The notes beneath the pieces are model-generated. The model was not told where the DNA came from, searched no databases, and saw only the letters and a list, made by a program, of their open reading frames with translations. Shown here piece by piece: positions 1 to 64,000 of a stretch of 64,000 nt of DNA (positions within the stretch are counted from its first letter, which is position 1; each line of letters begins with the position of its first letter). Both the position numbers and the translations under genes were made by a program. The DNA is from Planotetraspora kaengkrachanensis (GTDB taxonomy: Bacteria; Actinomycetota; Actinomycetes; Streptosporangiales; Streptosporangiaceae), in contig NZ_BONV01000048.1 of NCBI RefSeq assembly GCF_016862895.1, positions 1 to 64,000 on the forward strand, given 5' to 3'.

Positions 1-110
1 TTCCGCTTGTCCCATCCTCGAAGAGCCTGGCTCGACGGTGACCTACTCGGTCTCGCCGTACTTCGGCACCCTCTCAAGGAGGACCGCCCCGCTTCCGGGG
101 CAACCATTCA

Positions 111-139
111 AACTTACAGCGTCTCCCGCAACTTGTCAA
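111..139 (-). promoter_or_regulatory. rRNA operon promoter, proximal
   Basis: On the minus strand a consensus -35 TTGACA (139-134), a 17-bp spacer and a -10 TAAGTT (116-111) are followed by a short GC hairpin (87-100). This is the classic form of actinobacterial rRNA promoters. No gene lies between it and the left edge, and tyrS is commonly followed by an rRNA operon in this group, so the 16S gene should start just outside the window. The -35/-10 is seen; the rRNA target is inferred. Confidence 0.8.
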
Positions 140-274
140 AACCCGGAGGTTCCGCCGCATTACGATCAACCCGAGCTTGGCGATCAATCCGCACCCGGTT
201 GCTTGTCTGAGTGGCTTGCCCTCTCGAGGTACGAGCCGCCTTGTCGGCGTCCCGTGTCCCTTGGGGCGAAGGAA

Positions 275-303
275 ACATTAGGCAACTCCCAGGCTTCCGT
301 CAA
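275..303 (-). promoter_or_regulatory. rRNA operon promoter, distal
   Basis: A second promoter in tandem on the minus strand: -35 TTGACG (303-298), 17-bp spacer, -10 TAATGT (280-275). It lies 164 bp upstream of the proximal promoter. Multiple stacked promoters in front of 16S rRNA are usual in actinobacteria. A weaker third candidate may lie nearer the tyrS terminator but was not convincing. Confidence 0.7.
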
Positions 304-409
304 ATCACGGGCGGATGGCATGTTGTCGCAGGTCAGGAGCGTGATTTCGACCCGCGACACCCGGATGGCCATCAGACTGTTACCCCTGCCAAGAGGATTC
401 TTGACCGCG

Positions 410-452
410 AAAAAGGTGTCGCCCCGGGGCCGGTCGGCCCCGGGGCGACACC
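410..452 (-). terminator. intrinsic terminator of tyrS
   Basis: A perfect 17-bp stem (415-431 with 436-452) closes a 4-nt loop. Read on the minus strand it is followed by a run of five T (414-410). It lies 12 bp after the tyrS stop codon and insulates tyrS from the rRNA promoters downstream. Confidence 0.9.
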
Positions 453-463
453 TGGCCCGCGGT

Positions 464-1768
464 TCAGACGACTTCGACGCCGCCGACGGTCCTCTTGCCA
501 CGGCGCAGCACGAGGTAACGGCCGTGAAGCAGGTCATCGGCCGACGGCACGTACTCCTCATCCGTGATCTTCACGTTGTTGAGGTACGCGCCACCCTCCT
601 TGACCGCTCTGCGGGCCGCCGACTTGGACTCGACCAGGCCGCTTTCCCCCAGCAACTCGACGAAAGGCGCGCCCAGCGAGGTGACGGACGCCTTCGGGAC
701 CTCCGCGAGCGCGGATTCCAGCGTCTTCTCGTCGAGGTCGGACAACGATCCCTGGCCGAAGAGCGCCCGTGACGCCGCGACGACCCGCGCGAGTTCGTCG
801 GCGCCGTGTACGAGGGTCGTCAGATCCTCGGCCAGCGCGCGCTGGGCCTCACGTGCGGCCGGCCGCTCCTTCGCTGACTGCTCGAGCTCAGCGATCTCTT
901 CACGCGACCGGAAGGTGAACACCTTGAGGAAGCGCACCACATCGCGGTCGTCGGAGTTCAGCCAGTACTGGTAGAAGGCGTACGGCGAGGTCAGCGCCGG
1001 ATCGAGCCACACGGCCCCGCCCGCCGTCTTGCCGAACTTCGTGCCGTCGGCCTTCGTGATCAGCTTGCCGGTCAGCGCGTGGACGTGGGCCCCTTCGACC
1101 CGGCGGATCAGGTCCACGCCCGCCGTGATGTTGCCCCACTGGTCGCTGCCACCGAGCTGCAGCGAGCACCCGTGCCGTCGGTACAGCTCCAGGTAGTCGT
1201 TGGCCTGGAGGATCTGGTAGCTGAACTCGGTGTAGCTGAGCCCTTCACCGCCCAGCCGCGCGGACACGGACTCCCTGGCCAGCATGCGGTTGACCGGGAA
1301 ATGTTTGCCCACGTCGCGGAGGAACTCGATCGCCGACAGCTCGCCGGTCCAGTCGAGGTTGCTCACCAGCGTCGCCGCCGTCGGCCCCTCCTCGAATGAG
1401 AGGAATCTCTCGACCTGGACGCGGATCCGGGACAACCACTCGGCGACGATCTCCGTCGAGTTGAGCGTGCGTTCTGTGCTTCGCCCGCTCGGGTCGCCGA
1501 TGAGCCCCGTCGCCCCGCCGACCAGGCCGATCGGCCGATGACCCGCCCGCTGGAACCGGGTGAGGATCAGCAGTGTGGCGAGGTTGCCCACGTGCAGCGA
1601 CGGCGCCGTCGGGTCGAAGCCCGCATAGACCGTGATCGGCCCCTCGGACAGCGACGCGCGCAGCGCGTCGGCATCGGTGGTCTGCGCGATGATCTCGCGC
1701 CATTCCAGCTCGTCGAGGATGTCGGCGATCTCAGATGTCGGGATGAGATTGCCCGAAGATGCGGTCAC
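464..1768 (-). CDS. tyrS: Tyrosine--tRNA ligase
   Basis: Class I aminoacyl-tRNA synthetase that charges tRNA-Tyr in the cytoplasm. The 434-residue protein shows the Rossmann-fold catalytic half with the HIGH-type motif in PSLHVGN (about residue 56-62), the tyrosine-site stretch [10 protein letters not shown], and a KMSKS-equivalent KFGKT near residue 248. The last 70 residues form an S4 RNA-binding domain ending in a basic tail. The GTG start has a short AGGA four bases upstream. The first 15 residues before the conserved DILDELEWR are longer than in many relatives, so a slightly later start is possible. A strong terminator follows and an rRNA operon lies beyond it. I saw no T-box in the 116-bp leader. 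Confidence 0.95.
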
Positions 1769-1884
1769 GTTCCTGGCTCTCGCTCATCGATGGATGTACG
1801 GCACGGCGCCGCACTGGCTGCCTTTGATGTACGGCTCCGCTCGTACAAGCCTGCACGAGGCGAAACCCTATCGCCACTCATTAC

Positions 1885-2583
1885 CTAGCCCGGCGGCCGC
1901 GTTCGCCTGCGCGGCGCGTGCGGCCGATAGGGCGACACGGTCGGGTCACCCTCGATCCAGAATCGCCACGGGGTCTCGGCTCCGGTGGACACACCCGTAC
2001 GCGGCCCGGCGAGGATGAGCGCGGGATCCGGGGGTTCGCCGGCCAGCACGCCGATCGTCCCCCCGGAGCAGCAGTCGAGGCCGTTGTGCTCCCGTTCCAG
2101 CCCCAGGGCCACGGCGAGCCTCGCCGGTCCGCGGGCGAGGTCCCGGTCCGAGATCCGCTTCGTCCCGCCGCCGGATCCGCCGGCGGCGGCCGTACCCGGG
2201 GGGAAGCGCCTGGCCCGGGCGACCTCCGCTCCGGCGACCACCTCGCCCGCCCGCATCAGCACGGCGGAACCGACGCCTTCGGGCCGGCACACGAGATTGG
2301 CGCAGAAATGCATGCCGTACGTGAAGTAGACGTAGACATGCCCGGGCGGGCCGAACATGACGGCGTTCCTGGGGGTGAGCCCCCGATAGGTGTGCGCCGG
2401 AGGGTCCTGGCCGGGCTCGCCGTACGCCTCGACCTCGGTCAGCCGAACTGCCACGGGACCATGGACGATCACACGTCCGAGCAGGTCGGGCGCCACCTGC
2501 TCGGACGGGCGGTCGAAGAAGTCGCGGTCGAGCGCCGTCCCGGCGAGCGAAGACGACGGCCCGGTCAGCTGCCGCTCGCCCAT
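1885..2583 (-). CDS. mpg: DNA-3-methyladenine glycosylase (AAG/Mpg family)
   Basis: Monofunctional base-excision glycosylase that removes alkylated or deaminated purines. The 232-residue protein has the family core in order: DFFDRP and APDLLGR near residues 20-35, the catalytic-acid stretch RLTEVEAYG (about 47-55), then DPPAHTYRG and [15 protein letters not shown]. Near the C-terminus ETPWRFWI is also typical. Its ATG lies inside the 3' end of argH, a 19-bp overlap, so it is co-transcribed with argH. That argH-mpg-tyrS order is common in actinobacteria. Length is normal for the family. Confidence 0.93.
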
Positions 2584-4010
2584 GCCGCCTGGCCGTCGAC
2601 GATCTCTCGCAGGCTGACGAGCTGGTCGCGCACCCGGTCGGGGGCCGTGCCGCCGAACGCGCTGCGCGCGGCGAGGGCGCCCTGGACGTTGAGCACGTCA
2701 CGAACACCTGGCGTCCCGTCGGCCGAACCGGCGGGCTCCGCGGCGAAGTGCGGCGACACCTTGGCGAGCTCCTCGTCGGTGAGATCGCCGAGATCCTTGT
2801 CGTTGACCTGGCACCACACCACCAGGTGGCCGACCGCCTCGTGCGCGTCCCGGAAGGCGACGCCGCGCCGTACGAGCAGCTCGGCGAGGTCGGTCGCGAG
2901 CGCGAATCCCTCCGGGGCGCTGGCCGCGAGCTTGGCCGTGTTCACCCGCATCGTCGACACCATGCCCGACACCGCGGGGAGCACGAGGAGCAGGGTGTCG
3001 ACGGCGTCGAACACGGGCTCCTTGTCCTCCTGCAGGTCGCGGTTATAGGTGAGCGGCAGGCCCTTCAAGGTCGTGAGCAGCGACATCAGCGACCCGATCA
3101 GCCGGCCGCTCTTGCCTCTGGCCAGCTCCGCGACGTCCGGGTTCTTCTTCTGCGGCATGATCGACGAGCCGGTGGAGTAGGCGTCGTCCACCTCGATCCA
3201 CCTGAACTCCTGGGACGCCCACAGCACGATCTCCTCGCCGAGGCGCGAGAGGTGCACGCCGATCATGGCCGCGCAGAAGAGGAACTCGGCCGCGAAGTCG
3301 CGGTCGGCGACCGCGTCCATCGAGTTCGGCGCGGGGGCGTCGAAGCCGAGCTCGGCCGCGACCGCCGCGGGGTCGAGAGGCAGGGACGAGCCCGCCAGCG
3401 CGCCGGAGCCGAGGGGCGAAACGGCCGCCCGCCGGTCCCAGTCCCTCAGGCGGTCGACGTCCCGGGTCAGGGCGTGCACGTGGGCGAGCAACTGGTGGCC
3501 GAAGGACACCGGCTGCGCGTGCTGCAGGTGCGTCATGCCGGGCGCCGCGGTCGCCGCGTGCTCCTCGGCCTGGCTCATCAGCGCGGTCTCCAGCTCGACC
3601 AGCCGCGACACGATGGTCCGGACATGGTCGCGCAGGTAAAGCCGCAGGTCGGTGGCGACCTGGTCGTTGCGGCTGCGACCGGCGCGCAGCTTGCCGCCGA
3701 GCGAGCCGAGACGCTCGAGCAGCCCGCGCTCCAGAGCCGTGTGCACGTCCTCGTCGGCGACGGTCGGACGGAACTCGCCCCGCTTGCAGGCGCTCTCCAG
3801 CTCGTCGAGCGCACCGAGCATGCGCTCGAGCTCCTCCGCGGTCAGCAGCCCGGCACGGTTCAGGACGCGGGCGTGCGCGCGCGAGGCCAGCAGGTCGTAC
3901 GGCGCGAGCCGCCAGTCGAACTGCACACTCACCGACAGGCGCGTGAGCGCGTCCGCGGGTCCCCCCTCGAACCTGCCGCCCCAGAGCCGCATCGGCTTGT
4001 TGTCCGCCAC
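2565..4010 (-). CDS. argH: Argininosuccinate lyase
   Basis: Last step of arginine synthesis: splits argininosuccinate into arginine and fumarate. The 481-residue protein begins at LWGGRFEGG after a short leader and carries the fumarate-lyase signature [12 protein letters not shown] near residues 280-292, with the catalytic-histidine stretch [11 protein letters not shown]-like [13 protein letters not shown] near 160. I chose the GTG at 4010 because GAGGAGG (4023-4017) sits about 6 bases upstream; an ATG 14 codons earlier has no such site. argG is not in the window: argH is separated from argR by about 400 bp that hold a repeat array, so it probably has its own promoter. A possible -10 (TAAGGT) lies near 4195, and an ATGCC/GGCAT inverted repeat at about 4050-4068 could be a weak regulatory site. 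Confidence 0.96.
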
Positions 4011-4298
4011 CGTGGTCCTCCTCGATTCCATCCTGCTGTGAGGGACCCGCATGCCGTACGGGCATTGCGGTCCCGGTATCGCCGCGGGCCGATCACTGCG
4101 GCGTGCACGGGCGCCTTCGCGTGCCGTACCTGCCGATAGTGACGCGTCGTGCGGCGTCGTGGCGCGTCAGGCCACGTCGGCTCATCCGCGACCTTAGCCG
4201 ACGTATGCCCCCGTCCCACACGAGATCAGGGGCGTGCCGGAAAGTCTCAGTCCGCTCGGGCTTCCCGCGCGTCGGCGATCTTGCCGGGTAATGCGACC

Positions 4299-4414
4299 GT
4301 GCATGATCACCGACCGGGAAGTTCCAGGTCAGCGGGCATTTTCACGAATCTGTGCATGATCACACCCATGGGGGGCGGGGCAGGCAGGGCGGGGCGGGGC
4401 GGCGCGGGGGGTGA

Positions 4415-4418
<4 letters not shown>
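4299..4418 (-). repeat. 53-bp repeat array A, downstream of argR
   Basis: Two exact cores of the dispersed family (GTGATCATGCAC on the minus strand) occupy 4352-4363 and 4299-4310, exactly 53 bp apart. The array reads away from argR. The argR stop itself is embedded in a core-like TGATCAC at 4417-4411, 55 bp before the first full core. The remainder of 4011-4298 holds only weak promoter-like signals for argH; I see no gene there. Confidence 0.85.
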
Positions 4419-7063
<2,645 letters not shown>

Positions 7064-7067
<4 letters not shown>

Positions 7068-8017
7068 CGCGAATCCCTCCCCTCGAGCGCGTCGAGCGCT
7101 CCCGGGCCGGCGTCGGAGTCGGGGACGACCATGGTACCGATGCCCTCGTCCGTGAAGATCTCCAGCAGCAGTGCGTGCGGCACGCGCCCGTCGAGCACGT
7201 GGGCCTGGGGGACGCCGCCCTCGACGGCCGTGAGGCACGCCTCCATCTTGGGCACCATGCCGCTCGACAACGTCGGGAGGAGCTCGGCCAGGTCGGCCGC
7301 CTTGATCCGGCTGATCACCTCGTGCGCGGGAGCGTCCGGCCGCCAGTCGGCGTACAGCCCCTCGACGTCGGTCAGCACGATCAGCTTGCACGCCTTCAGC
7401 GCGACGGCGAGGGCGGCGGCGGCCGTGTCGGCGTTCACGTTGTAGACGCCGGTGCCGTCGGGACCGTCGTCACCGCGGGCGATCGACGACACGACCGGGA
7501 TGCGCCCGTCGTCGAGCAGCGCCTGTACGGCTCCCGCGTCGACTTCGACGATCTCGCCCACCTGGCCGATGTCGATCTTCACTCCGTCGACGACGGCGTG
7601 CTTGCGCTCGGCGGTGAACAGGTGCGCGTCCTCCCCCGACATGCCGACGGCGAACGGGCCATGCCTGTTGATCAGGCCGACCACGTCCCGGTTGACCTGC
7701 CCGACGAGGACCATCCTGACGACCTGCATGGCCTCGGGGGTGGTGACCCGCAGCCCGGAGACGAAGTGACTGTCGATGCCCTGCAGGTCGAGCTGCGCCT
7801 GGATCTGGGGGCCGCCGCCGTGGACGATGACGGGCCGCAGCCCGGCGTACTTCAGGAACACGACGTCGTCGGCGAACTTCGCCCGCAGGTGCTCCTCGGT
7901 CATCGCGTTCCCGCCGTACTTGATGACGACGGTCGCGCCGTGGAAGCGCGCCAGCCAGGGCAGCGCCTCGATCAGCGTGTGCGCCTTGTCCAGGGCCCCG
8001 TTGGTTCTCACGTTCAT
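7064..8017 (-). CDS. argB: Acetylglutamate kinase
   Basis: Phosphorylates N-acetylglutamate with ATP, the usual control point of arginine synthesis. The 317-residue amino-acid-kinase-fold protein has [10 protein letters not shown] near residue 33, the glycine-rich [10 protein letters not shown] and the C-terminal [11 protein letters not shown]. An N-terminal helix before the kinase core (about 25 residues) is typical of arginine-feedback-inhibited hexameric forms; feedback inhibition is therefore likely but inferred. The ATG overlaps the argJ stop as ATGA. Confidence 0.96.
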
Positions 8018-9168
8018 GACGAGTACGCCGAGTTCTCGTGGACGTACGCCGCCGTGAGGTCCGTGGTGTGGACGGTCGCCGAGTGCGGCCCGGCGGACAG
8101 GTCGACGGTGATCGTCACGTCGCGCGGACGCAGGTCGACCTTGGACCGGTCGTCGCCGGCCGCGCCGCCGCGGCAGATCCAGATGCCGTTGATCGCCACG
8201 TTGAGCCGGTCGGGGTCGAACGCCGCGTCCGTGGTCCCGACGGCGCTGACGACCCGGCCCCAGTTGGGGTCCTCGCCGTGGATCGCGCACTTGAGCAGGT
8301 TCGACCGGGAGACCGCGCGGCCGACGGTCACGGCGTCCTCCTCGGACTCCGCGCCCACCACCTCGATCGCGATGGCCTTGCTCGCACCCTCGGCGTCGAC
8401 CAGGAGCTGACGGGCGAGGTCGGCGCAGACCGTGGTGACCACCTTCTCGAAGCCCGCCAAGTCGGGCCGGACGCCGGAGGCGCCGCTGGCCAGCAGCAGC
8501 ACGGTGTCGTTGGTCGACATGCATCCGTCGGAGTCGAGGCGGTCGAAGGTCACCGTGGTGGCGGCGCGCAGGACCCTGTCGAGGTCCTCGGAAGCGATGT
8601 CGGCGTCGGTGGTCAGCACGCAGAGCATGGTGGCCAGCGCGGGCGCGAGCATGCCCGCGCCCTTGGCCATGCCGCCGACCATGTAGCCGCCGTCCCCGCG
8701 ACGGAAGGCGATCTTGCTGACGGTGTCGGTGGTCCTGATGGCGTCGGCCGCGGCCAGGCCTCCGTCGCGGGAGAGCTGGTCCGCCGCGGCGTCGACCCCG
8801 GACAGCAGCGCGTCCATGGGCAGCCGCTCACCGATCAGGCCGGTGGAGCACACGGCCACCTCGGCCGCGGAGTCGCCGATGACCTCGGCCACCTTCTCCG
8901 CCGTCGCGTGGGTGTCCTGGAAACCGAGCGGCCCGGTGCACGCGTTGGCTCCTCCGGAGTTCAGCACCACCGCTCCGACCCGGCCGCCGCTCAGGACCTG
9001 CGCCGACCAGAGCACCGGCGCGGCCTTGACACGGTTGCGGGTGAATACGCCCGCCGCCGCCCGCGACGGGCCGTCGTTGACCACCAGGGCCAGGTCGCGG
9101 TCGTCGCCGCGCTTGATGCCGGCGTCGACTCCCGCGGCGCGGAAGCCGAGAGGCGCGGTGACGCTCAC
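8014..9168 (-). CDS. argJ: Bifunctional ornithine acetyltransferase / N-acetylglutamate synthase
   Basis: Recycles the acetyl group from N-acetylornithine to glutamate. The 384-residue precursor has the self-cleavage region [14 protein letters not shown], where the chain should break just before the threonine to give alpha and beta subunits with Thr as nucleophile. The presence of argJ means the cyclic acetyl pathway is used. The GTG start follows GGAGGAG at good distance. It starts 46 bp after argC and its stop overlaps the argB start. Whether it also makes acetylglutamate from acetyl-CoA cannot be told from sequence. Confidence 0.96.
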
Positions 9169-9214
9169 GCGGGCTCTCCTCCTTCATGGATCGAGCTCAT
9201 GGGGTGCATGGCGA

Positions 9215-10390
<1,176 letters not shown>

Positions 10391-10415
10391 CTACACCCCC
10401 CGGGAGCGCGCCAGC

Positions 10416-12068
10416 ATGACAGCGATTGAACAGGTCCAGGCACAGCTCACGGCGCCGGGCCAGCTCTTCGAGATGGAAGAGATCCAGGTCGCCGGAAACA
10501 CGATCCGTGCGTGGAAGCATGCACCGGCCACCTTCCGCGCGCTGCTGGAGACGAGCCGCTTCCACGGGGAGCAGACCTTCGTCGTCTACGAGGACGACCG
10601 GCTGACCTTCGAGGAGCACTTCCGCCTGGCCGCGACGCTGGCGAACCGGCTCGTGGACGACTACGGCATCCGCAAGGGCGACCGGGTCGCCATCGCCATG
10701 CGCAACTACCCCGAGTGGATCGTCGCCTTCTCCGCCACGCTCGCGGCGGGCGCCGTCGCCGTGCCGCTGAACGCCTGGTGGACCCGGCCGGAACTGGAAT
10801 ACGGCCTCAGCGACTCCGGGGCGAAGCTGCTGATCGCCGACGGCGAGCGCGCCGAACGCCTGTCCGGCTGCGAACTGCCGACGATCGTCGCCCGCGCCGA
10901 CGACGCGAACTGGGCGAAGGTGATCGGCGAGGTCTCCCCCGGCGTGACGCTCCCCGACGTCGAGGTCGGCCCGGACGACCCGGCCACCATCTTCTACACC
11001 TCGGGGACCACGGGCAGGTCCAAGGGCGCCCTGGGCAGCCACCGGAACCTGGGCCAGGCCCCGATGACCGTCGCCTACGCGCTCATGAGCAGCGTCGCCC
11101 TCGCGGGCAAGGACCCGGCCGAGGCCGCCGCGGTGCGCCGCGTCACGCTCCTCACCGTCCCGCTGTTCCACACGACCGGCTGCTTCGCCGTACTCATGCC
11201 GACGTTCTTCACCGGCGGTCAGCTGGCGCTCATGTACAAGTGGGACCCGAAGCGCGCCCTCGAGCTGATCGAGCGCGAGAAGATCACCACCATGAGCGGC
11301 GTGCCGACGAACGCCTGGCAGCTCCTGTCCCACCCCGACTTCGGCAAGCACGACATCTCCTCGCTCACCGCGATCTCGTACGGCGGCGCGCCCGCGCCCC
11401 CCAAGCTGCTGGAGCGCATCACCGAGCTGCTCCCCAACCGCACGCCGGGCAACGGGTACGGCATGACCGAGACGACGGCGCTCGCGGTCTACAACAGCGG
11501 CCGCAACTACGTGGCCAAGCCGGAGAGCATCGGCCTGCCCGCCGCGGTCATCGACATCAAGGTCTGCGACCCGCAGGGCACGGAGGTGCCGGTCGGCGAG
11601 GTCGGGGAGCTGTGCATCCGCGGACCCATCGTGATCATGGGCTACTGGAACCGGCCGGACGCCACCGCCGAGACGTTCGTGAACGGCTGGCTCCACACGG
11701 GCGACCTCGCCCGCCTCGACGATGAGGGCTTCGTCTACATCGTCGACCGGGCCAAGGACATGGTCATCCGGGGCGGCGAGAACGTGTACTGCGCCGAGGT
11801 CGAGGCCGCCATGTTCGAGCATCCCGCCATCGACGACGCCGCCGTGATCGGCATTCCCGACGACGAGCTCGGCGAGCAGGTCGGCGCGGTGGTGCGGCTC
11901 AAGCCGGGCGCCTCCGCCTCGGCCGAGGAGCTGCAGTCGTTCCTGACCGATCGGATCGCGAAGTTCAAGGTGCCCGTGCGGATCTGGTTCCGCGAGACCG
12001 AGCTCCCGCGCAACCCGGGAGGCAAGATCCTCAAGACCCACCTCCGCAGGGAGACGCTCGGGCTCTGA
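10416..12068 (+). CDS. Acyl-CoA synthetase (class I adenylate-forming enzyme)
   Basis: Activates a carboxylic acid, probably a medium- or long-chain fatty acid, to its CoA thioester through an acyl-AMP. The 550-residue protein has the P-loop YTSGTTGRSKG (about 194-204), the substrate and adenine motif GYGMTETTA (about 347), the hinge region DRAKDMVIRGGENVYCAEVE (about 444-463) and the catalytic lysine in GGKILKTHLR near 535. The ATG has CGGGAG upstream. It is divergent from argC with only 181 bp between the starts and is followed by a hairpin terminator, so it is monocistronic. The exact substrate cannot be assigned. Confidence 0.9.
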   Translation: MTAIEQVQAQLTAPGQLFEMEEIQVAGNTIRAWKHAPATFRALLETSRFHGEQTFVVYEDDRLTFEEHFRLAATLANRLVDDYGIRKGDRVAIAMRNYPEWIVAFSATLAAGAVAVPLNAWWTRPELEYGLSDSGAKLLIADGERAERLSGCELPTIVARADDANWAKVIGEVSPGVTLPDVEVGPDDPATIFYTSGTTGRSKGALGSHRNLGQAPMTVAYALMSSVALAGKDPAEAAAVRRVTLLTVPLFHTTGCFAVLMPTFFTGGQLALMYKWDPKRALELIEREKITTMSGVPTNAWQLLSHPDFGKHDISSLTAISYGGAPAPPKLLERITELLPNRTPGNGYGMTETTALAVYNSGRNYVAKPESIGLPAAVIDIKVCDPQGTEVPVGEVGELCIRGPIVIMGYWNRPDATAETFVNGWLHTGDLARLDDEGFVYIVDRAKDMVIRGGENVYCAEVEAAMFEHPAIDDAAVIGIPDDELGEQVGAVVRLKPGASASAEELQSFLTDRIAKFKVPVRIWFRETELPRNPGGKILKTHLRRETLGL

Positions 12069-12084
12069 CGTCCGCTCGACCGCG

Positions 12085-12110
12085 GGTGGCCCCGGCAGGC
12101 CAGGGCCACC
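12085..12110 (+). terminator. hairpin terminator after the acyl-CoA synthetase
   Basis: GGTGGCCC (12085-12092) pairs with GGGCCACC (12103-12110) around a 10-nt loop, 17 bp after the stop codon. There is no T-tract, which is usual for actinobacterial terminators. Confidence 0.65.
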
Positions 12111-12201
12111 GCCGGGCGCCCCCACGGCGGGCGTGACCGGCGCGCGGAGGAGCCATTACCTGCGGCGTAATCGACCGCCTTCGCGGGCTCATGTCACATT
12201 T

Positions 12202-12224
12202 CCGTTGTCGCACCTGGACAACGG
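12202..12224. promoter_or_regulatory. perfect inverted repeat upstream of the SnoaL-like gene
   Basis: CCGTTGTC (12202-12209) and GACAACGG (12217-12224) are exact 8-bp arms around 7 bp, ending 16 bp before the ATG and just before the ribosome site GAAGGAG. It may be a repressor operator or an mRNA hairpin at the 5' end. No regulator gene is adjacent. Confidence 0.55.
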
Positions 12225-12240
12225 ATGAAGGAGCCCCAAA

Positions 12241-12606
12241 ATGACCGACTTCAACGCCGTGGCCGAGCGGTACATCGCGGCCTGGAACGAGACGGACGCC
12301 GACGCCCGCGCCAAGGCGGTCGCCGGCCTGTGGACCGAGGACGCCGTCCTCACCGACCCGCTGACCACCGTCACCGGGCACGACGGCATCGACGCCGTGA
12401 TCGCCGGTGCGCAGCAGATGTTCCCCGGCTTCGTGTTCACGCTCGGCGGCAAGGTGGACGGCCACCACGACATCGCCAGGTTCACCTGGCATCTCGGCCC
12501 TCAGGATGCTGCCGAGCCGGTCGTGACCGGCTTCGACGTGATCGTGATCGCCGACGACGGCAGGATCAGCAACGTGCACGGGTTCCTCGACAAGGTCCCC
12601 GCCTGA
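12241..12606 (+). CDS. SnoaL-like / NTF2-fold protein
   Basis: Small 121-residue alpha+beta barrel protein of the SnoaL-like group, which includes polyketide cyclases and many uncharacterised hydrolase or isomerase-like proteins. Recognisable features are the N-terminal helix with ERYIAAWNETD, the LWTEDAVLTDPLTTVTGHDGI segment (typical of the fold), and the C-terminal strand with FDVIVIADDGRISNVHGFLD. GAAGGAG lies 7 bases before the ATG. It stands alone between the acyl-CoA synthetase and the MFS genes, so the substrate is unknown. Confidence 0.8.
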   Translation: MTDFNAVAERYIAAWNETDADARAKAVAGLWTEDAVLTDPLTTVTGHDGIDAVIAGAQQMFPGFVFTLGGKVDGHHDIARFTWHLGPQDAAEPVVTGFDVIVIADDGRISNVHGFLDKVPA

Positions 12607-12633
12607 CGTGCGGCGACGCGGCGGGAAACCTGT

Positions 12634-12663
12634 TTGCCCCTGACCTGGGGCGTCGATCACAAT
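12634..12663 (+). promoter_or_regulatory. promoter of MFS gene 1, probably giving a leaderless mRNA
   Basis: TTGCCC (12634-12639), 18-bp spacer, CACAAT (12658-12663). The -10 ends 8 bp before the GTG, so transcription should start at or next to the start codon. The same arrangement is repeated before the second MFS gene. Confidence 0.5.
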
Positions 12664-12671
12664 GAGCGTTC

Positions 12672-13979
12672 GTGCCGGAACCTCCTCCACGAACGCTCAG
12701 GGCCCTCGCCCGCCGCCTGCGACTGGACCTGACTCCGCTCCGGGGGTCACGGGACTTCCGTCTCCTGCTCGGGTCCAGCCTGATCACGATGATCGGCTCG
12801 GTCGTCACGATGGTGGCCGTGCCGTACCAGATGAAGCAGCTCACCGGGTCCTACGTCGCGGTCGGACTGGTCGGCCTCGCCGAGTTCGTCCCCATGGTGG
12901 TGTGCGGGCTGTGGGGCGGCGCGATCGCCGACGCGCTCGATCGGCGCAGAATCGTCATCTCCTCGGAGGTCGGGCTCTGCCTGACCTCCGTTCTGCTTCT
13001 GGTCAACGCGCTACTGCCCGAGCCGCAGGCATGGGTGCTCTATGTCGTGGGAGCCCTCGCCGCCGGGTTCGCCAGCGTCAGAGGCCCCAGCGAGCAGGCC
13101 CTCATCAACCGGGTGCTCCCACTCGACCAGATGACCGCCGCTTTCGCCATCCAGGGCCTGGTCCGGAACACCGCGATGATCGCCGGGCCCGCCGCGGGCG
13201 GGATCGTGGTGGCCTCGTTCGGTCCCGCCACGTCGTACGGCATCGACGTCGTGACCTTCCTGATCTCCCTGGTCCTGCTGGTCAGGGTCCGCACCGTCGC
13301 CAGGTCCGGCGAGGCAACCCCCGCGTCGCTGCGCTCGATGGCCGAGGGCGTCCGGTACGCGCTGCGCCGTCCCGACCTGATGGGCACCTACCTCGTCGAC
13401 ATCGGCGCGATGGCCTTCGCCTTCTCGAACGCGCTCTTCCCCTTCCTCGTCGACGACCTCAACGCTCCGAAGGCCCTCGGCCTGCTGTACGCGGCGGGCG
13501 GCGTGGGCTCCGTCGTGGCCTCGCTGACCTCCGGCTGGACCAACCACGTGCACCGGCACGGCCTCGCCGTCATTCTCTCCGCCACCGCATGGGGCGTGGC
13601 GGTGGCGATCGCGTCCGTGATGCCCAACGTGTGGCTGGTCTTCCTCTTCCTCGCGATCGCCGGCGGGGCCGACATGGTGAGCGGCCTGTTCCGGGGCACG
13701 ATCTGGAACCAGACGATCCCTGACGCCTATCGCGGGCGGCTGGCCGGGATCGAGCTGCTGTCGTACTCGACGGGGCCGATGCTCGGCGACGCCAGGGCGG
13801 GCTTCATGGCCCAGCTCGGCGGGACGCGCTTCTCGCTCGGTGCGGGCGGGCTGCTCTGCGTGGGCGTAGTCGCCCTGATGGCCACGGCCTTGCCGAGATT
13901 CCGCGGCTACGACGCGCGCACCGACGAGCACGCCCTCGCCGAACGGGCCCGGCGCGCGGGGGCGCCCGCCACCGCCTGA
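12672..13979 (+). CDS. MFS exporter, EntS-like (copy 1)
   Basis: Inner-membrane major-facilitator transporter of 435 residues with about twelve hydrophobic segments and the loop 2-3 signature WGGAIADALDRRRIV near residue 80. The overall type is MFS_3/EntS-like, a group of drug or siderophore exporters; substrate unknown. It is followed directly by a close paralogue (14045-15358) with most residues identical over the full length, so the pair arose by tandem duplication. The GTG start has only a poor ribosome site and lies 8 bp after a -10, suggesting a leaderless transcript. The N-terminal leader TLRALARRLRLDL is basic and cytoplasmic. Confidence 0.85.
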   Translation: MPEPPPRTLRALARRLRLDLTPLRGSRDFRLLLGSSLITMIGSVVTMVAVPYQMKQLTGSYVAVGLVGLAEFVPMVVCGLWGGAIADALDRRRIVISSEVGLCLTSVLLLVNALLPEPQAWVLYVVGALAAGFASVRGPSEQALINRVLPLDQMTAAFAIQGLVRNTAMIAGPAAGGIVVASFGPATSYGIDVVTFLISLVLLVRVRTVARSGEATPASLRSMAEGVRYALRRPDLMGTYLVDIGAMAFAFSNALFPFLVDDLNAPKALGLLYAAGGVGSVVASLTSGWTNHVHRHGLAVILSATAWGVAVAIASVMPNVWLVFLFLAIAGGADMVSGLFRGTIWNQTIPDAYRGRLAGIELLSYSTGPMLGDARAGFMAQLGGTRFSLGAGGLLCVGVVALMATALPRFRGYDARTDEHALAERARRAGAPATA

Positions 13980-14007
13980 CGTCACGGCCGGGCACAGGCG
14001 GCCTGGT

Positions 14008-14036
14008 TTGCCCCTCGCTTTCCACGTCGCCAAAAT
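14008..14036 (+). promoter_or_regulatory. promoter of MFS gene 2, probably giving a leaderless mRNA
   Basis: TTGCCC (14008-14013), 17-bp spacer, CAAAAT (14031-14036), then 8 bp to the GTG. The hexamers and the -10 to start distance match those before copy 1, although the spacer sequence has diverged. Conservation across the duplication supports function. Confidence 0.5.
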
Positions 14037-14044
14037 GGACGATC

Positions 14045-15358
14045 GTGTCGGAAACACCTGAACGGTCGCTCAGAGCCCTCGCCCGCCGGATGCGCCTGGA
14101 TCTGAGCCCGCTCCGGGACTCCAGGGACTTCCGCCTGCTCCTCGGGGCCAACCTGGTCACCCAGATCGGCACGCTCATCACGATGGTGGCCGTGCCGTTC
14201 CAGATGAAGGAGCTCACCGGCTCTTATCTCGCGGTGGGGCTGGTGAGCCTGGCCGAGTTCGTCCCCATGGTGATCTGCGGACTGTGGGGCGGGGCCATCG
14301 CCGACGCACTGGATCGGCGCAAGATCGTGATCGTCTCGGAGGTCGGGCTCTGCCTGACCTCCGTTCTTTTGCTGGTCAACGCGCTGCTGCCCGCGCCGCA
14401 GGCGTGGGTCCTCTACGTGGTCGGCGCCCTCGCGGCCGGATTCGGCAGCGTGCGGGAGCCCAGCGAGCAGGCGCTCATCAACCGGGTGCTCCGGCTCGAC
14501 CAGATGAGTGCGGGATTCGCGATCCAGGGGGTGATCGGAAACACGGCGATGATCGCGGGCCCCGCGGCGGGCGGCCTGATCGTCTCATCGTTCGGGCCCG
14601 CCACGTCGTACGCCATCGACGTGGTGACGTTCGTGCTTTCACTGGTGCTGCTCGTCCGGGTGCGCCCGGTCAGCCGCCTGGACGAGGCCACCCCGGCCTC
14701 GCTCCGATCGATGGTCGAGGGAGTGCGGTACGCGCTGAAGCGGGCCGACCTGATGGGCACCTATCTCGTCGACATCGCCGCCATGGCGTTCGCGAGCTCC
14801 AACGCGCTGTACCCCTTCCTGGCGGACGATCTGCGCGCGCCGAAGGCTCTCGGCCTGCTGTACGCGGCCGGCGGCGTGGGCTCGGTGGTCGCGTCGCTCA
14901 CCTCGGGCTGGACCAGCCACGTCCACCGGCACGGCCGCGCGGTCATCATGGCCGCGACGGGCTGGGGCGCCGCGGTGGTGGTCGCGGCCTTCATGCCGAA
15001 CGTCTGGCTGGTCTTCCTGTTCCTGGCGATCGCCGGCGGCGCCGACATGGTCAGCGGGCTCTTCCGTCACACGATCTGGAACCAGACCATCCCCGACGAG
15101 TACCGCGGGCGACTGGCCGGCATCGAGGTGCTCTCCTACTCGTCGGGACCGATGCTCGGCGACGCCCGGGCCGGCTTCATGGCCCAGTTGGGCGGCACGC
15201 GCTTCTCGCTGGGAGCCGGCGGAGTCCTCTGCGTGGGCGCGGTCGCGCTGATGGCGACCCTCCTGCCGAAGTTCCGCGCCTACGACGCGCGCACCGACGA
15301 GTACGCGCTCGCCGAACGGGCCCGGCGCCGACGAACCCGCCACCGCCTGATCGCCTGA
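14045..15358 (+). CDS. MFS exporter, EntS-like (copy 2)
   Basis: 437-residue paralogue of the preceding gene, with the same membrane topology, the same WGGAIADALDRRKIV loop and the shared C-terminal stretch YDARTDEYALAERARR. Differences lie mainly in loops and at both ends. Retention of two near-identical exporters, each with its own promoter, suggests dosage or slightly different substrates; that is inference. It ends 144 bp before the LamG gene, with no clear terminator. Confidence 0.85.
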   Translation: MSETPERSLRALARRMRLDLSPLRDSRDFRLLLGANLVTQIGTLITMVAVPFQMKELTGSYLAVGLVSLAEFVPMVICGLWGGAIADALDRRKIVIVSEVGLCLTSVLLLVNALLPAPQAWVLYVVGALAAGFGSVREPSEQALINRVLRLDQMSAGFAIQGVIGNTAMIAGPAAGGLIVSSFGPATSYAIDVVTFVLSLVLLVRVRPVSRLDEATPASLRSMVEGVRYALKRADLMGTYLVDIAAMAFASSNALYPFLADDLRAPKALGLLYAAGGVGSVVASLTSGWTSHVHRHGRAVIMAATGWGAAVVVAAFMPNVWLVFLFLAIAGGADMVSGLFRHTIWNQTIPDEYRGRLAGIEVLSYSSGPMLGDARAGFMAQLGGTRFSLGAGGVLCVGAVALMATLLPKFRAYDARTDEYALAERARRRRTRHRLIA

Positions 15359-15502
15359 AGGGGCGTCGTCCCCGGCTGAGTGCGTCGCCTGACCGGATCA
15401 GGACACCGGACACCCCCAACCTTCCGCCGCGAGGCCGAGTCCAATCAAAGACGGCACGACCGTCGAAGCAGGTTCGTCTGCCTATGGGGGCGTCAGTTGA
15501 AC

Positions 15503-17719
15503 GTGTCACATCGTGCCATGGCCGCCATCACCGGCCTCCTGATCGTCTGTCCGCTACTCACGATTCCCGCGACGGCGCACGCGTCCGCCGCGAAGTCCGG
15601 TCTCGTCGCCGCGTTCGGCATGGACGAGGCCCAAGGCACCAAGGTCGGCGACGCGTCGCCGAAACGCAACGACGGCCGGGCGACCACGACGACCTGGGTG
15701 CGGGGCAAGTACGGGGCCGGTCTGTCGTTCGACGGCTCAAGCTCGGTCCGCGTGAAGGACTCGGCGAGCCTCCGGTTGTCGTCGGAGATGACTCTGGAGG
15801 CCTGGGTCAACCCGGCCACGACGAGCGGGTGGCGCACGGTGCTGCTGAAGGAGCAGGACCGGGGCATCGCCTACGGGCTGTTCTCCAGCGATGACAGCGG
15901 CGTTCCCGCCGCCGGCTTGCGCACGGGAAGCTACCGGGAGGTGAGATCGACCGGCTTCCTCGGCGAGGGTGGCTGGACCCACCTCGCCTCGACCTACGAC
16001 GGCAAGAGACTCCGGCTGTACATCAACGGCGTGCTGTCTCGGCAGACGTCTGTCACCGGCGACATCCGATCCCGCGGCGGTGATCTCACGATCGGCGGCA
16101 CGAGCGTCTGGGGCGGAGGCTCCTTCGAGGGGACTCTCGACGAAGTGCGGATCTACAACAAGGCTCTGACCGCGGCCCAGATCCAGACCGACATGAACAC
16201 CCCGATCAACCCGAGCCGGCCGCCCTCCGGCCCCTCCGGGCTAGAGGCGACGGTGCACTACTCCTTCGTCTCGCTCGACTGGCAACCCCCGATCTTCGGT
16301 GGCGACGCCTCGAGTTATGAGATCCATCGCTCGGCGACCCCGGGATTCACCCCGTCCGACGACACCTGGATCGGCACCACCACGATCCCGTACGCGACCC
16401 GCTTCCGCGACGAGGGCCAGCCTGCCGGCGTCTACTACTACCGGGTCGTCGCCCTCGAAGGCGGCTCCCCGGTCGGCCCGCCGTCGAACGAGGTGTCGGC
16501 CACGGTCGAAACGCCCGGCGACCCCCCGTCCGCTCCCGGCACGCTCACAGCGGGCGGTCGGTCCGACTGGGCTCGGCTCACGTACGGCCCCGCCACCGCC
16601 GCATGGGGCATCAGCCACTACCAGTTGCACCGCTCGACGACCCCGGGATTCACTCCGTCTCCGCGGACCCGGATCGCGGACATCAATCCCTTGGTCTACG
16701 AGGACTACGGACTCGCCGACGGGGTCTACTACTACCGGATCATCCCCGTGGACTACGCCGGGCAGGTCGGTCAGCCGTCGAACGAGGCCTCGGCCAGAGT
16801 GCCCGACCAGCCGCCCACCGCTCCGACGCTCACCGTTCAGGCAGGCGCGGGCAGAGCGGAGCTCTCCTGGACGGCGGCGTCGGATGACGACGGGGTTACC
16901 GCCTACCGGGTCTGGCGGGGAATCGAACTGCTCGGCACGGTGACGGCGCGCACCTACGTCGACATCGGCCTTTCCGCCGGCAGGTACTCCTACTCGGTCG
17001 AGGCGGTGGACACTGCCGGCCAGCCGGGAGAGATGTCGAACGTGGGGTTCGCCGAGGTGACGCAGTGCCCGCCCGCTGCCTGCCTGGTCGCCGCCTATGG
17101 CTTCGACGAGGGCGCAGGCACGACCTTCGCCGACGGCTCCGGCTCCGGGAACGACGGCACGACGACCGGCACCACGTGGGCCGACGGCAGGTTCGGCAAG
17201 GCGCTGTCCTTCTCGGCGGACACCGCCGACGCGGTCGTGCCGGACTCACCGACGGTGCGCCTCGACACGGGCATGACCCTGGAGGCATGGGTCTATCCGA
17301 CAGAGATCACGTCGGAGCACTCGATCGTGTTCAAGGGAGACCAGCAGAGATCCTCCTACGGACTGTCCGCCTCTGACATCGGCAACGACGAGGTTCCGAC
17401 AGGCCCGTCCGTGCGCTTCAACGATTACCGGATCATCGTCTCCCCGACGGCCCTCCCCGCGAACGCCTGGAGTCATGTGGCGGCGACATTCGCCGACGGC
17501 ACCGTCCGGATCTACGTGAACGGCGTCGAGGTCGCGCAGGAAGGCGACCTGCCGACCTCCTTCGTCCAGGAGACGGGCCCGCTCACGATCGGCCGCAACG
17601 AGCAATTCGGGCAGCACTACAAGGGCCTGATCGACGAGATCCGCATCTACAGCACCCCCCTCACCGCGGAGCAGATCCAGGCCGACATGAACACCCCTGT
17701 CGGCGCACCACCCCGTTGA
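15503..17719 (+). CDS. Secreted LamG - fibronectin III - LamG protein
   Basis: Exported multidomain protein of about 738 residues. A Sec signal peptide with the core AITGLLIVCPLLTIPATAHA is followed by a LamG/concanavalin-like domain (about 33-233, ends QIQTDMNTPIN), three fibronectin type III domains (about 238-337, 340-434, 436-519) and a second LamG domain (about 527-733, again ending QIQADMNTP). Such proteins bind glycans or other surface ligands outside the cell. There is no sortase motif, transmembrane anchor or catalytic domain, so it should be released or held non-covalently. The start is uncertain: TTG at 15497, GTG at 15503 and ATG at 15518 are all possible before the signal sequence; I used GTG. 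Confidence 0.85.
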   Translation: MSHRAMAAITGLLIVCPLLTIPATAHASAAKSGLVAAFGMDEAQGTKVGDASPKRNDGRATTTTWVRGKYGAGLSFDGSSSVRVKDSASLRLSSEMTLEAWVNPATTSGWRTVLLKEQDRGIAYGLFSSDDSGVPAAGLRTGSYREVRSTGFLGEGGWTHLASTYDGKRLRLYINGVLSRQTSVTGDIRSRGGDLTIGGTSVWGGGSFEGTLDEVRIYNKALTAAQIQTDMNTPINPSRPPSGPSGLEATVHYSFVSLDWQPPIFGGDASSYEIHRSATPGFTPSDDTWIGTTTIPYATRFRDEGQPAGVYYYRVVALEGGSPVGPPSNEVSATVETPGDPPSAPGTLTAGGRSDWARLTYGPATAAWGISHYQLHRSTTPGFTPSPRTRIADINPLVYEDYGLADGVYYYRIIPVDYAGQVGQPSNEASARVPDQPPTAPTLTVQAGAGRAELSWTAASDDDGVTAYRVWRGIELLGTVTARTYVDIGLSAGRYSYSVEAVDTAGQPGEMSNVGFAEVTQCPPAACLVAAYGFDEGAGTTFADGSGSGNDGTTTGTTWADGRFGKALSFSADTADAVVPDSPTVRLDTGMTLEAWVYPTEITSEHSIVFKGDQQRSSYGLSASDIGNDEVPTGPSVRFNDYRIIVSPTALPANAWSHVAATFADGTVRIYVNGVEVAQEGDLPTSFVQETGPLTIGRNEQFGQHYKGLIDEIRIYSTPLTAEQIQADMNTPVGAPPR

Positions 17720-17726
17720 CCCTCCT

Positions 17727-17761
17727 CGTACGGCTCCCGCCCCCGCTGCGGGAGCCGTACG
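17727..17761. terminator. bidirectional terminator between convergent genes
   Basis: A perfect 14-bp stem (17727-17740 with 17748-17761) with a 7-nt loop lies between the stop codons of the LamG gene (plus) and the lipoprotein gene (minus), so it can serve both. This convergent pair has an ordinary hairpin and no 53-bp repeat array. Confidence 0.8.
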
Positions 17762-17776
17762 GGATCGGCCCCGGGG

Positions 17777-18727
17777 TCAGCGGGGAGCGAGCCGCGTGGC
17801 CTCCTGGTTCAGGCGATCGTCGCCGTCCGCCTGAAGCAGCCCGTTGTTCACGGAGGGCCTGCAGAATTCCTGGACCATGACGGCCGCCGGAGGCCCGTCG
17901 GCGTAGCCGAACACGAGACGGAGGATGACGCCGGGATCGTCGCCCTTGGTCTGCTGGCAGCTGTTGTCGCTCGGGCGGGCGTCCAGGTCGTTCAACTTGC
18001 TCGCCAACGGCCCGGCGACGTCGGTTCCGTACTCGGTCCGGAGCGCCTGTCCCCCCTGCGGGTCGAGCCGGCAGACCACGACCGATGTGGGCTCGTCGGG
18101 GACCATTCGCTCGTTCTGCCCCCGGCGTCCCATCCACGACTCGCACAGGTCCTTGCCGTCGGCCTGCGGGGTTCCCTGACGGTAGGCGGCGGTGATGCGG
18201 TCGCCCACATACGAGCGGCTGCTGGCGGTGCCGTTCGTCGTCGTCACGCAGTGGTTGACCTCTTCGGCGGTGCCCACCCAGAGCGACCGTCCGTCGGCGT
18301 AGGTGAACCGGATGAGGTAGTTCGTCATGGGTCCGCCCATGGCCGTGCACGCGCCGTCCGACGAGCCGACCGGCAGGTACCCGAGGTCTCGGCCCAATTG
18401 GCCGGCCGTTTCCGTCAGCGTCCGCGTCCCGGCCAGTTGCTCGCCGCCCGGGTTCGTGTTGTTTCCGGGATACGCGCAGATCATGGCCTCGACGGGAGCG
18501 CCCGGCACGAGCGATTCGCCCGCTCCGGCGACGCCCGGGGGCGCGGGCACCCAGCCCCCGATCTGCCCACCCCATCGTTTCGGGCACGGCTTCGGTGCGG
18601 CGGGCGCCGCCCCGGTCGATTCCGTCGCGGAGCGCGCGGGCGTCTGCGGGACGGCGCGGGAGGGCGGTTCCACCTGCCCGCACGCAGTCAGGACGAGCGC
18701 GACGCCGAGGAGCACGAATAGCCTCAT
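17777..18727 (-). CDS. Putative lipoprotein, unknown function
   Basis: 316-residue exported protein with a type II signal peptide: MRLFVLLGVALVLTAC places the lipidated cysteine at residue 16. A Pro/Thr/Ala-rich linker follows (about 20-45). The rest is soluble and contains several cysteines that could form disulfides (in EAMICAYPG, DGACTAMGG, VNHCVTT, KDLCESW, VVVCRLDP, DNSCQQT, QEFCRP). I do not recognise the fold. The start is the ATG directly before the signal peptide; the ribosome site is weak. It is divergent from the penicillin-acylase-type gene. Confidence 0.75.
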   Translation of the reverse strand: MRLFVLLGVALVLTACGQVEPPSRAVPQTPARSATESTGAAPAAPKPCPKRWGGQIGGWVPAPPGVAGAGESLVPGAPVEAMICAYPGNNTNPGGEQLAGTRTLTETAGQLGRDLGYLPVGSSDGACTAMGGPMTNYLIRFTYADGRSLWVGTAEEVNHCVTTTNGTASSRSYVGDRITAAYRQGTPQADGKDLCESWMGRRGQNERMVPDEPTSVVVCRLDPQGGQALRTEYGTDVAGPLASKLNDLDARPSDNSCQQTKGDDPGVILRLVFGYADGPPAAVMVQEFCRPSVNNGLLQADGDDRLNQEATRLAPR

Positions 18728-19011
18728 GCACCCAACACGCCGTGGCCTCCCGCCGGGTTCAGCCGTGCCGCGATATGTGTCCGATCGGAAAGGTCTTCGT
18801 GACACTACGACCGCAACCACGGCGGTCGGGTTTCCTGCCTGCCATCAGTCACAGACGCCCTTCACTACCCCATTGCCCCATTGGTTACCACCGAGTATCG
18901 TCCCGAAGTGAGCCCAGCTCATGTTCGCGCGCGTGAACAGTGTCGCCAAGATGTCGCCAGATGTCCCCTGACGTCCCTTCACCCCCCGACCACGCGAAGG
19001 GTAGTTCCCGC
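18728..19011. other. divergent intergenic region
   Basis: 284 bp between the lipoprotein gene and the penicillin-acylase gene. It must hold both promoters. I see a GTTC-N8-GAAC inverted repeat near 18922 and a short tandem of GTCGCCAAGAT-like 11-13-mers near 18947-18967, but no confident -35/-10 pair. Confidence 0.4.
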
Positions 19012-22000
19012 ATGCACGCGCGCCTTCGACGGGCGATCACGGCCGCCGCCGCGTTCGCCCTGCTCGCCGTCGGCCTCCCGGCCCTCCCAGCCTCGGCGGC
19101 CCCGACGTTTCCCCCGGACGACTACTGCCTCGGCCAGTGCGCCGACATCCTGCCTCCCGGCCAGAACGGCAACGCCACCCTCATCGAGATCATCGGCAAC
19201 CAGGGCTTCGGCACCTTCCCCACCCACAGCACCGACCAGCTGAACAAGTACGCCGGCCTGATCTCCGGCTACACCGGGCTGACCGACGACCAGATCACGA
19301 ACTTCTTCAACGACAGCTCGTTCGGCGTGCCCGCCGGTCAGGTGGAGAGCACGATCAGCCCGCGGTCCGACGTCACGATCGTCCGGGACAAGGCGACCGG
19401 TGTCCCGCACATCACCGGCACGACCCGGGCGGGCACGATGTTCGGCGCAGGCTACGCCGGCGCCCAGGACCGCCTGTGGCTGATGGACCTGATGCGCCAC
19501 GTCGGCCGGGGAGAGCTGACCCCCTTCGCCGGCGGCGCGGCGGGCAACAGGGACCTTGAGCAGAGCGTCTGGCGCAACTCCCCGTATACGGAGGCCGACC
19601 TCGAGGCGCAGGTCGACAGGCTCAGGAGCGAGGGCCCCCGGGGCGCGCAGCTCTACACCGACGTCCAGAGCTACATCGCCGGGATCAACGCGTACATCGA
19701 CTACTGCATGGCCAACAGGAACTGCCCCGGTGAGTACGTGGTGACCGGCCACCTCGACGCGATCACGAACGCGGGCGGGCCCGTCGACTTCAAGATGACC
19801 GACCTGGTCGCGATCGCGGGTGTGATCGGCGGGCTGTTCGGCGGGGGCGGCGGGGCCGAGATGCAGTCGGCCCTGGTGCGGGTCGCGGCCCGGGCCAAGT
19901 ACGGCACGGCCGCCGGCGACCAGGCCTGGCAGGCCTTCCGCGAGCAGAACGACCCGGAGACCGTCCTGACCCTGCACGACGGGCAGAGCTTCCCGTCCGG
20001 AGCCGCCCCCGCCGGGGCGCCCGGGGTCGTGCTGCCCGACGCCACGACCGCGCCCGTCGACATCACCGAAAACGAGAAGGGCACGGCCACCTCGTCCACC
20101 ACGGCCGCGAAGAGCGCCCTCACCGGCCTGACCGTCGACAACAGCAAGCCGAGCATGTCGAACGCCGTCGTCGTCTCGGCGGACAAGTCGGCGAACGGCC
20201 ACCCGATCGCCGTCTTCGGCCCGCAGACCGGTTACTTCGCACCGCAACTGCTCATGCTGGAGGAACTGTCCGGCCCCGGCATCCGGGCACGCGGCGCCGC
20301 CTTCTCCGGACTGAGCCTCTACGTCCTGCTCGGCCGCGGCACCGACTACGCGTGGAGCGCCACCTCGAGCCTGCAGGACATCACCGACACCTACGCCGTC
20401 ACGCTGTGCGACCCGAACGGCGGGACCCCCACGACGTCGTCGGACCACTACCTCTACCACGGCACCTGCACGGCCATGGAGACGCTGAAGAAGACGAACT
20501 CCTGGAAGCCGAGCACGGCCGACGCCACCGAGGCGGGCTCCTACGACCTCGTGATCAAACGGACCAAGTACGGCCTGGTGAGCTGGCGCGGCACGGTGGG
20601 CGGCGTGCCCACGGCCTTCACGACGCTGCGCTCGACCTACCAGCACGAGGCCGACTCCGCGATCGGCTTCCAGATGTTCAACGATCCCGACGAGATGGGA
20701 TCGCCCGCCGCCTTCCACAATTCCGCGTCGTCGATCGGCTTCGCGTTCAACTGGTTCTATGTGAACTCGAACGACACCGCGTACTTCATGTCCGGGAACA
20801 ACCCGGTGAGGTCGGCCGTGTCCGACCCCAACCTGCCCATGACGGCCGACGCCGCACATGAATGGGAAGGGTTCGATTCCGCCACGAACGCCGCCGCCTA
20901 CGCGCCGCCGAGCACCCACCCCCAGGCGGTCAACCAGGACTACTTCGTCAGCTGGAACAACAAGCAGGCCAAGGACTACGGCTCAGCGGACGGCAACTTC
21001 AGCTTCGGGTCCGTCCACCGCGGGGACCTGCTGGACGCCCCGGTGAAGGCCGCCCTGTCGTCCGGGACCCTCGACCGCAGCGGCACCGTGAAGATCATGG
21101 CCTCCGCCGCGACCACCGATCTGCGCGGCCTCAATGTCCTGCCCAACCTGCTCCGCGTACTGAAGAGTTCAGCGGTGACCGACCCGACGCTCGCGTCGGC
21201 GGTGTCGAAGCTGTCGTCGTGGGCGTCCGCAGGGGCCAAGCGGGTGGAGACCTCCCCCGGCAGCAAGACCTACGCGAACGCGGACGCCATCCGCATCTTC
21301 GACGCGTGGTGGCCGAAGCTCGTGCGGGCCCAGTTCAAGCCGGGCCTGGGCGACGGTCTCTACCAGTCCCTCGTCAACGCGCTGCAGATCAACGAGTCGC
21401 CGTCCGGACTGCAACAGGGTGACGTCTCCTCGTTGCCCGGCTCGGCCAACGAGGCGCAGCCCCACAAGGGCTCCTCGTTCCAGTACGGCTGGTGGGGCTA
21501 CGTCGACAAGGACCTGCGCAACGTGCTCGGCGACCCGGTGGCCGGTCCCCTGCCGGCCAAGTTCTGCGGCGACACGGTGGCGGCCTGCCGTACGGTCCTG
21601 CTGAACAGCCTGACCGCGGCGCTGGCCGAGCGGGCGACCACCACCTACCCCGGAGACGCGTCCTGCGCCGCGGGCAACCAGTGGTGCGCCGACGCCATCC
21701 AGCAGTCGCCGCTGGGCGGAGTGAAGCACCCGCTGATCACGTGGCAGAACCGGCCGACCTACCAGCAGGTGGTCTCGTTCCCCGCTCACCGCGGGGACTC
21801 GGTCGCCAACCTGGCGGCGGGCGCGACGGCCACCGCGAACGGCACCCAGAGCCCGAACACGCCGGCGAAGGCCATCGACGGCGACCCGTCCACCCGATGG
21901 GCGAGTGAGTGGGTGGACAACCAGTACATCCAGGTGGATCTCGGCTCCGTCAAGAGCGTGGGAAGGGCGATCCTCCGCTGGGAGACTGCCTACGCCTCGT

Positions 22001-22188
22001 CCTACCGGATCGAGACGTCGACCGACGGCGCCACCTGGACCCCGGCCTACTCGACGACCAGCGGGAACGGCGGCACCGACAACGTGTCGTTCACTCCGGT
22101 CGACGCCAGATACGTCCGGATGCAAGGCGTCAAACGCGGCACCACCTACGGCTACTCCCTCTGGGACCTGGAGCTCTACGCCAAATGA
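19012..22188 (+). CDS. Secreted penicillin-acylase-family hydrolase with discoidin domain
   Basis: N-terminal-nucleophile amidase of the penicillin/acyl-homoserine-lactone acylase family, 1058 residues. Order: Sec signal peptide (AITAAAAFALLAVGLPALPA), alpha-chain region with GVPHITGTTRAGTMFGAGYAGAQDRLW split over residues 125-165, a linker that should be excised, then the beta chain whose N-terminal nucleophile is Ser383 in KPSMSNAVVVSADKSANGHP. Downstream GRGTDYAWSAT is also typical. Residues about 933-1058 form an F5/8 type C (discoidin, CBM32-like) domain, unusual in this family and suggesting attachment to a glycan. It probably cleaves an amide or lactone side chain outside the cell; substrate unknown. 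The ATG follows GAAGGG. Its TGA stop is the first TGA of the repeat array that follows. Confidence 0.88.
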   Translation: MHARLRRAITAAAAFALLAVGLPALPASAAPTFPPDDYCLGQCADILPPGQNGNATLIEIIGNQGFGTFPTHSTDQLNKYAGLISGYTGLTDDQITNFFNDSSFGVPAGQVESTISPRSDVTIVRDKATGVPHITGTTRAGTMFGAGYAGAQDRLWLMDLMRHVGRGELTPFAGGAAGNRDLEQSVWRNSPYTEADLEAQVDRLRSEGPRGAQLYTDVQSYIAGINAYIDYCMANRNCPGEYVVTGHLDAITNAGGPVDFKMTDLVAIAGVIGGLFGGGGGAEMQSALVRVAARAKYGTAAGDQAWQAFREQNDPETVLTLHDGQSFPSGAAPAGAPGVVLPDATTAPVDITENEKGTATSSTTAAKSALTGLTVDNSKPSMSNAVVVSADKSANGHPIAVFGPQTGYFAPQLLMLEELSGPGIRARGAAFSGLSLYVLLGRGTDYAWSATSSLQDITDTYAVTLCDPNGGTPTTSSDHYLYHGTCTAMETLKKTNSWKPSTADATEAGSYDLVIKRTKYGLVSWRGTVGGVPTAFTTLRSTYQHEADSAIGFQMFNDPDEMGSPAAFHNSASSIGFAFNWFYVNSNDTAYFMSGNNPVRSAVSDPNLPMTADAAHEWEGFDSATNAAAYAPPSTHPQAVNQDYFVSWNNKQAKDYGSADGNFSFGSVHRGDLLDAPVKAALSSGTLDRSGTVKIMASAATTDLRGLNVLPNLLRVLKSSAVTDPTLASAVSKLSSWASAGAKRVETSPGSKTYANADAIRIFDAWWPKLVRAQFKPGLGDGLYQSLVNALQINESPSGLQQGDVSSLPGSANEAQPHKGSSFQYGWWGYVDKDLRNVLGDPVAGPLPAKFCGDTVAACRTVLLNSLTAALAERATTTYPGDASCAAGNQWCADAIQQSPLGGVKHPLITWQNRPTYQQVVSFPAHRGDSVANLAAGATATANGTQSPNTPAKAIDGDPSTRWASEWVDNQYIQVDLGSVKSVGRAILRWETAYASSYRIETSTDGATWTPAYSTTSGNGGTDNVSFTPVDARYVRMQGVKRGTTYGYSLWDLELYAK

Positions 22189-22270
22189 CCGACCAGTCCC
22201 GCGTGACAAACAACCCCGCCTGACAAACAACCCCGCGTGACAAACAACCTCGCGTGACAAACAACCCCGC
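22186..22270 (+). repeat. 17-bp tandem repeat starting at the acylase stop codon
   Basis: Four copies of a 17-bp unit of the form GTGACAAACAACCCCGC start at 22203, 22220, 22237 and 22254, and the fifth position (22271) is the first 53-bp-family core. The stop codon of the preceding gene (TGA at 22186) is followed by a similar unit, 18 bp long. TGA is kept in every copy. Confidence 0.9.
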
Positions 22271-22622
22271 GTGATCATGCACACCCTCGGGGACGGCCGG
22301 TCTGACCGGCCCATCCCCTCAGCGTGATCATGCACAGATTCGGCGACAGCCGCCCTGAGCTGCCGTTTCCCCCGCCGTAATCATGCACACCTTCGGAAAA
22401 CCCTCCGCGAGCTGGCATGACATGCGTGGTGATCATGCAAATCCAACGGGTTTGCATGATCACCACGTGCAAAAGACCTGCACAGCGCATGCGTGGCCGA
22501 ATCTGCGCATGATCACGAAATGCATCGCGCCTGGTCAGCGGTCGTACGGGCGAATCCGTGCATGATCACAAACAAGGTCGGGGCAGGTCAACAGGCCTGC
22601 CACCGACCTTGTGCATGATCAC
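22271..22622. repeat. 53-bp repeat array B, mirror arranged
   Basis: Plus-oriented cores start at 22271, 22324, 22377 and 22429 (steps 53, 53, 52). Minus-oriented cores end at 22463, 22516, 22569 and 22622 (steps 53, 53, 53). The third plus core reads GTAATCATGCAC, so TGA is replaced by TAA. The left half points away from the acylase stop codon and the right half away from the pheT stop codon. Between cores, degenerate blocks TTCGGNGA and CCTGCCC recur. No gene is seen in this 507-bp region. Confidence 0.92.
22425..22467. repeat. central palindrome of array B
   Basis: A 43-bp near-perfect palindrome built from two head-to-head cores: arms of 20 bp (one T-G pair) around a 3-nt loop, with CGTGGTGATCATGCAAA as the outer part of the left arm. 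It marks where the plus and minus arrays meet. It has no T-tract, though it could still act as a two-way transcription stop for the convergent genes. Confidence 0.85.
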
Positions 22623-22698
22623 ACCCCGGGGTGAGTGTCACACCCCTGAGCGAGGATCACACCCTGGGGTGAGTGTCACACCCGGTGGGGGTGATTCA
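22623..22698 (-). repeat. 19-bp tandem repeats in register with the pheT stop codon
   Basis: On the minus strand, units beginning GTGA start at 22698 (off by one base: TGA at 22698-22696 is the pheT stop), 22679, 22660, 22641 and 22622, each 19 bp apart. Units resemble GTGACACTCACCCCNGGGT. The fifth position is the first 53-bp core of the minus array. Confidence 0.88.
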
Positions 22699-25265
22699 GG
22701 CGCCGCGGAGTTGGGCTCCGGTCCGCTCGGCGGCGCGGGCCACGGCGGCGTCACGAGCCGCCGTCGTCTCCTCCACCGTGAGCGTGCGGTCCGCGGCTCG
22801 GAACCGCAGGCTGTAGGCCAGCGACTTGTTGCCCTCACCCACCTGCTCACCCGTGTACACGTCGAACAGCCGGATCGACTCGAGCAGTTCCCCGGCCCCC
22901 GCACGCAGCGCGCTCTCGACCTCGGCGACCGGCGTGTCCACCGGGACGGTCAGCGCGACGTCCTGCGTGGCCACCGGATAGGCGGACACGGCGGGCGTCT
23001 GCACCGGACCCGGCAGCGAGAGCGCCGACAACTCCAGCTCCATCGCCGCCGTACGCGGAGGCAGGCCGTACGCCTCGATGACCCGCGGGTGCAGCTCGCC
23101 CGCGTGGCCGACCGTCACCTGCTCACCGGTGGCGGCGTCGGTCACGGTCAGGACGGCGCAACGACCTGGGTGCCACGGCTCGTGCTGGTCCTGCCCGACG
23201 CCGAGCTCGACGCCGGCCGCCCGGGCCAGCGTGCGCGCGGCCTCGACGGCGTCCGCCCAGGACGCCTGCCGACCCGCACCCCACCAGCCGGACCGCTCGA
23301 ACTCCCCTGCCAGGACCACGGCGACCCGCAGCGGCTGTCGCGGGAGCGCCTGCTCGATCTCGGCGAGCTCCGCGGAGGTCGGCCTGCGATCGACCGCGAG
23401 CACCGGGGCGGCCGCAGGAGCGTCCGCCTCCGGCCGGTAGACCAGCCCGATCTCGAACAGCGCGACGTCGCCGAACCCGCGGCCCACATTGCGGACGAGC
23501 GTCTTCAGCAGCCCCGGCAGAAGCGTGGTCCGCATGAACGGCTCGTCCTCGCTCAGCGGGTTGACCAGCCGGGTCACCCGCCTGCGCGCGTCGCCCTCGG
23601 GCAACTGCAGGGCGTCGAGGTCACGCTCGCCGATGAACGGATACGACAGCACCTCGACGTATCCCGCCGCGGCCAGCGCGCGCCCAGTCCTGCGGCGGCG
23701 GCGCTGCCCTTCCGTCAGCCCCGCCCCCGCCGGCGCGGCGGGCAGCACGGACGGCAGGTGCTCGTACCCCTCGAGCCTGATGACCTCTTCCGCCAGGTCG
23801 TTGGGGTCGGTCAGGTCAGGACGCCACGTCGGCGGCGTCACCGTGATCAGGTCGTCCCCCTGGACGGCGAGCTTGTCGGCCAGGTCGCCGCTGGTGACAA
23901 CGCCGGTCGCGGCGACACCCTGGCCGCCGCGGACTCCCGCGACGCCACCGTCGGCCACCGTGCAGCCCACCTGCTCGAGCCGCCGGACCACGGTCTCCCG
24001 TGTGTACGGCAGGCCGGCGACGCGACCGGGGTGACCGGCCGGGATGGTGATCGTGACGGGATCCGCCTCGACCTGGGCGTGGGTGACGCCCGGCTCGGCC
24101 GTGGCGCCGCCCAACTCGACGAGGAGCTGTACGGCCCGCCACGACGCGATCAGCGGAAGCTCCCGGTCGACGCCGCGCTCGAACCGCTTGGACGCCTCGC
24201 TCACCAGATTGTGCCTGCGGGACTCCCGCGCGATCCCCGTCGCGGAGAAGTGCGCGGCCTCGATCACGATGTCGCCCGACGTTCCGGAGATCTCGGTGTG
24301 CAGGCCGCCCATCGTGCCGGCCATCGAGATCGGGCCCGAGTCGTCGGTGATCAGGATGTCGTCCTCGTTGAGCTTGCGGACGACGTGGTCGAGCGTCTCC
24401 AGCGTCTCGCCCGCGCGCGCCCGCCGCACGACGATGCCGCCGGACAGGCGGGAGCGGTCGAACGCGTGGAGCGGCTGCCCGAGCTCGAGCATGATGTAGT
24501 TCGTCACGTCCACGGCCAGGGAGACCGGACGCATGCCCGCGCGCACGAGCCGCAGCCGCATCCAGAGCGGGCTCTCGGCCGCCGGGTCGAACCCGGAGAC
24601 CGAGCGCAGCACGAAGCGGTCGCAGGCCGTGGGGTCGCCGATCGACGCCGGCCACGACTCGCCCTCCACGACGGGAGGCTCGACGGTGCCGGGGTCGCGG
24701 AACGGCACGCCGAAGGCGATGGCCGCCTCGCGCGCGACGCCGCGGATCGACAGCGCGTAGCCCCTGTCGGGGGTGATCTCCAGCTCGAGCACGTCGTCGC
24801 GCAGGCCCAGCAACTCGACGACGTCCGCGCCGATGGGGGTGTCCTGCGGCAGCAGGAGGATGCCCGGGGACGACTCGGCGATGCCGAGCTCGGCCTCCGA
24901 GCAGATCATCCCGTCGGACAGCCTGCCGTACGTCTTGCGGGAGGCGATCTCGAAACCGCCGGGGAGCACGGCACCGGGCAGGGCCACCGGCACGACGTCA
25001 CCTTCGACGAAGTTGACGGCGCCGCAGACGATCTCGCGGGGAGCCGCCTCCCCCACCTCGACCCGGCAGTGCCGGATCGGCTTCTTGAAACCGGCCAGTT
25101 CCTCGATCGCGAGGACGCGGCCGACGACCACGTTCTTGATCTCGTGACCGTGCGCGGTGATCGACTCGAGCTTCAAGCCCCCGGCGGTGAGCTTGTCGGC
25201 GACCTCGTGGGCCGTGACGGCGGGGAGATCGACATACTCCCGCAGCCATGAAAGCGGGACCTTCA

Positions 25266-25266
<1 letters not shown>
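22696..25266 (-). CDS. pheT: Phenylalanine--tRNA ligase beta subunit
   Basis: Beta chain of the heterotetrameric enzyme that charges tRNA-Phe; it carries editing and tRNA-binding parts. The 856-residue protein starts [15 protein letters not shown] and has an N-terminal EMAP-like OB fold ([14 protein letters not shown]), B3/B4 editing and B5 domains ([19 protein letters not shown]), a synthetase-like core, and a C-terminal ferredoxin-fold anticodon-binding domain ([15 protein letters not shown]). The ATG overlaps the last base of the pheS stop (TGATG). Its stop codon sits in register with a 19-bp tandem repeat. Confidence 0.97.
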
Positions 25267-26420
<1,154 letters not shown>

Positions 26421-26482
26421 TTAGTGGGATCAGCCCACCGGGCCGTCATCCGCGCCGCGCGTGCCGCGCGGAACGGCGCAGC

Positions 26483-27577
26483 TCAGGCGAAGTCAGGAGC
26501 CCCGGTGGGCAAGATAAATCGGAACTCCGCGCCGCCCTCGGGGGCGCGCTGCACGTTGATCGTGCCGCCGTGCGCCTCGATCAGGCCTTTGACGATGAAC
26601 AGGCCGAGCCCCGTGCCGCCCCTGCGGCGCCCGTTGCCCCGCCAGAACTGGCGGAAGACGCGCCCGACCAGCTCGGGCGCGACGCCCTCACCCTGGTCAC
26701 GCACGGACACGGCTACTCCCCATTCGACTGGCTCGACCACTACGGACACCGTACCCCGTCCGTGCCGTACGCCGTTCTCCAGCAGGTTGGCCAGAATCTG
26801 GTCGATCTTGTCCTGGTCGAACCAGGTCTCGGGGAGATCCCCGCGGACCTCGATACGGAAACGGTCCTCGGGCTCCCCCGCGGCCACCCGGCCGGCGATG
26901 ATTTTCCTGGCCCGGGCGGGGATGTCCACGACCTGCCGGTGCACCTGCAGCCGGCCCGATTCGATCCTGGACACGTCGAGCAGCTCGGTGATCAGCCGGG
27001 TGACGCGGTCGGCGTCGGCGTTGACCGTCTCCAGCATGACCAGCTTCTGGGCGTCGGTGAACCGCTCCCACTTGGCGAGGAGCGTCGCGGTGAACCCCTT
27101 AACGCTGGTCAGCGGGGACCTGAGCTCATGGGCGACGGTGGAGACGAGGTCGGCCCTGCTCCGCTCGACCCGGGCCCGGGCGGACGCGTCCCTGATCGTG
27201 ATCACAACTCGGATGACGGGGCCGCCCCGCTCGGGTGCACGGACGAACCGGGCGGCCACGAGTAACTCCTGGCGGCCGGGGAGGCTGAGCGGACGCTCCG
27301 GCTGCCGGCTGCGGGTCCTCAGGCCTCCGCGCGGGTCGAGCCATTTCCACCAGTCGCGGCCTTCGAGGTCGCGGAAGGGCAGGACGTCGACGACGTTCCT
27401 GCCGACCACTCTTTGCCGGTCGACGCCGGTCAGTCGCTCGGCCGCCCGGTTGACGACGAGGACCCGGCCTCCGTGGTCGGCCACGACCAGTCCATCGGGC
27501 AGCTCGTCTACGCAGATGTACGCACTCCCATCGGAAACCCCGTGAAGGGAACCGCTGGGGGTGTCGCCACCTCGCAC
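26483..27577 (-). CDS. Soluble PAS-domain sensor histidine kinase
   Basis: Cytoplasmic two-component sensor, 364 residues. A PAS domain (about 20-130) is followed by a dimerisation helix pair with the phosphorylated histidine in STVAHELRSPLTSVKGF (His about 150) and an HATPase domain with N-box NLLENGVRHG, G1-like VRDQGEGVAPEL and G2 GGTGLGLFIVKGL. There is no membrane segment. No response regulator lies next to it, so it is an orphan; its position between the trmH-like gene and pheST is conserved in actinobacteria. The GTG start has GAGGAGG eight bases upstream. The signal is unknown. Confidence 0.9.
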   Translation of the reverse strand: MRGGDTPSGSLHGVSDGSAYICVDELPDGLVVADHGGRVLVVNRAAERLTGVDRQRVVGRNVVDVLPFRDLEGRDWWKWLDPRGGLRTRSRQPERPLSLPGRQELLVAARFVRAPERGGPVIRVVITIRDASARARVERSRADLVSTVAHELRSPLTSVKGFTATLLAKWERFTDAQKLVMLETVNADADRVTRLITELLDVSRIESGRLQVHRQVVDIPARARKIIAGRVAAGEPEDRFRIEVRGDLPETWFDQDKIDQILANLLENGVRHGRGTVSVVVEPVEWGVAVSVRDQGEGVAPELVGRVFRQFWRGNGRRRGGTGLGLFIVKGLIEAHGGTINVQRAPEGGAEFRFILPTGAPDFA

Positions 27578-27685
27578 GAGACCGCCTCCTCAGCCCTCGG
27601 GAGCCTCGCGGGACGGAACCACGCCGCCTGACTCAGCGCGACTCCACCGCCGACAATAGCGGGTTTCCCGGCACCGTCAGCAGCC

Positions 27686-28519
27686 TCAGCGGGGCGAGGT
27701 GGTGGGATGTTCCACAGAATGTAAGTTCTGCCGTTGCGCGCGGGCGGAAGAGTACAGGCACACCGCTGCGGCGGTGGCCAGATTGAGGCTCTCCGCCCGT
27801 CCGTAGATCGGCACCCGGACGACCTCGTCGGCCAGTGCGAGAAGTTCGGGCGGCAATCCCCAGGCCTCGTTGCCGAACAGCCACGCGGTGGGGTGGCTCA
27901 GATCGACCTCGTCGAGCGTCGACGTGCCCGCGCCGTCGGCGGCGAACACCCGCAGCCCCGCGTCCTTCGCCTGCCGTACGGCGTCGGCGACGGGGGCGCC
28001 GGTCGCCACCGGCAGGTGGAAGAGGCTGCCCGCGCTGGCCCGGACGCACTTGCCGTTGTAGGGGTCGACCGAGGCGTCGGTGAACACGACCGCGTCGGCT
28101 CCCGCCGCGTCGGCCGTGCGCAGGACCGTGCCGGCGTTCCCCGGGTCGCGCACATGGGCCAGCAGGGCGACCAGTCGGGCTCCCGTGGGTACGGCCTGCC
28201 CGAGGGGGACGTGGACGAACCGGCAGACGGCCAGGATCCCCTGCGGCGTGATCGTCTGGGTCAGGTCGGCCATCACCTCACCGCTGGCGCGGTGGACCGG
28301 AACGCCCGTCGCGGCGGCGGCCGCGATGATGTCCGGGTGGCGCGACTCGGCCTCGGCCGTGGTGAACAACTCGACGGTGACGCCCTCGATCGTGAGGGCC
28401 TCGCGAACCGCCTGTGGCCCTTCGGCCAGGAACGCCTTGTCCCGGTCGCGGAAGGCGCGCTTGGTCAGCCGCCGGGCCGCCTTCACGCGCGGCGACCTGA
28501 TGTTGGTGAGCTCCGCCAT
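27686..28519 (-). CDS. TrmH-family (SpoU) RNA 2'-O-methyltransferase
   Basis: SAM-dependent ribose methylase acting on rRNA or tRNA. The 277-residue protein has an N-terminal L30e-like RNA-binding domain (LTNIRSPRVKAARRLTKRAFR) and a C-terminal knotted SPOUT domain with motifs LAHVRDPGNAGTVLRTADAAG, WLFGNEAWGLP and AESLNLATAAAVCLY split as in the family. Its usual place right after infC-rpmI-rplT is kept. It is separated from rplT by a strong hairpin, so it may have its own promoter. The exact target nucleotide is not deducible. Confidence 0.88.
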   Translation of the reverse strand: MAELTNIRSPRVKAARRLTKRAFRDRDKAFLAEGPQAVREALTIEGVTVELFTTAEAESRHPDIIAAAAATGVPVHRASGEVMADLTQTITPQGILAVCRFVHVPLGQAVPTGARLVALLAHVRDPGNAGTVLRTADAAGADAVVFTDASVDPYNGKCVRASAGSLFHLPVATGAPVADAVRQAKDAGLRVFAADGAGTSTLDEVDLSHPTAWLFGNEAWGLPPELLALADEVVRVPIYGRAESLNLATAAAVCLYSSARAQRQNLHSVEHPTTSPR

Positions 28520-28545
28520 CCCTGACCCCGACCTCCCTTGACGTG

Positions 28546-28580
28546 AGTGAGGGCCCGCCGGATCACGGCGGGCCCTCACT
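28546..28580 (-). terminator. terminator of infC-rpmI-rplT
   Basis: A perfect 15-bp stem (28546-28560 with 28566-28580) and 5-nt loop lie 10 bp after the rplT stop codon on the minus strand. No T-tract follows. Confidence 0.8.
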
Positions 28581-28589
28581 TGAGCAGTG

Positions 28590-28973
28590 CTATCCGGCGA
28601 CCGGCGCGTTCACGTCGGCCGGGAGCGCCTTCTTGGCGGACTCGACCAGCGCGGCGAAGGTCGGGGCGTCGTTGACCGCGAGATCGGCGAGGATCTTGCG
28701 GTCCACCTCGATGCCCGCGAGGCGCAGACCCTGGATGAACCGGTTGTAGGTCATGCCGTTCGCCCGGACCGCGGCGTTGATGCGCTGGATCCACAGGCGG
28801 CGGAAGGTGCCCTTCTTGTCCTTGCGGTCCCGGTACGCATAGGTCATCGAGTGGAGCATCTGCTCCTTGGCCTTGCGGTACAGACGCGACCGCTGCCCCC
28901 GGTAACCACTCGCCCGCTCGAGGACGACCCTGCGCTTCTTCTTGGCGTTGAGCGCCCGCTTCACGCGTGCCAT
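28590..28973 (-). CDS. rplT: Large ribosomal subunit protein bL20
   Basis: Assembly protein of the 50S subunit, 127 residues, binding 23S rRNA through its very basic N-terminal tail ([20 protein letters not shown]). The body has the conserved [19 protein letters not shown] and [11 protein letters not shown]-like [12 protein letters not shown] segments. It ends in a short acidic/neutral tail. In several bacteria L20 also represses this operon by binding the infC leader, which here holds an attenuator. Confidence 0.97.
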
Positions 28974-28994
28974 TTGACTATCTCCCCGGGGTCG

Positions 28995-29189
28995 TTACTT
29001 GGCGAGCAACTTCTTGATCTTCTTCGTGTCGGCGTCAGACATGACGACGACACCCTCGAGACGGCGCGTACGGGTGGACGGCTTGTACTCGAAAAGGTGC
29101 TGCCGGTTGGCACGACGGCGAACGATCTTGCCGGAACCGGTGAGCCGGAACCGCTTCTTCGCACCGCTGTGCGTCTTCATCTTCGGCAT
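28995..29189 (-). CDS. rpmI: Large ribosomal subunit protein bL35
   Basis: Small 64-residue basic ribosomal protein of the 50S subunit. [20 protein letters not shown] is the family N-terminus and the C-terminus ends in KKIKKLLAK. It lies 21 bp before rplT and 207 bp after infC in the usual infC-rpmI-rplT order. Confidence 0.97.
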
Positions 29190-29396
29190 CTCAGCCGTCT
29201 CTCCCTCGTTGTCAGTACCGCCGGTCCAGGGCTGGTGCCCCGGCCGACGGCATGCTGCACTCCTCGAGACCGTCTCGGTCTCGGCTTTCCGCGCTCCGTC
29301 TGATGGTCAGAAAGAGCTCGTCACTCCGCCTGTGTGAGATCGCTCCACCCGCGTCACGGCCGTCCGCTCCGTCGGGATCACTCCGCTTGCGCGGGG

Positions 29397-30005
29397 TCAC
29401 TCGACGGGCGCGACCGCCTCGTCAGGCAAGTCCACCGGGGCGTCCGCTCCGCGCTGTGCCCGCGCCGCGGCGCGCTCGGCCTTGGCCTCGGCCTTCTTCT
29501 TGTGGGGCCCGATCACCATGATCATGTTGCGGCCGTCCTGCTTGGGCTGCGACTCGACGAACCCGAGCTCCGTGACGTCCTCAGCGAGCCGCTGCAGCAG
29601 CCGGAAACCCAGCTCAGGCCGGGACTGCTCGCGACCCCGGAACATGATCGTGACCTTGACCTTGTCCCCCGCCTTGAGGAAGCGCACGACGTGACCCTTC
29701 TTGGTCTCGTAGTCGTGCGGATCGATCTTCGGCCGGAGCTTGATCTCCTTGATGATCGTGTGTGCCTGGTTACGGCGGGCCTCGCGCGCCTTCATGGCCG
29801 ACTCGTACTTGAACTTGCCGTAGTCCATGAGCTTGCAGACAGGCGGGCGGGCCGTCGCGGCGACCTCGACGAGGTCGAGATCGCTTTCCTGGGCCAGCTT
29901 CAGCGCATCCCCGATGGAGACGATGCCGACCTGCTCGCCGTTCGGGCCGACGAGGCGGACCTCCGGCACACGAATACGATCGTTGATGCGGGGCTCGGTG
30001 CTGAT
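29397..30005 (-). CDS. infC: Translation initiation factor IF-3
   Basis: Binds the 30S subunit and checks start codon and initiator tRNA. The 202-residue protein has the N domain ([18 protein letters not shown]), a lysine-rich linker near 75-100, and the C domain ([20 protein letters not shown]). Homology begins at ISTEPRIND, and there the only start is ATC at 30005-30003, preceded by GGAGG (30015-30011). Rare AUC/AUU starts are the known means of IF-3 autocontrol. A glutamate/alanine-rich tail after the C domain (from about 175) is common in actinobacteria. An attenuator lies just upstream. Confidence 0.93.
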
Positions 30006-30213
30006 GGGACCTCCAAAAGGCTTCCGCTTGGTGCTCGACCGTGCAGGGCAAAAGCAAAAAACCCCGCACGTCACGCATGCGGGGTCACTGAGCTCTCCTG
30101 CCGAAAACTCCGGTGTGATCCTTGACCCGTCTGCCTTTCGGCGGATCAGGTGGGAGGAGGACCTCCGCTTGCGCGTCCAGCTGGCATGCCGGACCGATCG
30201 ATGTTTTACGTTA
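30006..30213 (-). promoter_or_regulatory. infC leader and promoter region
   Basis: A probable -10 TAACGT (30213-30208) would give a leader of about 195 nt. The leader has a CCTCCTCC stretch near 30155-30165 that could pair with the infC ribosome site GGAGG, plus the attenuator nearer the gene. Control by IF-3 level, L20 or the ribosome is likely from other bacteria, but no known leader structure was matched. Confidence 0.5.
30055..30085 (-). terminator. attenuator in the infC leader
   Basis: ACCCCGCA/TGCGGGGT arms (30061-30068 with 30078-30085) form an 8-bp stem with a 9-nt loop, followed on the minus strand by six T (30060-30055). It is a full intrinsic terminator 50 bp before the infC start with no gene ending before it, so it must act conditionally. 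Confidence 0.8.
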
Positions 30214-30299
30214 CCACAAGCACGCCCGATCGCCGAACTATTCCCCCGGCGATACGGGCCCGGCACCCTTCCTCATCGTCAGGGTCAGGATCGTCAGGG

Positions 30300-31142
30300 T
30301 CAGGTCGCGCGCCGGGCGATCTCCGCCTCGCCGGCGGCGCGCATGGCCTCCACGGGTACGTCGCCGTAACCGGTCATGAGCTCGACCTGCCTGGCCGCCT
30401 GGTGCAGCAACATCGAAAAGCCGCTCACCACGGTCCCCCCGCGCCCCTGTACGGCTCTCGCCAGCGCGGTGGGCCAGGGCGAGTAGACCACGTCGAGCAG
30501 GGCGCCCTTCTCGGGCAGGCCCCTCGCGATCTCGTCGGCGAAACCGTCCGCCACGCCGGAGGGCAGGGTGGAGACGATCAGATCCGCGTCCACGGCGGTC
30601 CTGTCGAACGTGGCGAAGGTCCGCACGGTCAGCGCGACGCCGAGCCGCTCCGCGACCTCCAGGGTCTCGGCCGCGCGGCCGGCGTCCCTGACGACGAGGG
30701 TCGCCCGCGGCAGGCCCATCTCCCTGACGGCCGCGATCGCGGAGGCGGCCGTCGCGCCGCCTCCGAGGACCGTGACGGCCGAGGGGGCCGACACCCCCGT
30801 CTCCGCCAGCGCCTGGACGATCCCATGCACGTCGGTGTTCTCCCCGTGGCGCGCGCCGTCCCTGAAGACCACGGTGTTCGCGGCACCCACCCGGACCGCC
30901 AGCTCAGAGACCGTCTCGAGGAGCGGGAGGACCGCACGCTTCAACGGCATCGTCAGCGACAGGCCGGCCCACTCCGCGCCCATCGTCTCCACCAGCGCGG
31001 GCAGCCCGTCCTCGGTGCACTCGAACGCGTCGTATCTCCAGTCCCGCAACCCCATCGCGGCGTACGCCGTCCGGTGCAGGACCGGGGACAGCGAGTGCCC
31101 GATCGGAGAGCCGAGGACCGCGGCCCGGTGGCCCGTCGTCAT
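30300..31142 (-). CDS. aroE: Shikimate dehydrogenase
   Basis: NADPH-dependent reduction of 3-dehydroshikimate in aromatic amino acid synthesis. The 280-residue protein has the substrate motif GSPIGHSLSPVLH (residues 10-22), catalytic-lysine region LTMPLKRAV, GAANTVVF, the nucleotide loop VLGGGATAAS and DVVYSPWPT. Its ATG overlaps the mltG stop as ATGA. In many actinobacteria aroC, aroK and aroB follow; here the next gene is infC on its own promoter, so the operon ends with aroE. Confidence 0.93.
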   Translation of the reverse strand: MTTGHRAAVLGSPIGHSLSPVLHRTAYAAMGLRDWRYDAFECTEDGLPALVETMGAEWAGLSLTMPLKRAVLPLLETVSELAVRVGAANTVVFRDGARHGENTDVHGIVQALAETGVSAPSAVTVLGGGATAASAIAAVREMGLPRATLVVRDAGRAAETLEVAERLGVALTVRTFATFDRTAVDADLIVSTLPSGVADGFADEIARGLPEKGALLDVVYSPWPTALARAVQGRGGTVVSGFSMLLHQAARQVELMTGYGDVPVEAMRAAGEAEIARRAT

Positions 31143-32290
31143 CCGTAGTTCCGGTTGAACTCGTCGCGGAGCTGCCAGAACTCCGACTCCTTGTCCGTGA
31201 ACTTGGTGATGCCCTTCTTCGGGTCGGTGGTCACGAACCACAACCAGGCGCCGTCGGCCGGGTGGAGGGCGGCCTCGATCGCGTGGTCGCCGGGGTTGGA
31301 GATCGGTCCCGGCGGCAGTCCCTCATACCGGTAGGTGTTGTACCGGGACTTGCTCTGGGTCTCGGCCTCCGTCGCGGCGATGCCGTACTTGTTGAGGCCG
31401 TACATGGTCGTGCTGTCCATCTGGAGCTTCATCGGCGGGTTGAGCTGGAGCCGGTTGTAGATGACCCGGGCCACCTTCGGCATGTCGTCCACGCTGCCCG
31501 ACTCGGCCTGCACGATGCTCGCAACGATCATGATGTCGCGGGGGCTGTAACCGATCGCCTCGGCCTGGCTCTCGAGGTCGACCTTTTCGGCGGTCTGGGT
31601 GAACCTGTCGACCATCGCGGTGAGGATCTCCGACGGGCTCATCTTGTCGTTGATCTCATACGTGGCCGGGAACGCGAAGCCCTCGAGCTGCTTGTTGGCG
31701 TACTTGGGCAGGCCGATGTCGCCCTTGGCCGCCTTCTTGAACTCGTTGACGGACTTGCCGGTGGCCTTGGCGAGCTGCTCGTAGATCTTGCTGAGCCGCA
31801 GCCCCTCCTGGAAGGTCAGGTCGTCGCGGATGCGGTTCTTCGGATCGAGCAGTTCGACGGCGCCGGCCGCGGACATCCCCTTGCGCAACTTGTACTGGCC
31901 GGGCTGCAGCGACGCCCCCTTGCCCGCGTCGCCGATCGCGTTGACGAACGCACGCGCACTGGCCACGACGCCCTGCTTCTCCAGGTCGACGGCGACGTCG
32001 GAGGCGGTGGCACCCTCGTCGATCTGGACGACGACCTCCCCCGTGCCCGGGCCTGGGAAATCCTTCACGGTGACCACGTCGCGGACCCAGGTGTACCCGA
32101 AATACCCCACGCCGGCGAGGATCAGCAGGATCACCAAAACGGCGAACACACTGGCGGCCGCACCCTTGCGACGCTGCCGCTTCCTCCGCTTGCGACTGCG
32201 CCGCTGCTGGCTGCGGCTGCCACGAGTCCGGCGGCCGGGACGCTCCTCGTCCTCGTCGCCTAGCAGGAAGTCCATGCCCAGATCGTTCAT
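31139..32290 (-). CDS. mltG: Endolytic murein transglycosylase (copy with cytoplasmic tail)
   Basis: Membrane-anchored enzyme thought to cut nascent peptidoglycan strands. The 383-residue protein has an acidic then Arg/Lys-rich cytoplasmic N-terminus (about 1-45), one transmembrane helix (ASVFAVLVILLILAGVGYFGY), a LysM-like region (DEGATASDVAVDLEKQGVV) and the YceG catalytic domain with the catalytic glutamate in ASIVQAESGS and later [15 protein letters not shown] chose the ATG at 32290; a TTG five codons earlier is possible. It follows a second mltG and overlaps aroE. Confidence 0.9.
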   Translation of the reverse strand: MNDLGMDFLLGDEDEERPGRRTRGSRSQQRRSRKRRKRQRRKGAAASVFAVLVILLILAGVGYFGYTWVRDVVTVKDFPGPGTGEVVVQIDEGATASDVAVDLEKQGVVASARAFVNAIGDAGKGASLQPGQYKLRKGMSAAGAVELLDPKNRIRDDLTFQEGLRLSKIYEQLAKATGKSVNEFKKAAKGDIGLPKYANKQLEGFAFPATYEINDKMSPSEILTAMVDRFTQTAEKVDLESQAEAIGYSPRDIMIVASIVQAESGSVDDMPKVARVIYNRLQLNPPMKLQMDSTTMYGLNKYGIAATEAETQSKSRYNTYRYEGLPPGPISNPGDHAIEAALHPADGAWLWFVTTDPKKGITKFTDKESEFWQLRDEFNRNYG

Positions 32291-32303
32291 AGTTGCGTCG
32301 GCC

Positions 32304-32333
32304 AATCTCTCGGTACGACCGGCTCCGCGTCAA
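32304..32333 (-). promoter_or_regulatory. candidate promoter of the second mltG-aroE pair
   Basis: TTGACG (32333-32328), 18-bp spacer and GAGATT (32309-32304) lie just before the mltG start in the 174-bp gap between the two mltG genes. The -10 is imperfect. Confidence 0.35.
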
Positions 32334-32464
32334 GCGAGTGTGCCAAACCGAGGGGGGTTCCGGCAGGTGGGGTGGGCGGTCGCTCGTCCCGTGTCGTGCT
32401 CGACGTTACACGGGGCAGGGACACCCGATATGTGAAACCTCGTGAGGACGACCGACCTCATCGG

Positions 32465-33499
32465 CTAGTTCGTCCCCAGGTTCTTGTTCAGCTCCTCCCG
32501 ATATTTCAGGAACTCGGCCTCTTTGTCAGTGAATTTGGTGATTCTACGGCCTGGATCGGTGGTCACGAACCAGTACCAATCGCCTGAAGCAGGATGAAGC
32601 ACCGCCCGCAGCGCCTTCTCCCCGGGGTTGCCGATCGGCCCCGGCGGGAGGCCCTCGCGCGCGTACGTGTTGTACGGAGAGGCGACCTTGGTGTCCTGCA
32701 TCGACACCTTCAGCGTGTGCCTGCGCAGGACGTAGTTGACCGTGCTGTCCATCTCGAGTTTCGCGCCACGGTCGAGCCGGTTAAAGATCACTCTAGCGAT
32801 CTTCGGATAGTCCGCGTCCTGCCCGCCCTCGGCCTGGACGATGCTCGCCATCGTGACGGCCTGGAGCGGGGTCAGCTTCCGCTCGGCCGCGAGCCGTTCC
32901 AGGTCGACGTGCCGCGCGGCCGCGCGGAACCGGACGATCATTTTGCGCAGCAGGTCCGCAGCAGTGGCCGTCGGCTCGACCTCATACGTGGCCGGGAACA
33001 GGAATCCCTCGACCTGCCCCTTGGCGTACGCGGGAAGCCGCAGCTTGTCGGGTTCCGCGACGGCCTTGGTGAAGTCGGAGAGCGGTAGCCCGGACCCCTT
33101 GGCGAGCGCGGCGAGTACGTCCGCCAGCCGCATGCCCTCCGGCACGGTCACCTTCCGGATCACCCGGGACGCGGGTGTGAGCAGCAGATCCAGGGCCGCG
33201 GCGGCCGCCATGCGCCGCTTCATCCGGTACTGGCCGGGGTGGAGGCTCGCCTCCTTCGATCGCCGCACCACCTCGTCGACGAACGACTGGGTGCTGGCGA
33301 CCACCCCCGCGTGCTTGAGCGTCTCGGCGATCTCGCCCGCGCTCGCCCCTGGAGTGATCTCCACCGTGACCGAACCGGTCCCGGCGCCCTCGAAGTCCTC
33401 GGCGCCGGGCGCCGTCCGCACGACCGACTGGACGCCGAACGCGATGGCGGCCGCGACCAGGACGGCGCCACCGAGCACGACGCCCGTCGACCGCCTCAC
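32465..33499 (-). CDS. Endolytic murein transglycosylase (short paralogue)
   Basis: 344-residue YceG/MltG-family protein, clearly related to the next gene: [14 protein letters not shown]-like N-domain, catalytic glutamate in [10 protein letters not shown], and the shared C-terminus [22 protein letters not shown]. Unlike its neighbour it has almost no cytoplasmic tail; the signal-anchor helix ([17 protein letters not shown]) starts at residue 7. The GTG start overlaps the ruvX stop as GTGA. Two tandem copies suggest duplication and different partners. It could equally be called mltG; only genetics would show which copy is the main one. Confidence 0.88.
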
Positions 33500-33993
33500 C
33501 TGGCGGTCCCGCCGCTCGCTTCCTCGCCGGGTTGCCCGCCCGGCGGCTCGAGGGGACGGCCCGGCGGTCTGCCGGTCGTGCTTTCGAAATCGAGCGCGGC
33601 CTGCAGCAGCACCACGGCCGCCGCCTGATCGATGACGTCGCGCTGGTTCTTCGCCTTCACCCCGCTCGAGCGCAGCCCCTGCTGCGCCGTCACGGTGGTC
33701 AGCCGCTCGTCGTAAAGGCGGATCGGCGTCGGAGCCAGCCTCACGGCGAGTTCGGCGGCGAAGGCCCGCGCCGCGGAGGCGGCGTGACTCTCCCGCCCCG
33801 ACAGCGACGTCGGCAGCCCGACGACGACCTCGATCGCCTCATGTTCGACGGCGATCTCGGCGATCCTGCCGAGATCGCCCCGGCCTCGCCGTACGGTCTC
33901 GACGGGCGTGGCCAGCAGCCCGGAAGGGTCGCTGCGGGCCACGCCGATTCTGACCGACCCGACGTCGACGCCGAGCCTCACGCCCCGCCTCAT
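33496..33993 (-). CDS. ruvX: Putative pre-16S rRNA nuclease / Holliday junction resolvase-like (YqgF)
   Basis: RNase H-fold protein that matures the 5' end of 16S rRNA; once described as a resolvase. The 165-residue protein has the first catalytic Asp in [25 protein letters not shown], the YDERLTTV motif and the last acidic site in [14 protein letters not shown] Pro/Gly-rich tail of about 25 residues follows. GGAG lies 8 bases before the ATG. It sits between alaS and mltG as in most actinobacteria. Confidence 0.92.
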
Positions 33994-34021
33994 GAACAGA
34001 TCTCCACGCGCGCGGGACCCG

Positions 34022-36694
34022 TCAGGCGAGAGAAGAGGAGATCGTCTCCTCGACCGCGCGCAACGCGTCTCCGATCGCCTCAGGACGCGATCCTCCGCCC
34101 TGCGCCACATCGTCCTTGCCGCCACCGCCACCCCCAAGCGTCTTGGCGGCGACGCCGACGAGCCGACCGGCCTTCAGACCGCGCTCACGTCCCGCCTCGT
34201 TCACCACGGCGACGACGACCGGGCGGTCTGAGGGCACCCCGGCAACGACGACGACCGCACCGCGGTCGCTCGGGAACCGGCCGCGCACATCAAGGGCGAG
34301 CTTACGCAGATCATCGGCGGAGGTGCCATCAGGCGCGCGGTGGGTCACCACGGACACTCCGCCGAGGTCGCGCGCCTGCGCAACGAGCTCGCCCGCGACG
34401 GCGAGGACCTGGGCCGACTTGAGCCGCTCCAGCTCCTTCTCGGCCGCGCGCAGGCGGGAGACGATGCCGTCGATCCGCTCGGGCAGCTCCTCCTTGGGAG
34501 CCTTGAGCTGCTCGCTCAGCTGGTTGACCAGCACGCTCTCCCTGGCCAGGAAGCGGAAGGCGTCGATGCCGACGAGCGCCTCGACGCGGCGCACGCCGGC
34601 GCCGATCGAGCCCTCGCCCAGCACCTTGACGAGGCCGAGCTGACCCGAGCTCGCGACATGGGTGCCGCCGCACAGCTCACGGGAGTACTCGCCGACTTCG
34701 ACGACGCGTACCTCGTTGCCGTACTTCTCGCCGAAGAGCGCGAGCGCGCCCATGGCGCGCGCCTCCTCCTGCGAGGTGTAGAACGCGTTGACCTTGAGGT
34801 CGTTGATCAGGACCGCGTTGACCTCGTCCTCGACGTCGCGCAGCACCGTCGGTGAGACCGCTCCCGCCGCGGTGAAGTCGAAGCGGAAACGCCCGGGCGA
34901 GTTCTCCGAGCCCGCCTGCGCGGCGGACTCGCCGAGCGCGTTGCGGAAGCCCCGATGGACCAGGTGCGTCGCGGTGTGGCTGCGGGAGATCGCCCGGCGG
35001 CGCTCGATGTCGATCTCGGCGTGGGCGTGGTCTCCCACCCGGACCTCGCCGTGCCTGACCTTCCCGCGGTGGACGATGAGCCCGGCCACCGGGGTCTGGA
35101 CGTCGACGATCTCGACTTCCGCGCCGTCGGTCCGGATCACACCCTGGTCGGCGAGCTGACCGCCACCCTCGGCGTAGAACGGGGTGCGGTCGAGCACGAT
35201 CTCCACCGTGGATCCCGCGCCGACCGCCGGCACGTTGGCGCCCTCGACGAGGAGACCGACGACGGTCGCCTCGGCCGTCGTGTGGTCGTACGCCAGGAAG
35301 TCGACCTTGCCGGACTTCTCCAGGATGTCGCCGAACACCGAGATGTCGGCGTTGCCGGTCTTCTTCGCCGCCGCGTCCGCCTTGGCCATGGCCCGCTGTT
35401 CCGACATGAGGCGCCGGAAGCCGTCCTCGTCGACCTGGAGGCCCTGCTCGGCCGCCATCTCCAGCGTGAGGTCGATGGGGAAGCCGAAGGTGTCGTGCAA
35501 CTGGAACGCCTGCGCGCCGCTGAGCTCGGTCGACCCCTTGCGCTTGCTCTCCTCGACCGCGACGTCGAAGATCGCCGTACCGGTGCGGAGCGTGCCGAGG
35601 AACGACACCTCCTCGGCGTCGATGACCGTGTGGATGTTGGGCGCGTCCGCCTTCAGGTCGGGGTACTGCTGGCCCATCACGTCGATGGTCACGTCGGTCA
35701 GCTCGTGCATGTACCGCTCCTCGCCCGCGCCGAGCAGGCGGAGGTTGCGGATCGCCCGGCGGAGCATGCGGCGCAGCACGTAGCCGCGGCCCTCGTTGGA
35801 GGGCAGCACGCCGTCGCCGACCAGCATCACGCCGGCGCGCATGTGGTCCGCGACCACCCGGAGCGAGACGTCAGAGCGGTGGTTGCGGCCGTACCGGGTG
35901 CGGGTGAGCTCGGCCGCCCTGGTGAGGATCTTGTAGGTGGTGTCGATCTCGTAGATGTTGTCGACGCCCTGCAGGATCGCCGCCATGCGCTCCAGGCCCA
36001 TGCCGGTGTCGACGCTCTTGGCGGGCAGCTCGCCGACGATGTCGAAGTCCACCTTGCTGCGGACCGCACCGAGCTGGAACTGCATGAAGACGTTGTTCCA
36101 GACCTCGAGATAACGGGTCTCGTCGGCGACCGGGCCGCCTTCCCTGCCGTAGTCGGGGCCGCGGTCGTAGTAGATCTCGGAGCACGGGCCGCCGGGACCG
36201 GGCACGCCCATGTGCCAGTAGTTGTCCTCGAGGCCGCGCCGCTGGATGCGCTCGAGCGGCACGCCGGCCTTCTTGTGCCAAATGTCCAGCGCCTCGTCGT
36301 CGTCGAGGTAGACGGTCGCCCACAGCCGGTCTTCCGCGAAGCCGAAACCGCCCTCGGACTGGGGCTTGGTCAGCAACTCCCACGCGAACGGGATCGCGTC
36401 TTCCTTGAAGTAGTCACCGAACGAGAAGTTGCCCAGCATCTGGAAGAAGCTCGCGTGCCGGGTCGTCTTGCCGACCTCGTCGATGTCGTTGGTCCTGATG
36501 ACCTTCTGCGCGCTCGTCGCCCGCGGGTACGGCGGCTTGCGCTGCCCGAGGAAGTAGGGCTTGAACGGGACCATGCCCGCGTTGACGAGCAGCAGCGTCG
36601 GATCTTCGGCGACCAGGCTGGCCGAGGGAACGACGGTGTGTCCGCGCTCCTCGAAGAAGCGCAGGAAGCGGCGTACGATCTCTGCCGACTCCAT
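34022..36694 (-). CDS. alaS: Alanine--tRNA ligase
   Basis: Charges tRNA-Ala and edits mischarged Ser/Gly. The 890-residue protein has the class II core ([35 protein letters not shown], and motif 3 [12 protein letters not shown]), the editing domain with zinc ligands in HTATHLVH and CGGTH, and a C-terminal coiled coil plus Gly-rich C-Ala domain (GGGGGGKDD). I chose ATG 36694 ([11 protein letters not shown]), which matches relatives; an in-frame ATG four codons earlier has no room for a ribosome site. It overlaps the end of the small upstream gene. Confidence 0.97.
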
Positions 36695-36695
36695 T

Positions 36696-36956
36696 TCAGC
36701 GGCCATCCTTTACGTCGTCGAATCTGGTGGGTCTTGTCTCAACAGTGTCGAGCCCGAATGTGGCCCGCAACTCGGTTTCCCTGCGCGCCGCCAGGCGGAA
36801 CACGTCGCCGGCGAACTCACCGGCCTGCCCGGCGTAGCCCGCCATCCGGTCGGCCGTGCGCCTGGCCACATGGTCGGGCCGCAATGCCTGAAGCTTACGC
36901 ATAGCCCAGAGCGCGAGGTACGCGCCCAGGGCCATGTAGAAGAGCCGCCGGATCAT
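36696..36956 (-). CDS. Small membrane-associated protein, DUF6167-like
   Basis: 86-residue protein with one hydrophobic N-terminal segment ([15 protein letters not shown]) and an amphipathic, helix-prone rest ([35 protein letters not shown]). It resembles the small DUF6167 proteins that sit before alaS in actinobacteria; function unknown. Its start overlaps the DUF948 stop as ATGA and its stop falls two bases from the alaS start, so all three genes are coupled. Confidence 0.8.
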
Positions 36957-37408
36957 CCGCTTCGCCTCCCCGTCAGGCCGCGCGATCCGCTCTCACCCCG
37001 CGACACCTGGGCGTCGAGGGCTCGGCGCGGGCCGGGGACGCGCTCGTCCGCCGCCCGGCCGCCGCGTCTTGCCAGCGCGGCACGGATGCCGTGACCCAGC
37101 GCGGAGATTTTGATCACAGGCCCGGCGAGAAGCGTGGACGCGACCCCGGTGATCTTCACCATGTTGCCGCTGACGTCCTTGACGTTGTCGGTGATCGCCT
37201 CGACGGCGACGAGCTGGCGGTTGGTCTCGGCGACCGTCCGGCTCACGTCCTCGAGGAGCGGCACCACCCGATCGCTCAGCTCCGACACCATCTTGGTCGT
37301 CTCGACCAGCAGCCGGGCCAGCTTGACCAGCACGACGGCCATGAAGCAGACCAGAATCGCCCAGAAGGTCGCGACGATAAGGCCCGCGAGCTCTCCCGCG
37401 GTAAGCAT
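36953..37408 (-). CDS. DUF948 family protein
   Basis: 151-residue protein with one N-terminal membrane helix (LIVATFWAILVCFMAVVLVKLARLL) and a long heptad-like region (ETTKMVSELSDRVVPLLEDVSRTV) that suggests a coiled coil. The C-terminal third is Arg/Gly-rich. DUF948 proteins have no proven function; the fixed place before alaS suggests an envelope role. GGGAG lies before the ATG. It is 95 bp after rarA. Confidence 0.85.
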   Translation of the reverse strand: MLTAGELAGLIVATFWAILVCFMAVVLVKLARLLVETTKMVSELSDRVVPLLEDVSRTVAETNRQLVAVEAITDNVKDVSGNMVKITGVASTLLAGPVIKISALGHGIRAALARRGGRAADERVPGPRRALDAQVSRGESGSRGLTGRRSG

Positions 37409-37503
37409 TGCCGATCTCCCTAGATCACCGGAGCTGGAATGGCAAGACCCTATCGCGAACGCCCTGCCCGCCGACGCGCACTACACGCCCGCCCGGCGAT
37501 GCC

Positions 37504-38829
37504 TCACGTTCCCGCCGGGTCGCTCTCGCCCCGGAGGAAAGCGCGGATCTTCGTCCATCTCTCGGCGAAACGGGCCTCGGCCCCGTGGCCCGTCGGCTCG
37601 TAGTAGCGGCGTTCCCTGAGCTCCTGCGGCGCGTACTCCTGCCTGACCAGGCCGTGCTCGAAGTCGTGCGGGTACTTGTAGCCCTTTCCGTGGCCGAGCT
37701 TCGCGGCCCCCGGATAGTGGGCGTCGCGCAGATGACCGGGCACCTGCCCGATCAGGCCGCGCCGTACGTCGTCGGAGGCGGCGCCGATGGCCTTGACGAC
37801 GGCGTTGGACTTGGGCGCCAGAGCGCAGTGGATCACCGCCTGGGTCAGGTTGATGCGACCCTCGGGAAGCCCGATGAACTCGACGGCCTGGGCGGCGGCC
37901 ACCGCGACCTGGAGGCAGGTGGGGTCGGCCATGCCCACGTCCTCGGACGCGAAGATCACGATGCGGCGGGCGATGAAACGGGGGTCCTCCCCCGCCTCGA
38001 CCATCCGCGCCAGATAGTGCACGGCCGCGTCGGCGTCCGACCCGCGCATGCTCTTGATGAAGGCGCTGATCACGTCGTAGTGCTGGTCGCCCTGGCGGTC
38101 GTAGCGGACCGCGGCCTTGTCGGCCGCCTTCTCCACCACCTCGACGGTGACGTCGTCCGCGAGCAGCGCTGCGGCCTCCAGGTACGTCAGCGACCGGCGG
38201 GCGTCGCCCCCCGCCAGCCGTACGAGGTGGTCGAGGGCGTCGGCCCGCAGGGTCGCCCGGCCGGCGAGGCCGCGCGGGTCGGCGACGGCGCGCTCCAGGA
38301 CGGCCCGGATGTCGTCGTCGGACAGCGGCTCAAGGGTCAGCAGCAGCGACCGGGACAGCAGCGGGGAGATCACCGAGAAGAACGGGTTCTCCGTCGTCGC
38401 CCCGATGAACGTGACCCAGCGGTTCTCCACGGCGGGGAGCAGCGCGTCCTGCTGGGCCTTGTTGAACCGGTGCACCTCGTCGACGAACAGGACCGTCTGC
38501 CTGCCGGTCATCCCCAGCTCGCGACGGGCCTGGTCGATGGCCGCACGGACGTCCTTGACGCCCGCCGACACCGCGGAGACCTCGACGAACCGCCGCTTGG
38601 TGGCGTTGGAGACGACGTAGGCGAGTGTCGTCTTGCCCGTCCCCGGCGGCCCCCACAGGAACAGCGACATCGGGGCCTCGCTCTCGACCAGCCGCCGCAG
38701 CGGCGTGCCCGATCCGAGGAGATGCCGCTGGCCGATCACCTCGTCGAGACCTCGTGGCCTCATGCGAACGGCCAGCGGCTCCTGGCTCTTGTGGGCCTCT
38801 TCGGCCGCCGAATCGAACAGGCTATCCAC
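37504..38829 (-). CDS. rarA: Replication-associated recombination AAA+ ATPase
   Basis: RarA/MgsA, a clamp-loader-like ATPase that acts at stalled replication forks. The 441-residue protein has Walker [10 protein letters not shown] (about 60), Walker [16 protein letters not shown], sensor motif [13 protein letters not shown], and a C-terminal MgsA tetramerisation domain with [21 protein letters not shown] split across residues 230-260. The GTG start at 38829 fits homologues but has a weak ribosome site; 16 bp separate it from the DUF2231 gene, so they are probably one operon. A GAAC-N4-GTTC element upstream of that operon could place it under LexA. Confidence 0.92.
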
Positions 38830-38845
38830 AACGCCGAGACTACCG

Positions 38846-39322
38846 TCAGTACGCCCAGACCGCCCTCGCACCGCTGTCTCCGGCGCGGAACACGTAGTAG
38901 GCGACGACGAGCGCCAGCACGACCGTGGCGACGGACAGGACGAGGCTGACGGCCCTGGCCGAGCCGACCGGAGCGGTCCCGGGCTCACGGTGGGGACGCG
39001 TCAGGAAGACGAGCACCAGCGCGACGACGCCGAGCCCGATCGTGGAGAACAGCAGGGGGTTGGCGAAGCTCGAGTGCTCGAGGACGGGCGGGGGGATCTG
39101 GCCCTTGAACAGGCGCGCCTCGAGCGCCTCCCCGCTCTGCCTGGCGGAGAAGACCGCCAGCGGGGCGGCCACGGCGACGACGACGAGGGCCCAGTCGAGC
39201 TTCCCGCGGAAGCGTGGAAGGACGACGTAGGCGATACCCAGCAGCACGAGCAGTGGAGTGAAGACCACCGCTGCGTGGATGATCAGAGGGTGGGCGGGGA
39301 GACCGAGTATCTCGTCGAACAT
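38846..39322 (-). CDS. DUF2231 family membrane protein
   Basis: 158-residue integral membrane protein with four hydrophobic segments ([79 protein letters not shown]) and the N-terminal [10 protein letters not shown] motif of the family, whose histidines may bind heme or metal. I chose the second ATG because AGGAG lies 8 bases before it and only two before the first. Probably co-transcribed with rarA; no functional link is known. Confidence 0.82.
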
Positions 39323-39396
39323 GTGCATCGCTCCTGAACTGGATCCAAGCGTGGCTTCACTCTCATACGGATTCCAGCGGCAAGTGGTTCTCCCAA

Positions 39397-39408
39397 GAAC
39401 CCAAGTTC
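39397..39408. promoter_or_regulatory. possible LexA (SOS) box upstream of DUF2231-rarA
   Basis: GAACCCAAGTTC matches the actinobacterial SOS core GAAC-N4-GTTC, 75 bp upstream of the DUF2231-rarA pair. The flanking bases are A and A rather than the preferred C and G, and one such core is expected by chance in a window this size. An overlapping GGTTCT/AGAACC inverted repeat (39386-39401) is also present. Confidence 0.35.
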
Positions 39409-39447
39409 ATCCCGAATTTCGCAGATTCCCCCACTCCCCCACTGGGC

Positions 39448-39747
39448 GTGATCATGCAGACCTTCGGGAAAAGCGGCTCCCACCTGCCCTTTCCCCGTTC
39501 GTGATCATGCACGCCTTCGGAGAAATGACCCCTCACCTGCGGCTTCGCCGTACGTGATCTGGCAATCAGCGTGTCGTTGCCAGATCACGTACGGCATCGC
39601 CGCAGGTCAGGGAGGAGATCCGCGAACCTGTGCATGATCACACCGAACGTCGGCCCATGTCAGCGGCCATGCTCACGAATCCGTGCATGATCACACCTGA
39701 CGTCGACGCACGTCAGCACACACATCCACGAGCCTGTGCACGATCAC
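39448..39747. repeat. 53-bp repeat array C, mirror arranged
   Basis: Plus-oriented cores start at 39448, 39501 and 39554; minus-oriented cores end at 39588, 39641, 39694 and 39747. All steps are exactly 53 bp. Variants: GTGATCATGCAG, GTGATCTGGCAA and GTGATCGTGCAC. The minus half points away from the aspS stop codon. The plus half has no gene ending before it: the neighbour to the left starts rather than ends there. Apart from the SOS-like site and this array, 39323-39800 contains nothing I recognise. Confidence 0.92.
39535..39607. repeat. central palindrome of array C
   Basis: A 19-bp perfect inverted repeat (39547-39565 with 39577-39595, loop 11) extends after a 3-bp mismatch by nine more pairs (39535-39543 with 39599-39607): 28 of 31 positions pair. 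It is built from two inverted 53-bp units. Confidence 0.9.
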
Positions 39748-39804
39748 ACCCCCAGGTGGGGGTCACACCCCCAGGTTGGGGTCACCCCCCCGGTGGGGGG
39801 TCAC
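39748..39804 (-). repeat. 19-bp tandem repeats in register with the aspS stop codon
   Basis: On the minus strand units of the form GTGACCCCNACCTGGGGGT begin at 39804, 39785 and 39766, 19 bp apart, and the next step (39747) is the first 53-bp core. The TGA of the first unit (39803-39801) is the aspS stop codon. Confidence 0.9.
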
Positions 39805-41558
39805 GTGGCCGGCTTGGCTTCCTTCTGCTTGGCGTCCACGCCGGCCTCCTTGCGCTGTGCACCTGTGATCGGCGTGGGTGCGCCGGTCAGCGGGTCGAAG
39901 CCGGACGCGGTCTTCGGGAAGGCGATCACGTCCCGGATCGACTCTCCGCCCGCGAGCAGCATGCAGACCCGGTCCCAGCCGTAGGCGATGCCTCCGTGCG
40001 GCGGCGGGCCGTACTTGAACGCCTCCAGCAGGAAGCCGAACTTGCTCTCGGCCTCCTCCTTGGAGATGCCGAGCACGTCGAAGACCCGCTGCTGCATCTC
40101 GGCCCGGTGGATACGGATCGAGCCGCCGCCGATCTCCATGCCGTTGCAGACCATGTCGTACGCGTAGGCGAGCGCCTCGCCGGGGTGGTCCTGGAAGTTG
40201 TCCGCCCACTCGGGCTTCGGCCCGGTGAAGGGGTGGTGGACCGCGGTCCAGCCGGTCTCACGGCCGACCTCGTCGAAGACGGGCTCGAACATCGGGGCGT
40301 CGACGACCCACAGGAACGACCACTGGGACTCGTCGATCAGGTCACACCTGCGGCCGATCTCCAACCGGGCGGCACCGAGCAGGTCACGCGAGGGCCCGGC
40401 CGCACCCGCGGCGAAGAAGATCGCGTCGCCCGGCTTCGCGCCGGTCGCCTCGGCCAGCCCGGCGATCTCCGTCTCGGAGAGGTTCTTGGCGACGGGGCCG
40501 CCGAGGCCGTCCTCCTGGACCAGGACGTACGCCAGGCCGCGGGCGCCGCGGGCCTTGGCCCAGTCCTGCCAGCCGTCGAGCTCCTTGCGGGTCTGGGACG
40601 CGCCGCCCGGCATGACGACCGCCCCGATGTACGGCGCCTGGAAGACCCGGAACGTGGTGCCGGAGAAGTACTCCGTGAGGTCGACGAGCTCGACGCCGAA
40701 GCGGAGGTCCGGCTTGTCCGAGCCGTACCGCGCCATGGCGTCCGCGTAGGTCATCCGCGGCAGCGGGGTCGGCAGCTCGTAGCCGAGTGTCTCCTTCCAG
40801 ATGCGCCCGATCAGCGCCTCACCCAGCTCGATCACGTCGTCCTGGTCGACGAACGACATCTCGATGTCGATCTGGGTGAACTCGGGCTGCCGGTCGGCGC
40901 GCAGGTCCTCGTCGCGGAAACACCGGGCGAGCTGGTAGTAGCGCTCCAGGCCGGAGACCATCAGGAGCTGCTTGAACAGCTGGGGCGACTGGGGCAGTGC
41001 GTACCAGTTGCCCGGCTGGAGCCGCACGGGCACCAGGAAGTCGCGGGCGCCCTCAGGCGTGGAACGCGTGAGGTTCGGCGTCTCCACGTAGACGAAGCCG
41101 CGCTCGCGCATGACCTCGTTGGCCAGATAGGTGGCCTGGGACCGGATCCGCAGCGACTGGGCGATCTGCTGCCGCCTGATGTCGAGGTAGCGGTACTTCA
41201 GCCGCGCCTCCTCCGACACCTCCGTGTTGCCCTCGATGGGGAACGGCAGGGGGGCCGCCTCGCTCAGCACCTCGACCTCGGAGGCGACGACCTCGATCTG
41301 ACCCGTCGGCAGTTCGGGGTTCTCGTTCCCCTCGGGACGGACGCGGACCTCGCCCGTGACCTTGACGCAGTACTCCGAGCGCAGGTCGTGGGCGTGATCC
41401 TCCTCGCGGAAGACGACCTGGGCGGAGCCCGACGCGTCACGCACGTCGATGAACACCACGCCGCCGTGGTCGCGCCGGCGCGCCACCCACCCCGCCAGCG
41501 TCACCTGCTGGCCTTCATGCTCCTTACGAAGCGTCCCTGCTTCGTGAGTGCGGATCAC
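39801..41558 (-). CDS. aspS: Aspartate--tRNA ligase, probably non-discriminating
   Basis: Class II synthetase, 585 residues: N-terminal OB anticodon-binding domain ([19 protein letters not shown]), bacterial GAD insertion (about 290-410), motif 2 [18 protein letters not shown] and motif 3 [12 protein letters not shown]. The OB domain reads RRRDHGG, where discriminating enzymes such as the E. coli one have RRRDLGS. A histidine there is associated with charging both tRNA-Asp and tRNA-Asn, with GatCAB repairing the latter; I infer this here. The GTG overlaps the hisS stop as GTGA. Its stop lies in a 19-bp repeat. Confidence 0.96.
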
Positions 41559-42811
41559 GCGAGTTTCCCCTTCAAAACGTCGACGACCTCGGCCAACGGC
41601 ACCGCGGTCTGCTCACCTGTGGTCAGGTCTTTCACTTGTACGGCTTCCGCCTCGATGTCCCGCTCGCCCAGGATCAGAGCGAAGCGGGCGCCGCTGCGGT
41701 CGGCGGCCTTCATGGCGCCCTTGACGCCCCGGCCGCCGAAGGACATGTCCACCGCCACGCCGTCCCTGCGCAGCTGCGCGACCAGCGAGAAGATCCGGCG
41801 CCTGGCCTCCTCGCCCAGGGGGACGGCGAAGACCTCGACGTGCCCGGGACGCTCGGAGATCAGCCCTTCCGCCTCCATCGCGAGGACCGTGCGGTCGACG
41901 CCGAGTGCCCAGCCGACGCTCGGCAGCGCGGGGCCGCCGACCATCTCGCTGAGGCCGTCGTAGCGGCCGCCCCCGCCGACCGCGGACTGCGCGCCGAGCC
42001 CGTCGTGCACGAACTCGAAGGTCGTCCGCGTGTAGTAGTCGAGCCCGCGGACCAGCCGCGGATCGTCGGCGTAGGTGAGGCCGGCGGCGGTGAGCAGGCT
42101 GCGGACCTCCTCGTGGTACGCCTTGCAGGCCCCGCACAGGTGGTCGGTCACGAGGGGCGCGTCCACCAGTTGCGCCTGGACCTCCGGACGCTTGTCGTCG
42201 AGGACCCGCAACGGATTGATCTCGATGCGCTGCCGGGTGGCCTCGTCGAGATCGAGCCCGCGCAGGAAGTCCTGCAGCGCGGCCCGGTAGGCGGGCCGGC
42301 ACTCCTTGCAGCCGAGCGAGTTGATCAGCAGCCGCACGTTCTTGAGGCCGAGAGAGGCGTATCCGTCGCAGGCCAGCACGATCAGCTCCGCGTCGAGCGC
42401 CGGGTCCTCCGCACCGAGCGCCTCCGCGCCCACCTGCGAGAAGTGCCGGTAACGGCCGGCCTGCGCCTTCTCATAACGGAAGTAGCTGCCGGAGTACCAG
42501 AGCTTGATCGGAAGGGCCCCGCCGTACAGGCCGTGCTCGAGGACGGCGCGCACGACGCCGGCCGTGCCCTCGGGGCGCAACGTCAGGGACTGCCCGCCCC
42601 TGCTCTGGAAGGTGTACATCTCCTTGGTCACGATGTCGGTCGACTCGCCGACCCCCCGCGCGAACAGGCCGGTGTCCTCGAAGGCCGGCGTCTCGACGTA
42701 CCCGTAGCCCGCGCGGCGGGCGGGCGCGCTGAGCGCGTCGCGCACGATGAGCGCCCACTCCGAGCGCGGCGGCATCCAGTCGAAGGTGCCCTTGGGCGCC
42801 TGAAAGCTCAT
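41555..42811 (-). CDS. hisS: Histidine--tRNA ligase
   Basis: Class II synthetase for tRNA-His, 418 residues. It shows [10 protein letters not shown] at the N-terminus, motif 2 [18 protein letters not shown], the histidine-binding [15 protein letters not shown] (HisA motif) and motif 3 [15 protein letters not shown], then a C-terminal anticodon-binding domain with [18 protein letters not shown]. The ATG shares one base with the stop of the MBL gene (TAATG) and its stop overlaps aspS, giving a three-gene coupled operon. Confidence 0.96.
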
Positions 42812-43512
42812 TACAGTCCCCTGCTAGGGCCGCTGGGCGGCACCACTTCCCTGAGAAAGGGGTTGGTGGCCCGCTCGCGGCCGATCGTCGTCTGTGGTCC
42901 GTGACCGGGCAGGACCAGCGTCTCGTCCGGCAGCGTCAGCGTTTTCGCGAGGCTGCCGAGGATCGTCGCGTAGTCGCCGCCCGGGAGATCGGTGCGGCCG
43001 ATGGAGCCGGCGAACAGCAGGTCTCCCGAGAACAGGACATCCGCGTCCTCCGCGGAATCCGTACCCGTCAGGGGCGTCCTGAACGTCACCGACCCCCTCG
43101 TATGGCCGGGTGCGTGGTCGACCGTGATGTCCAGACCGGCGAGCCGCAGGGTGGCTCCGTCGGACAGCTCCCTGACGTCGTCAGGCTCGCTGAACTGCAA
43201 CCCGCCGAAAATCTGACCCGCCTGAGCCGAGAATCCCTTGCCGGGGTCCGACAGCAGCTCGCGGTCCTCCGGATGGATCCACGCGGGAACGTCACGCGCG
43301 CCGCAGACCGGCGCGACCGACCAGACGTGGTCGAGGTGCCCGTGGGTGAGCAGTACGGCCACGGGCTTCAGCCGGTGCTCCCTGACCAGTTCGTCGAGGC
43401 CGTCCACCGCGTCCTGACCAGGATCGACGACGACGCACTCCTCGCCTGGGGCGGGAGCGACGACATAGCAGTTGGCCTGGAAGGACCCTGCGGGAAACCC
43501 GGCGACGAGCAC
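42811..43512 (-). CDS. MBL-fold hydrolase, glyoxalase II-like
   Basis: Metallo-beta-lactamase-fold enzyme of 233 residues with the metal motif [12 protein letters not shown] (about 56-67), [26 protein letters not shown] and the final [13 protein letters not shown]. It resembles YcbL/glyoxalase II type thioesterases, which hydrolyse hydroxyacyl thiol esters; the substrate, perhaps a mycothiol ester in this group, is inferred. The GTG start follows GAGG at eight bases. It precedes hisS as in many actinobacteria and is divergent from the cyclophilin gene. Confidence 0.85.
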
Positions 43513-43784
43513 GGAAGCGCCTCTACGTCTCGTGACGATGTATCAAGGATTACGCGAGCGAATGTAACCGAAGGGTACCGGTGCGGGTCGGCGGGCTGCG
43601 AACCAATACCCGTGTGCCGATACGATTCGCCCACCTCAATAGTCATTCTTGGAGCAGTCGAGCCGGATGCCATAGAGCGACGCGCCGTTCGCGGAGATCT
43701 TCCGTCACCGCGTACGGCGGCGCTCCCGGGCGGAGCGGCATCCGACGAGGCGACAAACGGAACCAGGCAGTTCGGGAGGACGCA

Positions 43785-44648
43785 GTGGTCACCGGCAAGG
43801 ACCGTCAGAGGCAGCTGGCCCGCGAGCACTACCAGCGGCAGATGCAGACGCGGGTCGAGCGTCAGCAACGGGCGCGTCGGGTCGCGATCTTGGGGACCAG
43901 CACGGCCGTCGTGGTCGTGATCGGTGGCATCGTGGCCGCGATCGCGCTGCTAGGCGGGACCGACGGTGATGTGGCCACCGCGTCCGCGGCGCCGACCGCG
44001 AGCGCTCCCGCCACCGACGCCGCCGCCGCGGCCGAGCCCAAGGCGTACGACCCGGCGACCGGAACGTGCGGCTACGTCGCCGACCCGGGCAGCGGTCAGA
44101 TCAAGGACGTCGGCCTGCCGCCGGCCAAGGTCAGCACCGCCGCGGCCACGATGACCATCAAGACCAACCTCGGCGACATCGTCGCCAAGCTGGACGCGGC
44201 CAAGGCGCCGTGCACGGTGGGTTCGTTCCGCTACCTGGCCTCCAAGAACTACTTCAAGGACACCAAGTGCCACCGGCTGGGGACGGACTTCCCGATCCTG
44301 CAGTGCGGCGACCCGCTCGCCAAGGCGGACGGCAAGAACCCGACGGACGGCCAGGGCGGCCCCGGCTACCGGTTCGTCGACGAGAACCTCGAAGGCGCCA
44401 AGTACACGCGTGGCGTGCTGGCCATGGCCAACAGCGGCCCCAACACGAACGGGAGCCAGTTCTTCATCGTGTTCGGCGACACGGGGCTCAACGCCGCCTA
44501 CACACCCTTCGGTACCGTAACAAAAGGACTAGAAATCCTCGATAAGGTCGCCAAGCAGGGCATACTTCCCGGCGGTACGGGTGACGGCACGGGCGCTCCC
44601 AAGCAGCCCGTGGAAATCAAAGACGTGACAATCACGGGCAAGAGCTGA
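43785..44648 (+). CDS. Membrane-anchored cyclophilin-type peptidyl-prolyl isomerase
   Basis: Catalyses proline cis-trans isomerisation outside the membrane. The 287-residue protein has a basic N-terminal cytoplasmic stretch (about 1-32), one transmembrane helix (VAILGTSTAVVVVIGGIVAAIALLG), an Ala/Thr linker, and a cyclophilin domain (about 120-285) with GFRYLASKNYF-like GSFRYLASKNYFKDTKCHRL, RGVLAMANSGPNTNGSQFFI and YTPFGTVTKGLEILD. The GTG at 43785 has GGGAGG five bases upstream. A weak promoter candidate (-10 TACGAT near 43620) lies in the 272-bp gap before it, where I see no other gene. Confidence 0.9.
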   Translation: MVTGKDRQRQLAREHYQRQMQTRVERQQRARRVAILGTSTAVVVVIGGIVAAIALLGGTDGDVATASAAPTASAPATDAAAAAEPKAYDPATGTCGYVADPGSGQIKDVGLPPAKVSTAAATMTIKTNLGDIVAKLDAAKAPCTVGSFRYLASKNYFKDTKCHRLGTDFPILQCGDPLAKADGKNPTDGQGGPGYRFVDENLEGAKYTRGVLAMANSGPNTNGSQFFIVFGDTGLNAAYTPFGTVTKGLEILDKVAKQGILPGGTGDGTGAPKQPVEIKDVTITGKS

Positions 44649-44708
44649 CGTAATACAACCAAGGGCATTTCGGGCCCTGGAGGGCTGATTCAAGTGCGGG
44701 AGGACGCG

Positions 44709-45938
44709 GTGACCACCGACCCGTGGGGCCGGGTAGACGCTGACGGCACCGTCTACGTGCGTACGGCTGAGGGAGAACGGGCCGTCGGGTCCTGGCAGGC
44801 GGGCGAGCCTGAAGAGGCCCTGGCCTACTACCGCCGAAAGTTCGACGAGCTGGCCGGGCAGGTCCAGCTCCTGGAGCAGCGGGTGAAGGGCACCGACCTG
44901 GCGCCCGCTCAGGCCGAGTCGAACATCGCGAAGCTGCGGGAGGCGGTCGCCGAGGCGCACGCCATCGGCGACCTCGCGTCCCTCCAGGACCGCCTCTCGG
45001 CGCTCACCGACATCGTCGGCAAGCGCCGGGAGGAGGTCAAGGCCGCCCGCGACCAGGCTCGCGTCCAGGCCCGGGAGACCAAGGAGCGGATCGTCGCCGA
45101 GGCCGAGCGCATCGCCGAGGACGCCACGCACTGGAAGTCCGGCGGCGAGCGGCTGCGGCAGCTCATCGACGAGTGGAAGGCCGCCGAGCGCATCGACCGG
45201 GCGACCGAGGCCACCCTGTGGAAGCGTCTGTCCACCGCTCGTACGGCTTTCGCGAAGCGTCGTAAGGCCTACTTCTCGTCCCTGGACGAGCAGCGCGACG
45301 CCATCCGGAGCTCCAAGGAGCGGATCGTCACGGAGGCCGAGGCCCTGGCGTCCTCGACCGACTGGAACGCGACGGCGGCGGCCTACCGCGAGCTCATGCG
45401 GCAGTGGAAGTCCGCGGGGCGCGCCTCCCGCGAGGCCGAGGACGAGCTGTGGGGCCGGTTCAAGGGCGCCCAGGACCAGTTCTTCCAGGCCAGGTCGGCG
45501 GTCTTCGCCGAGCGTGACGCGTCGTTCGCGGCCAATGCGGAGATCAAGGAGACCCTGCTGGTCGAGGCCGAGCGGCTCCTGCCCGTCACGGACTCCCGTG
45601 CGGCGCGCAGCGCGTTCAGGAGCCTGCTGGAGCGCTGGGAGGCCGCCGGACCGGTGCCCAGGGAGATGCGGGACAAGCTCGAGGGCGGCCTGCGCCGCGT
45701 CGAGGACGCCGTCCGCAAGGCCGAGGAGAACGAGTGGAAGCGCTCGAACCCCGAGGCCCGCGCCCGCGCCCAGGACACGGTCAACCAGCTCCGCCGCTCG
45801 ATCGAGCAGCTCGAGGCGCGCCTGTCGAAGGCGCGGGCCGGCGGCAGGGACAAGGACGTCAAGGAGGCCGAGGAGGCTCTGGCCGCCCGCCGTTCCTGGC
45901 TCGAGGAAGCCGAGCGCACCCTGGCCGAGTTCTCCTGA
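44709..45938 (+). CDS. DUF349 repeat protein
   Basis: 409-residue, highly charged, mostly helical cytoplasmic protein. After an N-terminal segment (about 1-60) and a coiled-coil region, three DUF349 repeats of about 75 residues can be seen, centred on LRQLIDEWKAAERIDRATE, YRELMRQWKSAGRASREAE and FRSLLERWEAAGPVPREMR. The C-terminus is another coiled coil. Function is not established; relatives bind nucleic acid or ribosomes in some reports. The GTG at 44709 has GGGAGG five bases upstream, in a context nearly identical to that of the cyclophilin start. A repeat array starts at its stop codon. Confidence 0.87.
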   Translation: MTTDPWGRVDADGTVYVRTAEGERAVGSWQAGEPEEALAYYRRKFDELAGQVQLLEQRVKGTDLAPAQAESNIAKLREAVAEAHAIGDLASLQDRLSALTDIVGKRREEVKAARDQARVQARETKERIVAEAERIAEDATHWKSGGERLRQLIDEWKAAERIDRATEATLWKRLSTARTAFAKRRKAYFSSLDEQRDAIRSSKERIVTEAEALASSTDWNATAAAYRELMRQWKSAGRASREAEDELWGRFKGAQDQFFQARSAVFAERDASFAANAEIKETLLVEAERLLPVTDSRAARSAFRSLLERWEAAGPVPREMRDKLEGGLRRVEDAVRKAEENEWKRSNPEARARAQDTVNQLRRSIEQLEARLSKARAGGRDKDVKEAEEALAARRSWLEEAERTLAEFS

Positions 45939-46176
45939 CGCTCCCCCCGCGCGTGATCATGCACAGGTTCGGAGAAGGTCTCGCCGACCTGCCCCGACCT
46001 TGGGCGTGATCATGCACGGGTTCGCGGAAAGAGCCGGCCACCTGCCCTCACCCCGTTCGTGATCATGCACACATTCGACGAAACCGCTGCCGAGCAGCGG
46101 TTTCGTCTTTTGTGATCATGCACGAATTCGCGGATCCCCCGCCTGAGTAGGCCGTACACGGTTCGTGATCATGCAC
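45936..46176 (+). repeat. 53-bp repeat array D, five exact cores
   Basis: GTGATCATGCAC occurs exactly at 45953, 46006, 46059, 46112 and 46165, each step 53 bp. The TGA stop of the DUF349 gene (45936) lies 18 bp before the first core TGA. Inter-core sequences share the degenerate blocks ATTCGNNGAA and ACCTGCCC but are otherwise different. All units read away from the DUF349 gene; the remaining 46177-46306 up to the xre gene shows nothing further. Confidence 0.95.
46077..46111 (+). terminator. intrinsic terminator inside repeat array D
   Basis: A perfect 14-bp stem (46077-46090 with 46094-46107), 3-nt loop and four T (46108-46111) fill the segment between the third and fourth cores. It would end transcription of the DUF349 gene about 170 bp after its stop codon. 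Confidence 0.8.
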
Positions 46177-46306
46177 GGGGACGCCCGCAAGGCACCCTGG
46201 GAGCACACCGGACGTAGCCGGACCCTCGCCCCGGGCTCCCTGTAAGCCGAAACGATCAGAAGTGATCCGCGGCGGTCTGCAGGGGGCTGCGGTGAAGAAG
46301 CCGAGG

Positions 46307-47254
46307 TCAGGCTTGGTCCCGCACGGCGGCCGACCAGTCCCGGGAGGCGTCCGTGCCCCAGCTCGCCAGCAGGCGCAACGCATCCTCCGACGCGGAACCG
46401 GGCTCGGCATGGTAGATCGCCAGCGACTGCTCCTGATCGTCAGGGAGCGTGAAGGTCTCGTAGCGGAGTGCCATTTCACCCGCCAGCGGGTGCATCACTC
46501 GCATGCTGCCGTGCGTCTTCTTCTTGACGTCGTGGGCCGCCCACAGCGTCCGGAAATTCTCGCTCTTCATGGAGAGCTCCCCGATCAGCGCCGCGAGCAG
46601 CGGATCCTCCGTGTGCAGACCGGCGTCCAGCCTCAGATGGCCCACCACGTCGTAAGCCTTGGACTCCCAGTCGACGAAGAACCGCCGGGCCGCCGGGTCG
46701 AGGAAGGTGATCCTGGCCCAGTTCCGCTCCTGCGGGGCACGCGCCGCCCAGTCGCCGAATAGCGCGGAGGCCGTGCGGTTCCACGCCAGCACATCGGTGC
46801 GGCGGCCCCACACGTACGCGGGCACGCCCTCCATCGCCGTCAGCAGGTCCATCAGCGCGGGTCGCACCTGCTGACGCCGCAGCGCGTGCCGCTGCTTCGG
46901 CTTCGGCTTGGCGAGGTGCAGCAGATGGGCGCGTTCCGTCTCGGAGAGTTTGAGCGCACCGGAGATCGCGTCCAGCACCTCGATCGAGACGTTGTGGCCG
47001 TTGCCCTGCTCGAGACGGGTGTAGTACGCCACAGAGACCCCGGCGAGCTGCGCCAGCTCCTCCCGCCTCAGACCCGGCACCCGGCGCCGGCCGTACCCGG
47101 CCAGCCCCACGTCGGCCGGCTTCAGCCGGGCCCTGCGCGTGCGCAGGAACTCGCTCAGCTCCGTACGCGGGTCGAGGTGCCGCTCAGGGCCGGGTCCCGA
47201 GCCTGGGCCCGGCACGGCTGCCGGGTCGGTGCGCAGGTCGGGGTGGGTGGCCAT
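46307..47254 (-). CDS. XRE-family regulator with MmyB-like ligand domain
   Basis: 315-residue DNA-binding protein. A helix-turn-helix domain (LRREELAQLAGVSVAYYTRLEQG, residues about 60-82, with GRRRVPGLR just before) is followed by an MmyB-like PAS-related sensor domain (AYVWGRRTDVLAWNRTASALFG and TFLDPAARRFFVDWE). This class is typically next to a divergent oxidoreductase gene and represses it; some members bind fatty acids. Here it is divergent from a zinc alcohol dehydrogenase, its likely target. A Pro/Gly-rich N-terminal 30 residues may be overextended, as later starts exist. Confidence 0.87.
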   Translation of the reverse strand: MATHPDLRTDPAAVPGPGSGPGPERHLDPRTELSEFLRTRRARLKPADVGLAGYGRRRVPGLRREELAQLAGVSVAYYTRLEQGNGHNVSIEVLDAISGALKLSETERAHLLHLAKPKPKQRHALRRQQVRPALMDLLTAMEGVPAYVWGRRTDVLAWNRTASALFGDWAARAPQERNWARITFLDPAARRFFVDWESKAYDVVGHLRLDAGLHTEDPLLAALIGELSMKSENFRTLWAAHDVKKKTHGSMRVMHPLAGEMALRYETFTLPDDQEQSLAIYHAEPGSASEDALRLLASWGTDASRDWSAAVRDQA

Positions 47255-47290
47255 GCCCTCAGTATCGCGCCAGGTATCCGCCGGCGGGGC

Positions 47291-47311
47291 CCGGCAGCCT
47301 GACCCTGCCGG
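47291..47311. promoter_or_regulatory. inverted repeat in the xre/adh divergent region
   Basis: CCGGCAG (47291-47297) and CTGCCGG (47305-47311) are exact 7-bp arms around 7 bp, 37 bp upstream of the regulator. It is a reasonable operator for the divergent pair. No clear -35/-10 was found in 47255-47490. Confidence 0.4.
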
Positions 47312-47490
47312 TGGTAGTCACGCGGGACGTAGGCGAGGCGGTGGTCTGGGCAACGCCGTACGGCCGGAGCAGCCTGAATGCCGCCCCATGAAAACCGCCC
47401 GGGGCCGTTTCTCGGAGACCGACGGAGAGGGTGTCCTTCCGGCCGGAGTCCCCAACAACGATCAACAAGTAACAGAATCGAGGCCTGCTC

Positions 47491-48501
47491 ATGCTTACGG
47501 CCATTGCCACCGCGATCAATGAGCCGCTCACGTTCACCGAACGCGAGGTTCCCGAACCCGGCCAGGGCGAGGTCCTGGTCGAAATCACCGCGTGCGGGAT
47601 CTGCTACACGGACCTGGACCTGCTCCAGGGTCACTGGCCCATCGCCCGTTTCCCGGTCGTCCCCGGCCACGAGATCACCGGCGTGGTGGTCGCCACCGGT
47701 CCCGGCGTGTCGTGGCCGGAGGTCGGCGCTTCCGTGGGCGCCCAGTTCCTCGGCGACTCCTGCCGCCACTGCGACTACTGCGTGCGCGGCGAGCAGATCC
47801 TCTGTCCAGGCAAGCGCATCACGGGCATCGTCATTGACGGCGGCTACGCCGAATACGCGGTCCTCAAGGCCGACTTCGTGACCCCGCTGCCGGAGGGGCT
47901 CGATCCGGTCGCCGCGGCACCGCTCATGTGCGCGGGCGTGACCGCCTTCAACAGCCTTCGGCGGGGCGGGATCACCGCCGGCTCGCGCGTCGCGGTCATC
48001 GGCGCCGGCGGTGTCGGCGCGCTGGCGATCCGCTACGCCGTCGCCATGGGCGCCCGCGTGGCCGTCATCGGCCGGTCGAACCGGGCCGAGGCGGCGGTGA
48101 GGGAGATGGGCGCCGAGCGGTTCATCGCCGCCCGGGACTCCGACCCGGCCGAGGCCCTCAGAGCCTGGGACGGCGGTGCGAACCTGATCCTCAACGCCTC
48201 CCCGTCCACCTCGGCTGCCGCGGCGACGCTCACCGGCCTGGCGCCCGACGGCATGCTGGTGCTGTGCGGGTACGGCCCCGAGCCGCTGGTCCTGCCCACC
48301 CAGCCGATGGTCCTCAACCGGCTGCGCGTCATGATCAACCCGTCCGGCTCACCGCACGACACCCGCGACGCCCTCGCCTTTTCTGCGGCACACGACATCC
48401 TGCCCGAGTTCACCCCGGTCGGCCTGCGCGACGCCAACGCGGCGCTCGAGGCAATGGCCAAGGGCCAGGCCGGGCGGCGGTCGGTCATCACCTTCGACTG
48501 A
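47491..48501 (+). CDS. Zinc-dependent alcohol dehydrogenase
   Basis: 336-residue medium-chain dehydrogenase/reductase. Catalytic zinc ligands lie in ACGICYTDLD (Cys about 32) and PGHEITG (His-Glu about 63), the structural zinc in the four cysteines of CRHCDYCVRGEQILC, and the cofactor loop is VIGAGGVGALAIRYA. Basic residues after it (GRSNRAEA) suggest NADP. All ligands are intact, so it should be active on an alcohol or aldehyde; the substrate is unknown. The ATG follows GAGG at eight bases. It is divergent from an XRE/MmyB regulator that likely controls it. Confidence 0.88.
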   Translation: MLTAIATAINEPLTFTEREVPEPGQGEVLVEITACGICYTDLDLLQGHWPIARFPVVPGHEITGVVVATGPGVSWPEVGASVGAQFLGDSCRHCDYCVRGEQILCPGKRITGIVIDGGYAEYAVLKADFVTPLPEGLDPVAAAPLMCAGVTAFNSLRRGGITAGSRVAVIGAGGVGALAIRYAVAMGARVAVIGRSNRAEAAVREMGAERFIAARDSDPAEALRAWDGGANLILNASPSTSAAAATLTGLAPDGMLVLCGYGPEPLVLPTQPMVLNRLRVMINPSGSPHDTRDALAFSAAHDILPEFTPVGLRDANAALEAMAKGQAGRRSVITFD

Positions 48502-48532
48502 CCGCATCCGCGGACCATGGACGACGTCCAGG

Positions 48533-48716
48533 GTGCATGATCACGGACCAGATCAGGCCTGTTCAGGGATGTTCGGCGCGAATCCGTGCATGATCACGGG
48601 AGATGGAACCGCTGGTCATCCGTGGTTTCCCCGAAGATGTGCATGATCACCACACGGGTTGGGGCAGGCCGCGGGGCCATTCCGCGAGCCTGTGCATGAT
48701 CATCAATGGAGACTCA
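48533..48716 (-). repeat. 53-bp repeat array E, downstream of rel
   Basis: Minus-oriented cores end at 48703, 48650, 48597 and 48544, each exactly 53 bp apart; the first reads ATGATCATGCAC, the rest are exact. The rel stop codon (48716-48714) lies 14 bp before the first. The array fills the gap between the convergent alcohol dehydrogenase and rel genes. Confidence 0.93.
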
Positions 48717-51077
48717 ATTGGTGACGCGGTAGACGTCGTAGACGCCTTGGATCGTGCGTACGGCCTTGAGTACGTGGCCGAGGTGCTTGGGATCGCCCAT
48801 CTCGAAGGTGAACTTGCTGACGGCCACCCGGTCCCGGGAGGTCGCCACCGACGCCGACAGGATGTTCACGTGGTGGTCCGACAACGTCCGGGTGACGTCG
48901 GACAGCAGGCGGGGCCGGTCCAGGGCCTCCACCTGGATCGCGACCAGGAACAGCGAATCGTCCTGCGGCGACCACGACACCTGCACCAGGCGATCCGCCT
49001 GGGCACTCAACTGCTCCACGTTCGGACAATTCGTCCGATGTACCGAAACTCCATGCCCTCGCGTGACAAATCCGACGATGTCGTCGCCGGGTACCGGCAT
49101 GCAACATCGGGACAGCCGCACCCAGACGTCCGGATCGCCCGCGACCATGACGCCGGCGTTCGAATTGCCCCTGGGACGTCCCTTGAGCCTCGTGGGGACC
49201 GCAGCCTCCGCCAGGTCCTCCTCGGCCCCCTCGACCCCTCCGAGCGCCTGTACGAGCTTCTGAACGACGGACTGGGCCGCGACGTGGCCCTCACCCACGG
49301 CCGCGTACAGCGCCGACACGTCGGGGTAGCGCAGATCACGGGCGAGGGCGAGCAGTGCCTCGCCGGACATGAGGCGCTGGAGCGGCAGGCCCTGCTTGCG
49401 CATCGCCCGCCCGATGGCCTCCTTGCCGGCCTCGATCGCGGTCTCTCTGCGCTCCTTGGAGAACCACTGACGGATCTTGTTCCGAGCCCGGCCGCTCTTG
49501 ACGAACTTCAGCCAGTCGCGGGACGGCCCGGCGTCCGGCGACTTCGAGGTGAAGATCTCGACGGTGTCCCCGTTGCCGAGCCGGGACTCCAGCGGCACCA
49601 GCCGCCCGTTCACGCGGGCGCCGATGCAGCGGTGGCCGACCTCCGTGTGCACGGCGTACGCGAAGTCCACGGGCGTGGCGCCCTCGGGAAGGGCGATCAC
49701 CTGCCCCCGTGGTGTGAAGACGAACACCTCGGACACCGACAGGTCGAAGCGCAGCGACTCGAGGAACTCGCCCGGGTCGGAGGTCTCCTTCTGCCAGTCG
49801 AGCAGCTGCCGCAGCCAGGCCATGTCGTTGACCTGCTTGGCCTTGGCCGGCCCCGAGCCGTTCGTCTCCTCCTTGTACTTCCAGTGCGCGGCCACGCCGT
49901 ACTCGGCGCGGTTGTGCATCGCCCGCGTGCGGATCTGCAGCTCGATCGTCTTGCCTTCTGGCCCCATGACCGTCGTGTGCAACGACTGGTACATGTTGAA
50001 CTTGGGCATGGCGATGTAGTCCTTGAACCGCCCGGGCACGGGCCGCCACTGCGCGTGGATCGTGCCGAGTGCCGCGTAGCAGTCGCGGACGGTGTCGACG
50101 AGCACCCTGATGCCGACCAGGTCGTAGATGTCGTCGAACGCCACGTCCTTGGCGATCATCTTCTGGTAGATCGAGTAGTAGTGCTTCGGCCGCCCGCGCA
50201 CGGTCGCCTTGATCTTGGCTTCGCGCAGTTCCGCGGAGACCTTCTCGATGACCTCCTGCAGGAACAGGTCACGCCTCGGCGCCCGCTCCGACACCATCCG
50301 GGCGATCTCGTCGTACCGCTTCGGATAGAGCATGGCGAACGCGAGGTCCTCCAGCTCCCACTTGATGGTGTTCATGCCGAGCCGGTGAGCCAGCGGCGCG
50401 AAGATCTCGAGCGTCTCCCGCGACTTCTGCTGCCGCTTGTGCTCCGGCATGTACCGCATGGTGCGCATGTTGTGCAGCCGGTCGGCGAGCTTGATGACCA
50501 GGACCCGGATGTCGCGCGACATCGCGACGACCATCTTCCTGACGGTCTCGGCCTGCGCGGCGTCACCGAACTTGACCTTGTCCAGCTTGGTCACGCCGTC
50601 GACGAGCAGCGCGATGTTGTCGCCGAAGTCGGCTCGTAACTCGTCGAGGCCGTACGCGGTGTCCTCGACGGTGTCGTGCAGCAGGGCGGCGCACAGGGTC
50701 TCGTCGTCGGTCCCCAGCTCGGCCAGGATGCTCGCCACGGCCAGCGGGTGGGTGATGTACGGGTCGCCGCTCTTCCGCTTCTGGTCGCGGTGGTGGTAGG
50801 CGGCCATGTCGTAGGCACGCTCGATCAGGCGCAGGTCGGACTTGGGATGGGTCGCCCGGACCGTCTTGAACAGCGGCTCCAGCACCGGATTCATAGCACC
50901 CCATTGCCCCCCGAACCGGGTCAGCCGCCGTCGTACGGCAGGTGCCGGTCTCTCTTCAGCGCCCCCCGATGCGTCGGGCACCGCGTCAGCGGGCACGTCA
51001 GCCGGCTCGGGGGCGGTGCGCGGGTCGGTTCCGCGTCCAGCCCGCGCGCTGTCAGGCACGACCACATCACGGGGCAC
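48714..51077 (-). CDS. rel: Bifunctional (p)ppGpp synthetase/hydrolase
   Basis: RelA/SpoT homologue that makes and degrades the alarmone (p)ppGpp. The 787-residue protein has a 75-residue disordered N-terminal extension, an intact HD hydrolase domain ([23 protein letters not shown] and LLHDTVEDT split over residues 88-150), the synthetase domain with [20 protein letters not shown], a TGS domain, a zinc-finger-like region ([22 protein letters not shown]) and a C-terminal ACT domain. Both activities should be present. The GTG start has GAGGAG five bases upstream. A -10 candidate TACACT (51114-51109) would give a leader of about 25 nt. Confidence 0.95.
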
Positions 51078-51106
51078 ACAGACTCCTCACGTCGAGTCCA
51101 GATCCC

Positions 51107-51334
51107 TCAGTGTATCCGTGCCGCCACAGCACTCTTCGCCGCCTGTTCACGGCCATGATCCGCAGCCTTTCCTCGGCTGTGGTCCGCGGCCTTCTCACGG
51201 GCGTCGTCGACCGGCCGCTCGATCGCCACGCGAGGCGGAAACCCGCCGTCCGCGCCCCGGCGACCCGGCGGGCGCCGGCATCGACCCACGGGCCATCCCA
51301 CGCCCGCGACCCGGCGGCCCCGCACCGTGCTCAC
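51107..51334 (-). CDS. possible small Arg-rich protein between apt and rel
   Basis: A 75-codon frame begins with GTG overlapping the apt stop as GTGA, the same coupling used elsewhere here, and ends 29 bp before rel. The product is Arg/Gly-rich and contains an imperfect repeat (REKAADHS, RGKAADHG, REQAAKS). It has no ribosome site of its own and no recognised domain. It may be a chance frame in GC-rich DNA; the 253-bp gap must also carry the rel promoter. Confidence 0.25.
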   Translation of the reverse strand: MSTVRGRRVAGVGWPVGRCRRPPGRRGADGGFPPRVAIERPVDDAREKAADHSRGKAADHGREQAAKSAVAARIH

Positions 51335-51837
51335 ACGCTCAGCAGCGCACGTACCTCGATGCCGGGCAGCCGGTCCCGTCCGGACAGGAACGACAACTCC
51401 ATCAGGAACGAGACCGCGGCCACCTCGGCGCCCGCCCGCCTGACGAGTTCCACGGTCGCCTCGGCCGTTCCCCCCGTGGCCAGCACGTCGTCGACGATCA
51501 GGACCCGCTCACCGGGGGCGAAGGCGTCGGCGTGCACCTCGATGACCGCCGAGCCGTACTCGAGGTCGTAGGAGGCCTCGAGTGTCGCGGCCGGCAGCTT
51601 GCCCTTCTTCCGTACGGGGACGAACCCGGCGCCGCTCCGGTAGGCGACCGGCGCGGCGAGGATGAACCCCCGCGCCTCGATGCCGACCACCTTGTCGAAG
51701 GCGAGGCCGTCCGCCAGCTCGTCCACGACCTGCGTGAACGCCGTGTGGTCGGCCAAGAGCGGGGTGATGTCCTTGAACACGATCCCCGGCTTCGGGTAGT
51801 CAGGAATGTCCCTGATCAGGGCGCTCCAGTCAGTCAC
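51331..51837 (-). CDS. apt: Adenine phosphoribosyltransferase
   Basis: Salvages adenine to AMP with PRPP. The 168-residue protein has DIPDYPKPGIVFKDITPLL at the N-terminus, VGIEARGFILAAPVAY in the middle and the PRPP motif VLIVDDVLATGGT (about 117-129). The GTG at 51837 has AGGGTGG five bases upstream and gives the usual length. Its place between secF and rel is conserved in actinobacteria. Confidence 0.95.
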   Translation of the reverse strand: MTDWSALIRDIPDYPKPGIVFKDITPLLADHTAFTQVVDELADGLAFDKVVGIEARGFILAAPVAYRSGAGFVPVRKKGKLPAATLEASYDLEYGSAVIEVHADAFAPGERVLIVDDVLATGGTAEATVELVRRAGAEVAAVSFLMELSFLSGRDRLPGIEVRALLSV

Positions 51838-51909
51838 GACGCCCACCCTAGAGCACATCCGGCGGCTGATCCGCGTCCGCCGAGCCCACCGCGACCCGCT
51901 GGAAACAGC

Positions 51910-51945
51910 CGCGCCCCCGCCGCCCGGGTGGGCGGCGGGGGCGCG
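51910..51945 (-). terminator. terminator after secF
   Basis: A perfect 16-bp all-GC stem (51910-51925 with 51930-51945) with a 4-nt loop lies 16 bp after the secF stop and before apt. No T-tract follows. It separates yajC-secDF from apt-rel. Confidence 0.8.
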
Positions 51946-51960
51946 TCAGCGTTCGGACGA

Positions 51961-53073
51961 CTAGCGCTTCTTGCGCTGCTTGCCGGACACGGCGCCGTTC
52001 TGAGCTCCCTGCCCGCTCTGAGCGCCCGCGCCGTTCTGAGATCCCGCCACGACGGGTTCCTTGCCCGACCGGCTCCCGCCCGCGGCGCCGGCGGTGGCCG
52101 CGGCGGCCTTGGCGGCCGACACCTGCCGGGCCGCAACGCGCCGGGCGAGCGCCTGCCACTGCGGTTCCCGCTCCTTGAGCGTCACCAGGATCGGTGTGGC
52201 GACGCACAGCGAGGAGTAGGTGCCGACGAGCATTCCGACGAACAGGGCCAGCGACAGGTCCTTCAGCGTGCCGGCACCGAGCAGCGTGGTCCCGATGAAC
52301 AGGATCGCCGCCACGGGCAGGATCGCGACGAGCGAGGTGTTCAGCGACCGGATCAGGGTGTGGCTGAGGGCGTTGTTCGCCGCCTGCGTGTAGGTCATCT
52401 TGGCCGACGTCCCGATCTTGCCCGTCACCTCCTTGATCATGTCGAAGACCACGACCGCGTCGTACAGCGAATAACCGAGGATCGTCAGGAAGCCCAGCAT
52501 CGTCGCCGGGGTCACCTCGAAGCCGGACCACGCGTAGATGCCGGCCGTGATCACGAGGTCGTGCACGAGGGCCACGATGGCGGCCAGCGCCATGCGCCAC
52601 TCGAAGGCGATCGAGAGGTACAACATGATCAGGCCCATGAAGACCACGAGGCCGATCCACGCCTTCTGGGAGACCTCACCACCCCAGGTCGCTCCGATGA
52701 CCTGGGAGCTGACCTGGTCCTCCGGCACGCCGAACTGCTTGGACACCGCCTGCTGGACCTTCGTCACCTCGGCGCCGTCAAGGCTCTCCGTGGTGACCCG
52801 CCAGTTCTTGTCCCCGGCCTGCTGGACGATCACCTGGTGCGGACCGGCGCCCTCGACGCTGTCCCGGACCTGCTCCACGGTCGACCCCGGCGTCCGGGCG
52901 AAGTCGAAGACCGACCCGCCCTTGAACTCGACTCCGAGATTGAGGCCGTGGATGATGAGCCCGACGATCGAGAAGATCAGAAGGAAGGCCGACAGCCCGT
53001 ACCAGATCCTGCGCTTGCCGACGAAGTCGATGTTGATGTCGCCTCGGTAGAGGCGACTGATAACACCCGGCAT
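51961..53073 (-). CDS. secF: Protein translocase subunit SecF
   Basis: Part of the SecDF complex that uses the proton gradient to help pull exported proteins across the membrane. The 370-residue protein has six membrane helices, the first near residue 25, a periplasmic P4-like domain (about 55-130, with GVEFKGGSVFDF) and the RND-type helix IVALVHDLVITAGIYAW carrying the functional Asp. Residues after about 315 form an Ala/Gly/Gln tail ending GKQRKKR. The ATG at 53073 has AGGAGG upstream and shares a base with the secD stop. Confidence 0.95.
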   Translation of the reverse strand: MPGVISRLYRGDINIDFVGKRRIWYGLSAFLLIFSIVGLIIHGLNLGVEFKGGSVFDFARTPGSTVEQVRDSVEGAGPHQVIVQQAGDKNWRVTTESLDGAEVTKVQQAVSKQFGVPEDQVSSQVIGATWGGEVSQKAWIGLVVFMGLIMLYLSIAFEWRMALAAIVALVHDLVITAGIYAWSGFEVTPATMLGFLTILGYSLYDAVVVFDMIKEVTGKIGTSAKMTYTQAANNALSHTLIRSLNTSLVAILPVAAILFIGTTLLGAGTLKDLSLALFVGMLVGTYSSLCVATPILVTLKEREPQWQALARRVAARQVSAAKAAAATAGAAGGSRSGKEPVVAGSQNGAGAQSGQGAQNGAVSGKQRKKR

Positions 53074-54839
53074 CACGCCTCCTGCAGGGTCTGCTCGGCA
53101 GGGCTCGTACGGCCCATACGCTCCGCGTCGAGTCCGGACAGTTTGTGGCCCTTGGCGAAGAACCGCATCCGGGCCGCCAGCGACATCAGCGGCTTCGTGA
53201 AGAGGAAGACGACCACGACGTCGATCAGCGTGGTCAGCCCCATCGCGAACGCGAATCCGGCGACGTCGCCCACCGCGAGGGCGAAGAGCACGATCGCGGC
53301 GATGAACATGACCGCGTCCGCCACCAGGATCGTGCGCCGGGCGCGCCGCCAGGCGACCTCGACGGCCGAGCGCAGAGTGCGGTGGCCCTCCTTGATCTCG
53401 TCACGTATTCGTTCGAAGTAGACGATGAACGAGTCCGCCGTGATACCGATCGAGACCACCAAGCCGATGATGTGCGGCAGCGACAGGCGGAATCCCGCGT
53501 TGTGACTCAGCAGCACCACCGTGGAGTAGGTGACCGCCGTGGCCACCGCGAGGCTGGCCACACCGATCAGGCCGAGGCCGCGGTAGTAGAGCAGCAGGTA
53601 GAGCACGACCACGAGCAGTCCGATGCCGCCCGAGATCAGGCCGCCGCGCAGCTGGTCCTGTCCCAGTGTCGAGGAGACCGACACGACCTGGCTCTGCTTG
53701 AACTTCAGCGGTAGCGCGCCGTACTTGAGCTGGTCGGCGAGAGCGGTGGAGCTCACCTGGGTGAAGTTGCCGGAGATCCGGGCGCTTCCACCGGGGATCG
53801 CCTCTTCGATCGTCGGTGCCACGATCACGACACCGTCGAGCACGTTCGCCAGCTGGTTGCGCGGCGGCGTGAGAGTGGTGATCCGCCGGGTGATGTCGGC
53901 GAACTGCGACGCGCCCTTGGACTTGAACGTGATGTTGACGATCCACTCGCCGGTCGTGGAGTCGGTGCCCGCCTGGGCGCCGCTGACCTCGGTGCCCTGC
54001 ACGGCCGCCTTGTCCAGGATGTAGCGCGCCGAGCCGTCGTCGCTGCAGGCGACGATCTGCTTGTTCGGGTCGTCCTGAACGCCCTGGCCCTTGTTCTTGG
54101 CGGTGCAGTCGATGTCGCGGAACTGCGTCAACAGCGCCGGGTCGATGCCGCTGGTGTCCTGCCCGGCCAGCGGATCCTCGGTGGCACCCGGGCTCGGCGG
54201 AGGCGGCGTCGGCGTGGCTTCGGCCTTCGCCCCGCTCTTCGCCTTGTCGTCGCCCTTGGCCTTGTCGGCCTTCGCCCCGCCCTTGGGATCAGCGGAGGCG
54301 GACGGCGAGGGAGCGGCGAGGGCCGAGGACAACGCCCTGCCCGCGGGAGTCCCGCTGGCGTTGGGAGTCGGCGTCGCGCCGCCGCTGGGCGTGGCGCTCG
54401 GAGCGCCCGAGCCGCTGGGTGTGGGAGCCGCCGTCGGCATCTGAACCGGCTGGTTCGTCGCCGCGGCCACCGCGAGCACCTGGCGCATCCGCAGCTCGGC
54501 GGTCGTGGACACGAGCCCGAGCGCCTCCTGCTGGCCGACTCCCGGGATCTGGATCACGATGTTGTCGTTCGCCCTCGCGACCTGGGCATCGGCGATGCCG
54601 TTGCCGTTCACGCGCGCCCGGATGATGTTGACGGCCTGGTCGATGCTCTCCGATGGCGGCGGCTTCCCATCGAGGGTCACCGGCGACAACGTCACCGTGG
54701 TCCCACCGGCCAGGTCGAGGCCGAACTTGGGGACGAACGCCTTCTGCAGGGCGATCGTCGCGCCCATGGCGAGAATGATCGCCAGAAGTACCAGGAGCGT
54801 GCGTCCCGGCTTGATCTGGCTACTGGTCGGTGGGGCCAC
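53073..54839 (-). CDS. secD: Protein translocase subunit SecD
   Basis: Larger partner of SecF, 588 residues. The first membrane helix (LLVLLAIILAMGATIAL) is followed by FGLDLAGGTTVTL, a large external region, and five more helices after about residue 390, with GLVVSIGITADSFIVYFERI. The external domain has a low-complexity insertion of about 85 residues rich in Pro, Ser, Thr, Ala and Lys (about 135-220), common in actinobacterial SecD. The GTG start has no obvious ribosome site. Confidence 0.95.
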   Translation of the reverse strand: MAPPTSSQIKPGRTLLVLLAIILAMGATIALQKAFVPKFGLDLAGGTTVTLSPVTLDGKPPPSESIDQAVNIIRARVNGNGIADAQVARANDNIVIQIPGVGQQEALGLVSTTAELRMRQVLAVAAATNQPVQMPTAAPTPSGSGAPSATPSGGATPTPNASGTPAGRALSSALAAPSPSASADPKGGAKADKAKGDDKAKSGAKAEATPTPPPPSPGATEDPLAGQDTSGIDPALLTQFRDIDCTAKNKGQGVQDDPNKQIVACSDDGSARYILDKAAVQGTEVSGAQAGTDSTTGEWIVNITFKSKGASQFADITRRITTLTPPRNQLANVLDGVVIVAPTIEEAIPGGSARISGNFTQVSSTALADQLKYGALPLKFKQSQVVSVSSTLGQDQLRGGLISGGIGLLVVVLYLLLYYRGLGLIGVASLAVATAVTYSTVVLLSHNAGFRLSLPHIIGLVVSIGITADSFIVYFERIRDEIKEGHRTLRSAVEVAWRRARRTILVADAVMFIAAIVLFALAVGDVAGFAFAMGLTTLIDVVVVFLFTKPLMSLAARMRFFAKGHKLSGLDAERMGRTSPAEQTLQEA

Positions 54840-54882
54840 TGGTGGTCAGTTCTTTCGTCAATAGGGTGTGCGATCAGCCTAC

Positions 54883-55239
54883 TCAGGACTGCTTGCTACT
54901 CGAATCATCGTCGCCCGCCGTCGTGTCGGGGGTGTCGTCGACTGAGCCCGTCTCCTCCTCAGAGGTTCCCTCCGCGGGCGGGACGACACGGCCGATCGCC
55001 GCCTTGACCCACCGGGTCTCGACACCGGGCGCGATCTCCAGGATGACATCGTCGTCCTTGAGCGCCGACACGGTGCCGAACAGCCCGGTCGTCGTCATGA
55101 CGCGGCTGCCGGGGACCAGGTTGTTCTGCATCTGGACCTGCTCCTGCTGCCGCTTTCGCTGCGGACGGATCAGCAGGAAGTAGAAGACCACTACCAGCAA
55201 GATCAGCGGCAGAAACGTCCCAAGCGGGTTGCTACCCAC
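54883..55239 (-). CDS. yajC: Sec translocon accessory protein YajC
   Basis: Small single-span partner of SecDF, 118 residues: one helix (LPLILLVVVFYFLLIRPQRK), then a basic stretch and the conserved NNLVPGSRVMTTTGLFGTV core, then an acidic tail (SEEETGSVDD, GDDDSSSKQ). The GTG at 55239 has an AAGGG site about eight bases upstream. Order yajC-secD-secF is standard. Confidence 0.93.
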   Translation of the reverse strand: MGSNPLGTFLPLILLVVVFYFLLIRPQRKRQQEQVQMQNNLVPGSRVMTTTGLFGTVSALKDDDVILEIAPGVETRWVKAAIGRVVPPAEGTSEEETGSVDDTPDTTAGDDDSSSKQS

Positions 55240-55315
55240 GGAGCCACCCTTCCTTACGTGATTAACCGGCCTGACGCCGGAGGTTTGATGCGCATTGCCA
55301 CGTGGCCGCCGCGAC

Positions 55316-55346
55316 GCTACACGGGTCGGCGTAAGCGGCCAGTCAA
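55316..55346 (-). promoter_or_regulatory. candidate promoter of yajC-secDF
   Basis: TTGACT (55346-55341), 19-bp spacer, TGTAGC (55321-55316), about 75 bp before the yajC start on the minus strand. The -35 is good, the -10 weak and the spacer long. Confidence 0.4.
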
Positions 55347-55545
55347 GCCACGCAGTGTATGCGAGCCGTTCTTGACCCGGCAACGAGCACACGTTCCGGC
55401 TCGCGGGAAAGTTCCTGTTTCATAGCCTTCGAAACCGATTCGTAATCGCACTCACCCCACACGTCACAGTTGTGCGACTTTTCCCCGAAGTTTTTCCTTT
55501 CATTTTCCTTCGCGTACGGCTCACGCCACCCCCGCGCCGGGGCGT
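55347..55545. other. ruvB-yajC intergenic segment with an AT-rich pyrimidine tract
   Basis: Between the yajC promoter and the ruvB stop codon I see no gene. Bases about 55474-55511 form an unusual low-GC, pyrimidine-rich stretch (blocks TTTTTCCTTTCATTTTCC) in otherwise GC-rich DNA. A GTTTC/GAAAC inverted repeat lies near 55418-55436. Confidence 0.4.
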
Positions 55546-56595
55546 CTACGCCTCGTCGAACAGTCCGGAAAAGACGGACGCGCCGAAAGCGTCAGGAGGA
55601 GGAGTCAGACCGAGGTGAGCCCAGGCCGACGCCGTCGCGACTCGGCCTCGCGGAGTGCGGGCGATCAGGCCCTGCCGTACCAGGAAGGGCTCGGCCACGA
55701 CCTCGACGGTCTCGGGCTCCTCCCCCACCGCGACGGCGAGGGTCGACAGGCCCACGGGTCCGCCCCCGAACTTCCTGAGCAGCACGCCGAGAACCGCCCG
55801 GTCGAGCCGGTCCAGCCCTTCCGCGTCGACCTCGTAAAGATTCAGTGCGGCGGAGGCTATCTCTCGGGTGACGACACCCTCGGCGCGCACCTCCGAGAAG
55901 TCCCTGACCCTTCTGAGCAGCCGGTTCGCGATCCGAGGCGTGCCCCGGGACCGCCGGGCGATCTCATGGGCGCCCTCCTCCGGCAGGCCCACCGACAACA
56001 GGCGCGCCGACCGGTGGAGGACCTGCTCAAGCTCGCTCGCGTCGTAGAAGTCCATGTGCGCGGTGAACCCGAACCGGTCGCGCAGCGGGGCCGGCAGCAG
56101 GCCCGCGCGGGTCGTCGCCCCCACGAGTGTGAACGGCGCGATGTCCAGCGGGATCGAGGTCGCCCCCGGCCCCTTGCCGACCACGATGTCGACCCGGAAG
56201 TCCTCCATGGCGAGGTAGAGCATCTCCTCCGCGGGCCTGGCCATCCGGTGGATCTCGTCGATGAACAGGACCTCGCCCTCGGACAGGGTCGACAGGATCG
56301 CGGCGAGATCGCCCGCGCGCTCGAGCGCGGGACCGGAGGTCACCCGGAGCGGCGCGCCGAGCTCCGCCGCGATGATCATCGCGAGCGTGGTCTTCCCGAG
56401 GCCGGGCCCCCCGCTCATCAGCACGTGGTCAGGCGGGCGATTGCGGCGAACGGCGCTTTCCAGCACGAGCGACAGCTGCTCGCGGACCCGCGCCTGGCCG
56501 ATGAACTCGTCGAGACGCTTGGGCCGCAGCGCGGCCTCCAGCGACTGCTCGTCGTTGTCCGGCTCGGGTGACACGAGATCACGTTCGAAGCTCAT
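55546..56595 (-). CDS. ruvB: Holliday junction branch-migration ATPase RuvB
   Basis: AAA+ motor that drives branch migration with RuvA. The 349-residue protein has [14 protein letters not shown], Walker [11 protein letters not shown] (about 62), Walker [10 protein letters not shown], sensor [18 protein letters not shown], and a C-terminal winged helix with [17 protein letters not shown]. All motifs are intact. It follows ruvA by 34 bp and shares the SOS-regulated ruvCAB order. Confidence 0.97.
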
Positions 56596-56629
56596 CCACG
56601 CCCCCGGGTCGCGAGTCTCATGGCCGGCC

Positions 56630-57250
56630 TCATCGGACGCTCAGCGCGCGCAGCGCCGCCTTGAGCAGCACCGCGACCTGCGGCGTGCGGCCCGCCGCCA
56701 CCTCCGCGTCCGCCTCTGCGCCGACGACGGCGACCGCCTCGTCCGCGTCCTTGGCCGAGTAGCCCAGCCCGACCAGGCCGGAGTGGACCTGCTCGCGCCA
56801 CGCCGGCTGCCTGGCCTTGCCATTCAGGGCGGCGGCGACCGTCTCGTCGGGGGTGCCGAGCTTGTCCTTCAGCTCCAGCACGATGCGCTGGGCGCCCTTC
56901 TGCCCGATGCCGGGGACCATCGTCAGCGCCTTGAGGTCGGCGCCGGCCACGGCTACCCGCAGCGCGTTCGGGGTGTGCACGGCCAGCATCGCGAGAGCGA
57001 TGCGCGGCCCCACGCCGCTGGCCGTCTGCAGCAGTTCGAACACGACCCGCTCGTCGTCGGTGGCGAAGCCGTACAGCGTGAGCGACTCCTCCCGCACGAC
57101 GAGGGCCGTCGCGAGCCTGGCGGTCTCGCCCACGCGCAGGGTGGCGAGCGTGCCGGGTGTGCAGTGCACCAGGACGCCCACCCCGCCGACCTCGATGACG
57201 GCGGCGTCCGGCGCGACGGCGGTCACCTCCCCCGCCACGGATGCGATCAT
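56630..57250 (-). CDS. ruvA: Holliday junction DNA-binding protein RuvA
   Basis: Tetrameric junction-binding partner of RuvB, 206 residues: an N-terminal OB fold ([20 protein letters not shown]), paired HhH motifs ([12 protein letters not shown] and [15 protein letters not shown]) in the middle, and a C-terminal three-helix domain ([14 protein letters not shown]) that contacts RuvB. GAGGGG lies eight bases before the ATG. A 196-bp gap to ruvC contains only a small CCGTTCC/GGAACGG hairpin (57266-57283). Confidence 0.96.
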
Positions 57251-57446
57251 TCGCCCGTCCCCTCCCCGTTCCTGACGGAACGGTCACGACGCCGTGCCGC
57301 CGGCCCGCCGGCGTGAACGTCACCGCCTGCCACCCGCCTGGAACGCGATCTCCGCTGCGGAAGCCCCGGCAGGCCACGTCCGCGAGCCGCACCCAGTCCT
57401 ATCAGAGCCCGCAGACAGAGTGCCGCCCCCACCGCGGATCGGACGC

Positions 57447-58049
57447 TCACGGTCCGGTCCCTTCGCCGGTACGGCCGGCGGGCGAATGCCGGTAGCCCGC
57501 GGCCAGCGCGACCGCGGTGGTGCCGCGCGACCGGGCGAGCGCCTCGGCCAGCCGGTTCTGGACTCCGCCTCGCCACACGTGGCAGATGGCCAGCGCGAGG
57601 GCGTCGGCGGCGTCCGCGGGCTTCGGCATCGCGTCGAGCCGCAGGAGCCGGGTGACCATCGCGCCCACCTGCTTCTTGTCGGCGTTGCCGTTCCCCGTGA
57701 TGGCGGCCTTGACCTCGCTGGGGGTGTGCAGGGCGACCGGAAGCCCCCTGCGGGCGGCGCACACGATGGCGACGGCGGAGGCCTGGGCTGTGCCCATGAC
57801 GGTGCGGACGTTGTGCTGGGCGAACACCCTCTCGACGGCCACCGCGTCGGGCTTGATCTCGTCGAGCCACCGCTCGAGCCCGGCCTCGATCGCCACCAGG
57901 CGGGAGCCGATGTCGTCCTCGGCGGGGGTGCGCACCACCCCGACCCCGATGAGATCGAGAGGGGCGCCGGGGCGGCCGCGCACCGCGCCGACGCCGCATC
58001 GCGTCAGCCCGGGGTCGACCCCCAGCACGCGCAGCTCTGGCATCCGCAC
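57447..58049 (-). CDS. ruvC: Crossover junction endodeoxyribonuclease RuvC
   Basis: Resolves Holliday junctions. The 200-residue RNase H-fold protein has the first catalytic Asp in [14 protein letters not shown], the Glu in [11 protein letters not shown], and the last acidic pair in [15 protein letters not shown]. The C-terminal 20 residues are a variable tail. The GTG at 58049 has GGGAGG seven bases upstream; an ATG two codons later is the alternative. A strong LexA box lies 46 bp upstream, so ruvCAB should be part of the SOS response. Confidence 0.95.
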
Positions 58050-58094
58050 CGGCAGGCCTCCCTGGTCCGCTCGCCCAGCGGCGCCCAGGGAACC

Positions 58095-58112
58095 GCCGAA
58101 CATCTGTTCGGC
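58095..58112. promoter_or_regulatory. LexA (SOS) box of ruvCAB
   Basis: GCCGAACATCTGTTCGGC is a perfect palindrome with 7-bp arms around 4 bp and matches the actinobacterial SOS box CGAAC-N4-GTTCG. It lies 46 bp upstream of ruvC, next to a possible -10 (TAGAGT). Control of ruvCAB by LexA is established in related bacteria. Confidence 0.85.
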
Positions 58113-58149
58113 ACCGAACTCTACCGTGATCGGCTCGACTTCGCTCGCG

Positions 58150-59316
58150 TCAGAAGTAGTCGATCATGTACGCGGCGCAGTTGAACGCGGCGTCCAGCGC
58201 GTCGTCGGTCTCGGGAGTCCCTCCGGAGAGTAGGCCCGTACGCCGGAGGGTGGCCGTGGGGACGCCGGCGAACAGGGCCGACATGCCGCCGATCGTGAAT
58301 CGGGGCACCGTGCCCGAACCCGCGGCGGACCCGGCGGAAGCCGTACCGGATCCGGAGGCGACCTCCAGGCGCCAGGTGCCCGAGTTGGCGGGACGCTGCG
58401 GGTCGTCGACCTCGATCGCCACGTCTACCGTCACCCCTGCGGGGAAGCCGCGCTGTCCGACGGCGGCGGGCAGATCGATGAGGCGGTGCATCCAGCGCGC
58501 CTGCCTGACCTCGTCGGACTGCCGCTCGCGGAGCATCCACAGAACCGGGTCGTGGGGCGCCACGGGGGCCTTGACCGACGTGGCGATGGACGAGGCGGTG
58601 CCGACGAGCGACCACAGGGCGCGCGCCGTGGCCTCGGAGCCTGCGACGAGGTTGTCGACCTCGATGTCCCCGGAGTCCCAGCGGTAGATCACGTACCCGT
58701 CGTCGGCCAGGTAGCAGAAGTCGTCATCGTCGCCGAGCCACAGGCGCCACGTGGGCTCGTCCCAGCCGAGCGGGCCGCTGGCGCGGGTGGAGGCGTAGAC
58801 GCGCTCCAGCACCGCCATGAGTTCCGGCGCGTCGTCCGCGCCCATGCGGCGCAACTTCACGGCCTTCGAAGCGCCGTCCCCGAGGCCGCGCAGCGCCTCA
58901 GCGGGCAGGACGGCCGTCAGCAGCGCCCCCGCGTGCTCCCAGCCCAGGCTCCGGTAGATCGGCGTGGTGGCCGGATAGAGCGCGGACGTGACGTGCCCGA
59001 GTTCGCCGCACCGGTCGATCACCGCCGACATGAGCGTGCGGCCCACGCCGCGTCCTCGGTCCTCCGGAGCGACGGTCACGCCGGCGATGCCCCCCATGGA
59101 CAGCGCCCGCCCGTGCCACCACTGGGTGAAGCGGTTGATCCGCGCCGTGCCGGTCAGCCGGGAGCCTTCGAAGGAGCCCAGGTAGGACCCTTCGGGCAGG
59201 ATCTCGAAGCGTTTGCGCCACGTCTCCACGTCTCCCGGGGAGAGCGGGCCGAAGGCGCGCTTACGGTTGTCGAGCACGGCGTCGAGATCATCGGCCGTCA
59301 GGTCGCGAATGTCCAC
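58150..59316 (-). CDS. Eis-like GNAT N-acetyltransferase
   Basis: 388-residue protein of the enhanced-intracellular-survival type: an N-terminal GNAT domain with acetyl-CoA loop [17 protein letters not shown] (about 82-98), a second GNAT-like domain, and a C-terminal SCP2-like domain. It ends in IDYF; in Eis the carboxylate of the terminal Phe takes part in catalysis, so the end is conserved. Relatives acetylate aminoglycosides and protein lysines; the substrate here is unknown. The start is uncertain: TTG 59325 or GTG 59316. I prefer GTG, which lies 8 bp after a possible -10 (TAGTTT) with no ribosome site, as in a leaderless gene. Confidence 0.85.
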
Positions 59317-59372
59317 GAACGACAAAACTAGGCCGCCCGCGGCCGCACACGCGACCTGTTTTCCGCCCGGCG

Positions 59373-60128
59373 CTAGTCCTCGTCCAGCTTCTCCATGATC
59401 TCGTCGCTGACGTCGAAGTTGCCCCAGACGTTCTGGACGTCGTCGCTGTCCTCGAGCGCGTCGATGAGGCGGAAGACCTTGCGGGCGCCCTCCTCGTCGA
59501 GCGGGACGTTCATCGTGGGCACGAAGCTCGCCTCGGCCGACTCATAGTCGATCCCGGCGTCCTGCAGGGCCTTGCGGACCGGGATGAGGTCGGTCGCCTC
59601 GGAGACGACCTCGAAGTTGTCGCCGAGGTCGTTGACCTCCTCCGCCCCCGCGTCCAGGACGGCCATGAGCACGTCGTCCTCGGTCAGCGAGGCCCGCGGG
59701 ACGATTACGACGCCCTTGCGGTTGAACATGTACGAGACGGAGCCGGGGTCCGCGAGGGAGCCGCCGTTGCGGGTGAGGGCCACCCGGACCTCCGACGCCG
59801 CGCGGTTGCGGTTGTCGGTCAGACACTCGATCAGGATGGCGACGCCGCCGGGGGCGTAGCCCTCGTACATGATGGTCTGCCAGTCGGCTCCGCCCGCCTC
59901 GAGACCACCGCCGCGCTTACGCGCGCGCTCGATGTTGTCGATGGGGACGGAGTTCTTCCGCGCCTTGGTGATCGCGTCGTACAGGGTCGGGTTGCCGTCC
60001 GGATCGGGACCGCCGGTCCTGGCCGCGACCTCGATGTTCTTGATGAGCTTGGCGAAGAGCTTGCCGCGCTTGGAGTCGAGCGCCGCCTTCTTGTGCTTCG
60101 TCGTCGCCCATTTGGAGTGGCCGGACAT
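59373..60128 (-). CDS. YebC/PmpR family regulator
   Basis: 251-residue cytoplasmic protein with the family N-terminus [20 protein letters not shown] and the conserved [28 protein letters not shown] split at residues 90-118. YebC proteins were described as DNA-binding regulators (some of ruv genes) and more recently as translation factors that help ribosomes at proline stretches. It starts 3 bp after the pdxT stop and lies upstream of ruvCAB, the usual actinobacterial order. Length is standard. Confidence 0.94.
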
Positions 60129-60131
60129 CGC

Positions 60132-60743
60132 CTAGAGCTCCCTCACCATTTCGACAAAATACGAATGAACCCGCGCATCTCCGGTCAGCTCCGGGTGGAA
60201 GGACGTCGCGAGCAGAGGTCCCTGTCGGACCGCGACGATCCTATCCCCAGCTTCGCTCACCGCATCCCCTGGTCGAGCGCGGCCCAGCACGTCGACCTCC
60301 GGGCCGACGGACTCGACCCAGGGCGCGCGGATGAAAACGGCTCGCATCGGACCCCGCGCGGCGAAGTCCAGATCGGCCTCGAAGGAGTCGACCTGGCGGC
60401 CGAACGCGTTGCGCCGGACGACCATGTCGATGCCGCCCAAAGTCTGCTGCCCCTCGATCCCGCCCTCGATGCGGTCGGCCAGCATGATCATGCCGGCGCA
60501 GGAGCCGTAGGCGGGCATGCCCTCCTTGATCCGCAACCGGAGCGGCTCGAGGAGCTCGAAGGCGGTCGCGAGCTTCCACATCGTCGTGGACTCTCCACCC
60601 GGTATGACCAGCGCGTCCACCGCGTCGAGCTCTTCCTGGCGGCGGACGGGCGTCGCGCCGGCGCCCGACGCCTCCAACGCGCGGACGTGCTCACGCACGT
60701 CGCCCTGGAGGGCGAGCACACCGATCTTCGGCGCAGAGGTCAC
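60132..60743 (-). CDS. pdxT: Pyridoxal 5'-phosphate synthase glutaminase subunit
   Basis: Supplies ammonia from glutamine to PdxS. The 203-residue class I glutaminase has the oxyanion stretch [13 protein letters not shown], the nucleophile Cys in [10 protein letters not shown] (about 82) and the His-Glu pair in SFHPELT near the end. The GTG start has GAAGGG seven bases upstream. Unlike the usual arrangement, a marR gene and a repeat element lie between it and pdxS. Confidence 0.95.
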
Positions 60744-60822
60744 GGCATTCCCTTCATTCTGTGGCCGATTCAGCGTATGACCACGCGGGGTCGCGCCCCA
60801 AACCGGCGACTTTCGCGGGTCG

Positions 60823-61248
60823 TCAGCCGCGGCCGAGCTTGGCCAGCGCGGGCAGGGCCGCGCTGATGGCGCGACGCTCGTCCGCGTTGAGCCGGTCCAG
60901 CTGCCGGGTCAGGTAGGCGATCCTCGCGTGCCGTACGGCATGCAGGCGGGACCGGCCCTCGCTGGTCAGCTCGACCGTGCGGACGCGGGCGTCGGAGGCG
61001 TCCGTGCCCCGGGCGACCAGGCCCGCGTCCTCGAGCCGGTTGATCTGGACGGTCATGGTGGGCAGCTGCACGCCGTGCTCCTCGGCCAGCTCGGACATGC
61101 GCCGTGGAGGGCCTTCGAGGGAACCGAGGACGGAGTACTGCTGGGCGGTCACCGGCTGTCCCGCCGTCGTGCGGCGGAGCAGCATCACGAGGTGACGCAA
61201 CTCGCGCGACAGGCTCCCCGCCAACTGTCCCGTGTCGTCCGTCGTCAC
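60823..61248 (-). CDS. MarR-family transcriptional regulator
   Basis: 141-residue winged-helix protein: [28 protein letters not shown] is the helix-turn-helix region (split here, residues about 52-79), with the wing [16 protein letters not shown] after it. MarR proteins are usually repressors released by small aromatic ligands. It is inserted between pdxS and pdxT, facing the same way, and may be co-transcribed with pdxT. The GTG start lies 7 bp after a TAGGGT that could be a -10 (leaderless), although a GGGG also precedes it. Its target is unknown. Confidence 0.88.
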
Positions 61249-61283
61249 ACCCCAGACCCTAGCCCAGCTCCCCCACCTCAGCG

Positions 61284-61352
61284 GTGATCACGCGGCCCTG
61301 CGGTGATCATGCACGGGAGATCCGTGCATGATCACACCCAGGGTGCGTTCAC
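61284..61352. repeat. compact repeat cluster F between pdxS and marR
   Basis: Cores of the dispersed family: a variant GTGATCACGCGG at 61284, an exact plus core at 61303 (19 bp on) and an exact minus core ending at 61335. The last two form a perfect 14-bp stem with a 5-nt loop (61303-61316 with 61322-61335). The pdxS stop codon (61351-61349) lies 17 bp before the minus core. The hairpin could terminate pdxS transcription. Confidence 0.85.
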
Positions 61353-62260
61353 CAGCCGCGCTCGGCCAGGCGGTGCGGGACGGGGATGTCGTCCACGTTG
61401 ATGCCCACCATGGGCTCGCCGAGGCCCCGCGAGACCTTCGCGATGACATCGGGGTCGTCGAAGAACGTGGTGGCCTTCACGATCGCCGCCGCCCGCTTGG
61501 CCGGGTCGCCCGACTTGAAGATGCCGGAGCCGACGAAGACGCCCTCCGCGCCGAGCTGCATCATCATCGCGGCGTCCGCCGGCGTCGCGATCCCGCCGGC
61601 GGTGAACAGCACGACCGGCAGCTTGCCGGCCTTGGCCACCTCGGCGACCAGCTCGTACGGCGCCTGCAGCTCCTTGGCCGCGACGTAGAGCTCGTCCTCG
61701 GGCAGGGAGCTCAGCCGCTTGAGCTCGCCGCGGATCTGCCGCATGTGGGTGGTCGCGTTGGAGACGTCGCCGGTGCCCGCCTCACCCTTGGACCGGATCA
61801 TCGCGGCACCCTCGGTGATGCGGCGCAGGGCCTCTCCGAGGTTCGTCGCGCCACACACGAAGGGCACCGTGAACTGCCACTTGTCGATGTGGTTGGTGTA
61901 GTCGGCGGGCGTCAGGACCTCGGACTCGTCGACGTAGTCGACCCCGAGCGCCTGGAGCACCTGGGCCTCGACGAAGTGGCCGATCCGCGCCTTGGCCATC
62001 ACCGGGATCGACACCGCGCCGATGATGCCCTCGATCATGTCGGGGTCGCTCATCCGCGACACGCCGCCCTGGGCGCGGATGTCGGCGGGCACGCGCTCGA
62101 GCGCCATGACCGCCACCGCTCCGGCGTCCTCAGCGATCTTGGCCTGCTCGGGGGTGACGACATCCATGATGACCCCGCCCTTGAGCATCTCCGCCATTCC
62201 GCGCTTCACGCGGGCGGTACCGACGGCGGACTCGTTGACTTCGGGGGTGCTGCTGGACAC
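61349..62260 (-). CDS. pdxS: Pyridoxal 5'-phosphate synthase lyase subunit
   Basis: Makes PLP from ribose 5-phosphate, glyceraldehyde 3-phosphate and ammonia in a 12-mer with PdxT. The 303-residue TIM-barrel protein has [20 protein letters not shown], the Schiff-base lysine region [30 protein letters not shown] and the C-terminal [11 protein letters not shown]. The GTG start has GAGG eight bases upstream. An inverted repeat covers its likely -10. The DXP-dependent PLP route is not suggested by anything here. Confidence 0.96.
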
Positions 62261-62282
62261 GGTGCTACCTCACGTCGGCGGG

Positions 62283-62308
62283 CCTACGATTGTCACCTCC
62301 ATCGTAGG
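62283..62308. promoter_or_regulatory. inverted repeat over the pdxS promoter
   Basis: CCTACGAT (62283-62290) and ATCGTAGG (62301-62308) are exact 8-bp arms around 10 bp. The arm at 62306-62301 reads TACGAT on the minus strand, a good -10, 41-46 bp before the pdxS start. It could be an operator, for example for the neighbouring MarR, or a 5' mRNA hairpin. The -35 is poor. Confidence 0.55.
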
Positions 62309-62378
62309 TCCTGGCCGGTCCATCCCCTTACGTTCCACTCTGTCAGGTTTGATCGCGAACTTTGTACCAGTTGCACGA

Positions 62379-63386
62379 TCACGGGGAGACCGGCTTCTTC
62401 GACGCCAGCACGACCCACACCTGCCCCCGGGAGAACGGCATCGGCTCGCCGTCGGCCGTCGTGTAGGTGGTGCCCCCCTCCTCCGAGGACCGCGACCACG
62501 ACACGTCGTACGCCTTGCCGTCCCGCAACACGACGCCCTTGCCCTTGCCCACCGTGTGAACGAGGGGCGTGTAGCTGCCGTGGAAGTCGTGGAACTGCGA
62601 GCGGTCGGTCTTGACCCACTGGACCACGATCGTGGGCGCGCCCTGCTGGCCGCCCTCCGCCGCCATGTCCTTGGCCCCGTCCTGCGCGATGAGCCACCGC
62701 TTCTGCGACGCCGACCAGGTGAACGTGAACCGGGCCGCCGGATACTTCACGCTGAAGGACTTCTTGGCGGTCCCCCCCTCGGGGGCCTCGTCGGAGAACG
62801 TGAAGCCGACATCCTGCGCCTTGCTCGCCTTCGACGCCTTGGCCAGCAGCTTCTTCGGGCTCGCGAAGAGGTTGTACGGCGCGACCCGGCCCGACACGCG
62901 CGAGTAGGCCGAGGGCACGGCGCTGTCGGAGACGTCGTAGAGCGACGCCTGCTGGACGAAGGGGATCATCCTGGTCTGCACGCCGGAGTAGCCGAGCGCG
63001 GGCTTGCCGAACATCGGCAGGATGTGCAGGTCGGAGATGCGTGCGCTGCGGACCGGGCCCACCTGCGCGGGAAGCTTCGACGAGAAGATCGCCATCAGCC
63101 GGGTCAGGCCGCCCTCCACCTGCTCGACGTAGACGATGTCGGCGCTGCGCAGCCCCATCTGCGGCTTCCCCGCAGGCGTGTTCTCGATCTTCACCGCGAG
63201 CACCGGCTTGAGCGCGGAGCCTTCACGCCCGGTGAACGGATGCTCGGACGGCGGCGTGGGGGATGGAGACGGAGACGGCGACGAGGTCGCCGCCAGCGGC
63301 TGTTTGGCGGGCTCGTCGTCCGACGAACACCCCGCTCCCGCCAGTACTACCCCCAGGGCAAGGGTGAAGCCCGTCACTGCCCGCAT
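62379..63386 (-). CDS. DUF3048 (YerB-like) lipoprotein
   Basis: 335-residue exported protein. A type II signal peptide (TLALGVVLAGAGC) puts the lipidated Cys at residue 20, followed by a Ser/Pro linker (SSPSPSPSPTPPSEHPF). The DUF3048 body shows VLAVKIENTPAGKPQMGL, DIVYVEQVEGGLTRLMAIF and GPVRSARISDLHI, and a C-terminal beta-rich part. Function is unknown; the fold is extracytoplasmic. GGGAGG lies nine bases before the ATG. Confidence 0.88.
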   Translation of the reverse strand: MRAVTGFTLALGVVLAGAGCSSDDEPAKQPLAATSSPSPSPSPTPPSEHPFTGREGSALKPVLAVKIENTPAGKPQMGLRSADIVYVEQVEGGLTRLMAIFSSKLPAQVGPVRSARISDLHILPMFGKPALGYSGVQTRMIPFVQQASLYDVSDSAVPSAYSRVSGRVAPYNLFASPKKLLAKASKASKAQDVGFTFSDEAPEGGTAKKSFSVKYPAARFTFTWSASQKRWLIAQDGAKDMAAEGGQQGAPTIVVQWVKTDRSQFHDFHGSYTPLVHTVGKGKGVVLRDGKAYDVSWSRSSEEGGTTYTTADGEPMPFSRGQVWVVLASKKPVSP

Positions 63387-63516
63387 TGTTCAGCACCTCC
63401 CGTGGGGACCCCGTGAGCAGGCAGAACATGCCCACCTCACGCGGCCCTCATGCCATGAAACGGCATGAGCTTACCGGCGGGCGGCCTAATGTCCCCATAC
63501 ATAAGGTCAAAACGGA

Positions 63517-64000
63517 CTACTCAGCGGCCAGTGACTCCGGCGGAGCGTCGTCGATCTCGAAGAACTGGGGGTAGTCCGTGTGCCCCGCGAGCCTGAGCGT
63601 GCGCGCCAGCCAGCGGCGCTGTGCCGTACGGGTGACCGCGACGGCGTTGTTGAAGAAGCGGCGGGAGTAGACGACCTTCGCCACCGCCGTGTCGAGCTCC
63701 TTCATCAGCGCGGGGCCTTCCGGGTGCTCGCCGAGCTTCTCGCCGAACCGGTCCTGGTCGACGACCGCCCTGAGGGTCCTGGACAGGTCGCTCTCGGCGT
63801 GTTCGCGCTCCTCCGGTCCTGACGTACGGGCCTCGTGGGCGGCCGCGGCGAGCACCAGCGAGGTCGCGGGGTCGAGGATCCGCGAGCCGGCGAGCTCGAG
63901 GCCGACGGCGGCGCGGCGCAGCAGCGCGGCGTCGAGCGCGGCCTGCGCGGCCTCCAGCCTGATGTGCAGGCGGTCGAGCCGGCCCGCCCGCCACGAGACG
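63517..64000 (-). CDS. LemA-like membrane protein, 3' part only
   Basis: The 5' end lies outside the window. About 160 visible codons encode a helical domain: SWRAGRLDRLHIRLEAAQAA at the left of the visible part, LRRAAVGLELAGSRILDP, and FFNNAVAVTRTAQRRWL near the end, then an acidic C-terminus. It resembles actinobacterial LemA-like proteins that begin with a membrane helix just before this segment. Function unknown. It ends 130 bp before the DUF3048 gene. Confidence 0.65.
   Translation of the reverse strand, partial: VSWRAGRLDRLHIRLEAAQAALDAALLRRAAVGLELAGSRILDPATSLVLAAAAHEARTSGPEEREHAESDLSRTLRAVVDQDRFGEKLGEHPEGPALMKELDTAVAKVVYSRRFFNNAVAVTRTAQRRWLARTLRLAGHTDYPQFFEIDDAPPESLAAE

What the first reader, a model, noticed from the sequence alone, without database searches (positions are those of the whole stretch)
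45936..46176. Dispersed intergenic repeat with an exact 53-bp period and a GTGATCATGCAC core
Five identical 12-bp cores occur at 45953, 46006, 46059, 46112 and 46165. The same core and period recur in clusters near 4.3, 22.3-22.6, 39.4-39.7 and 48.5-48.7 kb, with a compact form at 61.3 kb: about 29 cores, 19 exact, all between genes. The inter-core sequence is not identical but keeps degenerate blocks (ATTCGNNGAA, ACCTGCCC). A fixed period with diverged filler means the spacing itself is conserved, as if 53 bp (about five helical turns) matters. I do not recognise a published family.
Basis: seen in the sequence. Interest (0 to 1): 0.85.

Follow-up and report, generated by a model that had tools for sequence, protein, structure and literature searches.

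The report
Phased repeat arrays at gene ends
In soil bacteria of the genus Planotetraspora and some relatives, hundreds of copies of a short DNA word sit at an exact 53-base step next to the ends of genes, both word and step are kept by evolution while the letters between change freely, and each lineage uses its own spelling, which points to an undescribed DNA-binding system.

Summary
The window (a Planotetraspora, Streptosporangiaceae) has 26 cores, 19 of them exact, in six intergenic arrays; its genome has 652 exact cores against 0 for the reversed word. Each unit is 53 bp: core, TTCG, then a degenerate copy of the core (CTGACCTGCGC) 31 bp on. Arms point inward from gene ends to a central apex, often a palindrome. 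Between two species, core sites are 94.5% identical but filler only 64.7%, like other intergenic DNA; 40 of 41 orthologous units keep 53 bp, whereas a third of 53-bp steps in ordinary intergenic DNA changed length. So core and spacing are both under selection. Other genera carry the architecture in other spellings ("dialects") and, in one genus, a 41-bp step; the relA 3' end carries cores in eight of eight compared genomes of five genera. GTGATCATGCA repeats with other suffixes and spacings occur in two other actinomycete families, once also after relA, but two of three loci read there lie between divergent genes. Searches found no general transposase, RNA family or publication. Best reading: a phased lattice of sites for an unidentified DNA-binding protein that marks boundaries between transcription units. 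The lattice is well supported; the boundary function is inferred.

The parts
45953..46176 (+). Reported array: five exact cores at 53-bp steps, one (+) arm, beginning 15 bp past the last base of the DUF349 gene
46077..46111 (+). Unit between cores 3 and 4 holds a 14-bp stem (GACGAAACCGCTG..CAGCGGTTTCGTC, 46077-46107) followed by TTTT: terminator-like
48533..48703 (-). Four (-) cores at 53-bp steps, ending 11 bp before the last base of the RelA gene (- strand); in P. silvatica (G003) this arm lies beside the arm at 45953 (224-bp step)
22271..22622 (.). Two-arm array ++++---- between penicillin amidase and PheT genes; apex palindrome GTGATCATGCAA-N11-TTGCATGATCAC at 22429-22463
39448..39747 (.). 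Two-arm array after the 3' end of a class II (D, K, N type) aminoacyl-tRNA synthetase gene; degenerate apex pair GTGATCTGGCAA / TTGCCAGATCAC at 39554 and 39577 keeps the 53-bp period
4299..4363 (-). Two (-) cores 53 bp apart between the argR gene (ends at 4415) and the argH gene (starts at 4010), both on the - strand
61303..61335 (.). Compact form: core-N9-inverted core, after the 3' end of a SOR/SNZ (PdxS-type) gene; G003 and G004 have two-arm arrays at this place
44694..45938 (+). DUF349 gene, upstream neighbour of the reported array
46307..48501 (.). Two genes (MmyB-like HTH regulator, -; zinc alcohol dehydrogenase, +) that lie between the two arms here; in G003 the DUF349 and RelA genes flank one joint array
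48714..50894 (-). RelA/SpoT gene; its 3' end carries cores in eight of eight compared genomes of five genera

Best explanation
The arrays are lattices of binding sites for an unidentified sequence-specific DNA-binding protein. Each 53-bp unit holds a strong site (GTGATCATGCAC plus TTCG) and, about three helical turns on, a weak copy of it (CTGACCTGCGC); the next strong site follows about two turns later, so bound molecules would lie on one face of the helix and could bind cooperatively. Arms start soon after a stop codon and point inward to a central apex, so the complex occupies the gap between transcription units; I infer that it marks a boundary there (transcription roadblock or aid to termination, insulation of neighbours). 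Shown: selection on core and spacing, inward order of arms, avoidance of divergent gaps, retention of places between species, lineage-specific spellings. Inferred: that a protein binds, that it is cooperative, and the boundary function.
For: Core identity 94.5% (803 sites) against filler 64.7% (2304), other intergenic 65.5% (986) and third codon positions 80.9% (888) between two species. 40 of 41 orthologous units keep 53 bp; control 537 of 1633 steps changed. The weak site is the best of 360 placements of the core with one base left out along the unit (0.58 against mean 0.26, sd 0.08). No base-pair covariation in 548 distinct units; the strongest dependences are between neighbouring positions, and mirrored arms show no stem-like excess beyond the apex: DNA rather than RNA recognition. 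In the genus with the 41-bp step the second box is inverted, CAGGTC for GACCTG, as a DNA site allows. 69 arrays: 23 convergent, 42 tandem, 2 divergent, 2 unplaced, against 273, 1036 and 315 gaps (Fisher p 0.0001 for divergent); steps ++ 133, -- 142, +- 34, -+ 0; stop to first core median 16 nt in 68 cases, 45 of them within 0-40. At the relA gap the arrays of G003, G004, G062, G079 and G090 have no stem over 9 bp, where several array-free relatives have hairpins (by eye).
Against: No binding protein was identified and nothing is measured. Single arms in tandem gaps are co-oriented with the genes in only 14 of 23. Strong stems are not excluded by arrays: at least 11 bp in 9 of 25 convergent gaps with arrays, 28% of 188 without, 21 of 45 length-matched without; at the relA gap G002 has a 12-bp and G212 a 25-bp stem, and the window's own + arm a 14-bp stem. 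Arrays serve a minority of gaps, and some lie inside likely operons (argR-argH in the window; a G212 array where G004 has a 10-bp gap), where termination would be harmful. Helical phasing is statistically weak, and relatives in other families use other spacings. Two of the three loci read outside the family lie between divergent genes (L363, L364), which does not fit a gene-end role. The 69 arrays include orthologous arrays of G000 and P. mira and are not independent.
Confidence: 0.42

Rival explanations
1. A selfish, mobile dispersed repeat (REPIN- or MITE-like) copied by an enzyme that reads the core; dialects arise because enzyme and repeat co-evolve.
For: Presence/absence between genera with clean empty sites; one P. 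mira array of 13 (60118) has no core at the mapped place in G000; hundreds of copies; patchy distribution (5 of 15 genomes of genus g30 positive, one with 2 pairs only); arms gain and lose whole 53-bp units.
Against: Places are kept: 12 of 12 mappable G000 arrays are shared with P. mira, and 5 shared against 0.65 expected between G004 and G062. Y1 transposase (the RAYT family) absent in 5 of 7 array genomes, own included. No fixed ends or target duplications seen in the six filled/empty comparisons printed (by eye). Selection on core and spacing inside old copies is not expected of decaying inserts.
Confidence: 0.2
2. A chromosome-architecture element like E. coli BIMEs: the arrays load gyrase or a nucleoid protein and relieve supercoiling behind or between transcription units.
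For: Gene-end, partly convergent placement and clustering resemble BIMEs (resemblance recalled; literature seen only as listings with starts of abstracts).
Against: Strong sequence dialects are odd for a housekeeping topoisomerase; nothing here tests supercoiling.
Confidence: 0.18
3. A 3'-UTR RNA element: tandem RNA-protein sites or part of a terminator structure just after the stop codon.
For: First core a median 16 nt after the stop; leader 56% C and 21% G against 37% and 34% after array-free stops, as in Rho-loading sites (recalled); apex palindromes, one with mirrored changes (GTGATCATGCAA / TTGCATGATCAC).
Against: No covariation in 548 units; outer arms show no stem-like pairing; 9 of 23 single arms in tandem gaps are antisense to the genes and 19 tandem gaps hold arms of both strands; second box inverted in the 41-bp genus.
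Confidence: 0.12
4. Uptake or self-recognition sequences with dialects, as the DUS of Neisseriaceae.
For: Fixed anchor plus lineage-specific spelling and high copy number, as the DUS abstract describes (PMC3630211, abstract and outline seen).
Against: Exact 53-bp arrays, ordered arms and near-absence from genes (1 of 125; 17 of 318 for the looser word) have no evident purpose in uptake; competence was not examined.
Confidence: 0.05
5. Target sites of an RNA-guided DNA-binding protein: GTGATC as protein-read motif, the suffix as guide match.
For: Invariant GTGATC with lineage-specific suffix (GTGATC itself was fixed by the searches).
Against: No copy of ATGCACAGGTTCG that is not preceded by C in G000, G001 or G003 (0 hits); suffix positions 13-15 vary within a genome.
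Confidence: 0.03

Closest known systems
REP / REPIN sequences with RAYT transposases, and BIMEs
   Same: Short words in hundreds of copies between genes, in clusters, with inverted pairs forming hairpins (REPIN abstract, PMC3116915, abstract and outline seen).
   Different: Units here are direct repeats at an exact 53-bp step with diverged filler and an asymmetric 12-bp core; arms are ordered; places are kept between species; Y1 transposase absent in 5 of 7 genomes.
DNA uptake sequences of Neisseriaceae and their dialects
   Same: Genome-wide word, fixed part plus lineage spelling ('dialects', PMC3630211 abstract).
   Different: No phased arrays or ordered arms are mentioned in that abstract; here cores avoid genes.
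Arrays of operator sites that stop RNA polymerase (roadblocks, e.g. Sal-box/TTF-I arrays after rRNA genes; recalled)
   Same: Tandem sites after gene ends.
   Different: Not shown to bind anything; not strictly polar with respect to transcription (14 of 23).
CRISPR arrays
   Same: Short repeats at a fixed step with varied DNA between, n units and n+1 repeats.
   Different: 12-bp core, filler shares a consensus, many separate loci at gene ends.

Membership tests
REPIN/RAYT | A Y1 (IS200/RAYT-type) transposase in the genome | tested here: not met
   PF01797 found in 2 of 7 array genomes (G004, G212), not in G000, G001, G062, G079, G090; rings in 5 of 14 control genomes
REPIN/RAYT | The repeat itself is a palindrome or an inverted doublet | tested here: inconclusive
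   Apex palindromes and compact forms exist, but most cores are direct repeats (275 same-strand steps against 34 inverted)
DUS-type uptake sequence | High-copy word with lineage dialects | tested here: met
DUS-type uptake sequence | Needed for uptake of DNA by competence machinery | not testable with these tools
   no competence assay; receptor genes not searched
BIME (gyrase/IHF-bound; recalled) | Mosaic of REP palindromes bound by gyrase or IHF | not testable with these tools
   binding cannot be tested; whether outer units hold REP-type palindromes was not searched for
Intrinsic terminator | GC-rich hairpin in each element | tested here: not met
   stems of 11 bp or more in 9 of 25 convergent array gaps; none over 9 bp in five of seven relA arrays, 12 and 25 bp in the other two
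Structured RNA family (Rfam) | Match to a known family / covariation | tested here: not met
   Rfam 0 matches at gathering scores in the window; no covariation in 548 units
CRISPR | Long identical repeats with unrelated spacers | tested here: not met
   12-bp core, fillers share a consensus
CRISPR | cas genes beside the array | not tested
   14 window proteins, most of them flanking genes, were scanned against Pfam (8, 6): none matched a Cas family
Helically phased operator array | Site spacings at whole helical turns | tested here: inconclusive
   244 of 275 steps at 51-54, 10 at 41-42, 6 at 30-31, 6 at 18-21; phase test p 0.007-0.01 near 10.5 bp, but 9.5 and 12 bp give 0.02 and 0.013

The most novel reading that the evidence does not exclude
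An undescribed actinomycete boundary system: a conserved protein reads the anchor GTGATC(A/T)TG(C/T)A, while suffix and spacing drift together at hundreds of sites in each lineage, so that whole genomes change dialect in place (relA gap: eight genomes, five genera, several spellings). The same anchor in two other families (G373; G432 and G371, the last also at a relA 3' end, with 22-bp period) would make it old and widespread.
Probability: 0.33. Interest if true: 0.9.

Novelty: new variant of a known kind. Interest (0 to 1): 0.78.

Why it matters
The spacing, not only the sequence, of a dispersed bacterial repeat is measurably under selection here, and hundreds of sites in a genome have changed spelling together at places of which some are inherited. 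If a protein is behind it, bacteria hold an unrecognised system that organises the ends of transcription units, and the dialects offer a natural series for reading how a protein and several hundred sites evolve together.

Tried and rejected
RAYT/IS200 transposase as the partner: rejected as a general partner. RNA hairpin in each unit: the consensus AGGTTCGG/CCGACCT could pair, but it does not covary and AGG is replaced in other dialects while GACCTG stays. Long-range pairing of the two arms: not seen beyond the apex; outer mirrored units are somewhat more alike than random ones over their whole length, as after duplication or conversion (102 two-arm arrays). Guide RNA: no free suffix copy. Known RNA family: none in the window. 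Plasmid or phage origin: no hit of the 45.9-kb array in plasmids, of the 22.3-kb array in phages, or of the G373 array in plasmids; 6 viral-contig stretches with GTGATCATGCA pairs had 42-50% G+C and look unrelated. Arrays replacing hairpin terminators everywhere: not supported, though no stem over 9 bp was found in five of seven relA arrays. A looser core (GTGATCNTGNA) added 15 genomes with one or two hits each to the 16 positives among 345. My early impression that single arms always follow the transcript was wrong (14 of 23). Long single-strand runs in the place listings look like an artefact of listing about 50 hits per strand (my inference). Literature: searches (2 papers, both listed; 1, listed; 15 of 45 listed; 6 of 18 listed; 25 of 31 listed) showed no paper that I recognised as describing this repeat; only listings and starts of abstracts were seen. 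PMC5839063 lists one S. coelicolor ArgR-type site that contains the core (passage seen).

Full report
What is there. The window holds six intergenic arrays of GTGATCATGCAC: 26 cores, 19 exact and 7 with one mismatch; 30 hits with up to two mismatches against 4.3 expected, the other 4 being isolated. Inside arms the step is 53 bp apart from one 52. The genome (8.77 Mb, 96 contigs) has 320 + 332 exact cores and the reversed word none. A four-core, 53-bp pattern over the genome-contig collection (84,980 species by its description) returned 73 stretches, all Planotetraspora. Contig lengths identify G001 as P. mira NBRC 15435, G003 as P. silvatica NBRC 100141 and G062 as Planotetraspora sp. A-T 1434; the window is a further genome of the same genus as G001 and G003, whose own record was not shown.

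Anatomy. In 548 distinct units the strong positions are the core 1-12, R13, TTCG 16-19, YGACCWGS 33-40, WY 45-46 and C53 (the first ten core bases were fixed by the search). Sliding the core along the unit, allowing one base to be left out, finds one good place, positions 32-42, CTGACC-TGCGC, so the unit carries a second, weak copy 31 bp after the first and 22 bp before the next. Odd spacings of 18-21 and 30-31 (6 each of 275), at the gene-proximal ends in the G000 arrays that I read, fit that lattice. Arms are ordered: 133 ++ steps, 142 --, 34 +-, no -+. The last core of an arm mostly lacks TTCG (by eye; fits). The apex may be a palindrome of two cores 9-11 bp apart, a longer hairpin, or a few hundred bases. 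Leaders of up to 60 nt between stop codon and first core are 56% C and 21% G, against 37% and 34% after array-free stops.

Place. With my own codon-usage gene caller on nine data sets, 2.23 Mb of seven genomes, 69 arrays fall in 23 convergent, 42 tandem and 2 divergent gaps, 2 unplaced, against 273, 1036 and 315 gaps (Fisher p 0.0001 for divergent, 0.007 for convergent against tandem). These include orthologous arrays of G000 and P. mira. In the first three data sets 1 of 125 exact array cores lies in a called gene; for all hits of GTGATCWTGYA, in or out of arrays, 17 of 318 over the nine data sets. Single arms in tandem gaps are co-oriented in 14 of 23; at least one antisense case (G062 114828) is a two-arm array with a decayed arm.

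Selection. All 12 G000 arrays in gaps that map to P. mira are shared (253 gaps, expected 0.56); of the 13 P. mira arrays on its first contig one, at 60118, has no core at the mapped place in G000. In pairwise alignments of 12 arrays, cores are 94.5% identical, filler 64.7%, other intergenic 65.5%, third codon positions 80.9%. Of 41 units whose two cores are cores in both species, 40 are 53 bp in both and one is 106; in 129 array-free gaps 537 of 1633 sampled 53-bp steps (overlapping, so not independent) changed length. The unit test is conditional on both cores being kept.

Dialects. The pair pattern GTGATC(A/T)TG(C/T)A with 25-50 bases between is present in 16 of 341 family genomes, six of 68 genera; reversed control 0 throughout. 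Consensus: G000 and P. mira GTGATCATGCACAGgTTCG; G004 GTGATCATGCAGAAGTTCG; G062 GTGATCATGCACaGgTTCCC; G079 GTGATCTTGcAGTtTgTCGC; G212 GTGATCTTGCAGtt.CTCGCA; G090 GTGATCTTGCAgGaaTTCCC with a 41-bp period and the second box inverted (8 units). G004, in the same genus, has 737 such pairs while only 165 of its cores end in CAC, in the loci read mostly the apex core. In genus g5 (G021, G022) the cores in the loci read are often back to back rather than face to face, so the arm order is not universal even in the family.

Change in place. The gap between DUF349 and RelA holds an array, or cores in the same order, in eight of eight genomes compared (G000, G003, G002, G004, G062, G079, G090, G212; five genera), each in the spelling of its lineage. 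The seven besides G000 were picked as array carriers. In G000 two genes, an MmyB-like regulator and an alcohol dehydrogenase, now lie between the arms. In 30 genomes chosen from genera or species without array pairs relA was found in all 30; the DUF349 neighbour is recognisable by eye in about 18; several gaps hold ordinary hairpins and G075 (g30) a compact dialect hairpin. Other arrays differ between genera: of 119 orthologous non-divergent gaps, G004 has arrays in 7, G062 in 11, both in 5 (0.65 expected, none of 10,000 shuffles reached it); G004 and G212 (40 gaps, 4 and 2 arrays) and G062 and G212 (37 gaps, 2 and 1) share none. Empty sites are clean.

Beyond the family. Among 148 class genomes (137 outside the family), three outside it match: G373 (67 + 82 pairs, GTGATCATGCAATCCCGCCACCC, many at 37-38 bp), G432 (15 + 30) and G371 (13 + 4, with 22-bp steps). 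G371 and G432 are of one family, G373 of another. Of the three loci read, L365 (G371) has its array just after a RelA gene (73% identical to the window's over 447 residues); L363 (alcohol dehydrogenase / MobA-like) and L364 (arginase / ammonium transporter) lie between divergent genes, and L364 has an outward pair. So the anchor recurs but the architecture may not. Whether this is common descent, horizontal spread or convergence is open.

Mechanism. The lack of covariation, the inverted second box, the antisense arms and the lattice favour DNA recognition by a protein (my estimate 0.7). The position between stop codon and apex favours a boundary role (about 0.4 overall). The partner is unknown.

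Verdict. The finding is real, under selection and, as far as the searches above reach, undescribed. It works like a phased operator array; it is not shown to be a member of the REPIN, BIME, DUS, CRISPR or terminator families.

Noticed in passing
window 46307-48501: Two genes (MmyB-like HTH, alcohol dehydrogenase) sit between the two arms of what is one array in G003; relatives of the first gene lie elsewhere in G003 and G004 (88-89% DNA identity).
   Followed up: partly
L246 2095-3405 and L247 2107-3901 (G000 contig C3): Single genes (GNAT acetyltransferase; M20 peptidase) also lie between inward-facing arms, so the apex may be a favoured landing place for genes.
   Followed up: partly
L365 1501-1613: In another actinomycete family a 22-bp tandem array of GTGATCATGCACCTGCCCGGCG lies just after a relA gene, the same place as in Planotetraspora.
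   Followed up: partly
window 22189-22270, 22623-22695 and 39748-39800: Short tandem repeats (period about 17, CCCGCGTGACAAACAA; and GGGTGTGACACTCACCCC-like) fill the stretch between gene end and first core in some arrays.
   Followed up: no
L190 and L200 (G022), L189 (G021): Genus g5 carries outward-facing core pairs (TGCATGATCAC-N18-GTGATCATGCA), the opposite order to Planotetraspora arms.
   Followed up: no
window 4299-4363: The argR-argH gap, normally inside an arginine operon, holds two cores 53 bp apart.
   Followed up: no
L262 (G075), 3' end of relA: A g30 genome without array pairs keeps a single compact dialect hairpin, GTGACCTTGTAGAAC-CCCC-GTTCTGCAAGATCAC.
   Followed up: no
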